Made by a program: the position numbers and the translations under genes
Source: Asticcacaulis tiandongensis
Lineage (GTDB): Bacteria; Pseudomonadota; Alphaproteobacteria; Caulobacterales; Caulobacteraceae
Reading direction: 5' to 3'
Length of the DNA: 64,000 nt
Assembly (NCBI RefSeq): GCF_006475605.1
Contig: NZ_SSBC01000020.1
Coordinates: 62,001-126,000 of the forward strand
Part shown: piece by piece, positions 1 to 64,000 of the stretch
How the letters are laid out: each line of letters begins with the position of its first letter
Position numbering within the stretch: the first letter of the stretch is position 1
Notes under the pieces: model-generated
What the model was told of the DNA's origin: nothing
The model's database searches: none
Seen by the model: the letters and a program-made list of their open reading frames with translations, nothing else

Positions 1-271
1 CCAGAGTTACCGAAATGACCACGCCCAAAGGATATTTCCAGAAGAACTCAAGGGCAAATAAAGGCCCGACCACAAGGTGGCCGACCAGAAGCATGGTGAT
101 ATAGGCCGGACCGTCATCGCAAGGGTATAGCCCAAGCGGCGTATGACAGTTAGGGCAGGTATCGGCTATTTTCAGATAACCGCGAAAAGCACTGGCTTCG
201 CCACAGGCCGGACACTGGCGACGCAGACCGCGCCAAAGGGCTGTCGAGAGGGGCGCTTTTTCAGTCGTCAT
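1..271 (-). CDS. DUF983 family membrane protein (5' part; continues beyond window start)
   Basis: The visible 90 codons begin at the ATG whose complement lies at 269-271. The protein opens with a short hydrophilic stretch (MTTEKAPLST), then a CPACG pair and a CPNC pair, a zinc-ribbon-like four-cysteine arrangement. A hydrophobic segment (TMLLVGHLVVGPLFALEFF) follows. This order of cysteine pairs then membrane helices is typical of DUF983 (COG5349) proteins, which are about 120-150 residues long and of unknown function. The C-terminus lies outside the window, so completeness cannot be judged. It is divergent from the methionine operon that starts near 449. Confidence 0.75.
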   Translation of the reverse strand, partial: MTTEKAPLSTALWRGLRRQCPACGEASAFRGYLKIADTCPNCHTPLGLYPCDDGPAYITMLLVGHLVVGPLFALEFFWKYPLGVVISVTL

Positions 272-421
272 GGCAACCTTTGGGCTGTGCCCGATAATGG
301 GCCTGTTGCGGGCGGGAACAGTGAGTATGTAGCTTATGTAGCTACGGAAAGCGAAATACGCTATGTGTAATCCTGTCGCAGCATAAAAATCCGGATGGCG
401 CATAAATAAGACTTGCAAAAC

Positions 422-443
422 CATATAAAGATATCCTTATGTG
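422..443. promoter_or_regulatory. Palindromic SahR-type operator in front of the methionine operon
   Basis: A near-perfect inverted repeat centred on GATATC (ATAAAGATATCCTTAT core) lies just upstream of the first ATG of the operon. A TTGCAA at 413-418 and a TTATGT at 437-442 could be the -35 and -10, so the palindrome would sit between them, and the transcript could start close to the ATG at 449 (leaderless). ArsR-family SahR regulators bind GATATC-centred palindromes upstream of SAM-cycle genes and respond to S-adenosylhomocysteine. Assigning this box to the adjacent gene product is inference. Confidence 0.6.
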
Positions 444-448
444 GTTAT

Positions 449-1408
449 ATGGATGGCTCGTCGCACATATTAGGACAGGCAGCGCTGCTTGAGGCGCTCA
501 AGGCGGTCGCGGAACCGACGCGGCTCAGGCTGTTGCGGTTGCTGGCGCACGAAGAGTTGTCGGTCATGGAACTGGTGCGCATACTTGGCCAGAGCCAGCC
601 GCGCATTTCCCGCCATCTGAAACTGATGAGCGAAGCGGGGCTTATAGACCGCTTTCCCGACGGGGCCTGGGTGTTTTACCGCCTGACTGAGCAAGCAGCC
701 CTGACGCCGCTGATTGAGGCGGTGCTGGCGGCTATGGGCGATGAGGAGGCCAGTGATCTCAGTCAGCTTGAGCAGGTGCGTGCCCAACGGCTTGAGGCGG
801 CGCAAGGCTATTTTGAAAATATCGCGCCGGTCTGGGATCAGATACGTACGCACTATATTGATGATGCCGAGGTCGAGGCCGCGCTTCTGAAGGTGCTGGG
901 GGACGGGCCGGTGGGTGACCTGATTGATCTGGGGACCGGTTCAGGGCGTATGCTGACGCTTCTGGCGCCACGGGCGAAATCGGCCACAGGTATAGATCTG
1001 TCGCAACAGATGCTCAATATTGCCCGCGCCCGCACACTTGAGGCCGGTATTGGGGCGATTGATTTCCGGCACGGGGATATTACAGCGACGCGGCTTAATG
1101 GGCAAAGTGCTGATCTGGTGATTATCCATCAGGTGCTGCATTTTCTGGCCGATCCGGCGCAGGCGCTGAAGGAAGCCGCGCGGGTGCTTAAGCCCGATGG
1201 GCGGGTGCTGATCGTTGATTTTGCGCCGCACCGCCTTGAGGTCATGCGTGACGAATATCAGCACCGGCGCCTGGGGATCGGGGATGAGGATATGGGGCAC
1301 TGGCGCAAGGCGGCGGGGCTTAAGGCCGAACAGAGCCTGTCCTTACCGCCGCATAAAGAACCTGGTTTGACGGTACGCATCTGGCTGATGCGCAAGCCTG
1401 TCGTTTAA
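449..1408 (+). CDS. sahR: ArsR-type regulator fused to a SAM-dependent methyltransferase (SahR-like)
   Basis: 319 residues. The N-terminal ~90 residues form an ArsR winged helix (AVAEPTRLRLLRLL, then QSQPRISRHLKLMSEAGL, the recognition helix). Residues ~125-310 are a class I methyltransferase fold with the SAM motif DLGTGSGRML near residue 160 and an acidic VLKPDGRVLIVDF strand. This fusion, placed directly before metF and metH, matches the alphaproteobacterial SahR type that represses methionine-cycle genes and senses S-adenosylhomocysteine. I chose the ATG at 449. An upstream TTG at 413 would place the operator palindrome inside the gene. Whether the methyltransferase domain is catalytic or only a ligand sensor cannot be told from sequence. 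The next gene (metF) starts 25 bases downstream, so they are probably one operon. Confidence 0.8.
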   Translation: MDGSSHILGQAALLEALKAVAEPTRLRLLRLLAHEELSVMELVRILGQSQPRISRHLKLMSEAGLIDRFPDGAWVFYRLTEQAALTPLIEAVLAAMGDEEASDLSQLEQVRAQRLEAAQGYFENIAPVWDQIRTHYIDDAEVEAALLKVLGDGPVGDLIDLGTGSGRMLTLLAPRAKSATGIDLSQQMLNIARARTLEAGIGAIDFRHGDITATRLNGQSADLVIIHQVLHFLADPAQALKEAARVLKPDGRVLIVDFAPHRLEVMRDEYQHRRLGIGDEDMGHWRKAAGLKAEQSLSLPPHKEPGLTVRIWLMRKPVV

Positions 1409-1433
1409 GAAGTTAGATTGATCCGAGAATAGT

Positions 1434-2357
1434 ATGTCACCTGCGCCTTCACTTGACCGCATCAGCGCCATTGCCCGTTCCATAGGGCAGGGGGCTTCGC
1501 ACCTTAAGGTGTCGTTTGAGTTCTTTCCGCCGAAGTCGGACGAGATGGAACAGACCCTGTGGTCATCGATCCGACGCCTTGAGCCGCTTAATCCGTCCTT
1601 TGTCTCTGTGACCTATGGGGCGGGGGGATCGACGCGTGAGCGTACTCACCGTACCGTCAAGCGGATGCTGGATGAGACCGGCCTTAAGCCTGCCGCGCAC
1701 CTGACCTGTGTTGAGGCGTCGCGTGCGGAGGTCGATGAGGTTATCCGTGCCTATTGGGAGGCTGGCGTACGTCATATCGTAGCCCTGCGTGGTGATCCGC
1801 CTTCGGGGATGGACGGGCAGTATGTGCCGCGTTCGGATGGCTATGCCAATGCGACTGAACTGACGCAGGCGATTAAGCGCATTGCCGATTTTGAGGTCTC
1901 GGTCGGGGTATATCCGGAAAAGCACCCGCAAAGCCCTTCCCTGGCGTTCGATCTGGATGTGTTGCGGCAAAAGGTCGATGCCGGTGCCACGCGCGGTATC
2001 AGCCAGTTCTTCTTTGAGCCGGAAACCTTTTTGCGCTTTCGTGATGCGGTCGCCGCTGCGGGCATCAGGATTGAACTGACGCCGGGTATCATGCCGGTGA
2101 CCAATTTCAAGGGCCTCAAGCGTATGGCGGCGGCCTGTGAGGCGGCGATCCCTGAGTGGCTCAGTGAGTTGTTTGCCGGACTGGATGATGAGGCGGAGAC
2201 GCGCAAGCTGCTGGCGGCGGCGGTGGCCATGGAGCAGGTCTTGAATCTGGAGCGCGAAGGCGTACATAACTTCCACTTCTATACGCTCAACCGTGCGGAA
2301 CTGGTCTATTCGATCTGCCGTGTGCTGGGGTTGAAGGAGCTTGGCGCAAGCGCCTGA
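1434..2357 (+). CDS. metF: Methylenetetrahydrofolate reductase
   Basis: 307 residues, the usual bacterial MetF length. It makes 5-methyl-THF from 5,10-methylene-THF with FAD and NAD(P)H, supplying the methyl group for methionine synthase downstream. Visible family motifs are SFEFFPPK near residue 28, VTYGAGGSTRERT (~58-70), ALRGDPP (~122) and a QFFFEPETFLRF stretch (~200). It is the second gene of the operon, between the SahR-like regulator and the homocysteine-binding half of methionine synthase, so it is probably repressed from the operator at 422-443. A palindromic repeat follows its stop codon. Confidence 0.96.
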   Translation: MSPAPSLDRISAIARSIGQGASHLKVSFEFFPPKSDEMEQTLWSSIRRLEPLNPSFVSVTYGAGGSTRERTHRTVKRMLDETGLKPAAHLTCVEASRAEVDEVIRAYWEAGVRHIVALRGDPPSGMDGQYVPRSDGYANATELTQAIKRIADFEVSVGVYPEKHPQSPSLAFDLDVLRQKVDAGATRGISQFFFEPETFLRFRDAVAAAGIRIELTPGIMPVTNFKGLKRMAAACEAAIPEWLSELFAGLDDEAETRKLLAAAVAMEQVLNLEREGVHNFHFYTLNRAELVYSICRVLGLKELGASA

Positions 2358-2362
2358 AAGGT

Positions 2363-2415
2363 GCCCCCTCCGTCAGCGACTTCGCGCTGACACCTCCCCC
2401 GTAAACAGGGGAGGA
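2363..2415 (+). repeat. Intergenic palindromic repeat, copy 1
   Basis: Lies between metF and metH1. A GTCAGCG/CGCTGAC hairpin is followed by a CCTCCCC/GGGGAGG hairpin, all after a GCCCCCT lead. The same layout recurs at 9430-9505 and 21145-21210: a lead of C residues, then one or two short inverted repeats ending in CACCTCCCC and GGGGAGG. In every copy the element lies just after a plus-strand gene. The GGGGAGG arm also resembles a Shine-Dalgarno sequence but is 40 bases from the next start, which has its own GGGGGAGGAG. Confidence 0.75.
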
Positions 2416-2456
2416 TGTTTAGAATCTTGGCCCCGTGTGTCGGGGGAGGAGATAAG

Positions 2457-3521
2457 ATGACCCGTGCTGAACGCATTGCTGCGCTTAAGGCGGCGGCCAA
2501 AGAGCGTATTCTGGTGCTCGACGGAAGTTGGGGCGTGATGATCCAGAGACGTGGTCTTGAGGAAGCGGACTTCCTTGGCGAGCGCTTTCAGGGGCACAAA
2601 GGCCAGATGAAGGGCAATAATGATATTCTGTGCCTGACACGGCCGGATATTATTTCCGATCTGCATGACGCCTATTATGCGGCGGGGGCGGATATTTCCG
2701 AGACCAATACCTTTTCGGCGACGACCATTGCGCAGGATGACTATCATCTCGATGCGCAGGCGTGCTGGGATATCAATTTTGAGGGGGCCCGTCTGGCGCG
2801 GGAAGCAGCAGACCGGTTTACGGCAAAAGAGCCGCACAAGCCGCGCTTTGCCGCTGGTTCGATCGGGCCGCTGAACAAGATGTTGTCTATGTCTTCGGAT
2901 GTGAATGATCCGGGCGCGCGGCTTGTGACCTTTGATCAGGTCTATGAGGCCTATCGCCAGCAGATAAAGGCGCTGAATGAGGGCGGGGTTGATCTCTATC
3001 TGATTGAAACCATTACCGATACGCTGAACTGCAAGGCGGCGCTGAAGGCGATTATGGACCTTCAGGACGAAGGGCTTGAGGAACTGCCGATCTGGATTTC
3101 CGGCACCATTACCGACCGGTCGGGACGTACATTGTCGGGGCAGACTGCCGAAGCCTTCTGGAACTCTGTTAAGCACGCCAAGCCGTTTGCTGTGGGCTTT
3201 AACTGCGCGCTGGGGGCCGACCTGATGCGCCCGCATATCGCGGAATTGTCGCGTGTGGCGGATACGCTGGTGGCTGCCTATCCGAATGCGGGCCTGCCGA
3301 ATGCTATGGGCCAGTATGACGAGCAGCCGCACGAGACGGCGCATGAACTGCATGAATGGGCCAAGGACGGTATCGTCAATATTGTCGGCGGCTGTTGCGG
3401 GACAACGCCGGATCATATTCAGCACGTAGCCGAAGAAGTGGCGGGTGTTCCGCCACGCCCGATCCCTGAGCGGCCCAAGGGTTTGCGTCTGGCGGGTCTT
3501 GAACCGTTTGAGTTGATCTGA
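2457..3521 (+). CDS. metH: Methionine synthase, homocysteine-binding subunit (split MetH, N-terminal half)
   Basis: 354 residues, equal to only the homocysteine S-methyltransferase module of Met[11 protein letters not shown] opens the barrel. The three zinc-binding cysteines are in GFNCALGAD (~ residue 245) and [11 protein letters not shown] (~ residue 310). The folate, cobalamin and reactivation modules are on a separate gene at 5608-8283, so the enzyme acts as two polypeptides. The ATG at 2457 is chosen because GGGGGAGGAG sits 6-10 bases before it. Its stop overlaps the next start by one base (TGATG), implying translational coupling. Split MetH is known in several alphaproteobacteria. Confidence 0.93.
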
Positions 3522-4207
3522 TGGCGGGCTCAGAGAATATGGCTGAGCTGTTCAAAGACCCTGAACATGCGGCCACCTATGCCAATCGCCCGAAGCAGAT
3601 CATTCCGGGTTTTGACGGCTTGCACCGGATAACGGGGCAGTTGATTGCCGAAGCCAGTCCCAAAACCATTCTGGCGCTGGGCGGTGGGGGCGGCCTTGAG
3701 ACGCGCACGCTTCTGGATCATGTGCCTGAGGCGCGGGTCTGTGCGGTTGATCCGTCAGCAGAAATGCTCGCGCAGGGTAAGGCATATTTGCAGGACGATG
3801 CGCGGGTGGACTGGGTTGAGGGGCTGATTTTCGATGCCCCCGAAGGCCCGTTTGATGCCGCGACCTGTTTGTTGACGCTGCATTTCGTGCCGGATGACGG
3901 GGCGAAACTTGAGACGCTTAAGGCGCTGAGGGCGCGGCTGAAAAGCGGTGCGCCGTTTGTGATCGCACATCTGTCGATTGATAAGGCCGATCCAAAGTCA
4001 GATTTGCATTTTGAGCGTTATCTGCGGTTTGCTCAGGCGAGCGGCATGGATGAACAGGCGCTGGAAAAGGCCCATAAGCGCGTGCGTGAGATGCTGAACT
4101 GCGTCGGGCCTGAGCGCGATGAACAGCTTTTGCGTGAAGCGGGCTTCAGCGGCATTGAGCTTGTGTTCAAAGGGCTTTACTGGTGTGGTTGGGTCGCTTA
4201 CGCCTGA
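3521..4207 (+). CDS. Class I SAM-dependent methyltransferase, substrate unknown
   Basis: 228 residues. The glycine-rich SAM loop is ILALGGGGGLETRTLL (~ residues 50-65), followed by an acidic VCAVDPSAEML strand end and an ATCLLTLHFVPD motif, as in class I methyltransferases. It resembles small-molecule or CmoA-like methyltransferases more than DNA or rRNA enzymes, but no substrate can be named. Its start overlaps the metH stop by one base, so it is translated with the homocysteine subunit. Use of SAM fits an operon for methionine/SAM turnover. An internal ATG at 3539 is an alternative start. Confidence 0.7.
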   Translation: MAGSENMAELFKDPEHAATYANRPKQIIPGFDGLHRITGQLIAEASPKTILALGGGGGLETRTLLDHVPEARVCAVDPSAEMLAQGKAYLQDDARVDWVEGLIFDAPEGPFDAATCLLTLHFVPDDGAKLETLKALRARLKSGAPFVIAHLSIDKADPKSDLHFERYLRFAQASGMDEQALEKAHKRVREMLNCVGPERDEQLLREAGFSGIELVFKGLYWCGWVAYA

Positions 4208-4231
4208 TTTCATTTTTCCGAGCCATTGCCT

Positions 4232-5218
4232 ATGTCTGTTACCATTCTGTTTGGCGGTCTGAGCCGTGAACGTTTTGTCTCTGTCGCTACGGCGCAGTCA
4301 CTGCATCGTGCCCTGCCTGAGGCAGATATCTGGTTCTGGGATACGGATGATCATGTCTATCCGGTGACGGGTGAGGCGCTTTTGGGCCATGACCGCCCGT
4401 TTGAGGTGCCGTTTAAGGCTGATAGCAAAGGCATCGCGCTTGAGGCCGCGCTCGATCAGGCCGCATCAGATGGGCGGGTGCTGATATTGGGGCTGCATGG
4501 CGGGTCTGCGGAAAATGGCCAGTTTCAGGTCAGGTGTGAACTGCGCGGTGTTGCGTTTACCGGTTCCGGTTCGGCGGCCTCGCACCTTAGCTTTGATAAG
4601 GTCTCGGCCAAGCTGTTTGCGTCCTTCGCCGGTGTGCCGTCGCCTGCGGCGGTAGAATTGGCCAACATTGAGACGGCGTTTGAAGACTATGGCAAGCTGA
4701 TCGCTAAACCGGCGCAGGATGGCTCAAGCTATGGGCTGATCTATGTCAATGCTACGCAGGATATTGCCGCGGTTCGGGCGGCGGCAAAGACCGAGCCCTA
4801 TGTGATTGAACCGTTTGTCTCTGGCCCTGAGGCTACCTGTGGGGTGCTTGAGCAGGCGGACGGGTCATTGATCGCCCTGCCGCCGGTGGAAATTGTTCCC
4901 GCTGACGGGGCGTTTGATTATAAGGGCAAGTACCTTTCAAGCCAGACTCAGGAAATCTGTCCGGCGCGGTTTGCGCCTGAGATCAATGCCGCCATTCAGG
5001 AGATTGCGTTGAAAGCTCACCGCGCCCTATCGTGCCGTGGCTATTCACGCACCGATGTCATTATTTCCGACAAGGGGCCGATCTATCTGGAAACCAATAC
5101 CTTGCCGGGTCTGACGGGGGCGTCACTCTATCCGAAGTCGCTCAAGGCGCAGGGCATTGAATTTGTCGATTTCCTTAAGGGGCAGATCGATATCGCGGTT
5201 AAGCGGGCCAAAGGATGA
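4232..5218 (+). CDS. D-alanine-D-alanine ligase-like ATP-grasp enzyme
   Basis: 328 residues covering the whole Ddl fold. The N-terminal GGLSRERFVS matches the GGxSxExxVS substrate motif, and GLHGGSAENGQFQ and YTGSG-like FTGSGSAASHLSFDK follow. The ATP-grasp core has IAKPAQDGSSYGL, EPFVSGPEATCGV and KYLSSQTQ. The metal site ETNTLPGLTGASL keeps the E-x-N pair, and SRTDV keeps the catalytic arginine. It therefore looks active. The surprise is its location inside a methionine-synthase operon rather than a mur/fts cluster. It could be a second Ddl or a ligase for another amino-acid-like substrate. The ATG at 4232 is preferred over a TTG six bases upstream. Its end overlaps the next gene (ATGA). 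Confidence 0.8.
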   Translation: MSVTILFGGLSRERFVSVATAQSLHRALPEADIWFWDTDDHVYPVTGEALLGHDRPFEVPFKADSKGIALEAALDQAASDGRVLILGLHGGSAENGQFQVRCELRGVAFTGSGSAASHLSFDKVSAKLFASFAGVPSPAAVELANIETAFEDYGKLIAKPAQDGSSYGLIYVNATQDIAAVRAAAKTEPYVIEPFVSGPEATCGVLEQADGSLIALPPVEIVPADGAFDYKGKYLSSQTQEICPARFAPEINAAIQEIALKAHRALSCRGYSRTDVIISDKGPIYLETNTLPGLTGASLYPKSLKAQGIEFVDFLKGQIDIAVKRAKG

Positions 5219-5601
5219 GCACTGAGCGCGAAGACTGGGCGCGCAGGCTTTTGATGGCGGCGGACGTCCTTAAGGATGTCACGCCCGACGAATTGCGCGT
5301 CGATCAGCCGTTTTATGATGAACTGACGCTGGTGCTGACGGAGTATCATCTGTCAGATGCCGCCTTTCAGCGGGTGGCGGCGCAGGTGCCGGATATGCCC
5401 GACTGGGACGCGCTGGAGGTAGCGGTCGGCGGGTCTGAGCCTGAGGCGCTTTTGTTGCACACCTTAAGCTGGATTGCGCAGGCACGGTGGATGGAAACGC
5501 CTCTGGTGCGGGTGCATCAGGCGGGACAGCTTGAAACCGCGATCCGCAAGCTTTCGGCGCATGTGTCTGCTCTTGATATTGTGGCCGTAAAGGACGATTA
5601 A
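5215..5601 (+). CDS. Uncharacterised 128-residue soluble protein in the methionine operon
   Basis: I do not recognise this protein. It starts at an ATGA overlap with the stop of the ATP-grasp gene, strong evidence that it is translated and coupled. It is acidic, without signal peptide, membrane segment, cysteines or an obvious nucleotide-binding motif, and looks mainly helical (EDWARRLLMAADVLKDV; a central HTLSWIAQARWMET). It ends six bases before the cobalamin half of metH. Context suggests a partner of the ligase or of the split synthase, but this is inference only. Confidence 0.65.
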   Translation: MSTEREDWARRLLMAADVLKDVTPDELRVDQPFYDELTLVLTEYHLSDAAFQRVAAQVPDMPDWDALEVAVGGSEPEALLLHTLSWIAQARWMETPLVRVHQAGQLETAIRKLSAHVSALDIVAVKDD

Positions 5602-5607
5602 GCGCCT

Positions 5608-8283
5608 ATGAGCACTTCAATGACCCCTACCTTTATCAATATCGGTGAACGCACCAACGTTACCGGTTCGGCGAAATTCAAAAAGCTGATCGTTGCCGGT
5701 GACTATGCGGCGGCGCTGGATGTGGCGCGTCAGCAGGTCGAGGCGGGCGCTCAGGTCATTGATATCAATATGGACGAAGGTCTGCTTGATGCCGTTGTGG
5801 CCATGCGCACCTTCCTCAATCTGCTGGCGGCGGAGCCGGATATTGCCCGTGTGCCGGTGATGATCGATTCCTCGAAATGGGAAGTCATCGAGGCGGGCCT
5901 GAAGTGCGTTCAGGGTAAGGCCATCGTCAACTCGATTTCCATGAAGGAAGGCGAGGACATTTTCCGTCACCACGCGCGTGAGTGCCTGAAATACGGTGCG
6001 GCGGTGGTGGTTATGGCCTTTGATGAGGTCGGTCAGGCCGATACGGCGGCGCGTAAGGTCGAAATCTGTACGCGGGCCTATAATATTCTGGTGAACGAGG
6101 TTGGTTTCCCGCCGGAAGACATTATTTTCGATCCCAATATCTTTGCCGTTGCGACGGGGATCGAGGAACATGACAACTATGCGGTAGATTTCATCGAGGC
6201 CGTAAGAGTTATCAAGACCACGCTGCCCTATGCGCGGATTTCTGGCGGGGTGTCGAACGTATCGTTCTCGTTCCGTGGCAATGAGCCGGTCAGGCGCGCG
6301 ATCCACAGCGTGTTTTTGTATTATGCCATTCGGGCTGGCATGGACATGGGCATCGTCAATGCCGGTGACCTGCCGGTCTATGACGATATTGACCCCGAAC
6401 TGCGTCAGGCAGTCGAGGATGTCATTCTCAACCGGCCTCAGCGGCATAATGTGTCCAATACCGAATATCTGGTGGATATTGCGCCGAAATACAAAGGCGA
6501 AAAGGGTCAGGCGCAGGTCGTCAATCTGGTGTGGCGTGAGGGGCCGGTTGCGGAGCGCCTGAAGCACGCTCTGGTCAACGGTATCACTGAATTTATCGAA
6601 GCCGATACCGAAGAAGCGCGGCAGCAGGCCGAGCGGCCTTTGCATGTCATCGAAGGCCCGCTGATGGCCGGTATGAATGTGGTTGGCGACCTGTTCGGCG
6701 CGGGCAAGATGTTCCTGCCGCAGGTGGTGAAATCGGCACGGGTCATGAAGCAGGCCGTGGCCTATCTGATGCCCTATATGGAGGCCGAGAAAGAGGCCCA
6801 TGTCGCGGCGGGTGGTTCCTATCAGGCCGCCGGTAAGATACTGATGGCTACGGTGAAGGGCGATGTGCATGACATCGGCAAGAACATCGTTGGCGTGGTG
6901 CTTCAGTGTAATAATTATGAGGTTATTGACCTTGGGGTCATGGTGCCTGCGGATCGCATTCTGGCCGAGGCCAAGGAACATAAGGTCGATATGATCGGCC
7001 TTAGCGGCCTGATTACGCCGTCGCTTGATGAGATGGTGTTTGTCGCGCGCGAAATGCAGCGCACGGGCTTTGAGATTCCGTTGCTGATTGGTGGGGCGAC
7101 GACCTCAAAAACCCATACGGCGGTCAAGATCGAGCCGGGTTATCACAACGATCAGGTGGTCTATGTGCTGGATGCGTCACGTGCGGTAGGGGTCGTGTCG
7201 CAATTGCTATCTGAGACCGATAAGCCGAAGTTTGTCGCTGACACCAAGGCTGATTATGACAAGGTGCGGGCCGCCTATGGGCGCGGGGATAACAAGCCGC
7301 GTTCGGATCTGGCTGAAGCGCGTTCGAAGCATTTCCCGATTGATTTTGCCGCTGAAAAGCCGGTCGCGCCGTCGTTTCTGGGGCTGAAGACCTTTAGTCC
7401 CTATGATCTCAATGATCTGGCGGATCATATTGACTGGACGCCGTTTTTCTCGACCTGGGAACTGGCGGGGCGTTTCCCTGACATTCTGACAGACGAAATT
7501 GTTGGTGAGGCGGCGACCGCGCTCTATGCCGATGCGCAGGAGATGCTGAAACGCATCCTTGAGGAAAAGTGGTACACCGCCAGTGGCGTGGTCGGGTTCT
7601 GGCCAGCCAATGCGGATGAACATGACGATATCGAAGTCTATGCCGACGAGAGCCGCACAGACGTCATCGCCAAGTTCCACACCCTGCGTCAGCAGATGAA
7701 AAAGACCCGTGAGGGGCAATATAATACGGCGCTGTCGGATTTCATTGCGCCCAAGGGCACGCCTGACTGGATCGGCGGGTTTGCCGTGACGGCGGGGCAT
7801 GGCGAGCTTGAGATCGCCGCGAAGTTCAAGGCGCAGGGCGATGATTATAATGCCATTCTGGCCACGGCTCTGGCCGATCGTCTGGCGGAGGCCTTTGCCG
7901 AGGCCCTGCATAAAAAGGTGCGGCGTGAACTGTGGGGCTATGCGGCGGACGAGGCGCTTGGTCTGGAAGATCTGATCGGGGAGAAATATCAGGGCATCCG
8001 TCCGGCCCCCGGCTATCCGGCGCAACCTGATCATACGGAAAAATGGACGCTGTTTGATCTGCTTGAGGCGCGGTCGCGTACGGGGATGGAACTGACGGAG
8101 TCTCTGGCTATGACGCCGCCGGCATCGGTGTCGGGCCTTTATTTTGCCCATCCGAAGGCGCACTATTTCGGGGTCGGCAAGATCGAAAAGGATCAGGTCG
8201 AGGACTATGCACGGCGTAAGGGCTGGGCTGTCGATGAGGCCGAGCGCTGGCTGTCGCCCATTCTCAACTATATCCCGTCTTAA
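5608..8283 (+). CDS. metH: Methionine synthase, folate/cobalamin/reactivation subunit (split MetH, C-terminal half)
   Basis: 891 residues. The pterin-binding barrel opens with [12 protein letters not shown] and has [15 protein letters not shown] and NSISMKEG. A helical cap (~ residues 310-400) precedes the B12 domain, where [10 protein letters not shown] (~ residue 416-425) provides the lower-ligand histidine for cobalamin. The C-terminal ~310 residues are the SAM-dependent reactivation domain, with [12 protein letters not shown]. The homocysteine module is absent and is supplied by the gene at 2457-3521. With three genes intervening, this is a split but co-transcribed MetH. Cobalamin for it could be imported by the riboswitch-controlled BtuB at 17960-19828. 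Confidence 0.96.
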
Positions 8284-8304
8284 ACATCGGCTATAAGGGC
8301 AGGC

Positions 8305-8562
8305 ATGAACGATAAGCTGTTTTACAGTCTGGCGGCGGTGGTGGCCGTCCTGATGATCGGATTAAGCCTTGTCTGGCCTCAGGGGCTGGGGCTGCGTTCG
8401 CCTGAGCCGTTTGGCCATGAGGTGGTGTTACCCGATATTGTGCGCATGGAGCGTGAGCGCGAGGCACGTCGCATAGCGCAGCGGGCAGAACGCGAAGCGC
8501 AGGCCGCAGCGGCGGCTTCGGCAGCGGCGGCTGATCCGATTGTCACAGAACCGGCGAACTGA
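8305..8562 (+). CDS. Small single-pass membrane protein
   Basis: 85 residues. One transmembrane helix near the N-terminus (YSLAAVVAVLMIGLSLVW) is followed by a short linker and a charged helix (RMEREREARRIAQRAEREAQ) rich in Arg, Glu and Ala, likely a short coiled coil. Family unknown to me. It starts 21 bases after metH with an AAGGGCAGG-type ribosome site, and its stop overlaps the start of the next gene by one base (TGATG), so it belongs to the operon tail. Confidence 0.6.
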   Translation: MNDKLFYSLAAVVAVLMIGLSLVWPQGLGLRSPEPFGHEVVLPDIVRMEREREARRIAQRAEREAQAAAAASAAAADPIVTEPAN

Positions 8563-9419
8563 TGCCTGCGGCACTCATTTTCGGCTATGGCCTTATCGGG
8601 GGGGCTTTTGCCGAACGCTTGCGTCAGGAGGGATATGACATCATCGCCACAGCGCGTGAGGTGGAGAAGCGGGACGCCCTGAAAGATGCCGGTATAGACG
8701 CCTTTGATCCGGCGGATGCCGTGGCGCTGGCGAGAGCGTTCGGCGCGGCGTCGGTGGTGCTGATTACGCCTGCGCCGACGGATGAGGGGTGTCCGGCGTT
8801 TGAGCGGATTTCATCCTGTTTGTCGGCTTCATGTGGCACGCGTAAATGGATCGGTTATCTATCCACGACGGGGGTTTATGGTGATCGGGGGGGCGGTTGG
8901 GTGTTTGAGGATCAGCCGCCTGCGCCGCAATCGCGTGAGGCGCACCGGCGTATGGTGGCCGAGCGGCAGTGGCAGTCCTTAGCCGGTCATGATGTGGCGG
9001 TGTTCCGTTTGCCGGGGCTTTATGGTCTGGGGCGCAGTGTCATCGAGAAATTGCGCGACGGCACGGCGCGGCGCATCCATAAACCCGATCAGGTGTTTTC
9101 AAGGCTCTATGATACGGATGCGGCCGAAGCCCTGTGGCTGAGTGTGCAAAACCCGCGTGCGGGGGCGGTCTATAACCTCTGTGACGATGAACCGGCACCG
9201 GCGGATTTTGTCGTTGAATATGCGGCGCAGACCTATGGGTTTGCCCTGCCGCCAGTCATTCAGTTTGATGATCCGGCCTTAAGTCAGGCGGCAAGGCGGT
9301 TTTACGCCGAGAACAAGCGGGTGTCCAATGCGCGGGCCAAGGCGGAACTCGGGTGGCGACCGCAGTTTCCGACCTACCGCGAGGGGTTGGCGGATATCTG
9401 GCGGCGGATGCAGGATTAA
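8562..9419 (+). CDS. NAD(P)-binding SDR-family epimerase/dehydratase (YeeZ-like)
   Basis: 285 residues. The N-terminal FGYGLIGGAFAERL is a Rossmann glycine motif. YLSTTGVYGDRGGGWV (~ residues 97-112) resembles the extended-SDR strand with the VYG tyrosine, and FRLPGLYGLGRS and YNLCDDEPA are typical of atypical/extended SDRs such as YeeZ. Its substrate is unknown. It overlaps the stop of the small membrane protein by one base and is the last gene of the operon. A palindromic repeat follows it. Confidence 0.75.
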   Translation: MPAALIFGYGLIGGAFAERLRQEGYDIIATAREVEKRDALKDAGIDAFDPADAVALARAFGAASVVLITPAPTDEGCPAFERISSCLSASCGTRKWIGYLSTTGVYGDRGGGWVFEDQPPAPQSREAHRRMVAERQWQSLAGHDVAVFRLPGLYGLGRSVIEKLRDGTARRIHKPDQVFSRLYDTDAAEALWLSVQNPRAGAVYNLCDDEPAPADFVVEYAAQTYGFALPPVIQFDDPALSQAARRFYAENKRVSNARAKAELGWRPQFPTYREGLADIWRRMQD

Positions 9420-9429
9420 GAATTAAGAT

Positions 9430-9505
9430 ACCCCTCCGCCTTCGCCTTGCTCAGGCACCTCCCCGCATAGCAGGGAGGAGAAGATAGCATGCGAGGCGGA
9501 GGGGT
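9430..9505 (+). repeat. Intergenic palindromic repeat, copy 2 (complete, with outer stem)
   Basis: The most complete copy of the three-copy family. The outer arms ACCCCTCCGCCT (9430-9441) and AGGCGGAGGGGT (9494-9505) are perfect complements. Inside is a CCTCCC/GGGAGG hairpin. It sits between two convergent genes, so it may also serve as a bidirectional terminator, though no run of T follows either arm. Confidence 0.8.
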
Positions 9506-9513
9506 AAAATCAG

Positions 9514-11334
9514 CTATAACGGCTGGCAAACCACAGCCAGCCAGTCGCGTACCTCAGGGCGCACCAGCGGGCCGGTCAGGCGTAACACCTCGGCATGATA
9601 GGCATCCATATAGGCGCGTTCAGCGGGCGACAGCAGGGTCACATCGATCAGATTGCGGTCAATGGGGGCCCAGGTCAGGTTTTTGAACCCGAGCATGGGG
9701 CGTTCGCCGCCGGTGTCGGGTTCGGTGACATATTGCAGGTTCTCGATGCGGATGCCGAAGGCGTTTTCGCGGTAATAGCCCGGTTCGTTTGAGACGATCA
9801 TGCCGGGTTTGAGGGCATAGGCATTCAACGCCTTACTGATGCGCTGAGGGCCTTCGTGTACCCCGAGATAGACGCCGACGCCGTGGCCCGTACCGTGGTC
9901 ATAATCATAGCCTTCGGCCCACAGATATTGCCGCGCCAGTGCATCCAGATGCGTGCCGGTTGTCCCTTGTGGGAAGCGGGCCGTGGCCAGAGCAATGTGA
10001 CCTTTGAGCACCAGTGTGAACATGTGTTTCTGTTCAGTTGCAGGAGTACCTATGGCCACGGTACGGGTGATGTCGGTGGTGCCATCGAGATACTGCGCAC
10101 CGGAATCGACCAGCATCAGATTGCCGTGGCTGAGGCGCAGATTTGTGTCATCGGTGACGCGGTAATGCACGACCGCCCCATTGGGACCGAAGCCGGAAAT
10201 GGTGTCAAAGCTCAGGTCTTTGAGTTTGCCGGTAGCGAGGCGTAAGGATTCGAGTTTTTGCGCGACCTCGATTTCAGTCGGCAGGGTGGCGGTGGCTTCG
10301 GTCGACAGCCAGAAAAGAAACTCGGCCATTACCGCGCCGTCACGGATATGGGCGGCGGTGGTATTTTTAATCTCAGTGGCGTTCTTGCAAGCACGCGGCA
10401 GGGTGCAGGGGTCTTCGCCGCTGATGACATTGGCACCCGCCTGACCGAGCGCGTCAAACCAGCTGGCGGCGGACAGATGGGCGTCGATCAGCACCGACTG
10501 ACCGGACAGGGCGGCGAAGGCTTCTGTCATTTGGTCAGGGTTCAGGAGGCGTACCTGATTGCCGAGCCAGATTTCGAGGCCGTCTGTGACCTTAGAGGGT
10601 TCAAGGAACAGGTCGGCGCGGCCATCGGCATAGAGTAAGCCCTGCGCCAGCGGCAGGGGCGAGCGGATGACATCGCCGCCACGAATATTGAACAGCCAGG
10701 CAATTGAGGACGGGGCGGTAATCAGGGCGGCAACCACACCCTGACGGGTGAGGTCTGCGGCCAGTTCGGCGCGTTTGTCGGCACTTGCGGCACCAGCATA
10801 TTCAAGCGGATAGGGCACGACGGGGGCGGCAGGCTGGGTAGGGCGGGCCTCACCCCATGCCATGTCGAGCGGGTTGGGGGTGACGGCCTTGAGGGTAATG
10901 CCGGACATATGGGCGGCGGCCTGAAAATCGAACAGGGCTCTGGGGCTGTGCAGGCGGGCGTCATAGCCGATGACAAGGCCCGAAGGCAGGGCCGCAAGCG
11001 TGTCAGCCACCGCGGTGGCGCTATAGTCGGCTACGGTGAACAGGGCCGGATCGGTCTGGATGCGCGATTGCAGGGTGTAGCGCCCGTCAGCAAACAGGAT
11101 GGCCTGATCCATCAGGATCAGGGCTGCGCCTGCCGAACCGGTAAAGCCCGATACCCACGCCAGACGTTCGTTGGCATCGGGCAGATATTCGTTCTGATGC
11201 TCGTCTTCATGCGGGATGATGAAGCCGTCCAGACCGGTTGACCTTAGTTGCGCACGCAAGGCGGCGACATGGTTGGCGCCCTGCGCTGGTGTGGTTGTGG
11301 CGTGATAGGTCTGGAAATGCGTGTCGGCAGGCAT
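9514..11334 (-). CDS. pepP: Xaa-Pro aminopeptidase (M24B, long aminopeptidase P type)
   Basis: 606 residues, the length of the three-domain cytosolic aminopeptidase P rather than the 440-residue E. coli form. Two creatinase-like N-terminal domains precede the pita-bread catalytic domain. Metal ligands are seen as the two aspartates in VDSGAQYLDGTTDITRT, the histidine in GTGHGVGVYLGVHEGP and the glutamate in SNEPGYYRENAFGIRIEN. It removes N-terminal residues preceding proline. It is convergent with the methionine operon and lies 14 bases downstream of the SHOCT gene, probably in the same transcript. Confidence 0.92.
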   Translation of the reverse strand: MPADTHFQTYHATTTPAQGANHVAALRAQLRSTGLDGFIIPHEDEHQNEYLPDANERLAWVSGFTGSAGAALILMDQAILFADGRYTLQSRIQTDPALFTVADYSATAVADTLAALPSGLVIGYDARLHSPRALFDFQAAAHMSGITLKAVTPNPLDMAWGEARPTQPAAPVVPYPLEYAGAASADKRAELAADLTRQGVVAALITAPSSIAWLFNIRGGDVIRSPLPLAQGLLYADGRADLFLEPSKVTDGLEIWLGNQVRLLNPDQMTEAFAALSGQSVLIDAHLSAASWFDALGQAGANVISGEDPCTLPRACKNATEIKNTTAAHIRDGAVMAEFLFWLSTEATATLPTEIEVAQKLESLRLATGKLKDLSFDTISGFGPNGAVVHYRVTDDTNLRLSHGNLMLVDSGAQYLDGTTDITRTVAIGTPATEQKHMFTLVLKGHIALATARFPQGTTGTHLDALARQYLWAEGYDYDHGTGHGVGVYLGVHEGPQRISKALNAYALKPGMIVSNEPGYYRENAFGIRIENLQYVTEPDTGGERPMLGFKNLTWAPIDRNLIDVTLLSPAERAYMDAYHAEVLRLTGPLVRPEVRDWLAVVCQPL

Positions 11335-11348
11335 GGGATCGGGGCTTT

Positions 11349-12278
11349 TTAACAGGTTTGCATCGAGGATGTGGCCCCCTGAATAACATATTGGTTGCCC
11401 TTACGGATATAGCGGTCTGTGAAGGTGCGCGTTCCCTTGTAATTGACATCGAAGGAGGTGTTTTTCACCACATTGGTGATTTCGCCTTCAATCTCTTCAG
11501 CATTGGTTTCCACGGCTCCGCCATTACTGTAGCCAATGGGCACGGTGCCCAGCGCTACCGGCCCGTTAGGCGTCAGTTCCGTCAGTGTGAGCCAGTGACA
11601 GCTATAGCCCTGCCATGTGCCGCCGCCTTCGGTTTCCAGCACCGGATAGGGCGCGAGATCGTCACGGATGTCAGTGTCGGCCACCTGACCGAAGCTGCCG
11701 CTTTCGACCGCAGGTACGTAGCTGCGGATCAGCATGAAGCCGTCATTTTGCGGGTTGAGATAATGGACGGCGACCTTGCCGCTGCTGACGTGGCCGGCAT
11801 TTTCCACGCTGCCTTCGCTGATAAGGATTGAGGCAAAGCCGGTTTTGACCAGATGTTTGGGCGCATAGACCACGGTTTCTTCACCACTGGAGACGAAGCT
11901 GGGCGGTGAGCCGAAGACAGCTTCGGTAGCCTTTTTCATTTCGTCGTCAGCCGAAGCCACAGGCGGGGCAAGGGTGGTGCCGTCTATGCCATCGGCTGAG
12001 GATGTAGGCAGACCGTCGGGAGCGATTTCCGCAGGTCTGTCCCGATTAAGCAGATACCACCCACCGGCCACCGCTGTGGCCAGAACCAGCAGGCTGACCA
12101 AAAGCACGCCGGAACCGCCGCGCTTTGCTGGTGGTGGTGCAGGCGGCGGGGGCAGATTAAGCAGGCGGGCCTTTTCGCGTTCGAACTCTTCGTCACTGAG
12201 AGTGCCGTCACGGTGCAGGGCCGCCAGCCGTTCGAGTGCGTCCAGATGTGTCTGTTCGTCCAGAGGGGGCTGGCTCAT
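11349..12278 (-). CDS. SHOCT-domain single-pass membrane protein
   Basis: 309 residues. Residues ~12-40 (LERLAALHRDGTLSDEEFE) are a SHOCT motif, a short helical oligomerisation module. A proline-rich linker (LPPPPAPPP) and one membrane helix (GVLLVSLLVLATAVAGGWYLL, ~ residues 57-77) follow. The remaining ~230 residues are beta-rich, presumably periplasmic, and unfamiliar to me, with only two cysteines. The orientation implies a cytoplasmic SHOCT and a periplasmic sensor or binding domain. Function unknown. Confidence 0.65.
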   Translation of the reverse strand: MSQPPLDEQTHLDALERLAALHRDGTLSDEEFEREKARLLNLPPPPAPPPAKRGGSGVLLVSLLVLATAVAGGWYLLNRDRPAEIAPDGLPTSSADGIDGTTLAPPVASADDEMKKATEAVFGSPPSFVSSGEETVVYAPKHLVKTGFASILISEGSVENAGHVSSGKVAVHYLNPQNDGFMLIRSYVPAVESGSFGQVADTDIRDDLAPYPVLETEGGGTWQGYSCHWLTLTELTPNGPVALGTVPIGYSNGGAVETNAEEIEGEITNVVKNTSFDVNYKGTRTFTDRYIRKGNQYVIQGATSSMQTC

Positions 12279-12357
12279 GACTAAATCTTCCTTCCCGGCG
12301 GGATGAGACAGAAAATCCAGTCATACCTTGTCGTAAATAAAATACGGATAAGGAAAA

Positions 12358-13227
12358 TCAGCCGTTTCGTTTCATCACCAGCGTACACCAGGCATCGCGA
12401 TGGATGCGGCGGATAACGCGGAAGCCTTTGGAGAGATAGGCAGCCTTGACGAAGCGTTCCTGTGTACGCAGGAGGCCCGAAAGGATGACAATGCCGCCCG
12501 GCTTAAGGGACGTCTTGATCGACTGTGACAGGCTGACGAGCGGGCGCGCCAGAATATTGGCGAACACCAGATCATAGGGGGCGCGCTGACGTACATCCTT
12601 GTGGTTCAGACCATTGGCCCAGACGAAACGCGCATTCGAAGTATTCAGTTTGGCGTTTTCGTTGGAAATGCGCACGCTCACCGGATCGATGTCGGTGCCG
12701 ACAGCGTATGTGGTGCCGGTCTTTGAAGCCGCAATCGCCAGAACGCCGGTGCCTGCGCCGACATCCAGAACGCGCTCAAAGCGATACTTTTTCAGCAGTT
12801 CATCATAGGCCTGAAGGCAGCCAACGGTCGTGCCGTGGTGACCGGTACCAAAGGCGGCGCCGGCTTCGATGCGCAGATTGACCGTGCTCTGGGGTTTTTT
12901 GCCGCGATCATGGATGCCGTACACGAAGAATCTACCGGCGCGTACCGGCGGCAGGCCGGACAGGGCCATGCTCAGCCAGTCGGCATCGGCAAGTGTGTCG
13001 GCGTTTACCGTAAGCTCTGAATAATTCTTAAGAACTTCCTGTAATTGGTGGTCTTCCTCTTCGGTGGTGGGGAAGGCATCAATACGCCAGATATTGCGGT
13101 CTTCGTCCTCTTCGAGGATCGAATAGGTCACGCCTTCGAGCAAAATATCGTCGTCGATAGCCTCGGCAGCGGTTTCTGCCACTTGGCGCGGGCCTTTTGC
13201 TATGATTTGTTGTGGATTATATGTCAT
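12358..13227 (-). CDS. prmA: Ribosomal protein L11 methyltransferase
   Basis: 289 residues, standard PrmA length. An N-terminal substrate-binding domain leads into the characteristic [14 protein letters not shown] loop (~ residues 125-138), then [16 protein letters not shown], the SAM motif, and [12 protein letters not shown], the catalytic N-x-L motif equivalent. PrmA trimethylates lysines and the N-terminus of L11. It is divergent from the lysine/alanine-rich gene starting near 13319. Confidence 0.93.
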
Positions 13228-13318
13228 GCTGATCTGCGGTATTTTCCGATTCGATGTGACGAGTGATTAATACGGTCTTTAAGCGTGCGCGCGCCGCGCG
13301 CCAATGGGAAAGTGGAAG

Positions 13319-14215
13319 ATGGCTACTGAGAAAAAGACAAAAACGACGGCAGCGTCTGATATTGCCGCTGATGCGGGCGTAAAAAAGACGATTGCACGCA
13401 AAACCGCTGCGGCACAAAAAGCCGTTGATACGGCCGCAACCAAGGCCAAAAAGACGGTCGCCAAGACAGCCACCAAGGCTGAGGCCGGTGTGAAGGCAAC
13501 CGCAACCAAGGCAACCCGCACCGTCAAAGCTGCCGCGACGACCGCTAAAAAGACAGCGGTTAAGGCCGAAAAGGACGTGAAGACAGTGGCAAAGGCTGCG
13601 GTCAAGGAAACAAAGGCCACAGCCAGCAAGGTCAAGGCGGAAGCCACCAAGACAGCCAAGGCCGTCACGACCCGCGCCAGGACGGCAACCGCTAAGGCGG
13701 CGCCGGCAAAGCTTGCGGCGGTGGAAGCGACTGAGGCCAAGGCTAAAAGCGCGGCTGTGCGCAAGAAGGCCGAGACCGCAGTGGCCTCGGCAAAGGTAAA
13801 GATCAACGAGGCCGTTGAAGCAGCCAAGCCCGCGATCAAGGATGCGCGCAAGAAGGCTGAGACGGCTGTGGCGGCGGCAAAGGATCGGATCGATGATGCG
13901 GTTGAAGCGGCAAAGCCCGCCATCAGTGAGGCCAAGGTCAAGGCTGAAGGGGTCATTGAAGCCGCCAAGGATAAGCTGGATGACGCCGTAAAAGCGGCAA
14001 GGGACGCCGGTGACAAGGCGGCGGACGCTATCGATGAGGCCAGAGATAAGGCCGAAGACGCTATTCAGGCGGCCAAGGTTCGCGCCGGTGCGACCATCGA
14101 GGCGGTTAAGGATCGCGCTGAAGATACAGTTGAGGCTGCTCAGGCCGAGGTGCGCAAGGCACAGGGCGAGGCCAAAAAGGGCGGCTTCTTTAGCTGGCTG
14201 TTTGGCCGCAAATAG
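13319..14215 (+). CDS. Lysine/alanine-rich histone-H1-like (or LEA-like) protein with C-terminal FFSWLFG motif
   Basis: 298 residues, dominated by Lys, Ala, Thr, Val, Asp and Glu. The first ~150 residues are basic KxA/TAK repeats like bacterial H1-type proteins. The second half has amphipathic repeats such as EAAKPAI, KAETAVAAAKDRIDDAV and EAAKDKLDDAV, more like a LEA or apolipoprotein helix. It ends with GGFFSWLFGRK, a hydrophobic-basic tail. The start at 13319 follows GGGAAAG at a good distance; an ATG at 13304 is possible but has no ribosome site. Likely roles are DNA or membrane association; no enzyme function is expected. A rho-independent terminator follows at 14238. Confidence 0.7.
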   Translation: MATEKKTKTTAASDIAADAGVKKTIARKTAAAQKAVDTAATKAKKTVAKTATKAEAGVKATATKATRTVKAAATTAKKTAVKAEKDVKTVAKAAVKETKATASKVKAEATKTAKAVTTRARTATAKAAPAKLAAVEATEAKAKSAAVRKKAETAVASAKVKINEAVEAAKPAIKDARKKAETAVAAAKDRIDDAVEAAKPAISEAKVKAEGVIEAAKDKLDDAVKAARDAGDKAADAIDEARDKAEDAIQAAKVRAGATIEAVKDRAEDTVEAAQAEVRKAQGEAKKGGFFSWLFGRK

Positions 14216-14237
14216 GCCTTAGGGCTTAAATTATTCG

Positions 14238-14274
14238 AACGCCGGTTTGAGAAGGCTCAGACCGGCGTTTTTTT
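14238..14274 (+). terminator. Rho-independent terminator
   Basis: AACGCCGGT pairs with ACCGGCGTT, followed by a run of T. It ends the transcript of the lysine/alanine-rich gene. Confidence 0.9.
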
Positions 14275-14364
14275 GTCCCTAAAGGGTGAAACGGCAGGAA
14301 AGTCGTTGCACTTTTTTCGTGGATGTTTCACTGACAGGATCGAAATTCATAGGGGGGAGTTTCC

Positions 14365-15858
14365 ATGTTCGGCTGGTTATTCGGCAAGACGAAACGCAAG
14401 TCGAAAACGACGGTCCCTGACGGGACGGTTATGGAAGCTCCCGTACAAGCGGAGCCGCCCAAGATGACGAAAACCACACGTACCGAAACCGATACCTTTG
14501 GCCCGATCGAGGTCGATGATACAAAATACTGGGGCGCACAGGCCCAGCGTTCGCTCGGTAATTTTAAAATCGGCTGGGAAAAGCAGCCTTTGCCGGTGGT
14601 ACGGGCCTTGGGCATCGTGAAACGGGCGGCGGCCGAAACCAATCTGGCGCTGGGTAAGCTCGATGCGACAGTTGCCGGTGCCATTGTTCAGGCGGCCAAC
14701 GAAGTTATCGAAGGCAAGCTGGATGAACACTTTCCGCTGGTCGTCTGGCAGACCGGTTCGGGCACACAGTCGAACATGAATGCCAATGAGGTTATTTCGA
14801 ACCGCGCCATTGAAATTCTGGGGGGCGAAAAGGGCACGAAAAAGCCTGTGCACCCCAACGATCACGTCAATATGTCGCAATCGTCGAACGACACCTATCC
14901 GACAGCCATGCATGTCGCCTGTGCCGAGGAGATTGTGCACCGTCTGCTGCCGGCGCTGCAAACCCTGCGCAATGCCCTGAATGACAAGGCCGAAGCATGG
15001 AAAGCGATTATCAAGATCGGCCGTACCCATACGCAGGACGCCACGCCCCTGACGCTGGGTCAGGAATTTTCCGGCTACACGCAGCAACTGACCAATGGTC
15101 TTGAGCGTATTGAGCAGACTCTGCCCAAGCTGATGCAACTGGCGCAGGGCGGCACGGCGGTCGGTACGGGCCTTAATGCGCCTGTTGGTTTTGCCGAAGG
15201 TGTGGCTGATCGTATTGCGGCGATTACTGGCCTTAAGTTCACCACGGCACCCAACAAGTTCGAGGCGCTTGCGGCGCATGATGCCATGGTCTTCTCGCAC
15301 GGGGCGATCAATACGGTGGCGGCTTCGCTGTTCAAGATCGCCAATGACATCCGTTTCCTCGGTTCCGGCCCGCGTGCCGGTCTGGGGGAACTGGCTCTGC
15401 CGGAAAACGAGCCTGGTTCATCGATCATGCCGGGTAAGGTCAATCCGACCCAGTGTGAAGCCCTGACACAGGTTTGTGTGCAGGTGTTCGGCAACCATGC
15501 CGCCCTGACCTTTGCCGGTTCGCAGGGGCATTTTGAACTGAACGTTTTTAATCCGGTCATGGCCTATAATTTCCTGCAATCGGTACGTTTGCTGGCTGAC
15601 GCGGCGGTGTCATTCACGGAAAACTGTGTGGTCGGTATTGAACCGCGTATCGAAAATATTCAGAAGGGCGTTGAAAATTCGCTGATGCTGGTCACGGCGC
15701 TCAATGGCCGTCTGGGCTATGATGCCTGTGCGAAAATCGCCAAGACCGCCCACAAGAACGGCACCACCCTGCGTGACGAAGCTGTCGGCGGTGGTTACCT
15801 GACCAACGAAGAGTTCGACCAGTACGTGCGTCCTGAGAACATGGTCTCTCCGGGTTAA
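14365..15858 (+). CDS. fumC: Class II fumarase with unusual N-terminal extension
   Basis: 497 residues; ordinary FumC is about 463. Fumarase hydrates fumarate to malate in the TCA cycle without an iron-sulfur cluster. The standard start would be the methionine of [17 protein letters not shown] at 14464. The signature [11 protein letters not shown], the catalytic His region [13 protein letters not shown] and [14 protein letters not shown] are all present. A strong ribosome site (GGGGGGAG, 14352-14359) lies 5 bases before the ATG at 14365, in frame, adding 33 residues that begin [14 protein letters not shown]. That extension resembles the tail of the preceding protein. A terminator follows at 15878. 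Confidence 0.93.
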
Positions 15859-15877
15859 TCAAACCCATTATAATCGG

Positions 15878-15909
15878 GCCCCTGTCGTCTAACGGCAGGG
15901 GCTTTTTTT
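15878..15909 (+). terminator. Rho-independent terminator after fumC
   Basis: GCCCCTGTCG pairs with CGGCAGGGGC (one G-T wobble) with a TCTAA loop, followed by seven T residues. Confidence 0.93.
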
Positions 15910-15925
15910 ATGGTTTTCAGTTTGC

Positions 15926-15931
15926 TATAAG
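15926..15931 (+). promoter_or_regulatory. Probable -10 element of the guanidine exporter gene
   Basis: TATAAG lies just before the riboswitch. The T-rich tail of the fumC terminator occupies the -35 region, so the -35 is weak or unclear. Confidence 0.35.
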
Positions 15932-15936
15932 CCCGC

Positions 15937-15979
15937 TACCCGACGAGACGCGCCGTACCGGGTTAAGACAAGACGACGC
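15937..15979 (+). ncRNA. Guanidine-III riboswitch (ykkC-III)
   Basis: The run from ACCCGACGAG through GCGCCGTACC, GGGT and GACAAGACGACGC matches the conserved core of the ykkC-III pseudoknot (GACGAG, GCGCCGUACC, GGU, GACAAGACG, CGC) almost base for base. It sits 26 bases before the start of an SMR-family guanidine exporter, the usual partner. GGTTAAGAC at 15961-15969 can also pair with GTTTTAACC at 15983-15991, which abuts the GGAG ribosome site at 15995-15998. That pairing would compete with the riboswitch helix, a plausible expression platform. Confidence 0.9.
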
Positions 15980-16005
15980 TTTGTTTTAACCAATGGAGCG
16001 TTACC

Positions 16006-16329
16006 ATGCCCTTAGCCTGGGTCTTTCTCGGCATTGCCGGTCTTCTTGAAATCTGTTGGGCCGTTGGCCTTAAATATACCGAAGGCTTTACCAAGCCCTT
16101 GCCGTCACTGTTTGTGCTTGTGACCCTTGCGGCCAGTATGTTTTTGCTGGCCAAGGCGGCGGAAACCCTGCCGATTGGCACAGCCTATGCCATATGGGTC
16201 GGTATAGGTGCCATGGGTGCGGCTATATTGGGGATATTCCTGTTCAGCGAACCTGTGACGGCACCGAGACTGTTTTTCCTCGGAATGTTGCTGGTGGCCA
16301 TTATCGGTCTTAAGGCCACCGCCGCCTGA
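16006..16329 (+). CDS. sugE: Guanidinium exporter, SMR family (Gdx/SugE)
   Basis: 107 residues with four membrane helices. The key proton/substrate glutamate is in GLLEICWAVGLKYTEGF, near residue 14, and the Gdx signature GLKYTEGFTKPLPS is present, separating it from the EmrE branch. These dual-topology dimers exchange guanidinium for protons. The guanidine-III riboswitch directly upstream supports guanidine as the true substrate rather than quaternary ammonium drugs. The ribosome site is GGAG, seven bases from the ATG. Confidence 0.93.
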   Translation: MPLAWVFLGIAGLLEICWAVGLKYTEGFTKPLPSLFVLVTLAASMFLLAKAAETLPIGTAYAIWVGIGAMGAAILGIFLFSEPVTAPRLFFLGMLLVAIIGLKATAA

Positions 16330-16340
16330 TTGCGATACGG

Positions 16341-17543
16341 TTACGCCGGTACCAGTAATGGTGCCGGCGTTTCATTACTGGGCTGATCACGCAGGGATTT
16401 TACGAAGGCAAAGACCTGTGCCTTGACGATTTCATCTTCGCCGCGTTCGGCCAGAAGATAAAGCTCGGCCATGGCGGTTGGTGACAGTTGCAGGCTCATA
16501 TTCTGATTGACGACTTTGAAAATGCCGGGGCGCAGCGGCGCACGGATTTCGTTGTCATCGACAAGGGCTTCGGTAATCTTCTCGCCATCACGTAAGCCCG
16601 TCAGGACGATTTTGATATCTTTGTTAGGCCTCAGGCCGTACAGCCGGATCATGCGTTTGGCCAGATCACAGATCTTGATCGGCGAGCCCATTTCCAGAAT
16701 ATACAGGTTCGATTTTTCTTCGGGGTGTGAGGCGTTGTGACGTGCCGCCGTCATCACCAGTTGCACAGCCTCGGCAATGGTCATGAAGAAACGCTCAACC
16801 TTTGGGTCGGTCAGGGTGATGGGGCCGCCGCGCTCAATCTGTGAACGAAACAGAGGCACAACCGAGCCGGTCGAGCCCAGCACATTGCCAAAACGCACGA
16901 CGCAGGCCTGATTGGATGAGCCGAGTTGCGTCGAGATCAGATGTTCAGCCAGACGCTTGGTCGCGCCCATCATGCTGGCGGGGGCCACAGCCTTATCGGA
17001 AGAAATCAGCACCAGCTGTTTTACTTTGGCGGCCTTGGCGGCATCGATGACATATTGCGTGCCCATGACATTGGTCAGAACACCCTCAGAGGGGTTAAGC
17101 TCAACCATCGGCACGTGTTTCAGGGCGGCGGCATGGAAAATGACGTCCGGCTTTTGCTCAACGAAAATAGCCTCAAGGCGGGCCTTGCGGCGGATCGAGC
17201 AGAGTATCGGCAACAGGGGGGCATCAGGAAATTCGTAACGCAGCGCTTTTTCGACGTCATAAAGCGCCAGTTCCGAATGGTCGATCAGGACAATGCGCGC
17301 GGCCCCCAGCGACAGGGCCTGACGGGCGATTTCGGAGCCAATGGAGCCGCCGGCACCGGTAACAAGGATCGATTTGCCCGCATAAAATTGCTTCAGACCA
17401 TCCTTGTCCAGCTCCACCTGAGGGCGGTGCAGAAGGCGTTTATAGGATAGGGAATCATTAGGGTCGGCCAGAGACAGGGTCACGGATTTACGGCCGATGA
17501 ACGGCAGTTTGGCAACGAAGCGTAAGAACTTATAGTTATTCAA
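16341..17543 (-). CDS. UDP-sugar 4,6-dehydratase/epimerase, CapD/FlaA1 family, lacking the membrane domain
   Basis: 400 residues. The extended-SDR NAD motif is SILVTGAGGSIGSEIARQAL (~ residues 58-77). The active site is altered from YxxxK to SSDKAVAPASMMGATKR, the SDK...M...K form of UDP-GlcNAc 4,6-dehydratases. The linker LLHRPQVELDKDGLKQF, normally preceding the catalytic domain in the long membrane-bound form, is kept, but the four N-terminal helices and the nucleotide-binding domain are missing. It thus looks like a truncated long-form enzyme for surface polysaccharide sugars. The apparent start is TTG with no clear ribosome site, so the true start is uncertain. Confidence 0.8.
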   Translation of the reverse strand: MNNYKFLRFVAKLPFIGRKSVTLSLADPNDSLSYKRLLHRPQVELDKDGLKQFYAGKSILVTGAGGSIGSEIARQALSLGAARIVLIDHSELALYDVEKALRYEFPDAPLLPILCSIRRKARLEAIFVEQKPDVIFHAAALKHVPMVELNPSEGVLTNVMGTQYVIDAAKAAKVKQLVLISSDKAVAPASMMGATKRLAEHLISTQLGSSNQACVVRFGNVLGSTGSVVPLFRSQIERGGPITLTDPKVERFFMTIAEAVQLVMTAARHNASHPEEKSNLYILEMGSPIKICDLAKRMIRLYGLRPNKDIKIVLTGLRDGEKITEALVDDNEIRAPLRPGIFKVVNQNMSLQLSPTAMAELYLLAERGEDEIVKAQVFAFVKSLRDQPSNETPAPLLVPA

Positions 17544-17695
17544 TGGTTTGTAAATCCGACAACGCCAAACCTTACTTCGGCCTATAGTTATAGATTAACG
17601 TGTATCGGGGTATTGCCACAACCCTTTTTCCTCACGCAGATGTGTTTAAATCCACGGATTAATATAAAAAATAAATAAGATAGGTGGGTGCGGGC

Positions 17696-17877
17696 AAAAA
17701 AAGACCGCAGACGAGGAATGGGGGACACGTCTGCGGTCGGGACCAGTTTTTCACTTGGAGCAGAGCCAGAGCTCTCACTCAGGATACACAGATAAACTTG
17801 GGACAGGACTGCCTGAATTTATCTGTATGGGGTCATGAACGATCGGGAAGAGTCAGGGGCGTCCGGACCGTCCATAA
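17696..17877 (-). ncRNA. Candidate small RNA with FNR/FixK-type promoter and rho-independent terminator
   Basis: This lies in the 416-base gap between the CapD-like gene and btuB. On the minus strand a perfect TTGAT-N4-ATCAA box (17907-17920) is followed by TATAAC (17884-17889) and then about 180 bases ending in a strong terminator: GACCGCAGACG pairs with CGTCTGCGGTC over 17703-17738 with seven U residues. A second 9-bp stem (17788-17796 with 17818-17826) lies within. Several C-rich single-stranded runs, including UGUCCCCCAUUCCU in the terminator loop, could pair with ribosome sites. The only ORF has 18 codons and no ribosome site. It could instead be the 3' end of the btuB transcript. Confidence 0.5.
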
Positions 17878-17906
17878 GACCGTGTTATATTATTTTTACG
17901 TGCGCA

Positions 17907-17920
17907 TTGATCAAAATCAA
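17907..17920. promoter_or_regulatory. Perfect FNR/FixK box
   Basis: TTGATCAAAATCAA matches TTGAT-N4-ATCAA on both strands. Its centre is about 36-41 bases before the expected start of the minus-strand small RNA, the class II activator position. It is 40 bases past the btuB stop, so it does not control btuB. Confidence 0.7.
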
Positions 17921-17959
17921 CCTGTGGTGATTTTATAGCTTTGCGCATGGTTTTCAATT

Positions 17960-19828
17960 TTAAAACAGGTCGGCGCGCAGGCCGAGCCACAGACGACGGC
18001 CCGGGACGCTGTAACCACCGGCGGTTTCGTAATCGGCATCGCCCAGATTTTCGACGCGGCCATAGACGGTAATGCGTTCACGGATCTGATAAGCGGCGCG
18101 CAAATCAAGCACACCGTAGGGCTTGAGGCGGCGCGTAGAGAAATCCGAATCGCGGGTCGAACCGGCATAGCGCAGGCCGAGGCCGATGTTGAAATCAGGT
18201 GTGACAGTATGGGTGATGTCGATATTGCCCAGATGACGCGGACGACGCGGCAAATCGATGTCCGTTACGGCGTCTTTGGCAATCACATGGCTGTAGTTGG
18301 CCCGCAGGCGGGTATTGACCGTCAGGTCGCCTTCGAACTCAAGCTCCAGACCTTCGGCTTCGGTGCGGGCGCGGTTGAGGTAATAGCCGCCCCATTCGCC
18401 GCGATCATCACACAGGGCGATCGGTGCTTCGTAGCAGTTGACATAGGTGAAGTGGTTCTTCGTTTCGCGTTTGAAGGCCGTCAGGCTGACGCGGGCGCGG
18501 CGTGCCGTCATGTAATAGTCCACGCCGATTTCACCGCTTTCGGCTTTTTCGGGCGCAAGGTCAGGGTTACCAGTGTCGGAATAGAGCTGATAGAGGCTTG
18601 GGGCATTAAAGCCCTGACCGAAGCTTGCGCGCAGCACCAGATTGTCGGTGGCCAGATAGGAGGCCGAGACGTGGCCAATGGTGTGATCGCCAAAGGTTTC
18701 GTGATCGGCGTAGCGCAGGCTGGCGGTCAGATTAAAGGCGTCGGTGAAGTCATGCGAGGCCTGCACAAACAGGCTGTCGATCGAGACGTCCTTGTCCATG
18801 ACCGGCCCGCCATAGGCCTGATAGGTGGCTTCGGATTGCTCGTGGCTGGCGCCGAACACCAGACGGGTGACATCGCTCAGATGCGCCGTGCCGGTATAGT
18901 CGAAGGTGCGTACCTTGCCCTTGCCATTCAGGTTTTCTACGTCTGTACCACTGTAGTCGTGGCGCTCTGAATCGACCTGAGAGAGCGACAGGGCGTGGGT
19001 CATATTTGCGCCGGTAAAGCGATAACCAAGGCTATAGACGCTTTCCAGCACATTGCCATAATCAGCCGTATCGCCGAAATTATCATAATCGGAATGGCTG
19101 CGGGTGCGCAGGGCGCTGAGGGTTACAGCATGCGCGTCGCTGATGGCGTAACCCAGGCCCAGACGGTACTGGTTCTGGCTGAAGGTGTCGATTTCCGTAC
19201 CGCTTTTGAGGGCGGACAGATCGGATTCTTTGGTGCGACCGGCGGCAAGGCGCCAGGTCAGTTTGTCCTGCTTGCCGCCAAGGCTCAGGCGGACGGCACC
19301 ATAATCCTCAAGCCCTTCGAGCGAAAAGCGGCCTTCGAGCGGGCGGGTAACCTGTTTGCTTGACAGGCTGACGACACCGCCCACGGCACCGGAACCCCAC
19401 AGGGTGGCGAAGGGGCCACGCACGACTTCGATGCGCTCAATGTCGCCCGCAATCAGCAGGCCGGCATTGATATTACCACCGATCTGCGTCGGATCGGCCA
19501 GACGTATGCCATCCAGCACATAGATGGTGTGGTCGCTTTCGGCCCCGCGAATTCGCGTCGTGGCCACCGTGCCAAGGCCGCCATTCTGGGCGATGGTCGC
19601 CGAAGGGGTGAGGGCCAGAAGTTCAGCGACGTTCAGGGCCTGCTTGTTTTCGATGGTGGCGGCATCCAGTACGGCGACGCTCTGGCCGGTCTTCAGGATA
19701 GGTGTCGGGGCGCGGGTGGCGGTGACGATAATCGTCTCTTTCGGGTTTTCTGCCTGATCGGCAAAGGCGACAGGGGCGGCGGCGATCAGAGCGGCGGCGC
19801 AAACGGTGCGAAGCAGGGGGTGGGACAT
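17960..19828 (-). CDS. btuB: TonB-dependent vitamin B12 receptor
   Basis: 622 residues. A signal peptide (LLRTVCAAALIAAAPVAFA) precedes a TonB-box-like ETIIVTATR, then the plug domain (VAELLALTPSATIAQNGG, TTRIRGAESDHTIYVLDGIRL, ERIEVVRGPFATLWGSGAVGGVV) and a beta-barrel ending in ...RRLWLGLRADLF with an aromatic terminal residue. Length and plug motifs match BtuB. The cobalamin riboswitch upstream (19958-20130) confirms control by B12. Imported cobalamin would feed the MetH encoded at 5608-8283. Confidence 0.92.
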   Translation of the reverse strand: MSHPLLRTVCAAALIAAAPVAFADQAENPKETIIVTATRAPTPILKTGQSVAVLDAATIENKQALNVAELLALTPSATIAQNGGLGTVATTRIRGAESDHTIYVLDGIRLADPTQIGGNINAGLLIAGDIERIEVVRGPFATLWGSGAVGGVVSLSSKQVTRPLEGRFSLEGLEDYGAVRLSLGGKQDKLTWRLAAGRTKESDLSALKSGTEIDTFSQNQYRLGLGYAISDAHAVTLSALRTRSHSDYDNFGDTADYGNVLESVYSLGYRFTGANMTHALSLSQVDSERHDYSGTDVENLNGKGKVRTFDYTGTAHLSDVTRLVFGASHEQSEATYQAYGGPVMDKDVSIDSLFVQASHDFTDAFNLTASLRYADHETFGDHTIGHVSASYLATDNLVLRASFGQGFNAPSLYQLYSDTGNPDLAPEKAESGEIGVDYYMTARRARVSLTAFKRETKNHFTYVNCYEAPIALCDDRGEWGGYYLNRARTEAEGLELEFEGDLTVNTRLRANYSHVIAKDAVTDIDLPRRPRHLGNIDITHTVTPDFNIGLGLRYAGSTRDSDFSTRRLKPYGVLDLRAAYQIRERITVYGRVENLGDADYETAGGYSVPGRRLWLGLRADLF

Positions 19829-19858
19829 AGGTATTTAAGCCTTCAGGCACGAATGGAT

Positions 19859-19890
19859 GTTCATTGCGTGCGGAAAAGCACGCAATGAAC
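19859..19890 (-). promoter_or_regulatory. Perfect 13-bp hairpin between the riboswitch and btuB
   Basis: GTTCATTGCGTGC and GCACGCAATGAAC pair perfectly around a six-base loop. It lies 30 bases before the btuB start in the leader RNA. No U-run follows, so it is not a standard terminator; it may be part of the riboswitch expression platform. Confidence 0.6.
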
Positions 19891-19957
19891 GGACATATCG
19901 TCTCTGGGGAACAAGCCTTTTAAGCCTATCCACTCTTGCGACTGCCCCGGTCACGCG

Positions 19958-20130
19958 AAGGACGACAGCAAAGGCAGGTCTCCTGACTTGCGCCTCAGAC
20001 GTTTCATGTCGCCTTCCCGATGAAGCTCATCAGTGGCCTGTGACAGGAAACTCGGCGTTCACAGTTGCGGGGACAGTGCGGAGATTACATCCGCTTCCCT
20101 TTTAAGCCGTATAAATACGGCACCATTTGC
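19958..20130 (-). ncRNA. Cobalamin riboswitch
   Basis: Reading the minus strand in order: an AAAGGGAA element, the CCCGCAACTGT core, GCCACTG, GGGAAGGCG, and the B12 box AGTCAGGAGACCTGCC (complement at 19973-19988). These are the conserved landmarks of AdoCbl/cobalamin riboswitches in the right order and spacing. It leads into btuB. Exact ends are approximate. Confidence 0.93.
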
Positions 20131-20300
20131 ACAGGGCTGCGCTTAGGGCAGGGGGCAGACAGGGTCAAGATCGCATAAGGCTGATTTTCAAGGGCTGTGG
20201 CGCGAAAGCCTCGCCAGCGCCATCTGCACAGCAAAGGAAAATATCTGGCGAAGGTGTTTCCTTTCGATGGAAATCGATTTATAGCTTTGACCAACATCCC

Positions 20301-20325
20301 ACGCCCGGTCGCAAAGGCCGGGCGT
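20301..20325 (+). promoter_or_regulatory. Hairpin in the trcR leader
   Basis: ACGCCCGG pairs with CCGGGCGT around a nine-base loop, 25 bases before the trcR start. No T-run follows. Confidence 0.45.
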
Positions 20326-20350
20326 AGCTATTTGTGAAAGACGTCTGAAC

Positions 20351-21061
20351 ATGTCTGATATTCTGATGCCTAAGGCTACCGCTGTGTGGCTGGTTGAAAA
20401 CACATCGCTGACCTTTGAGCAGATCGCCGATTTTTGCGGCATGCACCTGCTTGAGGTTAAAGGCATCGCCGATGGCGAAGTGGCCCGTGATATTCGGGGG
20501 GCTGACCCCATTGCTAACGGTCAGTTGACACGCGAAGAGCTTGATAAGGCCGAACAAACCAGTGCCTATCGTATGAAGGCGCAAAAGAGCCGTCATGCGG
20601 AACTGCTTAAGCCGGCCAAGAAAGCGCCGCGCTATACGCCCGTGTCACGCCGTCAGGATCGTCCGGACGCCATTTCGTGGTTTGTGAAAAACCACCCCGA
20701 AGTGACTGACGCGCAGATTTCCAAGCTTTTGGGCACCACGAAATCAACCATCGAGCAGGTGCGTAACGGTACGCACTGGAACGCCACGAACCTTAAGCCG
20801 GTTGATCCGGTGACTCTCGGTCTGGTGTCGCAGATCGAACTTGATGCCGCGGTACGCAAGGCTGCGGACGTGAAGCGCAAGCAGGCTGAAAAGCTCGGCA
20901 TTCCTTATGAGGATCCATCGCTGAAGCCTGCTGTGACGGTTCAGCCGGTTGACGATGAGGACGATCCCTATGCCCGCAAGTCTGACCTGACGGCTGAGGA
21001 TGTCTTTGGTTCGGCATTTAACAAGCCGGTAGACAAGGAAGATGAAGACGACGCCTACTAA
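20351..21061 (+). CDS. trcR: DUF1013 protein, cell-cycle transcriptional regulator TrcR
   Basis: 236 residues. The N-terminus MPKATAVWLVENTSLTFEQIADFCGMHLLEVKGIADGEV, split over residues 6-45, is the DUF1013 signature and looks like a helix-turn-helix. A second similar unit is DAISWFVKNHPEVTDAQISKLLGTTKSTIEQVRNGTHW (~105-145, given here in pieces: TDAQISKLLGTTKSTIEQV is the clearest). The tail is acidic (DDEDDPY, DKEDEDDAY). DUF1013 proteins are conserved in alphaproteobacteria and annotated as TrcR. The leader carries a hairpin, and a strong terminator follows. Confidence 0.8.
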   Translation: MSDILMPKATAVWLVENTSLTFEQIADFCGMHLLEVKGIADGEVARDIRGADPIANGQLTREELDKAEQTSAYRMKAQKSRHAELLKPAKKAPRYTPVSRRQDRPDAISWFVKNHPEVTDAQISKLLGTTKSTIEQVRNGTHWNATNLKPVDPVTLGLVSQIELDAAVRKAADVKRKQAEKLGIPYEDPSLKPAVTVQPVDDEDDPYARKSDLTAEDVFGSAFNKPVDKEDEDDAY

Positions 21062-21087
21062 GGCCGGATCGTTTTCTGACCTAATTT

Positions 21088-21124
21088 AAACGCCCTTTCC
21101 GCCCGCCGGAAAGGGCGTTTTTAG
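21088..21124 (+). terminator. Rho-independent terminator after trcR
   Basis: AAACGCCCTTTCCG pairs perfectly with CGGAAAGGGCGTTT, followed by more T residues. Confidence 0.93.
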
Positions 21125-21144
21125 TTAGAATGCGGTGGTGAAGT

Positions 21145-21210
21145 TGCCCCCTACGGCGCGGACTTACGCCGCGCCACCTCCCCCGTTCGCGCGGCTCACA
21201 GGGGAGGAGG
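21145..21210 (+). repeat. Intergenic palindromic repeat, copy 3
   Basis: Same layout as 2363-2415: a GCCCCCT lead, a GGCGCGG/CCGCGCC hairpin, then CACCTCCCCC paired with GGGGAGG. Here a CGTTCGCGCGGCTCACA loop replaces the shorter loop of copy 1. It lies between the convergent trcR and PiuC-like genes. Confidence 0.75.
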
Positions 21211-21221
21211 TTATAAGATGA

Positions 21222-21884
21222 TCAGGTTTCGCTCCACATGCGCAGCAGATTACCGATGCTTTTCTGCGCCGTGAGGCGGGCAGGGCCTTGGGGGACCGCA
21301 TTCTGAAGTTGCCACAGGTCAAACAGGATTTCCCGCTGGTCTTCGCGCCGGATAAGGCTCTGGACCCAGCCGACGCAGGCGAGACGCTCGCCTTTGGTGA
21401 CCGGCGTGACCTGATGAATAAGGCCGGTGCGGTAGATCACCATATCCCCGGCGACAAGGCGGATGTCACGTGTGCCTTCGGGGCCTTCGAGGCTTAAGGC
21501 CCCGCCTTCGTAACTTGCCGGATCGGCGAGAAACAGGGTGAAGGACAGGTCGGTGCGCAAAGCATCCCCGTCTTCGTCACGCATCAGGGCGTCATCCGTG
21601 TGCAGGCCATAGGCGTCTTCGGCGCCATAGCGTGAAAACAGAAGCTTAGACCAGCGAGCCGGACGGGCATAGTTGGCAAACAAGGGCTGTGCCATCAGTT
21701 TTTTGCGCACGAAATCGGCCAGTGCTGCGGTTTTCGGGTTGTCGGCATCGGCCTGCTGATTGGCCTTAACCTGACGGGCGGTGGCACCGGCGCTCAGGCG
21801 CCCGTCCCTGAACGGGAGGCCAGACAGGATGTCACGCACCCGCGACAGGTCTTCGGTATCAAGGACAGATTGAATCAGGAGCAT
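21222..21884 (-). CDS. Fe(II)/2-oxoglutarate dioxygenase, PKHD/PiuC (YbiX) family
   Basis: 220 residues. The double-stranded beta-helix core carries the iron ligands in YGLHTDDA (H-x-D) and GLIHQVTPVTKGERLACVGW (distal H, then the R that binds 2-oxoglutarate). EGGALSLEGPEG and RLVAGDMVIYRTG are family markers. PiuC proteins are usually linked to TonB-dependent siderophore receptors and iron limitation, but no such receptor is adjacent here. A possible Fur-like site (21913-21927) lies in the divergent promoter region. The true substrate is unknown. Confidence 0.85.
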   Translation of the reverse strand: MLLIQSVLDTEDLSRVRDILSGLPFRDGRLSAGATARQVKANQQADADNPKTAALADFVRKKLMAQPLFANYARPARWSKLLFSRYGAEDAYGLHTDDALMRDEDGDALRTDLSFTLFLADPASYEGGALSLEGPEGTRDIRLVAGDMVIYRTGLIHQVTPVTKGERLACVGWVQSLIRREDQREILFDLWQLQNAVPQGPARLTAQKSIGNLLRMWSET

Positions 21885-21912
21885 GGGAAGCCTGCAAAAG
21901 CACTACAATAGT

Positions 21913-21927
21913 TGAGAATGGCTTGCA
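21913..21927. promoter_or_regulatory. Possible Fur-like operator
   Basis: TGAGAAT-G-GCTTGCA resembles the 7-1-7 Fur repeat: the left half is close to TGATAAT, while the right half matches ATTATCA only partly. It lies between the divergent PiuC-like and lipoprotein genes. Weak evidence, supported by the iron link of PiuC. Confidence 0.3.
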
Positions 21928-22002
21928 AATACAAGCGGGTTCGGATAGGTCTTGCCTATATTCTCATGCCTTGCGTTGTAAGGCCCCTAAAAGGAAATTG
22001 CC

Positions 22003-22776
22003 ATGATCGAATTTAAGCCCAAGCTGTGGACGGTCGGCGCTGCCGGTATGATGTTGCTGTCGGTCAGCGCCTGTGGTGACAAGAACACAACCGAGGCCGA
22101 TGCGACCACAGACGGGACGAATGTGTCGGCGGGTGCGACCAATGACGCCGTTGTGGCCGGTGGTGAAACCGGTGAAGCCGGTGCGGCGACTGCCTATTCG
22201 ATGATCGCGGCTGAAAATCGTCAGGCGCTGCGTCTCTATCACCTGAAGGGTTTCTTCCTTGTGGCACAGCACATCCTGCCGTCCGAAGGCGAAGAGGCGG
22301 CGGGCATTGTGATTCAGCAGGGTCTGCTTGAGGTGCTTGATCCCGAAGAAGCGCCGCTGAAGGCAATCGGTCTGGATGTGGCGGCCCTGCGCAAGGCGGC
22401 TGAAACCGGAAAGGCGGCTGATATCCGCAACGCCATCAATGCACTCGATAAGAGCTTTACGACGCGTCCGAAAAACGCCACGCTCGATCGTGACGTGGCC
22501 TTTGGTCTGTCGGAACTGACGTCTGGTCTTTATAACGAAGTGGTCACCGATGCCGGTGTGGATGCCACGGAATATCTGCATTCGCTGGGCGCGGCGCTGG
22601 CGCTGAAAAACTATATCGACCAGAGCGCCAAACTGACGGCTCTGCGCCCTGATGCGGCGAAACTGATCACCTTCTGGCCGACGACGGTGGCCCCTGAGGA
22701 CCCTGCCAAGGCCACCGATAAGGCTGAGGTTGTGGCCCATATCAGCCGTATGGAGCTGTCGCTCAACAGCCTGTAA
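22003..22776 (+). CDS. Lipoprotein of unknown function
   Basis: 257 residues. A signal peptide with lipobox VSAC (near residue 24) is followed by an acidic, Thr/Gly/Ala-rich linker and a helical domain (~60-257). I do not recognise the domain. It contains paired phrases such as AYSMIAAENRQALRLYHLKGFFL and ALALKNYIDQSAKL. The ribosome site AAAAGGAAATT precedes the ATG. It is divergent from the PiuC-like dioxygenase, so a shared iron response is possible but unproven. A terminator overlaps the end of the convergent dsbD gene. Confidence 0.7.
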   Translation: MIEFKPKLWTVGAAGMMLLSVSACGDKNTTEADATTDGTNVSAGATNDAVVAGGETGEAGAATAYSMIAAENRQALRLYHLKGFFLVAQHILPSEGEEAAGIVIQQGLLEVLDPEEAPLKAIGLDVAALRKAAETGKAADIRNAINALDKSFTTRPKNATLDRDVAFGLSELTSGLYNEVVTDAGVDATEYLHSLGAALALKNYIDQSAKLTALRPDAAKLITFWPTTVAPEDPAKATDKAEVVAHISRMELSLNSL

Positions 22777-22792
22777 GGATTGAGGTGATGCG

Positions 22793-22828
22793 AGGGCCGG
22801 ACAGGAAGCTGTTCGGTCCTTTTATTTT
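22793..22828 (+). terminator. Rho-independent terminator after the lipoprotein gene
   Basis: AGGGCCGGACAG and CTGTTCGGTCCT pair with two G-T wobbles around GAAG, followed by TTTATTTTG. Confidence 0.8.
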
Positions 22829-24915
22829 GTCTTGCCTTCCAGAGTTCTGAGCACGGATTTTGTGGACAATAGCTGATCCAGTATCACCGGTTCGGCATTG
22901 TCAGGCCCGTAATAGACATAGAGCGGTACACCGGAGCGCCCGTTCTGGCTCAGATACTGGGATATGGCCGCATCGCGGTTGGTCCAGTCGCCGACCATAT
23001 AGACGGTGCCGGTGGTCTCAAGGCCTTGCTGAAACGCTTTTGAGGCAAAGACGACGTGCTCATTGACCTTACAGGTGACGCACCAGGCGGCGGTCATATT
23101 GACCAGAACCGGTGTATTCGATGCCCGCAATTCGGCAATGCGCGCGGTGCTGAAGCGTTCATGGTCAATGGCCTGATCGGCCAGTTCGCCAATTTCTGTT
23201 TTTGGAGCCTGTGGTTTTTGCATGGCGGCCACGGCGGTCAGGGCAATAGCGAGACCGGCCAACACGCTACGTGTAACAGGCGGCAGGGTCAGTTTTTTCG
23301 GCCACCAAAGGGCCACGGTCAGGAGGAAGGCGGCGGTGATGAGCAGGATCAGCCCCGCTCCTGAGACCTGCTGGGCAAAGACCCAAGCCATCCACAGGGC
23401 GGCCAGATACATGGGGATGGCCAGTATCTGACGCAGGCGGTCCATCCATGGCCCGGGCTTAGGCAGGAAGCGGGCCGCAGCGGGGATGCCGGTGATCAGC
23501 CATGTCAGGCCCACCAAAGGCACGGCAAAACCAAGTCCCAGCGCTAAGAACACCGCCAGAGCGATGATCCCGCCCTGCGCCAGCGCGACGCCGATGGCGG
23601 TGGCCATAAAGGGTGCGGTGCAAGGTGCCGCGACCATCACGGCCAGTATACCGGTCAGGAAGGCGGTGGTGTTGGGGTTTTGGGTGCTGAGAGGTTTGCC
23701 TGCGAGGGATTGCAGACTGCCGCCGACCTCGAACAGGCCGGACATATTGAGCGCCACCGCCAGCAGCAGAAGCGTCAGGCCTGCGGTAATCCACGGCGAT
23801 TGCAACTGAAAGCCCCAGCCCAGCGCACTGCCGAGCGCCATCAGCAGGAGCGCCAGCACAATAAACGTCACCAGCACGCCGAGACCATAGAACAGGGATT
23901 CTTTGCGCGCCATCGATCCATCATGACCGGCACGGGCCAGCGACATCAGCTTCATCGACAGAACCGGAAAGACGCAGGGCATCAGATTGAGGATCATGCC
24001 GCCGAGAAAAGCCAGCCCCATAGCCAGCCCGATGCCACCAACGGTAATATCCGGTGCACCTGCCGGTGGCTTACCGAGGCCATAGGTGCCAGCGGGCAAC
24101 TGACCGGCTGTGGCGCTGATGAGATAGGAACGGCCTGAGGCAAAACGCACGACCGTCTCAAGCGGCTGACCGGCTTCGAAACCTTTGGCGGACTTAAGGG
24201 TGACGCTGAAGCCTTCGGGGCCAAGCTCGGCGATTTGCGGGGCTGACGGGTCGATCAGGCCGCTGTTGACGGGAAAGACATAGACGCCGCCCGCATGGGC
24301 AAAGTCGTTCTTCAGGGGGGTGTTGTCATTGGCCTTAAAGCCCAGTCGCAGGCCGTCGGTCAGGTCATAGGCGGCGGTGATAGTCACCGGTACGGGCAGG
24401 GCGGCGCGGGCCTTGGTGAAGGCACTGCTGTTCAGCGGCTCAGACGTGGGGCCGACCTTGAGATCCAGCGACAGATTGACGGTTTCGGGGACGCAGATTT
24501 TTTCACAGACCAGAAAATCGACGCGGGCCTTAAGCGGCAAAACGCCTGAGGTCAGGGCGGAATGATTGGTCAGTTTGGCCAGAAGCCATGTCTCGCCGCT
24601 ATAGCCATAGTTGGTCAGGCCAAGATAGGGCTGCACTTCGGGGGTGGGAAACTGAAGTTCACCGACCTCAACGCCGGCGGGTAAGGTCCAGGTCACGACC
24701 GGCGCTAACCCTGTGTCACCGGGGTTTTTCCAGTAGGTATGCCAGCCTTTGAGCGGGGTGTGGACAATGGCGAGCCATGTTTCACCCTGTGGCGTCACGG
24801 TGGTTTCAGCCACAAGTTCTGTGGTCAGATGCGCGGTTTTGACCGGTTCCGCCATAAGCGGTGTGGCCAGCAGAATGGCTATAAGGCCGATGAACCGCGC
24901 GATGAATTTGGCCAC
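22822..24915 (-). CDS. dsbD: Thiol:disulfide interchange protein, DsbD/ScsB type
   Basis: 697 residues. A signal peptide precedes a periplasmic N-terminal domain of the ScsB/COG4233 type with the VCEKICVPE cysteine pair (~ residues 135-143). A membrane domain of about eight helices follows, with the two buried cysteines in LNLMPCVFPVLS and VAAPCTAPFMA. The C-terminal thioredoxin domain has WCVTCK. It carries electrons from cytoplasmic thioredoxin to periplasmic disulfides. The N-terminal domain differs from E. coli DsbD and fits the copper-tolerance ScsB group. It lies 53 bases downstream of ptsP on the same strand. Confidence 0.9.
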   Translation of the reverse strand: MAKFIARFIGLIAILLATPLMAEPVKTAHLTTELVAETTVTPQGETWLAIVHTPLKGWHTYWKNPGDTGLAPVVTWTLPAGVEVGELQFPTPEVQPYLGLTNYGYSGETWLLAKLTNHSALTSGVLPLKARVDFLVCEKICVPETVNLSLDLKVGPTSEPLNSSAFTKARAALPVPVTITAAYDLTDGLRLGFKANDNTPLKNDFAHAGGVYVFPVNSGLIDPSAPQIAELGPEGFSVTLKSAKGFEAGQPLETVVRFASGRSYLISATAGQLPAGTYGLGKPPAGAPDITVGGIGLAMGLAFLGGMILNLMPCVFPVLSMKLMSLARAGHDGSMARKESLFYGLGVLVTFIVLALLLMALGSALGWGFQLQSPWITAGLTLLLLAVALNMSGLFEVGGSLQSLAGKPLSTQNPNTTAFLTGILAVMVAAPCTAPFMATAIGVALAQGGIIALAVFLALGLGFAVPLVGLTWLITGIPAAARFLPKPGPWMDRLRQILAIPMYLAALWMAWVFAQQVSGAGLILLITAAFLLTVALWWPKKLTLPPVTRSVLAGLAIALTAVAAMQKPQAPKTEIGELADQAIDHERFSTARIAELRASNTPVLVNMTAAWCVTCKVNEHVVFASKAFQQGLETTGTVYMVGDWTNRDAAISQYLSQNGRSGVPLYVYYGPDNAEPVILDQLLSTKSVLRTLEGKTK

Positions 24916-24968
24916 AGTCTTACCCTTGGAAACCCCACGGCTTCTATATAGGGATAAAACCGGCTTTT

Positions 24969-27239
24969 TTATAGCGCAACATTCAGTTTACGCGCCAGAG
25001 CCAGAACTTCGGAACGCAAGGAGCCGTAGGAGCTGGTCATCAGCCGTTGAATGGCCTTTGAAGCGGTTTCAACATCGAGGCTCAGGACCATGCGCTTGAC
25101 CTGCCCCAGACCGGCAGGCGGCATGGACAGGCGGTTAAAGCCCAGCGCCAGCAGGACGAAAGCCTCAAGCGGGCGACCGGCAATTTCACCACAGACGGAC
25201 ACAGGCGTGCCGGAGTCTTCGGCAGCTTTCTGAATGACCGACAGGGCGCGCAGCATTGGCGGAGACAGAACGTCATAACGGTCTGACATGCGCGGATTGG
25301 TGCGGTCTGCGGCAAACAGATACTGCGTCAGATCATTGGTGCCGACAGAGGCGAAATCGACCATCGGCAACAGGGCGTCGAGGTGCCACAGAAGTGACGG
25401 GCATTCGATCATTACCCCGACGCGCAGGATGGAGGGCAGGGCGCGGCCACGTCTTTTGGCCCACTGACATTCGATATCCACCAACTCACGCGCCTGACGG
25501 AATTCATCGACCGAGGCGACCATCGGGAACATGATGCGCAGTTCACGCCCGCGAGCGGCAATGATCAGGGCGCGTACCTGCATCCTGAGGAGCGCGGGGC
25601 GATCAAGGCCCATGCGGATCGCCCGCCAGCCAAGCGCCGGATTTTCCTCACGATCCATCTCCATATAGGGCAGGATCTTATCGCCGCCCAAATCGAGCGT
25701 GCGGAAGGTGACCGGTTTATCGCCCGCCATATCCATGACGCGCCCATAAAGCTCGGTCTGACGGTTCAGACGTGGCAGGTCTTCGGAGACCATGAACTGA
25801 AACTCGGTGCGGAACAGGCCTATGCCTTCGGCACCGACCTCGTGCATGATGTCGAGATCGAACTCGAGGCCCGCATTCATCATCAGGGTCATGCGATGGC
25901 CGTCACGAGTGATGGCCGGTGCATCCTTGATCTTGTCAAATTCGGCGCGACGCAGGGCGCGGACATCCATTCGCGCACCGGTCGCTTCGATAATATCGGC
26001 ACGCGGGCGCAGATAGGCTTCACCGGTTTCGCCATCGACAATCACCGGATCGTTCTGGTTGACCTTGTCGCGCAGGCCCGACAGACGCCCGACGCAGGGA
26101 ATTTGCAGGGCGCGGGCGACAATGGCCGCGTGGCTGGCGGCGGAGCCTTCCTCAAGCAATATGCCCTTGAGGCGCTTACGGTCATATTCCAGCAGGTCGG
26201 CAGGGCCTAAGTCACGGGCGACCAGAATGGCATTTTCAGGGATATCGCGCGCGGTCGTGTTCTTACCGGCCAGCACGCGCAGAAGACGGTTGCCGAGGTC
26301 TTCGAGGTCGTGCAGACGCTCACGCATATAGGTGTCGCGGGCATTATTCAGGCGGGCACGTTGCTCATTGCGCACACGTTCCACGGCGGCTTCGGCGGTC
26401 AGGCCTGAGCGCACGGCCTCGAGCAGATTGCGTGTCCAGCCGCGATCATGGGCGAACATGCGATAGGTTTCCAGAACGTCAAAGGTTGGGCCAGCCAGAC
26501 CGTGCTGCCCTTCGAACATTTCATCGATCTGTGCCCTCAGGTCATCAATGCCCTTGAGCATGCGCTTTTCTTCGGCCTGAGGGTCGTCGGCCAGCAGGTG
26601 ATCCGGCGTCACCGGCACTTCGTGCAGTATGACCACCCCCTGTGTCAGGCCGTCGGCAAAGACGGCCCCTTTGAGGCGTTCCGGCCGATGGGGGGCCAGT
26701 TCGATGTCCTTAAGCTCATCGCCGCCAATCAGGTCACCCGCAACCATCTCCGCCAGAACCATGGCGATGATTTGCAGGTCTTCGACCTCTTCTTCATGGT
26801 ACTGGCGCATGGCGCGGTTCTGTACCACCAGAACGCCAATGGTGCGGCCCCCGCGCAGGAGCGGCACGCCAAGGAAGGAATTATAGGGGTCTTCGCCGGT
26901 TTCCGGACGATAGGCAAAGGACGGGTGCGACGGGGCATCGGTCAGGCTCAGGGGCTGACCCGCGCGGGCGACTTCACCGACCAGACCTTCGGACAGGCGC
27001 AGGCGTGTATTGTGCACGGCGGCGCGGTTCAGGCCTTCGGTGGCGAACAGTTCCAGTTCTTCTGAGGTTCGGCGCAGATAGATCGAACAGACTTCGGCGA
27101 CCATCGAATTGGCGATGATCTGCACGACGCCATCAAGGCGCGCCTGCGCACTTGAGCCATCGGCCATAACTTCGCGTATCTGTCTCAGAAGACCGCGTTG
27201 ACCGCGAACTGTCATAGCCGCATGACCCTGGCCGGACAT
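24969..27239 (-). CDS. ptsP: PEP-protein phosphotransferase of the nitrogen PTS (EI-Ntr), GAF-containing
   Basis: 756 residues, correct for PtsP. A GAF domain (~ residues 20-165) is followed by the EI N-terminal domain, the swivelling domain with phospho-histidine in GSAASHAAIVARAL, and the PEP-binding barrel with GIGLFRTEFQFM, VGTNDLTQY and the catalytic cysteine VSVCGEIAGRP. It phosphorylates NPr and so EIIA-Ntr. The GAF domain senses glutamine in alphaproteobacterial homologues. In many relatives ptsP follows lysC; here lysC is nearby but separated by four minus-strand genes. Confidence 0.95.
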   Translation of the reverse strand: MSGQGHAAMTVRGQRGLLRQIREVMADGSSAQARLDGVVQIIANSMVAEVCSIYLRRTSEELELFATEGLNRAAVHNTRLRLSEGLVGEVARAGQPLSLTDAPSHPSFAYRPETGEDPYNSFLGVPLLRGGRTIGVLVVQNRAMRQYHEEEVEDLQIIAMVLAEMVAGDLIGGDELKDIELAPHRPERLKGAVFADGLTQGVVILHEVPVTPDHLLADDPQAEEKRMLKGIDDLRAQIDEMFEGQHGLAGPTFDVLETYRMFAHDRGWTRNLLEAVRSGLTAEAAVERVRNEQRARLNNARDTYMRERLHDLEDLGNRLLRVLAGKNTTARDIPENAILVARDLGPADLLEYDRKRLKGILLEEGSAASHAAIVARALQIPCVGRLSGLRDKVNQNDPVIVDGETGEAYLRPRADIIEATGARMDVRALRRAEFDKIKDAPAITRDGHRMTLMMNAGLEFDLDIMHEVGAEGIGLFRTEFQFMVSEDLPRLNRQTELYGRVMDMAGDKPVTFRTLDLGGDKILPYMEMDREENPALGWRAIRMGLDRPALLRMQVRALIIAARGRELRIMFPMVASVDEFRQARELVDIECQWAKRRGRALPSILRVGVMIECPSLLWHLDALLPMVDFASVGTNDLTQYLFAADRTNPRMSDRYDVLSPPMLRALSVIQKAAEDSGTPVSVCGEIAGRPLEAFVLLALGFNRLSMPPAGLGQVKRMVLSLDVETASKAIQRLMTSSYGSLRSEVLALARKLNVAL

Positions 27240-27390
27240 AATCGTTTTATACTCCCAAAGACTCTCTCTTGTGCCGATTATCAGCTTGATCAGGCTGCTG
27301 TCTATAGGGGCACAGACTCAGGCACAAGTCACGAAGACTTTATGGAGTCACAAGAGTGAAACAAAAGGTAGCACGGGAGGCAGGCGGTGG

Positions 27391-27417
27391 CCTGTAACCG
27401 GACATACCGGTTACAGG
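27391..27417 (-). terminator. Strong hairpin downstream of the DUF4167 gene
   Basis: CCTGTAACCGG pairs perfectly with CCGGTTACAGG around ACATA, starting 8 bases after the stop. No U-run follows on the minus strand, so it may be a transcript-stabilising hairpin rather than a terminator. Confidence 0.5.
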
Positions 27418-27425
27418 CGGTTTGC

Positions 27426-28421
27426 CTATGCCTCTTCGGTGGTAACCGTTTCAGCCTTTTTACGACGCGGGGCGCGGGGCTTTTTAACAGGCGCTTCCGC
27501 TTCGGCCTCAGTGATAGCTTCAACTTCCGGAGCCTTGTCTTCGGCTACGGGTCTTGTGGGCTTACGCAGGAAGGCCGGAAGGTGCGACGTGTCAGATTCA
27601 GTGGCCACTGGAGCCTCTGGGGCTGAGGTTTGTGCCGGGCTGATCGGGGTCGCTTCGGGCGTAATGGTCTCAAGGCCAGCCACGGTCTGTGCCGCCGCCG
27701 AAATCGGCTCGGTTGAGGCAATCTGGCCAGCCTGAGTATCCTGCGTCAGATCCTGTTCCTGATCCTGAAGACGCTGCTGGCGGCGGCGCTCATAGCGTTC
27801 ACGGCGGCTTTCGCGACGGGGAATGCCGTCATCGCCTTCGTCGTTTGAACGCTCATCACGGGGTCTTTCGTCGCGGGGCCTGTCGTCACGGGATCTGTCG
27901 GCGTTACGGTCACGATCACGATCACGATCGCGGCTGCGGTCATTACGGTCGCCGCGATCCCCGCGTTCGTTGCGGTCATTACGCTCATTGCGTTCGAAGC
28001 GTTCGCGACGATTATCCTGACGCGGCTGGTCGTCGCCGTTCTCTCCGGCCCCATTTTCGGCGTCGGTATTCTGTTCGGCTTCGGTCGCGGCTTCGGCTTC
28101 CATATCCTCATCGAAATCATAGCCAGTTGAGAACGGATCAGGCTTGAGGAATTCGGATACCGGACGCTGTGGTTGCATCTGACGGATCAGGCGGAAGTAA
28201 TGTTCGGCATGTTGCAGATAGTTTTCCGCCAGAACACGGTCGCCGGATGAATTGGCATCACGCGCCAGCTGCTGGTACTTTTCATAGATGGTCTGGGCAT
28301 TGCCGCGAACCTTTGACCCTTCCGGCCCATTTGATTCATAGGCGCGGTTAGGGTTGTTCTGGTTACCGGAGGGCTTGCGATTACGGCTGCGTTGCCGTTT
28401 CATACCCCGAAAATCTTTCAT
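27426..28421 (-). CDS. DUF4167 protein with long Arg/Asp repeat tract
   Basis: 331 residues. The DUF4167 core is GSKVRGNAQTIYEKYQQLARDANSSGDR (as the stretch ~ residues 35-62) and LAENYLQHAEHYFRLI. The middle (~ residues 125-215) is a low-complexity run of RNDRNER-, RDRD- and RDERP-type repeats. The tail is Glu/Ala-rich and ends in a basic KKPRAPRRKK segment. The family is alphaproteobacterial, often next to prmC, and predicted to bind RNA or nucleic acid because of its basic repeats; that function is inference. An alternative start is the second methionine, at 28403. Confidence 0.85.
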   Translation of the reverse strand: MKDFRGMKRQRSRNRKPSGNQNNPNRAYESNGPEGSKVRGNAQTIYEKYQQLARDANSSGDRVLAENYLQHAEHYFRLIRQMQPQRPVSEFLKPDPFSTGYDFDEDMEAEAATEAEQNTDAENGAGENGDDQPRQDNRRERFERNERNDRNERGDRGDRNDRSRDRDRDRDRNADRSRDDRPRDERPRDERSNDEGDDGIPRRESRRERYERRRQQRLQDQEQDLTQDTQAGQIASTEPISAAAQTVAGLETITPEATPISPAQTSAPEAPVATESDTSHLPAFLRKPTRPVAEDKAPEVEAITEAEAEAPVKKPRAPRRKKAETVTTEEA

Positions 28422-28740
28422 GTGTCGTGACCGTTGTCTGGCGGCGACTTAAAGCATTGTCCGCCGTGGTTATATTTTGAAGCTAAGGTCAGGCCTTGTG
28501 GCCCTAACCGCGCAAGGCGGTATCTGTATTGCTTTAGGGTTTGTTCCATTTTTTCAAGAAACGACAGCCTGACTGCGCGGTTTGATATCCCCCGGCGCAG
28601 CCTTTGCTGATCATCCTGAACGGGCGGCGATCTGTGTTCGGACACCGATACCGGCCCGACAAAAGCGCATCCGTAAGTATCTGCTCGTGGCTTTGAGGCA
28701 GATGGCAATTTCAGGAGACACTTACCGTTTAGCGGGTCTT
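28422..28740. other. 319-base gap between the DUF4167 and prmC genes
   Basis: No convincing gene. A TATAAC (minus strand, ~28470) could be a -10 for the DUF4167 gene. A small GGTTAG/CTGACC hairpin with an ACAA loop occurs at about 28484-28510. In related genomes prfA usually lies near prmC; I see no trace of it here. Confidence 0.5.
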
Positions 28741-29613
28741 TCAGGACTTTCCAAGCGTTTTCTTTGTGCCGACCACGATGCGCGGCATGTCAGACAGGTC
28801 CTTAAAGGTCACAACATCGCTGAAACCGGCTTGTTTCATAAGGGTTTCGACGGCTTCGGCCTGATCGTATCCGATTTCCAGCCAGGCACCGCCCTGTGGT
28901 TTCAGGATGCGATATACCTGTGGAATAAGCTCTTCATAGGCGTCAAGGCCTGATTCGCCGCCATCCAGCGCCAGAATGGGGTCGTGGTCCTTGACTTCGG
29001 GATCAAGGGTCGGAATGACGTCTGAGCGAATATAGGGAGGATTGGAGGCCACGAAATCAAAGCTTTCGTCATCCAGTCCCGAGGCCCATGAGGTGCGCAA
29101 AAAGGCAGCCCGTCCGCCCAGACCCAACGAGGCGGCGTTATCGCGGGCAACCGCGAGGGCGTCTTCGGAGATGTCGGTGCCAAGCCCCTTCGCGGCCGGA
29201 CGCTCGGCCAGAATGGACAGCAGTATGGCACCGGAACCGACGCCGAGATCAGCCACGGTAAAGCTCTGGTTCTCCTCGGTCCGCTTGAGGATCATATCCA
29301 CCAGACATTCGGTTTCAGGGCGCGGGACAAGCACCGCCGGTGTGAGATTAAGCAGCAGTTTCCAGAACCCCTTACGGCCGAGAATGCGCGCCACGGGCAC
29401 ACGCTTTTCGCGCTGGGTCAGATACTCATCCATCAGGCGTGTCTGGTCTTCGGTCACCACACGATAGGGGTCGGTCAGAATGTCCGTACGGCTGGCACCG
29501 GTAGCGGCCTCAAGCAGCAAGCGGGCGTCAATGGCCGGAGAATCGACACGGGCGGCCTTGAGGCGTTGCTGGGCATTGGTCCAGGTTTTGACGAGGGTAA
29601 TGGAGTCGGTCAT
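28741..29613 (-). CDS. prmC: Release factor glutamine methyltransferase
   Basis: 290 residues. An N-terminal helical domain with TGASRTDILTDP and VPVARILGRKGFW leads to the SAM motif VADLGVGSGAILLSIL and the catalytic VASNPPYIRSD. This is the NPPY motif for glutamine N5-methylation of the GGQ loop in RF1/RF2. The gene starts 37 bases downstream of ubiG, so they may be co-transcribed. Confidence 0.94.
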   Translation of the reverse strand: MTDSITLVKTWTNAQQRLKAARVDSPAIDARLLLEAATGASRTDILTDPYRVVTEDQTRLMDEYLTQREKRVPVARILGRKGFWKLLLNLTPAVLVPRPETECLVDMILKRTEENQSFTVADLGVGSGAILLSILAERPAAKGLGTDISEDALAVARDNAASLGLGGRAAFLRTSWASGLDDESFDFVASNPPYIRSDVIPTLDPEVKDHDPILALDGGESGLDAYEELIPQVYRILKPQGGAWLEIGYDQAEAVETLMKQAGFSDVVTFKDLSDMPRIVVGTKKTLGKS

Positions 29614-29649
29614 GAGAAGCTCAGTTACACAAAAAAAGTAAGACGGTCT

Positions 29650-30429
29650 TTAGAGCAGGCCTTGCCGTGCCACTATCATATAGTTGACGTCGGTGTCGCC
29701 GGAAAGGGCCCAGCGGCCCGTGAGGGGGTTGTAGCTGACTCCGGTGGCCGGATCGGGCGTCAGGCCGGTGCCGCTCAGGAACTGTTCGATTTCTTCGGGC
29801 TTCAGGAATTTGTTCCAGTCATGCGTGCCTTTGGGCACCCATTGCAGGATATATTCGGCGGCGACAATCCCCAGTGCGTGGGCTTTGAGCGTACGATTGA
29901 GGGTGGCGACAAACAGAAGCCCGCCGGGAGCGACAAGTGAGGCGCAGGCCTTCAGGAAACTTTCGGGGTCAGCCACATGTTCGATGACCTCCATACACAG
30001 AACCACATCGAACAGGGGGGCTTTGCGGGCGACCTGCTGTTCGACGGTCTGGGCCTGATAATTGATATCGAGGCCAACCTCGGTGGCATGGGCTTTGGCG
30101 GTGCCGATATTTTTCTCGGAGGCATCAAGACCGGTGACTTCAAAACCCATGCGCCGCATAGGTTCGGACAGCAGGCCGCCACCACAGCCGATATCAATCA
30201 GGCGCAGGCCTTCAAACGGTTTGATGGCCTTTGCGTCGCGTTTGAAATGGTCAAGTACGGTATCGCGGATAAAGCTGACGCGGGTCGGGTTGAATTTATG
30301 CAAGGGGGCAAATTCGCCCTTCACATCCCACCATTTGGCGGCCAGTGCCGAAAACTGCGCCACTTCGGCGGCGTCAATACTGGCCCCTTCGGGCTTATCT
30401 GCGGCGGTCAGAGTGTCGGTTTTAGCCAT
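29650..30429 (-). CDS. ubiG: Ubiquinone biosynthesis O-methyltransferase
   Basis: 259 residues. [26 protein letters not shown] (residues ~22-47, in parts: [17 protein letters not shown]) is the UbiG N-terminal signature. [19 protein letters not shown] is the SAM motif, and [15 protein letters not shown] and [17 protein letters not shown] are typical of the family. It performs both O-methylations of ubiquinone synthesis. The ATG at 30427-30429 is chosen for its GGAGCAAAATC ribosome site. It is divergent from lysC. Confidence 0.95.
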
Positions 30430-30499
30430 GATTTTGCTCCGTAGACGGGCTGAATAGCCTATTTTTTCCGTCATGGGGGCGTTTTTTTCGCAAATGCGC

Positions 30500-30528
30500 T
30501 TCACAGTTTGCACTTTGCGAACTAGATA
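30500..30528 (+). promoter_or_regulatory. Probable lysC promoter
   Basis: TTCACA (30500-30505), 17 bases, TAGATA (30523-30528). It overlaps an inverted repeat TTCGCAAA (30487-30494)/TTTGCGAA (30514-30521) that could be an operator. Confidence 0.4.
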
Positions 30529-30588
30529 TGCCGCCGTCTTGAAGCAGGCTGTTAAAAGAAAGTCGATAATTATGTGCGTGGTGACGAA

Positions 30589-31845
30589 GTGACCCGTCTG
30601 GTAATGAAATTCGGCGGCACCTCCATGGCCGATCTGGAACGTATCCGTCGTGCCGCCCGTCTGGTGGCTGCGGAGGCCGATGCCGGTCATCAGGTAGCTG
30701 TCGTGGTTTCGGCCATGGCCGGCAAAACCAACGAACTGGTGGCGTGGACGGATGGTGCGGGTGCGCCGACCGGTCAGGTTAATGCCGGTGACGATGAATA
30801 TGATGTGGTGGTAGCCTCAGGCGAGCAGGTGACAGCGGGGCTTCTGGCCATGACGCTGCGCAATATGGGCTATAAGGCCCGCTCGATGACCGGCTGGCAG
30901 GTGCCGATTATTACATCCGAAGCGCACGGTAAGGCGCGTATCGTCGATATTCCTTCGGATAATCTCGATAAGGCCTTTGATGACGGCTATATTGTTGTGG
31001 TTCCGGGTTTTCAGGGCGTAACCCCACAGGGCAAGATCACGACACTTGGCCGTGGCGGGTCTGATACGTCTGCGGTGGCCGTGGCCATTGCGGCGAAGGC
31101 TGTGCGTTGCGACATCTATACGGACGTGGACGGGGTATATACGACTGACCCGCGCGTGGAATCAAAGGCCAAGCGTCTGAAGAAGATTGCCTTTGAAGAA
31201 ATGCTGGAAATGGCGTCTTTGGGAGCCAAGGTGCTTCAGACCCGTTCGGTCGAGCTGGCTATGGGGCATCGGATGCCAATCCGCGTGCTCTCAAGCTTTG
31301 TGGAACCGGGCGAAAACGTGGATAATGGCACCATCGTGTGCGACGAGGACGAAATCGTGGAAAAGCATATTGTTTCCGGCGTGGCCTTCAGCCGTGATGA
31401 AGCCAAGATCACCCTTTTAGGCCTGCCGAACAAGATCGGCGTTTCGGCAGCCGTCTTCGCCAAGCTGGCGGCGGCGAACATCAATGTCGATATGATCGTA
31501 CAATCCGAAAAGCGTTCGGGGGATTATGCCAACCAGCTGTTCACCGTGTCGCGTCGAGACGCCAAGGCAGCGGCAGACATCATGCTCGGGGCCAAGGACG
31601 AAATCGGCTTTGATGACATCAAGGTCGATGACAATGTCGCCAAGGTCTCGATCGTCGGTGTCGGTATGCGCTCGCACACCGGCGTTGCTCAGACCATGTT
31701 CACGGCCCTGTCGGAAAAGGGCATCAATATTCAGGTTATCTCGACATCGGAAATCAAGATTTCTGTACTGATCGATGAGGCCTATACCGAACTGGCGGTA
31801 CGCGCGCTTCATGCGGCATATGGTCTGGATCAGATCGGCGCTTAG
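30589..31845 (+). CDS. lysC: Aspartate kinase
   Basis: 418 residues from the GTG at 30589 ([13 protein letters not shown]). An upstream GTG at 30574 is also possible. KFGGTSM is the kinase motif, and [23 protein letters not shown] (as GRGGSDTSA) and [15 protein letters not shown] are substrate and nucleotide sites. Two ACT domains occupy residues ~255-418, with [14 protein letters not shown] and [19 protein letters not shown], the lysine/threonine feedback region. It starts the aspartate pathway to Lys, Thr and Met. The TAG stop uses the first base of an inverted-repeat element (31845-31987). Confidence 0.95.
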
Positions 31846-31987
31846 AGAGTGTTTGAAAAGGTCGTTTTCTGGCCTGCAAAGGCCCGTCTTCTGCGCTTCC
31901 GATGCTCACGTACCTTAAAGTACGCTGCGCTTCGGTTCTCGAAGCCAGACCTTTTCGACACAGACTCTAACCTTTTGAAACACTCTC
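31845..31987 (+). mobile_element. MITE-like inverted-repeat element flanked by TA
   Basis: The terminal arms GAGAGTGTTTGAAAAGG and CCTTTTGAAACACTCTC (one mismatch) bound a 143-base segment. It is flanked on both sides by TA (31843-31844 and 31988-31989), the target duplication of IS630/Tc1-mariner elements. No transposase is encoded. An internal second pairing (AAAAGGTC/GACCTTTT) and a CGTACCTTAAAGTACG palindrome would fold into a large hairpin. The first G of the element completes the lysC stop codon. Confidence 0.6.
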
Positions 31988-32020
31988 TAAAACGTTAGAG
32001 GTTTCAGTAAGCGTTAAAGA

Positions 32021-32056
32021 AAAGCCGGTCAGAATGTCTGACCGGCTTTTTTTATT
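32021..32056. terminator. Bidirectional rho-independent terminator
   Basis: AAAGCCGGTCAGA pairs with TCTGACCGGCTTT around ATG, with T-runs on both sides. It serves lysC on the plus strand and the Cys-rich gene on the minus strand, whose stop codon lies in the T-run. Confidence 0.93.
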
Positions 32057-32258
32057 TCTTGGGTGCGTCACATTTTTTCTTGCACGCCACCCATGCAGAC
32101 AAGCACTTGTTTTCGTCTTTTTTAGCTTTTTGGCAGGCCGTGTATGTATTGCTACATGTTCTTTTGCACTGTGTAGCTGTTTGCTGAGCATAGGCTACGC
32201 CGGACAACATTGCCGACACGACCACGGTGGCCGCGAGGACCTTACGCACGTACTTCAT
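32052..32258 (-). CDS. Secreted Cys-rich mini-protein with mirror-symmetric cysteines
   Basis: 68 residues. A signal peptide (KVLAATVVVSAMLSGVAYA) precedes ~47 residues, QQTATQCKRTCSNTYTACQ and onwards. The six cysteines are spaced C-X3-C-X6-C-X9-C-X6-C-X3-C, a mirror-symmetric pattern suggesting two antiparallel helices stapled by disulfides. Lys-rich, no other motif. The ATG at 32258 has GGGAGGC upstream. I do not recognise a family. It is flanked by a bidirectional terminator and a leader hairpin (32291-32317). Confidence 0.7.
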   Translation of the reverse strand: MKYVRKVLAATVVVSAMLSGVAYAQQTATQCKRTCSNTYTACQKAKKDENKCLSAWVACKKKCDAPKK

Positions 32259-32290
32259 CGGACGCCTCCCTGGCGATTTTTCGAGCGCAT

Positions 32291-32317
32291 CCCAAAAGGT
32301 GTGAGGCACTTTTTGGG
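32291..32317 (-). promoter_or_regulatory. Hairpin upstream of the Cys-rich gene
   Basis: CCCAAAAGGTG and CACTTTTTGGG pair (one wobble) around TGAGG, 33 bases before the start. Possibly a leader structure. Confidence 0.4.
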
Positions 32318-32474
32318 TTAAGGTGCGCGTTGAAACAGAAATTTAGGGCGTTACTTGTTAGCCATTTTATCGTTTTTGCAGACGGTGACGCTTAAAGAGT
32401 CACGCGGCTGAAAAACGAGTGTAACCTATATTTGCAATTCGCCAAGAGGGAGAGCGGGCTTTCAGAGAATAGTG

Positions 32475-33029
32475 TTATGCGTCCTTGCGCAGCTTCCATT
32501 CGATGAATTTTGTCGCTGCGCGAATACCGGCTTCGGCACCTAAGGCTTCGATTTCTTTTTCCAGAACCTTGTTGGCTTCGATCTGGGCGGCGACGAACTT
32601 CTTGCCGGTATCGGTGCCATAGAAGGTAATAAGCGTGTTCAGTTCGGCCTCAGTCAGGGAATTGGCGAAATGGCCCGCATAGCGGTTCAGAATTTCCGGG
32701 ACGATAGCCTGAAACGCCTCGCCCATATACTCGGTCAGCTTGGCTTTTTCTTCGGCCGTAAGCTCCTCCATACCCGGCTGGTTGGTCAGGGCCATCTCGA
32801 TGAGCGGCATGATGTCCTTAAGGCCCTGCTCGGTCTGGGCGCGGGTGCCGTTCACATCAAGCAGCTTCTGAGCCAGCGCCAGACGCGCAGGGTCAGCGGC
32901 GGGGGCAGCGGCATTGGCGGGGGCTGTCTGCGCCAGAGCCGGAAGCGTGGCACCGGCTGTGAGGGCTGCGGTCGACAGGCCAAGAGCCAGAGTGGTTGCG
33001 CGAAGATATTTGAAGGAACGGAGTGTCAT
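32475..33029 (-). CDS. DUF2059 secreted protein
   Basis: 184 residues. Signal peptide (LRATTLALGLSTAALTAGATLPALAQ), an Ala/Pro spacer, then a helical DUF2059 domain with YAGHFANSLTEAELNTLITFYGTDTGKKF (in parts: SLTEAELNTLITFYGTDTGK). The family is periplasmic and of unknown function. The start at 33029 gives a normal signal peptide; an ATG at 33053 would add eight residues. Confidence 0.8.
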   Translation of the reverse strand: MTLRSFKYLRATTLALGLSTAALTAGATLPALAQTAPANAAAPAADPARLALAQKLLDVNGTRAQTEQGLKDIMPLIEMALTNQPGMEELTAEEKAKLTEYMGEAFQAIVPEILNRYAGHFANSLTEAELNTLITFYGTDTGKKFVAAQIEANKVLEKEIEALGAEAGIRAATKFIEWKLRKDA

Positions 33030-33278
33030 GGAAAACCTGTAAAGCGAAGGCATGGTGAAGTTATATTTCCTCAGGGTGCATGGCTGAGGTGCGAAAGACA
33101 AGAGGGAGGCGTCGGTGATCACCGGATGTTCAGGCGTCTGAGTGACCCTGAGGGCGGCGCTCAGAAGGATTCTGCCCGCAAGTTGTCCGGTATATGTATG
33201 AGGCCCCCCTCCGGATGACAGCGAAACCCTGTCTGAGCGGATATTAAGCGCAACAGGATGGGACTGGCAATGGGCTAA

Positions 33279-33314
33279 TAAAAAACCCTGTCTCCGGTTT
33301 AGCAGAGACAGGGT
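33279..33314 (-). terminator. Rho-independent terminator after secA
   Basis: ACCCTGTCTC/GAGACAGGGT hairpin followed on the minus strand by a run of T (33279-33285). Confidence 0.9.
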
Positions 33315-33327
33315 CAGTAGACGTAGA

Positions 33328-36171
33328 TTAGACCAGCGCACCGTGACAGTGCTTGAACTTCTTGCCGGAGCCGCACGGGCAGGCCGCGTTTCGCGATGTG
33401 CCTTCCCAGCCGGCGGGCAGGGAGGTGACCGGCAGGCGCTCACGTTGCTCGGAGTTGAGGTTCTCAATCGGCTGGCTGGCCAGATTCTGGCCGGTGGCCG
33501 GATCGAGGTGGATTTCCTCGAACTGCAGCGGATCGGGTTCCTGTACCTGAGGCTGCATGCGGATTTCGACCGTCATCAGCCAGCGCGTCGTATTGTGGCG
33601 CAGGTTGACGAGCAGGGTTTCAAACAGCGAAAAGGCTTCGGTCTTGTATTCGTTGAGCGGGTCGCGCTGACCGTAACCGCGCAGGCCGATGACGGCCCGC
33701 AGGTGGTCAAGGTGCATCAGATGCTCACGCCATTGCACGTCGATCATCTGGAGCAGGAAGTTCTTTTCCAGTGCCTTCATCTGGTCGGCACCAAGCATCT
33801 GCAGGCGTTCTTCCATCTTGTCGGCAGAAATCTTGCGAATGCGTTCTTCGATTTCCTCGTTAGCGATGCCTTCTTCGGCGGCCCATTGCTCAAGCGGCAG
33901 ATCAAGGCCCAGAAGCTCCTGAACGCGCTCTTTCAGGCCCGCGACATCCCACTGCTCGGCATAGGCCTTGGGCGGCAGGTGACGTTCAACAATGTCATGG
34001 ATCGTGTCGTCGCGGAATTCGGCGATCAGTTCGGACAGGTCTTCGGCATCCATGAAGTCCTGACGCTGTTCGAAGACGGCCTTACGCTGGTCATTGACCA
34101 CGTCGTCGTATTTCAGCAGGTTTTTACGGATTTCGTAGTTGCGCTGTTCGACACGCTTTTGTGCCGTGGCAATGGCGGAATTCAGCAGTTTATGCGTGAT
34201 GGCTTCGCCTTCTTCGACCCCAAGGGTCTTCATCATGGCATTGAGGCGATCACCGGCGAAGATGCGCATCAGATCGTCTTCGCACGACAGGAAGAACTTG
34301 GAACGGCCAGGGTCACCCTGACGACCGGTACGACCGCGCAGCTGGTTGTCGATACGGCGGCTTTCGTGGCGTTCGGTACCCAGAACGAACAGGCCGCCTG
34401 ATTCGAGTGCCTTTACCTTATGGTCAGCCACCTGAGCTTCGATTTCAGCCTTTTTCGCCAGAATCTGATCCTGAGTGACTTCGACACCGGCGGCGTCCTG
34501 TTCCTCAAGCCATTTTTGCAGACGCAGATCGACGTTGCCGCCCAGCTGAATGTCGGTACCGCGACCGGCCATGTTGGTGGCGATGGTCACCGCGCCCGGT
34601 ACACCGGCATCACCGATGATATAGGCTTCGTTTTCGTGGTGGCGGGCGTTCAACACGTTGTGCGGGATGCCCTTACCTGTGCGGTAGTCGATGTTGTAGG
34701 CGTCATCCCCAAGCTTTTGCAGGGTTTTCTTGTCTGCATTGGCGTATTCGCCCTTAAGCTCGCGCTTAACTTCGGTCTTGTAGTTGAAGCTATTGAGGTA
34801 TTCCGACAGGGCTTCGGATTTTTCAATCGAGGCTGTACCCACGAGAATCGGCTGGCCGCGCACGTAACAGGCGGCGACCTGCTCAGCGATGGCCTTGTAC
34901 TTCTCGGCTTCGGTGCGATAGACCTCATCATCGTCATCGATACGCTTGATCTGACGGTGGGTGGGAACCTCAAGCACTTCCATCTTGTAGATGTCGCCGA
35001 ATTCCGCCGCTTCGGTAGCCGCTGTACCGGTCATGCCCGACAGCTTTTTGTACATGCGGAAATAGTTCTGGATGGTCACAGACGCGAGGGTCTGGTTTTC
35101 CGGCTGGATATTGACGCCTTCCTTGGCTTCGATGGCCTGATGGAGCCCTTCGCTAAGGCGGCGACCCTGCATCATACGACCGGTAAATTCATCGATCAGG
35201 ATGACTTCGCCGTCGCGGACGATATAGTCTTTGTTGAGCGTATAGAGTGTATTGGCGCGCAGGGCCTGATTGGCGTGGTGCACCAGCGAGATATTGGCCG
35301 GATCATAGAGGCCGGAGGTGTCTTCGGGGATCAGGCCGTTCGCGGCCAGCATTTCCTCGATACGTTCGGAGCCGAGTTCGGACAGAAGCGCCTGACGCTG
35401 CTTTTCATCAAGCTCGAAAGTGTCTTCGTCCTTGATCATTTCGCGGATCAGGCCGTCGAGAATCTTGTAAAGCTCAGAGCGGTCTTCGGTCGGGCCCGAG
35501 ATAATCAGCGGGGTACGCGCTTCGTCGATCAGAATCGAGTCGACTTCATCGACGATGACGAAGTTGTGTCCGCGCTGTACCATTTCCTGACGGTTATAGG
35601 TCAGGTTGTCTCGCAGATAATCGAAGCCGAATTCGTTATTGGTGCCGTAGGTGACATCCGAATTATAGGCCTGTTTGCGTTGTGGCTGGGACAGGCCATT
35701 GACGATAACGCCGGTGCTGAGGCCCAGAAAACGATAAACGCGACCCATGAATTCGGCGTCGCGTTTAGCCAGATAGTCGTTGACGGTAATCAGGTGGACG
35801 CCCTTGCCCTCAAGGGCATTGAGGTAAACCGGCGCGGTAGCCACCAGCGTCTTACCTTCACCGGTACGCATTTCAGCGATACCGCCTTCGTGCAGGATCA
35901 TGCCGCCGGTAAGCTGAACGTCATAGTGTCTCTGGCCAATCGAACGCCAGGCGGCTTCACGGGTGACGGCAAAGGCTTCTTCGAGAAGCGAATCAAGTTT
36001 GGCGCCCTTGGCGAGCCGCTCTTTGAACAGAACCGTCTGGTGCGCCAGTTCCTCGTTGCTCATGGCCTTGTATTTCGGCTCAAGAGCATTGATGCGCGTG
36101 ACGCGGCCGTGCATCGATTTGACTTTGCGATCGTTGGAGGAACCGAACAGGGATTTGGCGAATGCCAGCAT
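33328..36171 (-). CDS. secA: Preprotein translocase ATPase SecA
   Basis: 947 residues. It drives secreted proteins through SecYEG. Walker A is [11 protein letters not shown], Walker B is [13 protein letters not shown] (DEVD form), and [15 protein letters not shown] and [10 protein letters not shown] are helicase motifs. The C-terminal zinc motif is [14 protein letters not shown]. All domains are full length. It is divergent from the PpiC lipoprotein gene, an arrangement seen in Caulobacterales, and ends at its own terminator. Confidence 0.98.
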
Positions 36172-36450
36172 GTGAAACCTTAACCGTGTCGTAGCCTGAA
36201 ACCTCAGGCTGCCCGTTGCGCCTCAGGTCTTAAAAATGATGCTTTAGCGATATATCAATATCCGGGCTTTAAGTCTGTATAGGCAAATAGGAAGACGTTT
36301 GCGCTTTTCAAGCGCGGTGACTGACTTAAGCGTGCAGGGGGTGTATGTCAATTGAACCGCCTGTAAATCATTGCCAGAGGTATGGCTGGGGATATAACCA
36401 TAGCTGACATATGTGTTGGTCGGGGACGGTAAGGGCGGTATTTGGAACCT

Positions 36451-37443
36451 ATGCGGGCATTCAGGGGAACGGTTGGGCTTAAAGCGTTCATGGTCATGAC
36501 GGCCATGTGTCTGGTATTGGCGGCCTGCGATAAGCCTGAGGTCGCCGAGCGCCCACCGGAGTTTGGTGACACGGCGGTGGCGCGAATCCATGATGAAATC
36601 GTCTGGGCGTCTGATGTACGCAACGAAGCGGTGGCGCAGGGCCTGATCGGTGAGGGGGAGCCTCTGGATATGGCGTCGCCTCTGTTTCGCCGCACCCTTG
36701 AGGAGGTTATAGACCGCAAGCTTCTGGCGAGGGAGGCGCGTAAGCGCGGACTTGACCGCAGTGATCAGGCCCAAAGACGCATAAAGGACGCCGAAGAAGC
36801 TATTCTGGGCCGTATGCTGCTTGAGGGCAGCCTTGATGCGGCCGTGGATGAAAAGAAGGTCACCCAGCTTTATAACGAACAACTGGCGCTGGCGAAAAAT
36901 TCCGAAGAAGTGCGGGCGCGGCTGATTCTCGTAAAAACCCGTCCTGAGGCGGAGAGCATCCTTAAGCAGATTGAGGGCGGCAGCGTGTTTGAAGCCTTGG
37001 CCATGGAGCGCTCCATCGATCAGGCTACGCGGTTTAACGGCGGCGATATGGGCTATTTCGCCACCGATGTTATTCCTGATTCGTACCGCAAGCCTTTGTT
37101 GTCCGCTAAGGTGGGACAGGCGGTTGGCCCGGTCGAAATCGACGGTGGCTGGGCAGTCTTCAAGCTTGAGGACCGGCGTCCCGAAGTGCCCCTGACGCTT
37201 GAGGAGGCACGTCCGGCCATTTTATCAGCGCTGAAACTCGATCAGGTGCGGGGTTTGCTGGTATCCTTGCGTGACGGGACGCGCTGGGAAATGCTGATCG
37301 ACGGAAAACGTCTGGGCAGCGGTATGGAAGAAGAACCGGCCAATGCGCCGCCAGTGGGGGCAAGCGCTTCGGCATCCGAAAGCTCAGAGAACGGGGCATC
37401 TGCTTCGCCGTCTTCTTCGGCGGCGGCAGCGGTATCTCCATAA
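36451..37443 (+). CDS. PpiC-type peptidyl-prolyl isomerase lipoprotein
   Basis: 330 residues. A signal peptide with lipobox LAAC (near residue 27) is followed by a SurA-like helical domain (EEVIDRKLLAREARKRGLD) and a parvulin domain, EVRARLILVKTRPEAESIL, GGDMGYFATDVIPD, VGQAVGPVEIDGGWAVFKLE. The tail is a Ser/Ala-rich low-complexity stretch. It likely helps fold exported proteins, consistent with divergence from secA. The ATG at 36451 is preferred to a TTG nine bases upstream. Confidence 0.88.
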   Translation: MRAFRGTVGLKAFMVMTAMCLVLAACDKPEVAERPPEFGDTAVARIHDEIVWASDVRNEAVAQGLIGEGEPLDMASPLFRRTLEEVIDRKLLAREARKRGLDRSDQAQRRIKDAEEAILGRMLLEGSLDAAVDEKKVTQLYNEQLALAKNSEEVRARLILVKTRPEAESILKQIEGGSVFEALAMERSIDQATRFNGGDMGYFATDVIPDSYRKPLLSAKVGQAVGPVEIDGGWAVFKLEDRRPEVPLTLEEARPAILSALKLDQVRGLLVSLRDGTRWEMLIDGKRLGSGMEEEPANAPPVGASASASESSENGASASPSSSAAAAVSP

Positions 37444-37542
37444 AAAAGGGCGCGACCGGTAACAAGGCCTTTCCATGGCCCTTATTTGTGTTTAGTGACC
37501 CCCGTTCACTCTGGTTCTTACAGCCTCTACGGAGCGTCGCGC

Positions 37543-38964
37543 ATGAGCAAAACCACCTCTGGCAAACCTACCGATCACACGGCCGGTGCGAGTGGTCTTG
37601 AACGCGCGCTTGATCCGCTGACCAGTGCCCTGAAAAAAGCCGTGCAGACCGGTGCCGGTCTGGCCGGTTTGGGGGCATCTGACACGCCCAAGGCTGAGCC
37701 TGCGCCGCAGCCGGTAACGGGAAAGCCGGGTCTGGCTGTGTCGCCTCTGGCCGTTCCCTTACCCGCTATGCCACCGGTCGGGGGCGTTGAGATTGCCATT
37801 GCACAGGCCGGTTTTTATAAGCACGCACGCCCTGATCTGATGGTCATGAAATTTGCCGAGGGCACGACGGCGGCGGGCGTATTTACGCGCCACTCGATTG
37901 GATCCGCGCCGGTTGACTGGTGCCGCAAGCAGCTTGAGGCCAATGAAGGCGGCGACATCCGCGCCCTGATGGTCAATGCGGGTTGCGCCAATGCCTTCAC
38001 AGGCAAATTAGGCGCAGACGCAGCGCGGCGATCTGCCGCAGCCTTGTCGCGCCGGCTGGATTGCCGCCAGCGCGATATTTTGCTGGCCTCAACCGGTGTG
38101 ATTGGGGTGGTTCTGGATGATGCCAAGATCGCCGCCAAGCTACCGGAAATTGAGGCGGGCTTTGAAGCCGATGCCTGGCACAGGGCGGCTCAGGCCATCA
38201 TGACCACCGATACCTTCCCCAAGGGCGCTTATGAAACGGCCCTGATTGACGGGGTTGAGGTGAGAATCGCCGGTATCGCCAAGGGCTCAGGCATGATTGC
38301 GCCGGACATGGCAACCATGCTGGCCTTTATGGTGACTGATGCGACCCTGACGCCTGCCGTGCTGCAAAGCATGATCGGGCTTTATACGCGCACGACCTTC
38401 AACAGCGTCACCGTCGATGGCGATACCTCGACCAATGACACAGCTATCCTGTTTGCCACAGGGGCCGCAGGCGCACCGCGGATATCGCGGGCGGGTGACA
38501 AGCGTCTGGCGGATTTCCGCATCAAGCTTGAGCGGGTCATGCATTCTCTGGCGACCCAGCTTATCCGCGATGGCGAAGGGGCCACCAAGTTCGTTAAGGT
38601 CAATGTGACGGGGGCGGCGTCTCCGGCGTCAGCGCGCAAGATCGCTAAGTCGATTGCCGAAAGCCCGCTGGTGAAAACCGCTCTGGCAGGTGAAGACGCC
38701 AACTGGGGTCGTATCGTCATGGCCGTTGGCAAGACCGAGGAAGAGGTCAATCGTGACCGTCTGTTGATCAAGTTTGGTGATCTGGTTGCTGCCGAACATG
38801 GGGCCGTGTCACTCGGCTACGATGAGGCCGCCATGAGCGCCTATATGAAGCATGATGAGCTTGAGATCACCGTTGATGTTGGTGTTGGCCGCGGCATAGC
38901 CCATGTCTATACCTGCGACCTGACGCATGGGTATATTTCCATCAACGGCGACTACCGCTCGTAG
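37543..38964 (+). CDS. argJ: Bifunctional glutamate N-acetyltransferase/ornithine acetyltransferase
   Basis: 473 residues from the ATG at 37543; normal ArgJ is about 410. Residues ~60-473 are ArgJ, with the self-cleavage site KGSGMIAPDMATMLAF, whose threonine becomes the catalytic N-terminus of the beta chain, and MVNAGCANAFTG. It makes N-acetylglutamate and recycles acetyl from acetylornithine. The first ~60 residues are an Ala/Pro/Gly-rich extension of unknown role. argD and argF are 13 kb away, so arginine genes are dispersed. A large hairpin follows the stop. Confidence 0.95.
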   Translation: MSKTTSGKPTDHTAGASGLERALDPLTSALKKAVQTGAGLAGLGASDTPKAEPAPQPVTGKPGLAVSPLAVPLPAMPPVGGVEIAIAQAGFYKHARPDLMVMKFAEGTTAAGVFTRHSIGSAPVDWCRKQLEANEGGDIRALMVNAGCANAFTGKLGADAARRSAAALSRRLDCRQRDILLASTGVIGVVLDDAKIAAKLPEIEAGFEADAWHRAAQAIMTTDTFPKGAYETALIDGVEVRIAGIAKGSGMIAPDMATMLAFMVTDATLTPAVLQSMIGLYTRTTFNSVTVDGDTSTNDTAILFATGAAGAPRISRAGDKRLADFRIKLERVMHSLATQLIRDGEGATKFVKVNVTGAASPASARKIAKSIAESPLVKTALAGEDANWGRIVMAVGKTEEEVNRDRLLIKFGDLVAAEHGAVSLGYDEAAMSAYMKHDELEITVDVGVGRGIAHVYTCDLTHGYISINGDYRS

Positions 38965-39063
38965 GAAATCGCCATCCTTGGGCAATCAGGGCGTCGGCGT
39001 CACTTGTATAGGCATACAGCCGTCGCTAGCCTTCTGCTGCTTGCCTCAAGGGCTGACGATTTC
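38965..39063 (+). repeat. ~100-base imperfect inverted repeat after argJ
   Basis: GAAATCG (38965-38971) pairs with CGATTTC (39057-39063), and CCTTGGGCAA (38976-38985) pairs with TTGCCTCAAGG (39041-39051) with one bulge. The interior also has weak G/C pairing. The element starts at the base after the argJ stop. It could be a transcript-end structure or a repeat-family member. Confidence 0.5.
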
Positions 39064-39089
39064 TGATTTCTTTGGGGACTGAAACGCTC

Positions 39090-39488
39090 ATGAAAACCGT
39101 ACTCGTTGTGGCCGCCGCTTTGATTGATAATGACGGGCGGGTGCTGATCGCCCAGCGGCCTGAGGGTAAGCAACTGGCGGGGATGTGGGAGTTTCCGGGC
39201 GGCAAGGTCGAGGCCGGAGAAACGCCGGAAGCGGCTCTGATCCGTGAGCTTGAGGAAGAGCTTGGCATCACCACCAAGACCGCCTGTTTGGCACCATTTG
39301 TGTTTGCCTCACATACCTATGAGGATTTTCATCTGCTAATGCCGCTTTATCTGATCCGGCGTTGGGAAGGTATCGTACAGCCGCGTGAACATTCGGCGCT
39401 GAAATGGGTGCGGCCAAAGGATATGCGCGACTATCCCATGCCGCCTGCGGATGCGCCGCTTGTGGCCTATCTGTGTGATTTTATCTGA
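39090..39488 (+). CDS. mutT: Nudix hydrolase, MutT-type 8-oxo-dGTP diphosphatase
   Basis: 132 residues. The Nudix box GGKVEAGETPEAALIRELEEELGI is complete (G-x5-E-x7-REUXEEXGU; residues ~37-59). LIAQRPEGKQLAGMWEFPGG is typical of MutT enzymes that clear 8-oxo-dGTP. It lies on the same strand as argJ, after the inverted repeat. The ATG at 39090 is preferred to a TTG at 39072. Confidence 0.88.
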   Translation: MKTVLVVAAALIDNDGRVLIAQRPEGKQLAGMWEFPGGKVEAGETPEAALIRELEEELGITTKTACLAPFVFASHTYEDFHLLMPLYLIRRWEGIVQPREHSALKWVRPKDMRDYPMPPADAPLVAYLCDFI

Positions 39489-39506
39489 TCTGTTGTGACG
39501 GCGGTG

Positions 39507-40607
39507 TCAGCTTGTCCATTTCAGGACGGCGGGTTTGACCGGATTGACGAACGGGCGCTGTTCGGCGCGGTGGGCCAGCCATTCTTTTTTCAGCTGCTGA
39601 TACCACTTGGCCTGTGTGTCGGCATCGTCGATCCACAGCAATGACGGGTCATATTTCAGCCCTTCGTTTTGCAGATTGACCATATCGCCGTCCTGTTTCA
39701 GGAAAGCCCTGGCCCCCAGACGGAAAAGCGGGGCAATGAAGCGGAAAATACCATGATCCGACCAGAATATCTGGGTGATGCGCGTGGTATTGGCATCAAT
39801 CGGCGTCAGGCAGGTCAGGCCTAAGATCTGGCGTTCACCGATCTCGATATGTTCATAACGCACACCGGGCAGACGGAAGGTAATCTCGGTCGCCGGTGCG
39901 CCGCCTAATATCTTATAGGCACGTGAGTTTTTCGACGGCGCATGGCGCACCATGCTGAAACCGTGTTCGCGCGGCTCAAAAGCCTTGGCCTTTTCAAGCT
40001 GTTTCTTTGAGGAACGCCACCACCATTGCTGATGCACATAGGGGCCGTGGGCGGGGTCCATAAGACCGACAACGGCGTGGTCGATATGGCTCTCGAAATC
40101 CATGGATTCGACGATGATCGGCTTGCCGCCAACGACACCGGGCAGCACCGGCGGCTCGTGATCGGGCTCGGCGGGGCGGCGGGTGTCAGCGGTGATATAG
40201 ATCCAGACAATGCCCTGCTGTTCGCGCACGGCATAGTTACGCACCCTGATGCGTTCGACATCCATATGCTGATCACAGGTCAGGGACGGCACAGAGGTGC
40301 AGGTGCCCGACGTATTGAATGTCCAGCCGTGATAGGGGCATTGCACCACCGGCTCACCGGTTTTGGCGTCAGGGATCATCTGACCCGCCGACAGCGGTGC
40401 GGCGCGGTGCGGACAGATGTCGCGCATGGCATAAACCTTGCCGTTTGTGTCACGTCCCAGCAGCACCGGCTCATCGACAATCACATAGCGTTGCAGCTTA
40501 CCGGCCTTCAGATCGCCGGACAGGGCGGCAAAGAACCACGCATCCTTCAGGAAGCCCTGACCAAAAACGATGCGTTCTTTTGTGACGGGGGCGGATTGAT
40601 CAGCCAT
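39507..40607 (-). CDS. Rieske-type ring-hydroxylating oxygenase (alpha-subunit-like)
   Basis: 366 residues. The Rieske [2Fe-2S] site is CPHRAAPLS (~ residue 66) and CPYHGWTF (~ residue 90). The mononuclear iron site is DHAVVGLMDPAHGPYVH, with the bridging Asp and two histidines. The C-terminal half resembles the PAO/VanA type with one component visible; no reductase or ferredoxin gene is adjacent. Substrate unknown. It lies 45 bases downstream of hisC on the same strand. Confidence 0.85.
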   Translation of the reverse strand: MADQSAPVTKERIVFGQGFLKDAWFFAALSGDLKAGKLQRYVIVDEPVLLGRDTNGKVYAMRDICPHRAAPLSAGQMIPDAKTGEPVVQCPYHGWTFNTSGTCTSVPSLTCDQHMDVERIRVRNYAVREQQGIVWIYITADTRRPAEPDHEPPVLPGVVGGKPIIVESMDFESHIDHAVVGLMDPAHGPYVHQQWWWRSSKKQLEKAKAFEPREHGFSMVRHAPSKNSRAYKILGGAPATEITFRLPGVRYEHIEIGERQILGLTCLTPIDANTTRITQIFWSDHGIFRFIAPLFRLGARAFLKQDGDMVNLQNEGLKYDPSLLWIDDADTQAKWYQQLKKEWLAHRAEQRPFVNPVKPAVLKWTS

Positions 40608-40652
40608 ATGTGATCCTGTGTTTATCCGGTGACTATACCAGAGCCTGAGCGA

Positions 40653-41741
40653 TTAGCCAGCGAACGTACCAAGTGCAGCGATGAAGCCTTCGTTTTCAAC
40701 ATCCTTACCCACGGTTACGCGCAAGCAGTGCGGCAGACCGTAATTGGCTACATGACGCACGATAAAGCCCTTCGTCATCAGGTGCTCGTTAGCGCGAACG
40801 GCCTGCGCTTCGTCCTTGAACTGAATGAGGACAAAGTTGCCGGCGGAGACTTCGATGCGGTAACCCAGCGCGCGAATGGCCTGATAGAAGCGCGGACGCC
40901 AGTTGACGACCTGCGCCTTGGAGGTGTCGATGTGGGCCTGATCAGACAGGGCGGCGATGGCGGCATATTGCGCCGGCAGATTGGCGTTGAACGGCAGGCG
41001 GATGCGCTCAATGGCCTCAATGACGCTTAGGGGCGCATAGCCAAAACCGATGCGCAAACCCGCCAGACCGTGAATTTTCGAGAAGGTACGAGTGACGACA
41101 ATGTTTTCACTGTGGCGCGCCAGAGGGAAGGCGGTTTCCCAGGTCGGTTCATCGACAAATTCAGCATAGGCCTCATCGACCACCAGCAGGATATGTGACG
41201 GCAGGCGTTCACGCAGGTCAACCAATTCTTCGGGGGTGTTCCATGTGCCGGTCGGGTTGGCCGGATTGGAGACATAGACGATCTTGGTCTTGTCATCGAC
41301 CTCGGCCAGCAGGCGGTCGATTTCAACGCGCTGATCAGGTTCGGGTGCCAGCTTGACATCGGCCTGGCAGGCCAGTGCGCTGATGCGATAGGCGAGGAAG
41401 CCGTGTTCGCCGGTGACGATATTGTCGCCTGCCTCAAGATAGGTCTGGTTGAGAAGCGCAAAGACTTCGTCCGAGCCGTTGCCGAACACCAGACGATTGG
41501 CCTCAAGGTCATGGTAGGCGGCGACCGCGTCACGCAAGGGGTTGGCATGGCCGTCGGGATAGCGGAACAGCTTGGCGCGGGCCTCATCATAGGCGGCCAA
41601 AGCCTTGGCCGAGCAACCAAAAGCGTTTTCGTTGGACGACAGCTTGACCGGTTCGGCCACGCCTTCGATTTTTGACTTGCCGCCGACATAGGCCGCAATG
41701 TCAAGTATACCGGATTTCGGGGTCGGCAATTGGGTGGTCAT
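40653..41741 (-). CDS. hisC: Histidinol-phosphate/aromatic aminotransferase (HisC)
   Basis: 362 residues. The PLP lysine is in TRTFSKIHGLAGLRIGFG, and YVSNPANPTGTWN, VVDEAYAEFVD and FGNGSDEVFALL complete the fold-type I family pattern. It lies directly downstream of a chorismate mutase gene, so it may serve mainly as the aromatic (tyrosine/phenylalanine) aminotransferase rather than in histidine synthesis. No prephenate dehydrogenase is next to it. Confidence 0.92.
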   Translation of the reverse strand: MTTQLPTPKSGILDIAAYVGGKSKIEGVAEPVKLSSNENAFGCSAKALAAYDEARAKLFRYPDGHANPLRDAVAAYHDLEANRLVFGNGSDEVFALLNQTYLEAGDNIVTGEHGFLAYRISALACQADVKLAPEPDQRVEIDRLLAEVDDKTKIVYVSNPANPTGTWNTPEELVDLRERLPSHILLVVDEAYAEFVDEPTWETAFPLARHSENIVVTRTFSKIHGLAGLRIGFGYAPLSVIEAIERIRLPFNANLPAQYAAIAALSDQAHIDTSKAQVVNWRPRFYQAIRALGYRIEVSAGNFVLIQFKDEAQAVRANEHLMTKGFIVRHVANYGLPHCLRVTVGKDVENEGFIAALGTFAG

Positions 41742-41818
41742 AGATGTTTCCGTAGAATTGATTTCGCATGTCTATATCTCAGGGGGGCAAATGTACACTG
41801 AGACAAAGTGCCTTAGTA

Positions 41819-42625
41819 TCAGACGATTTTGGGCGAGGTGCCGATAATGCCCGACAGGCCGGTGAAGTCCTTAAGCCGGCTGTCGTGTTCCTGTACAAAC
41901 CCGATCAGGGCAAACAGCTTCATGCCGCCGGTGGTCATCAGCCAGTCCGCGGCCAGACCCTGATGGCTTAAGATGTCAATGATCGCGGTTTCGGATTTGC
42001 CGCTGTCAGTGACGAAGAAACTGATGTCATTACCGGTGGGCTCAGGCGCAATCGGGGCAATGGCCACGGCGCGCGGGCGGTTCTGATCCATTTCCGGCAG
42101 GGCGCAGATGATGCGCACCTTAGGCTCGGCCAGCAGACGTGCCCACCAGGGGCCGACCTTTGGGTCAAGGCTCAGGACACCTATGTGTGACGGGTGACGG
42201 GCGGCGGCAATGACATCTGTGGCTTCGGGCAGGACGCCTTGCGACGGGGCAATGCCGAACCGTTCACGCGCCCATTCCATCAGATTGGCCGTGGTGTCCT
42301 TCGCGCAAAAATTAAGGTGAAGACCGCCCCGATCTTCACCCTGAATGCGCAGACTCTCGGAAATCAGTTCACGCCAGAGGGCAACGACCGCCGCATCGGA
42401 CACAGCCTTGCGCGGCGCATTGAGCAGTTTACGCAGCAAAAGGGCTTCGCGGTCAGGGCGCAGCAGGGACACATCCGTTGACACGGCTTCGCGCACCTTG
42501 GCGGCGGCAATGGCGTGGGCCAGCAATGAACGCTGATCGGCCAGTTGCAGAAGCTGATGGTCCAGCGCATCAATCTGCTGGCGCAGGCTATCCAGTGTTT
42601 CAGCGGTTTCAACGGGCGCGGTCAT
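41819..42625 (-). CDS. Chorismate mutase (AroQ) fused to a degenerate prephenate-dehydratase/ACT-like region
   Basis: 268 residues. Residues ~10-95 are an AroQ mutase, LDSLRQQIDALDHQLLQLADQRS, with the arginine/lysine positions of the active site and RPDREALLLRKLL. Residues ~100-190 resemble an eroded dehydratase barrel without its TRF motif. Residues ~205-265 (FFVTDSGKSETAIIDILSHQ, MTTGGMKLFALIGFV) look like an ACT-like regulatory fold. It converts chorismate to prephenate; the second activity appears lost. It sits before hisC. Confidence 0.75.
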   Translation of the reverse strand: MTAPVETAETLDSLRQQIDALDHQLLQLADQRSLLAHAIAAAKVREAVSTDVSLLRPDREALLLRKLLNAPRKAVSDAAVVALWRELISESLRIQGEDRGGLHLNFCAKDTTANLMEWARERFGIAPSQGVLPEATDVIAAARHPSHIGVLSLDPKVGPWWARLLAEPKVRIICALPEMDQNRPRAVAIAPIAPEPTGNDISFFVTDSGKSETAIIDILSHQGLAADWLMTTGGMKLFALIGFVQEHDSRLKDFTGLSGIIGTSPKIV

Positions 42626-42641
42626 AAGCGGTAATCTCTTC

Positions 42642-43727
42642 TCAGTGTACTACGGGCGCATCGGATACTTTGAGTGTGCCCACATAAGTGCCGCCGTCAC
42701 GAAAATCAAACCCAAGTTTTACCGGTGTATCACTGATGACCAGTTGTGAACCGATAAAGGGGCGTGCCAGAGGCTCATATTCGGGGGCAATCAGGCCCGC
42801 ACCAATGAGGAAACCGACGGCATCGCCCTGTCCCTTGATCTCAAGCGCCAGCGGCCCCTTGAGGGCGCGATTGGCATCGATGCCAAGGCTTTCACTTTCG
42901 GCAAACAGATCAAGCTGGTCTATGATCAGCGACGTCCGCACGCGTTTCAGGGTGCCGCCCTTATCGCGCCAGTTATTCAGGCTTTTGGTGAAATCGGCGC
43001 CTTTTAATGCGCTGAAGCGGTCGATCACGCCTTCCAGATGCAGGTTAAAGGGTTTGGATTGTCCGATGCGACCGGAAAGGCTTGCGGGTTCCCCGCGAGC
43101 ACCGGTGACGCGCCACAGGAAATCGGCGCTGTCGGCGGTGTTTTCGGTCGGGCGCATATAGGCTTCAAAGCGCTGAGCCTGAGAGATGAAAAACGGATGT
43201 TCGGGCTTCGAGACGGTAAAGAGCGGATTTAGTCCTTCAAAGCGCACATCATGTACCGGATCATTGAGGCCTGAGACACTGGCGCGCAGGGCGTCGCCGG
43301 TGACGTTGACCGTCCCCAGTTCCGTGCCGTCCTTCAGGCGACCGCGATAAAGCGTCAGGCCTTCGGTGGCGACAATCACCCAGCGATCCAGCACAAAGGC
43401 CGAGGCTTCGGCCTCAAGGCGCGGGGCGGCAAAGCCCTTGCCTGAAGGGGAGATGACCTGCGCCTGATCAAGGCTTACGAACATGCGGAATGGATAACCG
43501 CGCACCTTAAGGCCGTCATGGCCGATATGATAACCTGCCCGCACCAGACCGTCGCTGTATTCGGTCATGCGCGTTTCAATCTGGCGGGCGGTGTAGAGCC
43601 AGTAGCCGCTCCACAAGCCGAACAGAACCAGCGCAAGAAGGAGCGGCCCGAACAGGCCCCAGCGCGACGGCTTCTTTTTGGATTCGGTTTCCGGCGTGGC
43701 AGCATCTGTTGTGACAGTGTCAGGCAT
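42642..43727 (-). CDS. DUF2125 protein, N-terminally anchored
   Basis: 361 residues. A short cytoplasmic segment and one membrane helix (GPLLLALVLFGLWSGYWLYT) precede a periplasmic beta-rich domain with GYPFRMFVSLDQAQVISP, the DUF2125 hallmark. Function unknown. It starts 34 bases downstream of the helicase gene and ends 17 bases before chorismate mutase, so it is part of a minus-strand run. Confidence 0.85.
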   Translation of the reverse strand: MPDTVTTDAATPETESKKKPSRWGLFGPLLLALVLFGLWSGYWLYTARQIETRMTEYSDGLVRAGYHIGHDGLKVRGYPFRMFVSLDQAQVISPSGKGFAAPRLEAEASAFVLDRWVIVATEGLTLYRGRLKDGTELGTVNVTGDALRASVSGLNDPVHDVRFEGLNPLFTVSKPEHPFFISQAQRFEAYMRPTENTADSADFLWRVTGARGEPASLSGRIGQSKPFNLHLEGVIDRFSALKGADFTKSLNNWRDKGGTLKRVRTSLIIDQLDLFAESESLGIDANRALKGPLALEIKGQGDAVGFLIGAGLIAPEYEPLARPFIGSQLVISDTPVKLGFDFRDGGTYVGTLKVSDAPVVH

Positions 43728-43761
43728 GTTGCAATCCCGTATTGAGCGGTATGGTTTTGTT

Positions 43762-46680
43762 TTATCCCTGTTGTGTCACCGAAGGCAACAGAAACGCCTC
43801 AATACCGGCTATGGCCTCGGCCAGAGTGACCCGTTGCAGTACCACGCCCTCGGGCAGGCTGTCGAACAGGCGGGTAGGGGCGGCAGAATCAAGCATGACA
43901 AACACGCCGCGGTCATCTTTTTTGCGGATCAGGCGGCCAAAGGCCTGCGCCAGACGTGACCGCACCAGTGCGTCATCATAAAGCTTCTGGCCAAAATGGA
44001 CTCGGCGCGCCTTATGCAGGGCATCGGGTCTCGGCCAGGGGACACGGTCAAAGGCAATCAGGCGCAGGGCCTGACCTGGTACGTCAATGCCGTCGCGCAC
44101 GGCATCGGTGCCCAACAGGCAGGAATGATGTTCCGAGCGGAACACGCTGATGAGATCGGAGACATCAAGCGGATCAATATGCTGGGCATATAGCGAAATG
44201 CCGTTTTCACCCAAGGGCTTATAGAGATGCTCATAGACAGTTTTCAGGCGTCTGATGGCCGTGAACAACCCAAGTCCACCGCCTTTGGAGGCAAGGAAAA
44301 GTGCCTTCATAGCTGAGGCTACGGCACGGGGATCATCGCGCGGCACATCGGTGACGACAAACAGGCGCGCCTGTTGCTCATAGTCAAATGGCGAGGCGAT
44401 ACGTAAGGTGCCCGCCTCAAGCGCCAGATGCGCGGCACCGGTACGTTGTCGGGCCAATGCGAAAATATCCGGCTGTTGAGAGGCATCCGACAGGGTGGCC
44501 GAGGCCATCAGTACGCCATGCGCCGGTTTCAGCACATAGTTGGCCAGTGGCAGGCTGGGGTCTACGAAATGGCGGTGCAGAGCCGCGTCCACCAGCTTGC
44601 CATTATGGGCGATGGTGGCGAACCAGTCGACAAAGGGTGAGGGCGTGGCGGGATCGGTGTCTTCCCCGAAGGCCAGTTGTTGCAACAGGCTGCGCCATGC
44701 GGGCAGGGTGATGCGCGCGCGGCGTTCGAGGCCACGCAAAGCCCCATCCAGACGCGCCCGTTCGCCGAGGTCTATGTCTTCTTCGCTGGTCAGAACGTCT
44801 TCGATAGAACGCACCAGCGCCAGAAGCGGGGCCTCGATGCCTTGCACGGCCTTGGCGGCGGTGGCGGCGGCTTCGGCCACTTCGGGCAGGCAGGGATGGG
44901 CTTCACATTCGGCATTATGATCATCAGGGCGGTAGCGGCTTTTGGGGGCGGCCTCCTGCTGGCGCACATCGATCTGTTTCAGGACAGCGGCCAAAAGGGC
45001 TTCGATGGGGCCGACCGGTTCCATCATCTCACCGGAACGGGTGCGCGTCGTCAGGCGTTGTGACCAGCCTTCGTGCGGCAGGACGGCGGCGGCGCGCATC
45101 AGATCCTTGAGGTGGTTTTGCGCGGTTTCACGCGTCGCCAGCAGGTCGCCCAGACGTTGTTCAAGGCCGCGTGTGCGCCGTCCGCGCCCTTCGTTGCCGC
45201 GTATCCAGCGGCGCAGCTCATAGGCCTCAAGGCCAGAAAGTTCGCTGGAAAAGGCCCCGTCTGCGGCTTCGAACACATGGTGGCCTTCGTCGAAGACCAG
45301 ACGCGACAGGCCGGGGGCTTCGGGTTCGCCTTCGCTACCCTTTTCGCCGGTGCCACCGGAACTCAGGTCATAGGCGGCCTGGGCCATCACAAGGGCGTGG
45401 TTGGCGATGATGATGCGCGCCGATTTCGCCTTACGGATCGATTTTTCGACAAAGCAGGTCCGGTAGTGCTGACAGGCGCTGTAGATACATTCGCCACGCC
45501 GGTCGACCAGTGAGGACGGATTAAGCGCCCCGAACATGGCCGCAGCCGATTGAGGCGGTAAAAGCGACGGCAGCCATGTCGGGAAATCGCCGCCGACAAT
45601 ATCGCCGTCGCGGCTATAGATGACCCAGCGCGCCAGAAGTGCAGCGATAATGGTTTCGCCCGGCCCTTGGGTGAGCGGGCCAAGCCGTTCCTGATAGTTG
45701 AGCAGGCACAGATAGTTTTCGCGCCCCTTGCGGATGGCGATGTGGTTATCGCGTTCGGCTTCGGTGGCAAACAGGGCGCGGGTATCGTTGAAAATCTGTT
45801 TTTGCAGGGCCTTGGTGTAGGTGGACACCCAGACACGGCCTTGCGATTTCTGCGCCCACTGGTGTGCGGGCGACAGATAACCCAGCGTCTTGCCCGTGCC
45901 GGTACCGGCCTCAAGCAACAGCATGTTCGGCTGATCCGTGGCCCATTTCGGCCCGAATATATCCCGCGTTTTCTGGGCAAAGCTCAGTTGCTCTTTGCGG
46001 CGTTCGGACAGTCCGGCGCGACCGAGATTTTCCCATAGGCCGGTGGTGACTTCCTCAGGTGTGAGGCTGACCTGACGGGCATCACCGGCGGGGGCCTGAT
46101 CTTCCCATTCATCAAGCAATGACCAGACCTGAAGTGCGGGCGGGGAGACATAACCTTCGGGTACTGGATTTTGCGCCAGACAGGCCTCAAGAAACGGTGC
46201 CCAGACCCAGCCGTTTTCAGCCATCAGTTGCAGCGATGCCCGCGCCATCAGGCGGAAAGCCAGCGGCGCTTCGGTCAGTTCGCGCCCGAGCGCCAGTGCG
46301 ACCTGCGCCAGAATGCGGGCCTGTGCTTCGGTATCTTCGGGTTCGCTATAGCCCACGGCGAGCGCCAGTCCGGCCACAGACGGCGCGCAGAAACGGGCAG
46401 GTCTTACGAAGGCAAACAGTTCGAGCAGGTCAAAATGTCTGGCTTCGCGGTGCTGACGACCGCTGAACAGGCGCTGGCGGATCAGCGGGGCATTGGCCAC
46501 CAGAAGCCCTTCGCGGCCCCAAAGCTCGCGGGCCTGAGGGATGCCAATCGGTGACGCCATCCTGCCATCGCTCATGACGGCGCTTACCGGCGTCAGGGCA
46601 AAGCCCTGCGGCGGCAAAAGGCTGCGCAAGGCGGTGGCCTGATCAGCGTCAGGAACTTTGGCGGGAGGGGATTCGATCAC
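43762..46680 (-). CDS. DinG/XPD-like superfamily 2 DNA helicase
   Basis: 972 residues. Walker A is GTGTGKTLGYL, Walker B is VFDEGHHVFEAADG (DEGH form). The iron-sulfur cysteines lie in the region CLLNYQERL ... CIYSACQHYRTCFVEK, near residues ~325-405. LMASATLSDASQQPD and FGRLIRKKDDRG are helicase motifs V-VI. The ~250-residue N-terminal part is an unusual extension not found in E. coli DinG. It probably unwinds DNA damage or R-loop structures. Confidence 0.9.
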   Translation of the reverse strand: MIESPPAKVPDADQATALRSLLPPQGFALTPVSAVMSDGRMASPIGIPQARELWGREGLLVANAPLIRQRLFSGRQHREARHFDLLELFAFVRPARFCAPSVAGLALAVGYSEPEDTEAQARILAQVALALGRELTEAPLAFRLMARASLQLMAENGWVWAPFLEACLAQNPVPEGYVSPPALQVWSLLDEWEDQAPAGDARQVSLTPEEVTTGLWENLGRAGLSERRKEQLSFAQKTRDIFGPKWATDQPNMLLLEAGTGTGKTLGYLSPAHQWAQKSQGRVWVSTYTKALQKQIFNDTRALFATEAERDNHIAIRKGRENYLCLLNYQERLGPLTQGPGETIIAALLARWVIYSRDGDIVGGDFPTWLPSLLPPQSAAAMFGALNPSSLVDRRGECIYSACQHYRTCFVEKSIRKAKSARIIIANHALVMAQAAYDLSSGGTGEKGSEGEPEAPGLSRLVFDEGHHVFEAADGAFSSELSGLEAYELRRWIRGNEGRGRRTRGLEQRLGDLLATRETAQNHLKDLMRAAAVLPHEGWSQRLTTRTRSGEMMEPVGPIEALLAAVLKQIDVRQQEAAPKSRYRPDDHNAECEAHPCLPEVAEAAATAAKAVQGIEAPLLALVRSIEDVLTSEEDIDLGERARLDGALRGLERRARITLPAWRSLLQQLAFGEDTDPATPSPFVDWFATIAHNGKLVDAALHRHFVDPSLPLANYVLKPAHGVLMASATLSDASQQPDIFALARQRTGAAHLALEAGTLRIASPFDYEQQARLFVVTDVPRDDPRAVASAMKALFLASKGGGLGLFTAIRRLKTVYEHLYKPLGENGISLYAQHIDPLDVSDLISVFRSEHHSCLLGTDAVRDGIDVPGQALRLIAFDRVPWPRPDALHKARRVHFGQKLYDDALVRSRLAQAFGRLIRKKDDRGVFVMLDSAAPTRLFDSLPEGVVLQRVTLAEAIAGIEAFLLPSVTQQG

Positions 46681-46733
46681 ATGTGTATATTATAGGTTTC
46701 CGCCACACTGTCCAAGTACAAAACAGGTACGGA

Positions 46734-47450
46734 TCAGCGTCTGCGGAACAGACGCGACGCGATCAGGCCCATACCCATGCTCATCAGCACGCAAATAAGG
46801 CCATAGATCCACGCGTGACGGTGGGCGAAGTCATAGACGAAGCGCTCAAATCCCACCTTTTCCACCGTCAGGGGCTTAACGCTGTAATTGACGGGCAGGC
46901 CGTTGCGAAACAGCCAGACCTCAGCCGTATAGGTGCCTATGGGCGCATCGGAGGGCAACTCCACCTCGGCGCGGAACAGGTGGCGGTCAATAAAGCGCAC
47001 GCCCGAGGCATTGTCGCTATAGAGGCCGTTTTTCTGCTGAAGCCGCACAACGGCACGCCGCCAGTCGGCATAATCGGTCTGGTGCGCCGTTTCGGCTGCA
47101 ATGTCCATGGGCATATAATCAAGCCCCAGCCCCAGATGATAGCGCATCTCGTTGCGGGAAATCTCTGACAGGGGGCGGGAACTGGCGGCCATGTAAAAGC
47201 CGGGGGCACCCTCAAAGATCATCGGGCGTGAATTGAGCCACAGACCGGCCTTACGCACCTTACGCATCAGCCTTAAGTCGGTTTCCGGCCCGCGCACCAC
47301 GACGATAACATCCGGCGGCGGCCCGTCCGGTTGCAGGGTTGCACCATACAGTATGACCTTAGCCCCCTGAAACGAGGAGGACACCTCAACGCGGCTCTGG
47401 GTGAGGTCGGTGGCCAGCTGGTTGGTGACGATAGGGTCGAAATCAATCAT
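46734..47450 (-). CDS. TIGR02186 family membrane protein without signal peptide
   Basis: 238 residues. LTQSRVEVSSSFQGAKVILYGA and VVVRGPETDLRLMRKVRKAG are TIGR02186 motifs, and one C-terminal membrane helix ends in LFRRR. Family members usually carry a signal peptide; here the ATG with a GGAGGATAG ribosome site gives MIDFDPIVTNQLATDLTQ directly. It follows the TauE/SafE gene by 3 bases, a conserved pairing implying a joint role in sulfite or sulfonate export. Confidence 0.85.
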   Translation of the reverse strand: MIDFDPIVTNQLATDLTQSRVEVSSSFQGAKVILYGATLQPDGPPPDVIVVVRGPETDLRLMRKVRKAGLWLNSRPMIFEGAPGFYMAASSRPLSEISRNEMRYHLGLGLDYMPMDIAAETAHQTDYADWRRAVVRLQQKNGLYSDNASGVRFIDRHLFRAEVELPSDAPIGTYTAEVWLFRNGLPVNYSVKPLTVEKVGFERFVYDFAHRHAWIYGLICVLMSMGMGLIASRLFRRR

Positions 47451-47453
47451 CGC

Positions 47454-48374
47454 CTATCCTCCGGGCCGGATAAGGACGAAGGGGTCTTCGGGCGGGATAA
47501 AAAGAGTCAGGCCCATTTGCAGGCCCGCCGTAAGTATGATCAGGGCCAGTACCAGACGGAGTTCATCGGCGCGGAAGCGGGTGCCGAAACGAATGCCGAG
47601 TTGTCCGCCAATCACCCCGCCAATCAGCAGCAGAAAAGCCAGAACCGCATCCACCGTATGGTTACGCACAGCCTGAAGGATCATGGTGACGGTTGCGGTG
47701 ATGATGACCTGAAACAGGCTGGTGCCGACGACGACCGAGGCCTTCATACGCAATATGTAGATCATGGCCGGTACAATCAGGAACCCGCCGCCAACCCCCA
47801 TGAGTGCCGCAAGGATGCCGACAATAAACCCGATGAACAGGGGCGGAATGACGCTGATATATAGCCCCGAGCGTGGAAAACGCATCTTGAACGGCAGGGC
47901 ATAGAGCCAGGGCGGACGTTTGAGTTTTGGCCTGACGGGGGGCAGGCCTTTTTTGCGACGCAGAAGGGATGTCAGGCTTTCACGGGCCATCAATCCGCCG
48001 ATACCGCATAAAAATACCAGATAGATGACCGAGATCATCAGATCGATCTGGCCCATAAGGCGCAGGATACGGAAAATCTCGACGCCCATGCCCGCACCGA
48101 CCACCCCGCCAGCGGCCATCATCAGACCCATGCGGAAATCGACGCTGTCCTGACGCCGGTAACTTGAGACAGAGGAGGTGGAGGTCGCCAGCACGTGACC
48201 GGCCTGAGAGGCGACGGCAATAGAGGGCGGGATGCCGAGTGTCACGAGGACGGGGGCCATGAGAAAGCCGCCGCCAACGCCGAACAGGCCGGAGAGAAAG
48301 CCCACACCCACCCCTAATCCGGCCATGAGCCAGACATTCACCGACATTTCGGCGATGGGCAGGTACAGTTCCAC
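47454..48374 (-). CDS. TauE/SafE-type sulfite/anion exporter
   Basis: 306 residues, about eight helices in two repeats. Each half has the family motif: SGLFGVGGGFLMAPVL and AALMGVGGGFLIVPAM. It exports sulfite or related organosulfur anions. The gene is coupled to the TIGR02186 gene downstream. The initial methionine has an alternative at residue 10 (MSVNVW). Confidence 0.9.
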   Translation of the reverse strand: MELYLPIAEMSVNVWLMAGLGVGVGFLSGLFGVGGGFLMAPVLVTLGIPPSIAVASQAGHVLATSTSSVSSYRRQDSVDFRMGLMMAAGGVVGAGMGVEIFRILRLMGQIDLMISVIYLVFLCGIGGLMARESLTSLLRRKKGLPPVRPKLKRPPWLYALPFKMRFPRSGLYISVIPPLFIGFIVGILAALMGVGGGFLIVPAMIYILRMKASVVVGTSLFQVIITATVTMILQAVRNHTVDAVLAFLLLIGGVIGGQLGIRFGTRFRADELRLVLALIILTAGLQMGLTLFIPPEDPFVLIRPGG

Positions 48375-48401
48375 TAAACTACAGTCCTGAGGTGATCATC
48401 C

Positions 48402-48428
48402 GGTTTTTGGAACCATAGTCCAAAAACC
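48402..48428 (-). terminator. Hairpin downstream of podJ
   Basis: GGTTTTTGGA pairs with TCCAAAAACC around a 7-base loop. It lies 40 bases past the podJ stop. No U-run follows, so terminator function is uncertain. Confidence 0.4.
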
Positions 48429-48467
48429 TTAAGGTCATTTTACGGCCACCCCGTTTCAGGCCGCTTT

Positions 48468-51335
48468 TTAAGGCTGCGCCGTTACCGGTTTGAAGGCGGC
48501 GGCCTGGGTTTCGGCGGTGGCGATCTGTTGCGCCGTCAGTTGCGGCTTGATCAGGCTGAGGGTGCGTGAGGCCTCGGTATCACCGGCCTTGGCGGCGATG
48601 CTGAACCACTTATAGGCTTCGGTCAGGTTCATCGGGACGCCATCGCCCTGCTGATACAGCGCACCCATATTGTAATAGGAGTCGCGTACACCATATTCGG
48701 CGGCCTTGCGGAACCACTGGGCCGCGCCGACGCGATCCTGCGATCCGCCGTCACCATTATACAGCATGATCCCGAGGTTATACATGGCGGGCGCGTGGCC
48801 ACCGGCAGCGGCGCGTTCGGCCCAGTTGCGGGCTTCGGCCTTGTCGGTTTTCACCAGATTGCCTTCACCGCTATAGATCAGGCTCATGTGATATTGTGCC
48901 GGTGCATAACCCAGAAGGGCTACGCTTTTCATGGTCTCGGCAGCCTTGGGGTCATTCGACTGAAGCGTCAGGGTGGCGGCCTCATACATGGCCTTAAGGC
49001 GGGCATCGTCCTCTGCTGAGGGTGTGCTGGCCGGATCACCCGTCAGGGCGCTGGCGAGGCGGATGTCATCCTGTGACGGGGCTTTGGGGTCAGGTCTGTC
49101 CTGCATCAGCACATAGGAACCCACCGCAGCGGTGGTCAGAACCATAGCGACGGACGAGGCCTTGATGGCGCGCATCAGCGTGCTGCCACCAGCCTTTGCA
49201 GGCTTTGTGGCTGCGGCCTTGGTGCGTGACTGACCGAGCTTTAAACCCAGAGTTTTTTTCGTCTCATCGCCGCCGTCAATCGAGGCGCGCACCGCCGCCC
49301 GTGCCGCCGCCAGCGCATCGCGCGTGGACAGGGAAACACTGTCTGGTTCGGTGGAAAATTCTGTGGGTGCGGTTTCATCCTTGCCGGAGGCCAGGGCGTC
49401 AGGCTTGCGATTGAACATCGGCTGATCATCGTCTTCGAACAACAGATCAGGTGAGGCGCGGCGTGAGGCGTCGATCTCGGCGAACGGGTCGTCGCTTTCG
49501 ACAGGGGCGGGCGTCATCTTTGGCGCTTGCGGCGCCAGGGCAGACAGTTCCGTGTCAAAATCGTCTTCAAACGGATCAAAAGCGGACTTGGTGACGGGGG
49601 CGGTCAGGTCGCTATCATCGGCCTGAGCGGTTACGTCCTCAAGCAGGCGCGCCGTGAGGTCGGTCTCAGTGATCTCAGGGGTATTGCTGTCGGCGCTTAC
49701 CGTAGTCTCGGCTTCGGTTTCATCGAACCCGTGCTCAAACTCGGCAAACGGTTTCTTCTCAAGGTCTGTCGGGCCAAAGGGGGTTGGCAGTTCAGGCGTC
49801 GGACGCAGTTCCTGCAACAGGTTTTGCGTGCGGGCCTGTCCCAGACGGCTGTCGATCTTGCTGCGGGCTTCTTCAAGAAGCTTTTGCGTGCGTTCCTCGC
49901 TCTGGCGAATGCGATCGGCAATATCGGCGTGGGTGCGCTGATGGCGCGAATCCAGCTCCTCGCCCACACCCTGAAGCACCTGAGAGGTGCGTTTTTCGTT
50001 TTCGATGATTTTGAGGTTCAGACGTTCGGAAATACGGGCAATTTCCCCGCCGAGACGCTCAAGCGCCTGCGCATGGCTATTTTCCGCCTGTCCCAGACGG
50101 TCATCCAGCTTGTGCGACAGATGGGCAATAGCGCCGCTGGTCGAACGTTCCACCTCTGTCATCCTCTGGTTAAGGTTGCCAGCAATTTTCAGAACGTCCT
50201 GACCCATGGATTCAATGGCGCGGGCAGAGCGTTTTTCGACCGCATTCAGACGCGTTGAAATCTGTGAGACGGCCTGATCGATCTGGGTCTGGGTGTCCTG
50301 TTCCAGCGCACGTCTGATTTCAAAGCGCGAGTCATCAATCTGACGCGACAGGTCAGAGGCGAGGCGGCTTAAGGACTGTACGCTTTCGGGGTCGGTGACA
50401 TCGCCGCTTTCTTCGGCGCGCAACAGGCGGGCGTCAAGACTGGCAAAGGCCTGTTCCAAGCCGCGAATGGCCGTTGAGGTCTGGGCTTCTGCGGTTTCCA
50501 GACGCTGCGACAGGCGGGTAATGACCTTGTCTATAGCCGCCTGAGCGGTACGTTCGGGATCGCGCTGTTCGCTTTGGGCCAGACGGTGCGACAGGCCCAG
50601 CATGTCCTCACGCATCCCCTTGAGCGTGTCGCGGGTACGGGTGTCATTTTCATAGAGCTGGTTGGCCAGCTTGCCGAGCGTGGCCTCAAGGGACTGAACC
50701 GTTTCGGCGACAGTATTGTTCGCCAACTGGTCCTCAAGACGGGCGATACGCTCGCGGTCTTCGCGCATATTGCCCGAAAGGCCGTCAAGGCGATCAAGGA
50801 CACTGCTGCGGGTCTGTGCCGTTTCTCTTTGCAGGCGCTCGGATGCACCGCTGACGGTTTCCTGAAGGCGGGCCTCGATACGGCTGTCGGTATTGGCCAG
50901 CGCCTCTTCGGAGCGTTCCAGACGGTTGAGCAGGGCCTCGACAGCCTGTGATACGCCGCGTACCGCGTTTGCCGAACGGGTTTCAGAGGTTTCAATGCGT
51001 GCCCCCAGACCTTCGAGGGCGCGTGCCACGCGACTCAGGTCGGGTTCGTAATCAGCGCCATCGTCGTAATCAGGCTCATCTAAAGGACGGCGGTTGCGTG
51101 CGGGCTTATGGCGACCGGATTCGTAACGTGTCTCCATACGTGTCTCCGGGCGGGAGTCATAGGGACGTGAGCGGCGGCTTTCGTCGCGAATGACCGCAGC
51201 GACATCATGGCCTTCGAGAATCATGTGATTCAGCCATTCCCCCAGCGTCATGCCGGAACGGCGCGCCAAATCCTTGGCCACTTCACGGGCCTTGGAATCT
51301 ATTCCTTTTACGCTCCAGGGCGTGGCGGAGGTCAT
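48468..51335 (-). CDS. podJ: Polar localisation factor PodJ
   Basis: 955 residues. The N-terminal ~42 residues (SVKGIDSKAREVAKDLARRS then MTLGEWLNHMILEG) match PodJ. Residues ~85-500 are a long coiled coil. An acidic, Pro-rich linker (~500-715), one membrane helix (~725-745) and SEL1-like repeats (AQYHMSLIYSGEG, AMYNLGIMLYNGDGG, SYYNMGALYQQGDG) follow. In Caulobacter PodJ localises to the new pole and recruits flagellar, pili and holdfast factors. The C-terminal peptidoglycan-binding domain found in Caulobacter PodJ is not evident. Its promoter has CcrM and CtrA-like sites. Confidence 0.93.
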   Translation of the reverse strand: MTSATPWSVKGIDSKAREVAKDLARRSGMTLGEWLNHMILEGHDVAAVIRDESRRSRPYDSRPETRMETRYESGRHKPARNRRPLDEPDYDDGADYEPDLSRVARALEGLGARIETSETRSANAVRGVSQAVEALLNRLERSEEALANTDSRIEARLQETVSGASERLQRETAQTRSSVLDRLDGLSGNMREDRERIARLEDQLANNTVAETVQSLEATLGKLANQLYENDTRTRDTLKGMREDMLGLSHRLAQSEQRDPERTAQAAIDKVITRLSQRLETAEAQTSTAIRGLEQAFASLDARLLRAEESGDVTDPESVQSLSRLASDLSRQIDDSRFEIRRALEQDTQTQIDQAVSQISTRLNAVEKRSARAIESMGQDVLKIAGNLNQRMTEVERSTSGAIAHLSHKLDDRLGQAENSHAQALERLGGEIARISERLNLKIIENEKRTSQVLQGVGEELDSRHQRTHADIADRIRQSEERTQKLLEEARSKIDSRLGQARTQNLLQELRPTPELPTPFGPTDLEKKPFAEFEHGFDETEAETTVSADSNTPEITETDLTARLLEDVTAQADDSDLTAPVTKSAFDPFEDDFDTELSALAPQAPKMTPAPVESDDPFAEIDASRRASPDLLFEDDDQPMFNRKPDALASGKDETAPTEFSTEPDSVSLSTRDALAAARAAVRASIDGGDETKKTLGLKLGQSRTKAAATKPAKAGGSTLMRAIKASSVAMVLTTAAVGSYVLMQDRPDPKAPSQDDIRLASALTGDPASTPSAEDDARLKAMYEAATLTLQSNDPKAAETMKSVALLGYAPAQYHMSLIYSGEGNLVKTDKAEARNWAERAAAGGHAPAMYNLGIMLYNGDGGSQDRVGAAQWFRKAAEYGVRDSYYNMGALYQQGDGVPMNLTEAYKWFSIAAKAGDTEASRTLSLIKPQLTAQQIATAETQAAAFKPVTAQP

Positions 51336-51337
51336 GC

Positions 51338-51456
51338 GAATCCCCTCAATTGGTTAATTGAGAGGCTAATACTCATTATGTGGGGTGTAAACCTTTTGTT
51401 AACCTCAATATCTGGGGGTAACTCACTCTTCTGTGGAAGATGAAGGCTTGCGAATC
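51338..51456 (-). promoter_or_regulatory. podJ promoter with GANTC and CtrA-like sites
   Basis: GAATC occurs at 51338-51342 and 51452-51456, CcrM sites to which GcrA responds. TAAACCTTTTGTTAAC at 51388-51403 is one base short of the CtrA consensus TTAA-N7-TTAAC. It lies 53 bases before the podJ ATG. Confidence 0.5.
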
Positions 51457-51530
51457 GCCTGAAAAGTGTATCCGCGAATTGTACGGGCGACGGGCATAAA
51501 AAAATACCAGCGCCTCTTGTGCGTTTTCAA

Positions 51531-51776
51531 ATGCTGAACCATATGCGCGGCATGGAACTGACCTTAAACACCACGCTCATATGGTTGTCGGCCCTTGCGG
51601 TAACGGCGGCTTTTTCCGGTTATATGGGCGCGCGCCCGACCAGCCTTAAACAGACAGGTCCGCGTATGGTGCCCTGGCGGTTTATCATGCTGCTTGCGGT
51701 GACTGCAGCGATAGTTCTGCTGGTGCATCTGCTATCGCTGCTGGGTCTTAAGACCGATCCGCCCCAAGGTTATTAG
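51531..51776 (+). CDS. Small two-helix membrane protein
   Basis: 81 residues. Two membrane helices (TLIWLSALAVTAAFSGYMG and WRFIMLLAVTAAIVLLVHLL) are separated by a basic loop, GARPTSLKQTGPRMVPWR. Unknown function. Candidate starts are GTG 51519, ATG 51531, 51543 and 51552; none has a good ribosome site, so the start is arbitrary. It is convergent with argF. Confidence 0.55.
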   Translation: MLNHMRGMELTLNTTLIWLSALAVTAAFSGYMGARPTSLKQTGPRMVPWRFIMLLAVTAAIVLLVHLLSLLGLKTDPPQGY

Positions 51777-51786
51777 CGACTTGCTA

Positions 51787-52710
51787 TTAGCCCTTAAAGC
51801 ACCAGGCCAGAACGGCTTTCTGGGCGTGAATGCGGTTTTCCGCCTCGTCGAAGATCACCGACTGCGGGCCATCAATCACTTCAGCCGACACTTCTTCGCC
51901 ACGGTGCGCCGGCAGGCAATGCAGGAATATGGCATCGGGTTTGGCCAGTGCCATCAGGTCGGCATTGACCTGATAGGGGCAAAGCGCTTTCAGGCGTTCT
52001 TCAGCATCCTCATCCCCCATCGAGACCCATGTGTCGGTCATGACGACGTCGGCATCCCTGACGGCCTCGGTCGGGTCGGCGGTAATATGCACATCGGCAC
52101 CGGACTGAGTAATGAAGTCGAGATCAGCCGCACAGGGCAGATAGGCTTCGGGAGCGGCAATATTCAGACGGAAGCCGAAGCGCGCCGCCGCATGAATAAA
52201 GCTGGTGCAGACATTATTGCCGTCACCGATCCACGCCAGAGTCTTGCCCTTAACATTGCCGCGATGTTCTTCGATGGTCTGAAGGTCGGCAATGATCTGA
52301 CACGGGTGGGATTTATCGGTCAGGCCGTTGATCACCGGAATGGTCGAGATCGCCGCCAGACGTTCGACATCGGCATGGCGTTTGGCACGGATCATGATGG
52401 CATCGACCATGCGCGACAATACATGGGCGGTGTCTTCGATGGTTTCACCACGCCCAAGCTGCATGTCCGTGGCCGTTGAAATCAGGGCGTCACCGCCCAG
52501 TTGACGAATGGCCGCATCGAACGAAAAGCGGGTGCGGGTTGAATTTTTCTCAAAAATCATCGCCAGCACACGGTCTGTGGCCGGTGCATCGGCATCGACA
52601 CGCCCCTTGGGCCAGCCCTTGCGGGCGGCCTTACGGGCATGGGCATCATCAAGAATGGCCCGCAAATCTTCGGCGCTGAGATCAGCAATATCGAGGAAAT
52701 GTCTGGTCAT
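51787..52710 (-). CDS. argF: Ornithine carbamoyltransferase
   Basis: 307 residues. Carbamoyl-phosphate binding motif [12 protein letters not shown] and the ornithine site [11 protein letters not shown] are present. It makes citrulline. It overlaps the argD stop by one base (TGATG), a standard argD-argF operon. Confidence 0.97.
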
Positions 52711-53933
52711 CAGGCAGGTTCCTTTTTGGCAGCCTCACGGGCGGCAATGAAGGTTTTTTCCAGCAGGCCGAGCGCTTCGCGCGCCTCGTCGATGCTGAGG
52801 TTCAGCGGCGGCAGAAGGCGCACACAATTGTCCGAACCGCCGGCAATCAGCAGGCCGTTGTCGCGGGCCAGTGTCATGACTTCACGATTGTTCGGTATGA
52901 CCTTGATGCCAACCAGAAGGCCCTTACCGCGAATATCTTCAATGATATCGGGGAAGGCGGCCTTCAGGCCCTGAAGTTGCTGACGCAGGAAGCCTGAGAC
53001 TTCGTTGACGTGATCAAGCGCTTCGGACTTTGACAATTCGCCATAGGCCGCCAGACCCACAGCCATCGCCAGCGGATTGCCGCCAAAAGTCGAGCCGTGC
53101 GTGCCGGGAATCATGCCTGCTGATGCCGCTTCAGTGGCCAGACAGGCCCCGATAGGGAAGCCGCCGCCCAATGCCTTGGCGGTGGTCAGGACGTCAGGTT
53201 GCACGCCGGTCCATTGATAGGCCCACAGCTTGCCCGTCCGGCCGACGCCGCACTGGATTTCATCAAACATCAGCAACAGGCCGTTCTGGTCACACAGATT
53301 GCGCAGGAACTGAAGCTCGGTTTCGCTGAGCGCCCGTGCGCCGCCTTCGCCCTGTACCGGTTCCACCAGAATGGCGGCTGCGGTCGGGGCGGCGGCGGCG
53401 GCCTTAATGGCCTCAGGGTCATCAAGCGACAGGTGCACATAGCCCGGTAGCTTTGGCCCAAAGCCGGTGAGATAGGCGTCATTACCACCGGCATTGACGG
53501 CGGCATAGGAGCGTCCGTGGAACGCGCCTTCGAAGGTGATGACGTCGATACGTTCGGGCTGGCCCTTGTCAGCGTGGAACTTGCGCGCCAGTTTCAGGGC
53601 GCATTCAATGGCTTCGGTGCCGGAATTGGTGAAAAACACCTTGTCGGCAAACGAATCCGCACACAGGCGGTTGGCCAGTTCTTCCTGTTCGGGAATCCGG
53701 TAAATGTTCGACACATGCCAGACCTTCTCGGCCTGCGCCTTGACCGCCTTGATCAGTTTCGGGTGGCAATGCCCCAGACCGTTGGTGGCAATGCCCTGCA
53801 CCAGATCGACAAATACGCGCCCGTCGCGGGCGTGAAGTCGCACCCCTTCACCGCGTTCGACCTCTAAGGGTGCGCGGTTATAAACCCCGAACAGATGGCT
53901 TTGCGCCTGATCGCTGGGTTGAGAGGTGGTCAT
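52710..53933 (-). CDS. argD: Acetylornithine aminotransferase
   Basis: 407 residues, PLP fold-type [36 protein letters not shown] and [14 protein letters not shown] (PLP lysine) are seen. It converts N-acetylglutamate semialdehyde to acetylornithine, and may also act in lysine synthesis. The hairpin at 53958-53990 lies upstream. Confidence 0.96.
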
Positions 53934-53957
53934 GGTTTAGGGTTCCCTTAAAAGAAT

Positions 53958-53990
53958 TATCCCTCCCGCCCTGTTCAGGCCGGAGGGATA
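53958..53990 (-). terminator. Hairpin between the TraB/GumN gene and argD
   Basis: TATCCCTCC pairs with GGAGGGATA, with GCC/GGC pairing inside. On the minus strand TTCTTTT follows five bases later, a weak terminator. Confidence 0.6.
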
Positions 53991-54043
53991 GATTGCAGAA
54001 GGCGGTTCTTTTGGGGATAAATCGCCCGAAAGTCAAGATTCCA

Positions 54044-54982
54044 TTATGGCTTCGGTGACTGGCTGTAGTCGTAACCGGCGACCTCAATGCCGTCGGCCTT
54101 GAGCATGTTTTGTACGCTGTCCGGCCCTGTCAGGTGGCCTGCACCGACGACGATGAACTGTGTGCCTGAGCCTTCGAGGATGGTCTTGATTGCGCCGATC
54201 CAGTTGCGGTTACGCTTGACCATCAGGGATTCGTATATGGCCGGTGTTTTTTCCTTCATTTCCTGCACCAGCAGCCCCTCAAGGATGGCGTCATCGCCAA
54301 TCAGCCAGGCATCAACCAGTTCCGAAATAATGTCCTGACTGTAGGCTTCTTCGGAGACGGTCATCCACAGATATTCTGACTGCGCCTCAGGCGGGGCATT
54401 GGCGAAGGACAGGAACTGATCTTCCATGCTTTCAAGGCCTTTGACCGGCAGGCCTTTGGCCTTGGCGCGGGCCATGAAGGTCTTGTCGACGCCGATATTC
54501 GGATCAAAACCTGAAGCTTCAAGTTGTTTTATCGACAGCATCAGGGCCACCAGCCAGGGCTTAAGCGGTTTAACCTGATCCGGATTTATGCCGTGGCGGG
54601 TCAGGCTGTCGCGTATCTGCGTGACCTGTTCGGGGGTATAGGGCTCATAGAGGCCCCATGTCGGGTCTGTGCCATATTTCATGACAAGGGCCGCTGCCTG
54701 CGCCTGATCGTCAATGTCGGCGATCTCAAGATAAAGTGTGTCGGCGCTGTCAAATACGGCCTCAAGCTCAGGCGTCAGCCATTGAGACTCAGCCTTCAGG
54801 AGGTGCACCGAACCAAACAGATAGACGGTGGAATCGGCGTCTTTGACGACCCACATGTTTGGTCTTTTGTCCGCACTGACCTCAGTGGGGGCTTCGGCAA
54901 AAGCCGGAATGGCTGCAAGACTTGTGAACGCGGCGATAAGAGCCGCCAGTATAGGACGGCGGGCAAATTCAGGCAGGCGCAT
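54044..54982 (-). CDS. TraB/GumN family secreted protein
   Basis: 312 residues. Signal peptide (LAALIAAFTSLAAIPAFAE), then WVVKDADSTVYLFGSVHLLKAE (as STVYLFGSVHLLKAE) and a C-terminal FIVVGAGHLTGPDSV. These are the GxxH...GxGH marks of the TraB/GumN superfamily, possibly metalloproteases. Unknown substrate. It lies upstream of argD on the same strand. Confidence 0.85.
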   Translation of the reverse strand: MRLPEFARRPILAALIAAFTSLAAIPAFAEAPTEVSADKRPNMWVVKDADSTVYLFGSVHLLKAESQWLTPELEAVFDSADTLYLEIADIDDQAQAAALVMKYGTDPTWGLYEPYTPEQVTQIRDSLTRHGINPDQVKPLKPWLVALMLSIKQLEASGFDPNIGVDKTFMARAKAKGLPVKGLESMEDQFLSFANAPPEAQSEYLWMTVSEEAYSQDIISELVDAWLIGDDAILEGLLVQEMKEKTPAIYESLMVKRNRNWIGAIKTILEGSGTQFIVVGAGHLTGPDSVQNMLKADGIEVAGYDYSQSPKP

Positions 54983-55260
54983 GTTCTCTCCGGAACAGTT
55001 TAAGGCTGAAGATATTTTCTGTTTATTCGAATAGTGTGGCGATCTTAAAGGCCAGCGGCAGGAAGGATCGTATTTTCCTTTTCAATAGCATTAATCATGT
55101 CAGACGTCCTGTCATTCAAAAAGAAGATATAGTGCGTTCTGGAGGGCTGCGGAATTAAGGGGCTGGATAATGCTTAATGTCTGTTAATCCTGATGCCATA
55201 CGCTATATTTACATCTCAGGGTTAGCCTGATGCCATTACGGATATTCAGCCGGATGGCCC

Positions 55261-56319
55261 ATGCTCACTCTTCTCAGTCGTTTTAACGAGAGCCTCACGG
55301 CTCCGCCTGTATCGAAAGCTACCCTCAAAGGCATGTCTGCCACCCGTTTTAGCCCTTCGCAGGATCGTTTGACCGCCAGTCCCGTAACTCTGATTATTCC
55401 GACCTTTCGCCGCCCTGACGGATTGAGGACGGCGCTTGAGTCCGTTTTCATGCAAAAGGGCGTCGAGCGTGTGCCTTTGCGTATTGTCGTGTGTGACAAT
55501 AGCCCCGAAGGCTCGGCGCGTGCATATGTCGAGGCCCTCACGCCACCTGACAAGATGACGGTGGTCTATCTGCATGAGCCTAACCCCGGTGTCGCCAATG
55601 CGCGGAATGCGGCCCTGAAAGTCGACCATGATCCGTTTATTGTCTTTCTTGACGACGATGAGGAAGCGCCGCCTTACTGGCTGTCGCGCATGCTCAGTAC
55701 TCAATGTCAGTTTAAGGCGGACGTGGTGTTTGGCCCCGTTATTGCCCGTCTTAAGGACGAGAATGTCGCCTATCGGGACTATTTTGAATCCTTCTTTTCG
55801 CGCACAGGCCCTGAGACGCCGGGATTGCTCGATGTGTATTTCGGCTGCGGCAATAGCTTGATCCGGCGCGATTCCCTGCCGCGTAAGGGTGATGTCTTCT
55901 CGCTTGAGCGCAATAATTGCGGGGGTGAAGATGACAAGCTGTTTTACGGTTTGCAGCAGTCGGGGGCGCGCATTGCCTGGGCGCCCGATGCGGTGGTCCA
56001 CGAAGACGTGCCCGAAAGCCGTTCCAATCTCGGCTATACCCTTAAGCGTGCCTTTGCCTACGGGCAGGGGCCTTCGACCACAGCCATGGCGGCTATACCG
56101 CCAAAGCCCGTAAGCTGTGCCTACTGGATGCTTAATGGTCTGGTGCAGATGACGGTGTTTGGTATCGCCGGTGGTCTGCTGTGGCTGGTACGGGCGAAGG
56201 TCGCCCCTAATGTGCTCGACAAGGCGGCGCGTGGGGCTGGAAAGCTTCTGTGGTTCCCGCCGTTCAAGATGCATTTCTACGGCACGGCGCTGCTCAAGAA
56301 AAATCCGGCGGGGCGTTGA
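55261..56319 (+). CDS. Family 2 glycosyltransferase
   Basis: 352 residues. VTLIIPTFRRPDGLRTALES starts the GT2 fold, and FIVFLDDDEEAPPYWL has the DXD-type metal motif. EDDKLFYGLQQSGARIAWAPDA is the acceptor-side ED motif region. A short hydrophobic segment (~290-310) suggests membrane association. It probably works in surface polysaccharide assembly. The ATG at 55261 is preferred; 55333 is alternative. The downstream gene starts three bases later. Confidence 0.85.
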   Translation: MLTLLSRFNESLTAPPVSKATLKGMSATRFSPSQDRLTASPVTLIIPTFRRPDGLRTALESVFMQKGVERVPLRIVVCDNSPEGSARAYVEALTPPDKMTVVYLHEPNPGVANARNAALKVDHDPFIVFLDDDEEAPPYWLSRMLSTQCQFKADVVFGPVIARLKDENVAYRDYFESFFSRTGPETPGLLDVYFGCGNSLIRRDSLPRKGDVFSLERNNCGGEDDKLFYGLQQSGARIAWAPDAVVHEDVPESRSNLGYTLKRAFAYGQGPSTTAMAAIPPKPVSCAYWMLNGLVQMTVFGIAGGLLWLVRAKVAPNVLDKAARGAGKLLWFPPFKMHFYGTALLKKNPAGR

Positions 56320-56321
56320 TA

Positions 56322-57278
56322 ATGCCAGAAACTTTAAACGATATTTTGCAGTGGGATGCGGATAAAAAAGCCGGTTTTTCGCGCGAAAACCTGCTGTTTC
56401 AGCATCAGTTGGACAAAAGTGACCTGTTCAGCGATGAGGCCCTGATTGCGCTGATCGACCGTTATCCGCGTGACAAACTCGAAGTTTTCACGATGGGCTA
56501 TGATCCGACCAACTGGACCCAATGGTATATGGGGCGACGCGGCGATCATGATGGTCGCTCACTCATGGAAGGTGTGCGTGCCGGTCGTCTGTGGCTCAAT
56601 CTGCGTAAGGTCAATCAGTCTGATGCGGACATCGGTGCGCTGTGTGACGCCATGTTTGCCGAGATCAAGGCAAAGTCAGGCGTGACGACGCTGAAGCAGG
56701 ATCTGGGGCTGTTGATTTCTTCGCCCAACGCGCATGTCTTCTATCACCTCGATATACCGCTGGTGACGCTGTATCAGATACGCGGCATCAAGCGGGTCTA
56801 TGTCTATCCGCCGACCTCCGAGTTTGTCACCGATCGCGATCTTGAGGCCATTGCCCTGCGCGAAAACGATGAGCAGTTGCCGTTTAATCCGGAATGGGAC
56901 AAGGCGGCGATGGTGGTCGATTTTCAGCCCGGTGAAATGTTGACCTGGAAGCAGAACGCGCCGCACCGCATCGTCAATCACGATATGGTCAATGTGTCGC
57001 TATCGATTGAGTTCATGACGCCACGCGCCATCTGGAGGGCCAATGTCCTCTACGCCAATGGCCTGCTGCGGCGCTGGTTTAGGCTCGATCCGTCGATTGA
57101 GCGCTCACCGAAATGGCTTGAACCGTTCAAGGTCGTCTTTGCACGACTGGTGAAAATGGCGGGTGGTTATACCGGCGGCAAGAATCCGCTGAAGCCACGA
57201 TTTACGCTCGATGCTAAGGCCGCACATGTGCTGCATTTTGATCAGGACACGCCTGCGCCGGTAAATGATGTCGCCTGA
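56322..57278 (+). CDS. Cupin/JmjC-like protein coupled to the glycosyltransferase
   Basis: 318 residues. VFYHLDIPLVTLYQIRGIKR carries an H-x-D-like motif, and QNAPHRIVNHDMVNVSL a distal histidine, as in cupin_8/JmjC-like 2-oxoglutarate oxygenases. FQPGEMLTWKQNAPHR resembles the conserved wall strand. A second half (VLYANGLLRRWF onward) is unfamiliar. It starts two bases after the glycosyltransferase stop (ATG at 56322), so the pair is co-translated. Substrate unknown; a glycan is one possibility. Confidence 0.55.
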   Translation: MPETLNDILQWDADKKAGFSRENLLFQHQLDKSDLFSDEALIALIDRYPRDKLEVFTMGYDPTNWTQWYMGRRGDHDGRSLMEGVRAGRLWLNLRKVNQSDADIGALCDAMFAEIKAKSGVTTLKQDLGLLISSPNAHVFYHLDIPLVTLYQIRGIKRVYVYPPTSEFVTDRDLEAIALRENDEQLPFNPEWDKAAMVVDFQPGEMLTWKQNAPHRIVNHDMVNVSLSIEFMTPRAIWRANVLYANGLLRRWFRLDPSIERSPKWLEPFKVVFARLVKMAGGYTGGKNPLKPRFTLDAKAAHVLHFDQDTPAPVNDVA

Positions 57279-57280
57279 CC

Positions 57281-57481
57281 CTATAATGATGGCGCGGCCG
57301 TCGGATGGGCGTCGGTTATTTCCGCATGGATCAGGAGGTCTTCCCTGAATTTATCCGTGTGCCGGTCATTATGGTCGTCAAACCATTCACAATAGACATA
57401 ACCGTCGCCGTCGATATTGCTGACGGTCATGAATGGGCCGCCGTCCTTAAACTGTACGTTTTCACCGATACTGAAAGCCAT
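57281..57481 (-). CDS. DUF2158 (YodC-like) protein
   Basis: 66 residues. FSIGENVQFKDGGPFMTVSNI and VYCEWFDD fit the DUF2158 SH3-like fold. Function unknown. Convergent with the cupin-like gene, two bases apart. Confidence 0.8.
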   Translation of the reverse strand: MAFSIGENVQFKDGGPFMTVSNIDGDGYVYCEWFDDHNDRHTDKFREDLLIHAEITDAHPTAAPSL

Positions 57482-57541
57482 ATGACCCTCCTTGGATTAC
57501 AGGATCATTCAGGCCTGATGAGTGCAAAAAAACGATCCGGT

Positions 57542-58561
57542 TTATGACCAGTTTTTAAAATGTTTCGACAGTTTCAGGCCCTGCTTCTGATAGTGTGACC
57601 CGGACTGGCCATAGAGTTTCTCAGGCTTTTCGGTCAGGGGTTCATAGACGAGACGTGCGACCGTCTGGCCGTCCTCAAGCAGGAAGGGGGCCTCATGGCA
57701 ACGCACCTCAAGGACGCCTTTCGAGCCGACGCCACCCGCTTCAGCTGTGCCGAAACCGGGGTCAAAGAAACCGGCATAGTGCACGCGGAACTCACCGACG
57801 CCGGGGTCAATCGGCAGCATCTCGGCGGCTTCATCCACAGGGATGACGACCTCGGTCTTTGAGGCCAGAATATAGAATTCGCCCGGATCGAGCAGCAGTT
57901 GCCCGTCTTTGGCAGTCAAAGGTTCCCAGAAGTCGCGCGGATCGTGGCCCCCTACGTGGTCGAGGTCGATGACACCGGCATGGCGGCGGGCGCGGTAACC
58001 GACCATCGGGCCGGTGAGATCGACTTCACAATCGACCGAATGGGTGCGGGGCACATCGCCGGTTTTCAGGCGTAACTGATTAAGGCGCGTGCCGGTGCGT
58101 ACCAGTACGGAAAAGGTCTGGGGGACGATCTCAAGGAAAATCGGGCCAGTATAGCTTTCGGCCACGTCATCGAACAAAGCCCCTTCGTCGGTCAGAAGGC
58201 GCACAAACACGTCCACGCGACCCGTAGAGCTTTTGGGATTGGCGCGGGCCGAAACCCCTGCGGGCAGGTTCAGATGTTCCTGCAACTCAGCGATATAGAC
58301 GCAACCGGCTTCAAGGACGGCCCCCTTGGTCAGGTCCATCTCGTGCATCTGCACATATTTCAGACGATCCATGACCTTGCGCCCGCGCGGCAGATAGGAG
58401 GCGCGCACCCGCCAGGCCTTAAGGCCCAGCCGCAAATCAAGGCTGGCAGGCTGAATCTGATCGGCGTCAAACGGGGTCTGGCTGGTGATAGCGCCTTGTG
58501 AAATCAGGTCACGGATGGATTGCAGCGGCAGAATGCCTACCGGTGGGGCTGAGGTCGTCAT
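57542..58561 (-). CDS. dcd: 2'-deoxycytidine 5'-triphosphate deaminase (long Dcd-type)
   Basis: 339 residues, about twice ordinary Dcd, as in the alphaproteobacterial DCD family with N- and C-terminal units. IQPASLDLRLGLKAWRVR opens the first, with RANPKSSTGRVDVFVRLL and ESYTGPIFLEIVP as its substrate motifs. The second has DPGVGEFRVHYAGFFDPGFG and LVYEPLTEKPEKLYGQSGSHYQKQ. It makes dUTP for thymidylate synthesis. It is divergent from apaG. Confidence 0.9.
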   Translation of the reverse strand: MTTSAPPVGILPLQSIRDLISQGAITSQTPFDADQIQPASLDLRLGLKAWRVRASYLPRGRKVMDRLKYVQMHEMDLTKGAVLEAGCVYIAELQEHLNLPAGVSARANPKSSTGRVDVFVRLLTDEGALFDDVAESYTGPIFLEIVPQTFSVLVRTGTRLNQLRLKTGDVPRTHSVDCEVDLTGPMVGYRARRHAGVIDLDHVGGHDPRDFWEPLTAKDGQLLLDPGEFYILASKTEVVIPVDEAAEMLPIDPGVGEFRVHYAGFFDPGFGTAEAGGVGSKGVLEVRCHEAPFLLEDGQTVARLVYEPLTEKPEKLYGQSGSHYQKQGLKLSKHFKNWS

Positions 58562-58685
58562 GAACGGCCAAAGTCTTTCTGTAATTTACGGAAGCGGCAT
58601 TTAAGCTGCAATTTCGGATGTCGCAAAGAAAAACTATGCACTTTGCGGGGTTTATAAGGCTATAGAAGCCGGTTATGATCAGGGC

Positions 58686-59084
58686 ATGATCTATAAGCAG
58701 ACAACCAATGACATAACCATCAGCGTGCGCGTCGAATATATTGTCCCCGATGATGAGGAGACCACACCGCAGGTCTGGGCATGGGCCTATTTCATCACTA
58801 TGGAAAACAAGGGGCGTGACACCGTGCAACTCAAGACCCGCCACTGGACGATCACCGATGCCTTGGGGCGCGTGCAGACCGTGGACGGCGTGGGGGTTGT
58901 CGGGGAAAACCCCTTGCTTGAGCCGGATGATGTCTATCGCTATCAGTCCGGTTGCCCGCTGCAAACGCCGTCGGGGTCAATGACCGGTTACTATATGTTC
59001 GAGAACACAGACGGGGAGATGATGAAAATCCCTGTGCCCGCCTTTTCGCTCGATGTGCCCGGTCAGCGACGTGTCCTGAACTGA
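58686..59084 (+). CDS. apaG: ApaG domain protein
   Basis: 132 residues. ITISVRVEYIVPDD and YFITMENKGRDTVQLKTRHW (in parts), and DGVGVVGENPLLEPDDVYRYQSG are ApaG motifs, and YYMFENTDGEMMKIPVP closes the beta-sandwich. The role is unclear; links to cobalt/magnesium and Ap4A are reported for the family. It is convergent with gcrA, which ends six bases away. Confidence 0.93.
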   Translation: MIYKQTTNDITISVRVEYIVPDDEETTPQVWAWAYFITMENKGRDTVQLKTRHWTITDALGRVQTVDGVGVVGENPLLEPDDVYRYQSGCPLQTPSGSMTGYYMFENTDGEMMKIPVPAFSLDVPGQRRVLN

Positions 59085-59090
59085 AGTGCC

Positions 59091-59615
59091 TTAAAGGTAA
59101 CGACGAAGACTGCGTGACAGATCGGTGCCGGTGTCTTTTTTCTTCTTTTGCTGCGGCTGATAGGCCTGACGGGCATGCTCGACGCAATAGGGGGCGCCAT
59201 CGCCTGCGCGGCGGCCACAGAAGGTGAAGCCGTCTGATGACGGGTCACCGATAGGCCATTTGCACATCTTGGTGCCAAGCGTCAGAACCGTGGCCGTGCC
59301 AGGTTCTTCGATGGTGGGCAGGGCAGGCACCTGTGCCGGACGCGTGGCGACGGGCGTATCGGTGATAACGGCCCGGCGTGGGGCGACCGCCTGAGGTGCA
59401 GGGGCTGGTGCGGCGGCACGAGGCGGACGGGCCGGTTTATACAGCGGACGCGCCGGTTGCGATGGAGCAGCACGACCGGAAAGACCCAGACGATGCACCT
59501 TACCGATCACGGCATTACGCGTTACGCCGCCTAATTGCTTGGCGATCTGGCTGGCGGAATGACCTTCCTGCCAAAGTTTTTTCAGGGTTTCCACCCGTTC
59601 GTCTGTCCAGCTCAT
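59091..59615 (-). CDS. gcrA: Cell-cycle master regulator GcrA
   Basis: 174 residues. The N-terminus SWTDERVETLKKLWQEGHSA with QIAKQLGGVTRNAVIGKVHRLGL is the GcrA DNA-binding helix set. A Pro/Ala-rich linker leads to the C-terminal zinc-like CKWPIG and FCGRRAGDGAPYCVEHARQAY, the sigma-70-interacting domain. GcrA works with CcrM-methylated GANTC sites. The ATG at 59615 has GGGGAG upstream. Its promoter carries DnaA and CtrA-like sites. Confidence 0.97.
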   Translation of the reverse strand: MSWTDERVETLKKLWQEGHSASQIAKQLGGVTRNAVIGKVHRLGLSGRAAPSQPARPLYKPARPPRAAAPAPAPQAVAPRRAVITDTPVATRPAQVPALPTIEEPGTATVLTLGTKMCKWPIGDPSSDGFTFCGRRAGDGAPYCVEHARQAYQPQQKKKKDTGTDLSRSLRRYL

Positions 59616-59717
59616 GAGACGTAAGCTCCCCTTGATTAACACGTTCTGCGCGGTGGGCGCGGCCACAAGATGTTGATTTAAGCGACGGGAGATTTCAGTG
59701 CCGCCGTCCACATATCG

Positions 59718-59733
59718 TAAACAAAACGTTAAA
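59718..59733. promoter_or_regulatory. Possible CtrA site in the gcrA promoter
   Basis: TAAACAAAACGTTAAA matches TTAA-N7-TTAA with one base change, the same deviation as at podJ (51388-51403). It is 103 bases before the gcrA start; CtrA represses gcrA in Caulobacter. Confidence 0.4.
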
Positions 59734-59798
59734 AAGCGCAATATGTAGTGTTTGGGGATAAGTCACATGTCCACATAAAACTATATGTAGTGGTCATC

Positions 59799-59807
59799 TG
59801 TGGATAA
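59799..59807 (+). promoter_or_regulatory. Perfect DnaA box upstream of gcrA
   Basis: TGTGGATAA is the reverse complement of TTATCCACA, the top-affinity DnaA site. It is 184 bases upstream of the gcrA ATG. DnaA activates gcrA in Caulobacter. Confidence 0.7.
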
Positions 59808-59854
59808 GGTTTTCTCTTTGCCCTAATCGGCGTCGATTCGCTACCGCACTTCAG

Positions 59855-59868
59855 TTGCACCGGTGCAA
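59855..59868. promoter_or_regulatory. Perfect 14-bp palindrome, possible operator
   Basis: TTGCACCGGTGCAA is a perfect inverted repeat in the gcrA-lipoprotein intergenic region, ~140 bases before the lipoprotein gene. No known regulator assigned. The remainder of 59616-60005 has a GATTC CcrM site at 59834-59838 and a CATGCC/GGCATG hairpin near 59970-59987, but no gene. Confidence 0.5.
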
Positions 59869-60005
59869 TTTTATGAAAGGTGGCATGGGTCAGTCTGATT
59901 TTTCATCCCGCTTAAGCTGCGCTTGCGGTGGTCTCAACTTTTTGTTATTGGGTTGTCGTTACTAAATGACATGCCGCTAAAGGCATGAATTGGGGGATGT
60001 CCACG

Positions 60006-60329
60006 ATGAAAAAAATTATAAGCGCAGCCTGTGCTGTGTCGCTTCTGCTTGGGACCACGGCCTGTACGTCCACACCTAAGGTGGCGGTTCAGCAAACGGA
60101 CGATTTCAAGCTGACCTGCGAAGGCCTGAATGCCGAGTTTAAAAAGCTTGATACCGTCATGGAAGAGGCTGACCACAACAAGGGCGTGAATACCGCCAAT
60201 GTGGCGGCCGTTCTGTTTTTCTGGCCAGCCGCAGTCGGGAACTATATGAGCGCCGCGGACGCCGAAAAGCTTGTGGAAAAGCGCCGTACGCATCTGATGG
60301 AAATCTATAAGTCCAAAGGCTGCGTATAG
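60006..60329 (+). CDS. Small lipoprotein
   Basis: 107 residues. A signal peptide (KKIISAACAVSLLLGTTAC) with a cysteine near residue 19 precedes a helical mature part with FKLTCEGLNAEFKKLDTVME, an Ala/Val-rich hydrophobic segment (NVAAVLFFWPAAVGNY) and a terminal cysteine pair. The lipobox is weak (-3 is Thr). Candidate starts are 59985, 59997 and 60006; GGGGGA is nine bases before 60006. Unknown function. A terminator follows. Confidence 0.7.
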   Translation: MKKIISAACAVSLLLGTTACTSTPKVAVQQTDDFKLTCEGLNAEFKKLDTVMEEADHNKGVNTANVAAVLFFWPAAVGNYMSAADAEKLVEKRRTHLMEIYKSKGCV

Positions 60330-60353
60330 TCCTTAACCGGCTAACGGGATTAT

Positions 60354-60382
60354 AAGGCTCAGGCTAAGGTCTGGGCCTTTTT
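60354..60382 (+). terminator. Rho-independent terminator after the small lipoprotein gene
   Basis: AAGGC-CAG pairs with CTG-GCCTT, followed by five T residues. Confidence 0.8.
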
Positions 60383-60432
60383 CGTTTCAGGGTATCAGAG
60401 GGAGATGAGTGGGGAAAATCCACAGGCCTCTG

Positions 60433-60439
60433 TTGACGG
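60433..60439 (+). promoter_or_regulatory. Probable -35 of the tRNA-Gly promoter
   Basis: TTGACGG matches the Caulobacter housekeeping -35 (TTGACGS). A CACTAG-like -10 lies at 60457-60462. The tRNA starts at 60474. Confidence 0.4.
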
Positions 60440-60473
60440 CAGGGCCAGGGTTGTGGCACTAGGCAAAGGGTTC

Positions 60474-60547
60474 GCGGGTGTAGCTCAATGGTAGAGCAGC
60501 AGCTTCCCAAGCTGACGACGAGGGTTCGATTCCCTTCACCCGCTCCA
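60474..60547 (+). tRNA. tRNA-Gly(CCC)
   Basis: 74 bases including CCA. Acceptor arms GCGGGTG and CACCCGC, D-arm GCTC/GAGC, anticodon loop TTCCCAA (anticodon CCC) with one end mismatch in its stem, and T-arm GGGTTCGATTCCC are all seen. It reads GGG codons. Confidence 0.96.
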
Positions 60548-60582
60548 AGCCTTTATTTTCCCGAAATTTATCGTCAGTGATC

Positions 60583-60993
60583 TTATCTCGACCGGAATTT
60601 AAAGCCGGTCCAGGCTGAGATGCCTGCGCAGGTGCCGGTCAGAACCGTACCCCAGATCAGGTCAATGATTGTCATCGATAAGGGCCAGTCCTTAAGGGTG
60701 GCGGCATTGGTCAGATCATAGGTCGCATAGGCGACAAAACCGAAAAAAGCCCCCGAAATCAGAGCGGTTCTAATCTTTCCGTCCCTGAAGGCAGGCCAGA
60801 CGGCGAAATAAAAAGTACCTGCCAGATAGATAAGATAAAAAGCCGCTGCCGCGACGAAATCCGGCTTGGGGGCCAGCAGATGACCGATAGCCTGCTGATA
60901 AAAGCCTGTCGAAATGATGCCTAACCACAGGGCGTCCATGGCCAGAAACGACAGGGCGAGTACGGCGAAGGCTATGAGATGGGCTTTTGTCAT
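60583..60993 (-). CDS. DUF2177 membrane protein
   Basis: 136 residues, four helices. AMDALWLGIISTGFYQQAIG and FGFVAYATYDLTNAATLKDW are DUF2177 marks. It starts at 60993, two bases past the ChrR stop, so it belongs to the rpoE-chrR operon. DUF2177 is often found next to DUF1365, FAD oxidoreductase and cfa genes, as here. Confidence 0.9.
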   Translation of the reverse strand: MTKAHLIAFAVLALSFLAMDALWLGIISTGFYQQAIGHLLAPKPDFVAAAAFYLIYLAGTFYFAVWPAFRDGKIRTALISGAFFGFVAYATYDLTNAATLKDWPLSMTIIDLIWGTVLTGTCAGISAWTGFKFRSR

Positions 60994-60995
60994 GG

Positions 60996-61652
60996 CTATA
61001 TCCCCAGAATAGGTTGGATGAAGCGCACAATGCGGCTTTTGAAGCGTAAGGGGGCGTCGGTAACCGCAAGGCAAATGCAGTCTTCACCGGCACTGGCAAT
61101 GGGTTGGTGTTCTATGGTTTCGTCGGTTTCCTCGAAATCCCCGCGCCCGAAATGACCGTTGTGGTCGCGGAAACTCCCTTTGAGCACCAGCGTCAGTTCC
61201 CGTCCTCTATGGCTGTGCTCGGGCACCGGCTTGCCTGCCGGAATGCGCAAAAGGCGCACATATATATCCGGATTTCCGGTGCGGATCGGGTAGTGATAGG
61301 CCCCAAGCCCCAACGGCTTCCATTTCAGCTGATCCATATCCGTGCCAATATAGTCCCGCAAAGGTTGCGGAAAAACGGGCGAAGAGGCGCGTGAAACGGC
61401 TGCAGGTTTCAAGTCGGGCTTCGGGGCATTAAGGCGCGCCTTAAAGGCTGCCCATGAATCATCCGATGCAGATGCTGCATTCGGCAGGGCCTCAAGCAGG
61501 GCGCCGCCAGTATCTTCCATGCAGGACAGGCGCTGACGGCAGTGCGGGCAAAGAGCCAGATGCGTCGCTACAGCCATGCTCCAGCCTTCCTCAAGCGCGC
61601 CTGTGGCATATTCGAGCAGCAATTCGTCGCTGATATGGTGCTTGATGGTCAT
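60996..61652 (-). CDS. chrR: ChrR-type anti-sigma factor
   Basis: 218 residues. The N-terminal zinc-binding anti-sigma domain has HLALCPHC (H-x3-C-x2-C). The C-terminal cupin has HSHRGRELTLVLKGSFRDHNG with metal-binding histidines. ChrR holds ECF11 sigma inactive until singlet oxygen or organic peroxide. The start at 61652 overlaps the sigma stop by four bases (ATGA). Confidence 0.93.
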   Translation of the reverse strand: MTIKHHISDELLLEYATGALEEGWSMAVATHLALCPHCRQRLSCMEDTGGALLEALPNAASASDDSWAAFKARLNAPKPDLKPAAVSRASSPVFPQPLRDYIGTDMDQLKWKPLGLGAYHYPIRTGNPDIYVRLLRIPAGKPVPEHSHRGRELTLVLKGSFRDHNGHFGRGDFEETDETIEHQPIASAGEDCICLAVTDAPLRFKSRIVRFIQPILGI

Positions 61653-62218
61653 AGGCAGTCTCCGAGCAGGTCGCGCAAACGGGAGAAAGCGATGCGAATA
61701 CGCGATTTTACTGTGCCCAAAGGCAGGTTCAGCCGTTGAGCTATGTGACTGTGCGACAGGTCCTCGTAAAAAGACAATCGCAACAGTTCGGCCTGTTCCG
61801 GCGGTAAGGTCACAAGCGCCTGCCGGATATGTGTCGCCTGTTGCTGCGCCACCAGAGACTGGTCGGCGGCAGGCATTTCATCCGGCACAAATGCCGGATC
61901 GTTCGGATCAAAGGCCGGGCGGCCGGTTTTGCGAAAGGCGTCGATGCGCACATTGCGGGCAATGGTGAAGACCCATCCGGAAACCGAACCGCGCGAAGGG
62001 TCAAACTGCGCGGCCTTGTTCCAGATAGCCATCATGGTTTCCTGCATCAGCTCTTCGGCCAGTTGCCGGTTGCCATCGGCCTTAAGCATATAGGCGGTGA
62101 TTTTCGGGCCATAATGACGAAACAGGGTTTCAAAGGCATCCACGTCCTGCCTTGTGGCCACGCGTCTGAGACAATCGCTCAGCGTCTGGGTCAGAACATC
62201 AGGCTCTGGCTGTGTCAC
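61649..62218 (-). CDS. rpoE: ECF sigma factor, RpoE/ECF11 type
   Basis: 189 residues from a GTG at 62218. Region 2 is QDVDAFETLFRHYGPKITAY with QETMMAIWNKAAQFDPSRGS and VFTIARNVRIDAFRK; region 4 is LPPEQAELLRLSFYEDLSHS and LPLGTVKSRIRIAFSRLRDLL. It pairs with ChrR downstream. An ATG at 62320, close to the predicted transcript start, could be a leaderless start and would add 34 residues. Likely autoregulated from 62327-62355. Confidence 0.9.
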   Translation of the reverse strand: MTQPEPDVLTQTLSDCLRRVATRQDVDAFETLFRHYGPKITAYMLKADGNRQLAEELMQETMMAIWNKAAQFDPSRGSVSGWVFTIARNVRIDAFRKTGRPAFDPNDPAFVPDEMPAADQSLVAQQQATHIRQALVTLPPEQAELLRLSFYEDLSHSHIAQRLNLPLGTVKSRIRIAFSRLRDLLGDCL

Positions 62219-62326
62219 GCGGCGCTTCTTTTCCCAATGCGGCTTCGTCCGCGTCAGCAGGACACCCTGTGACGTATCGCGGAAGCTTATCTCAGCTCTA
62301 TTGGAAACGACTATTTGCATGAACAC

Positions 62327-62355
62327 AAGTACGCAGTGTGTCGTTAAATGGATCA
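62327..62355 (-). promoter_or_regulatory. ECF-type promoter of the rpoE-chrR operon
   Basis: Minus strand: TGATCC, 17 bases, GTACTT. TGATCC is the known -35 for RpoE (ECF11). The spacing matches that of the divergent promoter. Confidence 0.65.
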
Positions 62356-62380
62356 TGCACCGCGAATTTTTTTATCCGCG

Positions 62381-62409
62381 TGATCCAAAGGTGATGTGAC
62401 ACCGTATCT
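62381..62409 (+). promoter_or_regulatory. ECF-type promoter of the FAD oxidoreductase-DUF1365 operon
   Basis: TGATCC (62381-62386), 17 bases, GTATCT (62404-62409). Divergent twin of the rpoE promoter, with the same -35 and spacer. Confidence 0.65.
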
Positions 62410-62441
62410 GAATTATAAGACCTTCGACTGCGGGGATGCAC

Positions 62442-63815
62442 ATGGCCGACACCACACACGATAGCGCTTTTTCAGGAAGCGTTTTTTCCGAGCGCAAATC
62501 TATCGCTGTCATTGGCTCGGGCATATCTGGCCTGAGTGCAGCCTGGCTTTTGGGGCGCGCCCACGAGGTCACCCTTTATGAGGCAGACGCACGCCTTGGG
62601 GGCCATGCCCATACGGTTGACGTGTCTATGCCCGAAGGTCGTGTGGCGGTCGATACCGGCTTCATCGTTTATAATGAGCGTAACTATCCCAATCTGACCG
62701 CCTTGTTTGACACCCTGAATGTCCCGACGGTCGAATCGGATATGTCCTTTGCGGCGTCTCTGGGGGATGGGGCCTTTGAATATGCAGGCCACAGCCTGTC
62801 GGGCCTTCTGGGGCAGAAAACCAATGCGGTTCGCCTGCGTTTCTGGCAGATGGTCAGCGATATTTTCAAATTCTACCGCCATGCGCCGAGCTATCTGCGG
62901 GAGGTGCCGTGCCATGATGTCACTCTGGGGGAGTATCTCGATGCGCAGGGCTATTCCCAGAGCTTTATAGATAATCATATCCTGCCCATGGGGGCGGCGA
63001 TATGGTCAACCACAGCCAGTGAGATGCGGTCCTATCCGCTGGTGGCCTTTGTGCGGTTTTTCGAGAGCCACGGGCTTCTGACGATTACAGATCAGCCGAT
63101 CTGGCGAACGGTCAAGGGCGGCAGCCGCGAATATATCAAGCGGATGATGGCTGATTTCAACGGCACGGTTCTTACCCATGCACCCGTGCGCTCTGTCCGG
63201 CGAACCCCTAAGGGTGTTGAGGTGCGGGTCTCACCAGATAGGGCGCAGGTTTATGATGATGTGATCATCGCTACCCATGCCGATCAGGCGCTGGCCATGT
63301 TGGCGGACGCGACCCATGATGAAACGCGGTTACTCGGTGCGTTTGGTTATACGAAAAACCGTGCGGTATTGCATTCTGATCCTGCTCTGATGCCACGGCG
63401 TCGTAAGGTCTGGGCCAGCTGGAATTATCTTGGCGGGGCAGGGGAGGCTTCGGGTCAGAAACTGTGTGTCAGTTACTGGATGAACCGCCTTCAGCCGCTG
63501 GAGACGCGTTCTGACCTGTTTGTAACGCTTAATCCCATCCGTGAACCGCGTTCAGGCCTGACCTATGCCGAATTTGACTATGCGCATCCACTGTTTGATC
63601 AGGCAGCGCTTGTGGCACAAACACAGCTTTCGCGTCTTCAGGGGCAGGGCGGTGTCTGGTACTGCGGCGCACATTTTGGCAGTGGCTTCCACGAAGACGG
63701 GTTGCAATCCGGTCTGGCGGTGGCGGAAATGGCCGGGCAGGTCAGACGCCCCTGGCGGGTCAATAATGAATCGGGCCGTATCTGGCTGCCCAAGGCACTG
63801 GTGGCGGCAGAATGA
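62442..63815 (+). CDS. FAD-dependent amine-oxidase-like oxidoreductase
   Basis: 457 residues. IAVIGSGISGLSAAWLLGRA is the FAD Rossmann motif, and YEADARLGGHAHTVDV follows. The C-terminal GVWYCGAHFGSGFHEDGLQSGLA is the FAD-binding end motif. It is the COG2907-type flavoprotein of RpoE/ChrR regulons, linked to lipid or cyclopropane fatty-acid metabolism under singlet oxygen. The ATG at 62442 is preferred for GGGG at the right distance. The stop overlaps DUF1365 (ATGA). Confidence 0.9.
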   Translation: MADTTHDSAFSGSVFSERKSIAVIGSGISGLSAAWLLGRAHEVTLYEADARLGGHAHTVDVSMPEGRVAVDTGFIVYNERNYPNLTALFDTLNVPTVESDMSFAASLGDGAFEYAGHSLSGLLGQKTNAVRLRFWQMVSDIFKFYRHAPSYLREVPCHDVTLGEYLDAQGYSQSFIDNHILPMGAAIWSTTASEMRSYPLVAFVRFFESHGLLTITDQPIWRTVKGGSREYIKRMMADFNGTVLTHAPVRSVRRTPKGVEVRVSPDRAQVYDDVIIATHADQALAMLADATHDETRLLGAFGYTKNRAVLHSDPALMPRRRKVWASWNYLGGAGEASGQKLCVSYWMNRLQPLETRSDLFVTLNPIREPRSGLTYAEFDYAHPLFDQAALVAQTQLSRLQGQGGVWYCGAHFGSGFHEDGLQSGLAVAEMAGQVRRPWRVNNESGRIWLPKALVAAE

Positions 63816-64000
63816 CCTCGGCCATCTATACAGGCACCGTCGTGCATCAGCGGTTTCGGCCCAAGCCTCATCACCTCAGGTACAGGGTGTTTTGCCTGAG
63901 CCTTGATCTGGATGAACTGGATGGCCTCAGCCAGCGCCTGACGCTTTTTAAGCGTAATCGCTTTGGCATCTTCAGTTTCCATGATGCCGACCATGGCGCG
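63812..64000 (+). CDS. DUF1365 protein (5' part; continues beyond window end)
   Basis: The visible 63 codons start with an ATGA overlap to the FAD oxidoreductase gene. YTGTVVHQRFRPKPHHLRYR and FCLSLDLDELD, then RNRFGIFSFHDADHG, are the DUF1365 signature. It is often followed by a cfa gene, which would lie outside the window. Confidence 0.9.
   Translation, partial: MTSAIYTGTVVHQRFRPKPHHLRYRVFCLSLDLDELDGLSQRLTLFKRNRFGIFSFHDADHGA

What the first reader, a model, noticed from the sequence alone, without database searches (positions are those of the whole stretch)
17693..17920. Candidate oxygen-responsive small RNA between the CapD-like gene and btuB
Seen: a perfect TTGAT-N4-ATCAA box, a TATAAC -10 at the correct distance, and about 180 bases ending in an 11-bp terminator stem with seven U residues, all on the minus strand. 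A second 9-bp stem and several C-rich single-stranded runs (such as the terminator loop) suggest an RNA that pairs with ribosome sites. Known: FNR/FixK activate from around -41.5, and FnrS-type small RNAs exist in enterobacteria. Inference: this could be an alphaproteobacterial FNR/FixK-dependent riboregulator. The rival view is a btuB 3' UTR, 83 bases after its stop.
Basis: partly seen in the sequence, partly recalled or inferred. Interest (0 to 1): 0.8.

Follow-up and report, generated by a model that had tools for sequence, protein, structure and literature searches.

The report
Probable FNR-box small RNA in Asticcacaulis
Between two ordinary genes of an Asticcacaulis bacterium lies what looks like a short, strongly folded RNA gene with a binding site for a low-oxygen or nitrate regulator at its promoter; it is a credible but unproven small RNA, and it was not found in the other genomes examined.

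Summary
The letters described are there: a perfect TTGAT-N4-ATCAA box (17907-17920), TATAAC (17884-17889) and an 11-bp terminator with seven T (17696-17738), on the minus strand. The stretch folds far better than chance (z -5.5; opposite strand -2.2; none of 200 other stretches of the window as low). The genome has 12 such boxes against 0 for the reversed control; six of them lie on one contig beside genes that look like nitrate, molybdopterin and anaerobic genes.

Parts of the interpretation do not hold. The -10 lies 17, not 22, bases after the box, so the box is centred near -36.5 over the -35: activation is doubtful, repression possible. Oxygen as signal is unproven: of the two CRP/FNR-type regulators found, neither has N-terminal FNR cysteines, and one is a nitrate-sensing-domain (NIT)-Crp fusion. 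Conservation fails: 0 of 198 other Caulobacteraceae genomes matched, and none of 23 btuB downstream regions has the box. A similar terminator stem follows btuB in 8 of 15 relatives scanned, so it may be btuB's.

Best reading: a lineage-specific RNA gene with an FNR-type operator (about 0.5). Main rival: a btuB 3' UTR. Targets unknown.

The parts
17907..17920 (-). perfect FNR/FixK-type palindrome TTGATTTTGATCAA
   Evidence: one of 12 in the genome, 0 for the reversed control pattern
17909..17914 (-). possible -35 TTGATC, inside the box, 16 bases before TAATAT
   Evidence: regular-expression match only
17887..17892 (-). alternative -10 TAATAT
17696..17877 (-). candidate RNA, about 180 nt (5' end inferred at about 17875-17880)
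   Evidence: fold z -5.48; strand asymmetry; background; no transcript data
17835..17875 (-). hairpin 1, 10 bp plus 3 bp, loop with CCCC and UCCC
   Evidence: 3 of 500 shuffles as good; sampled pair probabilities 0.90-1.00
17786..17828 (-). hairpin 2, 13-bp stem with an inner 4-bp stem
   Evidence: z -4.84, 0 of 500 shuffles
17758..17780 (-). hairpin 3, 9 bp; not better than chance on its own
   Evidence: 73 of 500 shuffles as good
17696..17738 (-). intrinsic terminator: 11-bp stem, 14-nt loop UGUCCCCCAUUCCU, seven U
   Evidence: z -7.46; a similar stem after btuB in 8 of the 15 relatives scanned, out of 23
17960..19828 (-). TonB-dependent receptor, BtuB-like, upstream neighbour
   Evidence: PF00593, PF07715; cobalamin riboswitch at 19956-20142
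16341..17543 (-). CapD-like polysaccharide biosynthesis protein, downstream neighbour
   Evidence: PF02719 E 3.9e-101

Best explanation
A lineage-specific non-coding RNA gene of about 180 nt, transcribed on the minus strand from its own sigma-70-type promoter just after btuB and ended by an intrinsic terminator. An FNR-type box covers its -35 region, so a CRP/FNR-family regulator (the NIT-Crp fusion or the 267-aa protein) controls it; because of the spacing I think steric repression at least as likely as activation. The RNA would act by base pairing through its open C-rich stretches. Shown: box, promoter-like hexamers, structure, strand bias, terminator, many such boxes in the genome. Inferred: that it is transcribed on its own, which regulator binds, the sign of control, and trans-pairing; no target is known.
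For: Fold z -5.48, much stronger on the minus strand; 0 of 200 other stretches as low; the four hairpins persist when folded within a longer transcript from inside btuB. 12 boxes in 3.2 Mb against 0 control matches; 8 of 12 intergenic by my ORF script; in 7 of 24 other genus genomes that I checked the counts were 2-11. Shuffles of the spacer give a box in 22 of 20,000. In three truncated transcripts the terminator's 5' arm makes only a small local hairpin, not an upstream pairing.
Against: No relative by BLAST in 60 other genomes, best E 0.0085 over 22 bases, or by covariance model in 198 others (model from one sequence, stricter filters). The terminator stem resembles those after btuB in relatives. 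Spacing 17 rather than 22. 4 of 12 boxes lie inside frames, so chance boxes occur. Target test gave no general signal. No expression data.
Confidence: 0.5

Rival explanations
1. It is the 3' UTR of btuB, ended by btuB's terminator; any small RNA would be cut from the btuB mRNA, as NarS is from narK and UdsC from its mRNA.
For: Starts 83 bases after the btuB stop on the same strand. 8 of the 15 relatives scanned (of 23) have a CCGC../..GCGG-type terminator whose stem begins 75-102 bases after the last sense codon of btuB. UTR-derived sRNAs are known: NarS (PMC8139620, passages), UdsC (PMC9779115, listing and start of abstract).
Against: A perfect FNR-type box and -10 hexamers lie between the stop and the structure; the hairpins before the terminator were not found in relatives, whose terminator stem begins at 75-102 bases against 224 here.
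Confidence: 0.3
2. It is a regulated 5' leader of the CapD-like gene: an FNR-type promoter and a structured leader with a terminator that is sometimes read through.
For: Same strand; capD begins about 150 bases after the terminator.
Against: No alternative pairing of the terminator's 5' arm with upstream sequence in the minimum-energy folds of three truncated transcripts; the terminator is strong.
Confidence: 0.07
3. The box is a chance palindrome with no regulator; the structure is incidental.
For: Genomes with few boxes still have 2-3, so a few of the 12 here are probably chance; the box is not conserved downstream of btuB.
Against: 22 of 20,000 shuffles of the spacer; fold statistics.
Confidence: 0.13

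Closest known systems
FnrS (E. coli/Salmonella)
   Same: small RNA gene with a TTGATnnnnATCAA-type site at its promoter; FnrS is also ended by an intrinsic terminator (recalled)
   Different: the fnrS site is centred at -42.5 and activates (PMC3688515, passages); here about -36.5. No match to an FnrS family in Rfam at gathering level or at E<=10; that Rfam holds such a family is recalled. The FnrS regulator is FNR; no FNR with N-terminal cysteines was found here.
NarS (Salmonella; 3' UTR of narK) and UdsC (Rhodobacter; 3' UTR)
   Same: RNA lying directly after a gene on the same strand
   Different: both are mRNA-derived (passages; start of abstract); here promoter-like sequence and a regulator box precede the RNA
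PcrZ (Rhodobacter sphaeroides)
   Same: alphaproteobacterial RNA induced at low oxygen with FnrL involved (PMC8139620, passages)
   Different: no sequence comparison made; PcrZ control goes through PrrA, with FnrL perhaps indirect (same passages)
DenR and PaiI (denitrification RNAs of Paracoccus and Pseudomonas)
   Same: RNAs of nitrate-respiring bacteria (passages)
   Different: other hosts and regulators; not compared by sequence

Membership tests
FNR-activated small RNA (FnrS-like function) | perfect or near-perfect FNR box upstream | tested here: met
FNR-activated small RNA (FnrS-like function) | box centred at -41.5 +/- 4 from the start site | tested here: inconclusive
   17-base spacing gives about -36.5, at most -38.5 if the start is 17875; start site unmapped
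FNR-activated small RNA (FnrS-like function) | oxygen-sensing FNR/FixK in the genome | tested here: inconclusive
   only two CRP/FNR-type proteins found; no N-terminal cysteine set in either; FixK needs none (recalled), so the 267-aa protein is not excluded
FNR-activated small RNA (FnrS-like function) | expression depends on the regulator | not testable with these tools
   no transcript data
FnrS RNA family | match to a known RNA family | tested here: not met
   no Rfam match at gathering level in the element; seven weak matches at E 0.41-8.4, all below their gathering scores and none to FnrS
3'-UTR-derived sRNA | released by processing of the upstream mRNA, no own promoter | not testable with these tools
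   promoter-like hexamers present, but no 5'-end data
intrinsic terminator | stable GC-rich stem followed by U-run | tested here: met

The most novel reading that the evidence does not exclude
A recently arisen Asticcacaulis small RNA governed by a nitrate-sensing NIT-Crp fusion rather than by FNR. It appeared where the moaC-moaE-moaD genes are missing from the btuB-capD interval and would link nitrate respiration to outer-membrane or cobalamin uptake.
Probability: 0.12. Interest if true: 0.65.

Novelty: new member of a known kind. Interest (0 to 1): 0.42.

Why it matters
Five full-text searches (and, with no paper, 59) listed no paper whose title or abstract start names an FNR/FixK-controlled small RNA of Caulobacterales; they cover open-licence papers only, and of those listed I read passages of one (PMC3751524). 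If the RNA is real, it gives a testable case of a young RNA gene taken into an anaerobic/nitrate regulon in this family, possibly under a fusion regulator that reads nitrate directly.

Tried and rejected
Homologue search by BLAST in 60 other genomes: only short chance-level matches. By covariance model: nothing at E<=0.1 in 198 other family genomes; among 48 btuB/capD loci only self, a partly overlapping stretch of the own locus on the opposite strand (E 0.041) and four matches at E 2-9.6. Box plus TATAA in 25 genus genomes: own, and one in G002 inside a frame that looks like glutamyl-tRNA synthetase. Plasmids and phages: no match at E<=0.1. Relatives of the BtuB-like protein in viral contigs: none. 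Rfam at E<=10: seven weak matches.

Target test: six open stretches against 70 automatically chosen start regions (window plus seven own-genome loci). Two stretches paired better than mono-shuffled ones (HP2 loop by about 3.7 sd, linker 1-2 by about 1.8 sd) and four paired worse (HP1 loop, linker 2-3, terminator loop, linker 3-4). No target is claimed.

An 18-codon frame starting at the ATG of 17875, which would be nearly leaderless, was considered; nothing supports it. A -35-like TTGTGC with 16-base spacing after btuB in relatives was considered; only 3 of the 15 relatives scanned fit the -35/-10 expression, so it was not pursued. The box as a relic of a moa promoter was considered and not tested.

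Full report
WHERE IT IS. The window is G000:C17:62001-126000 of a 3.2-Mb, 22-contig genome. CapD-like relatives at 79-81% identity come from five named Asticcacaulis records, and four of those contigs have exactly the lengths of contigs of the searched genus, so the organism is an Asticcacaulis. On the minus strand the order is: cobalamin riboswitch, BtuB-like receptor, the element, CapD-like gene.

WHAT IS THERE. The box, TATAAC and terminator are as described. The predicted RNA has four hairpins. Hairpin 2 (z -4.84) and the terminator (z -7.46) are far beyond shuffles, hairpin 1 moderately (3 of 500 shuffles as good), hairpin 3 not (73 of 500). Sampled pair probabilities are 0.90-1.00. The whole has z -5.48 on the minus strand (-5.77) and -2.17 on the plus strand, as expected if the RNA of the minus strand is what matters. 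In 200 evenly placed 183-nt stretches of the window none was at or below -5.5; the lowest was -4.48.

THE BOX IN ITS GENOME. TTGATNNNNATCAA occurs at 12 places in the genome, and the backward control pattern at none. By my ORF script 8 of 12 are intergenic and 4 are inside frames of 100 codons or more. Six of the 12 lie on contig C16, all intergenic, four at 0.9-10 kb and two at 159-163 kb. Read by eye from the translations, the genes there look like RIC/ScdA, MobA, MoaE, MoaD, MoaA, U32 peptidases (UbiU-like), NarK, ModA and anaerobic ribonucleotide reductase (names recalled, not searched). Seven other genus genomes, chosen out of 24, have 3, 3, 7, 2, 3, 3 and 11 boxes, so two or three per genome may be chance. 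The exact 14-mer of the element also stands 72 bases before a TonB-receptor-like gene (L113).

WHICH REGULATOR. A search for HTH_Crp_2 gave six places, of which four are not CRP/FNR proteins by their sequences, which look like Rrf2, MocR, Lrp and HutC types (by eye). A search for cNMP_binding gave three: the NIT-Crp fusion, the 267-aa protein and a patatin-like protein (by eye). The 547-aa protein on C16 has PF08376 NIT, PF00027 and PF13545. Neither regulator has an N-terminal cysteine cluster; both have cysteines near the C-terminus. From memory, Bacillus FNR holds its cluster with C-terminal cysteines, so oxygen sensing is not excluded. Among 25 genus genomes 8 match the fusion protein at E<=1e-20, but only own and G017 over the NIT part.

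GEOMETRY. In E. coli 19 of 23 activated promoters with known start have the site at -41.5 +/- 4, fnrS at -42.5, while repressed promoters have sites from -125.5 to over +1 (PMC3688515, passages read). Here TATAAC follows the box by 17 bases, giving about -36.5. Own-genome comparison is mixed: the RIC-like gene has CATAGT at 22 and one side of L117 has TATTTC at 22, but the anaerobic reductase promoter has candidates at 17, 19 and 21, and other sites show no clear hexamer. I conclude that the 'correct distance' is not met and that the sign of control is open.

CONSERVATION. The BtuB-like gene was found in 24 of 25 genus genomes with strong scores, own included; G004 had only a weak partial match. 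In the 23 others, no perfect box lies in the 497 bases after the stop; the best are 2 mismatches in 4 of 23 (L051, L052, L068, L073), about what the window's chance rate would give. I gave the terminator scan 16 of the 24 loci (own and 15 relatives); the other eight, whose downstream neighbours differ by eye, were left out. Of the 15, eight (L051, L052, L063, L069-L073) have a terminator of similar stem (CCGC/GCGG; ACGCAG/CTGCGT in L063) beginning 75-102 bases after the last sense codon; here it begins at 224 (alignment of these nine). The single-sequence model found nothing in 198 other family genomes. No close relative is held, so 'lineage-specific' may only mean 'no near genome sampled'.

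REARRANGEMENT. In A. aquaticus the interval between btuB and capD carries frames that look like moaC, moaE and moaD on the opposite strand (by eye); the window lacks them there, and MoaE/MoaD-like frames lie on C16 by a box. So this spacer differs in make-up between the lineages, which fits a young element; which arrangement is older was not tested by a tree.

CONCLUSION. Structure and box are real and more than chance. The likeliest reading is an RNA gene under an FNR-type operator whose sign and signal are unknown; the nearest rival is a btuB 3' UTR. Interest is moderate, because conservation and targets are missing.

Noticed in passing
G000:C16:5620-7260(-), L122:1429-3072: A regulator that fuses a NIT nitrate/nitrite-sensing domain to a CRP/FNR-type protein (PF08376+PF00027+PF13545), with perfect FNR boxes on both sides, beside moaA- and U32-peptidase-like genes; a 61% near-full-length relative only in G017 among 25 genus genomes. 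Two listings named no such fusion in titles or abstract starts; of the papers listed there I opened only PMC8139620, where 'NIT domain' does not occur.
   Followed up: partly
window 15919-15982(+) and 16006-16329(+): Guanidine-III riboswitch (Rfam, 49.7 bits) directly before a 107-aa small multidrug-resistance-type transporter frame (name by eye).
   Followed up: no
window 19956-20142(-): Cobalamin riboswitch (119.5 bits) before the BtuB-like gene.
   Followed up: no
window 17544-17959; L034:2613-3816: moaC-, moaE- and moaD-like frames lie between btuB and capD in a relative but not here; MoaE/MoaD-like frames sit on contig C16 next to an FNR box.
   Followed up: partly
L113:1501-1514 (G000:C10:1064519-1064532): The identical 14-base box TTGATCAAAATCAA stands 72 bases before a TonB-receptor-like gene.
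   Followed up: no
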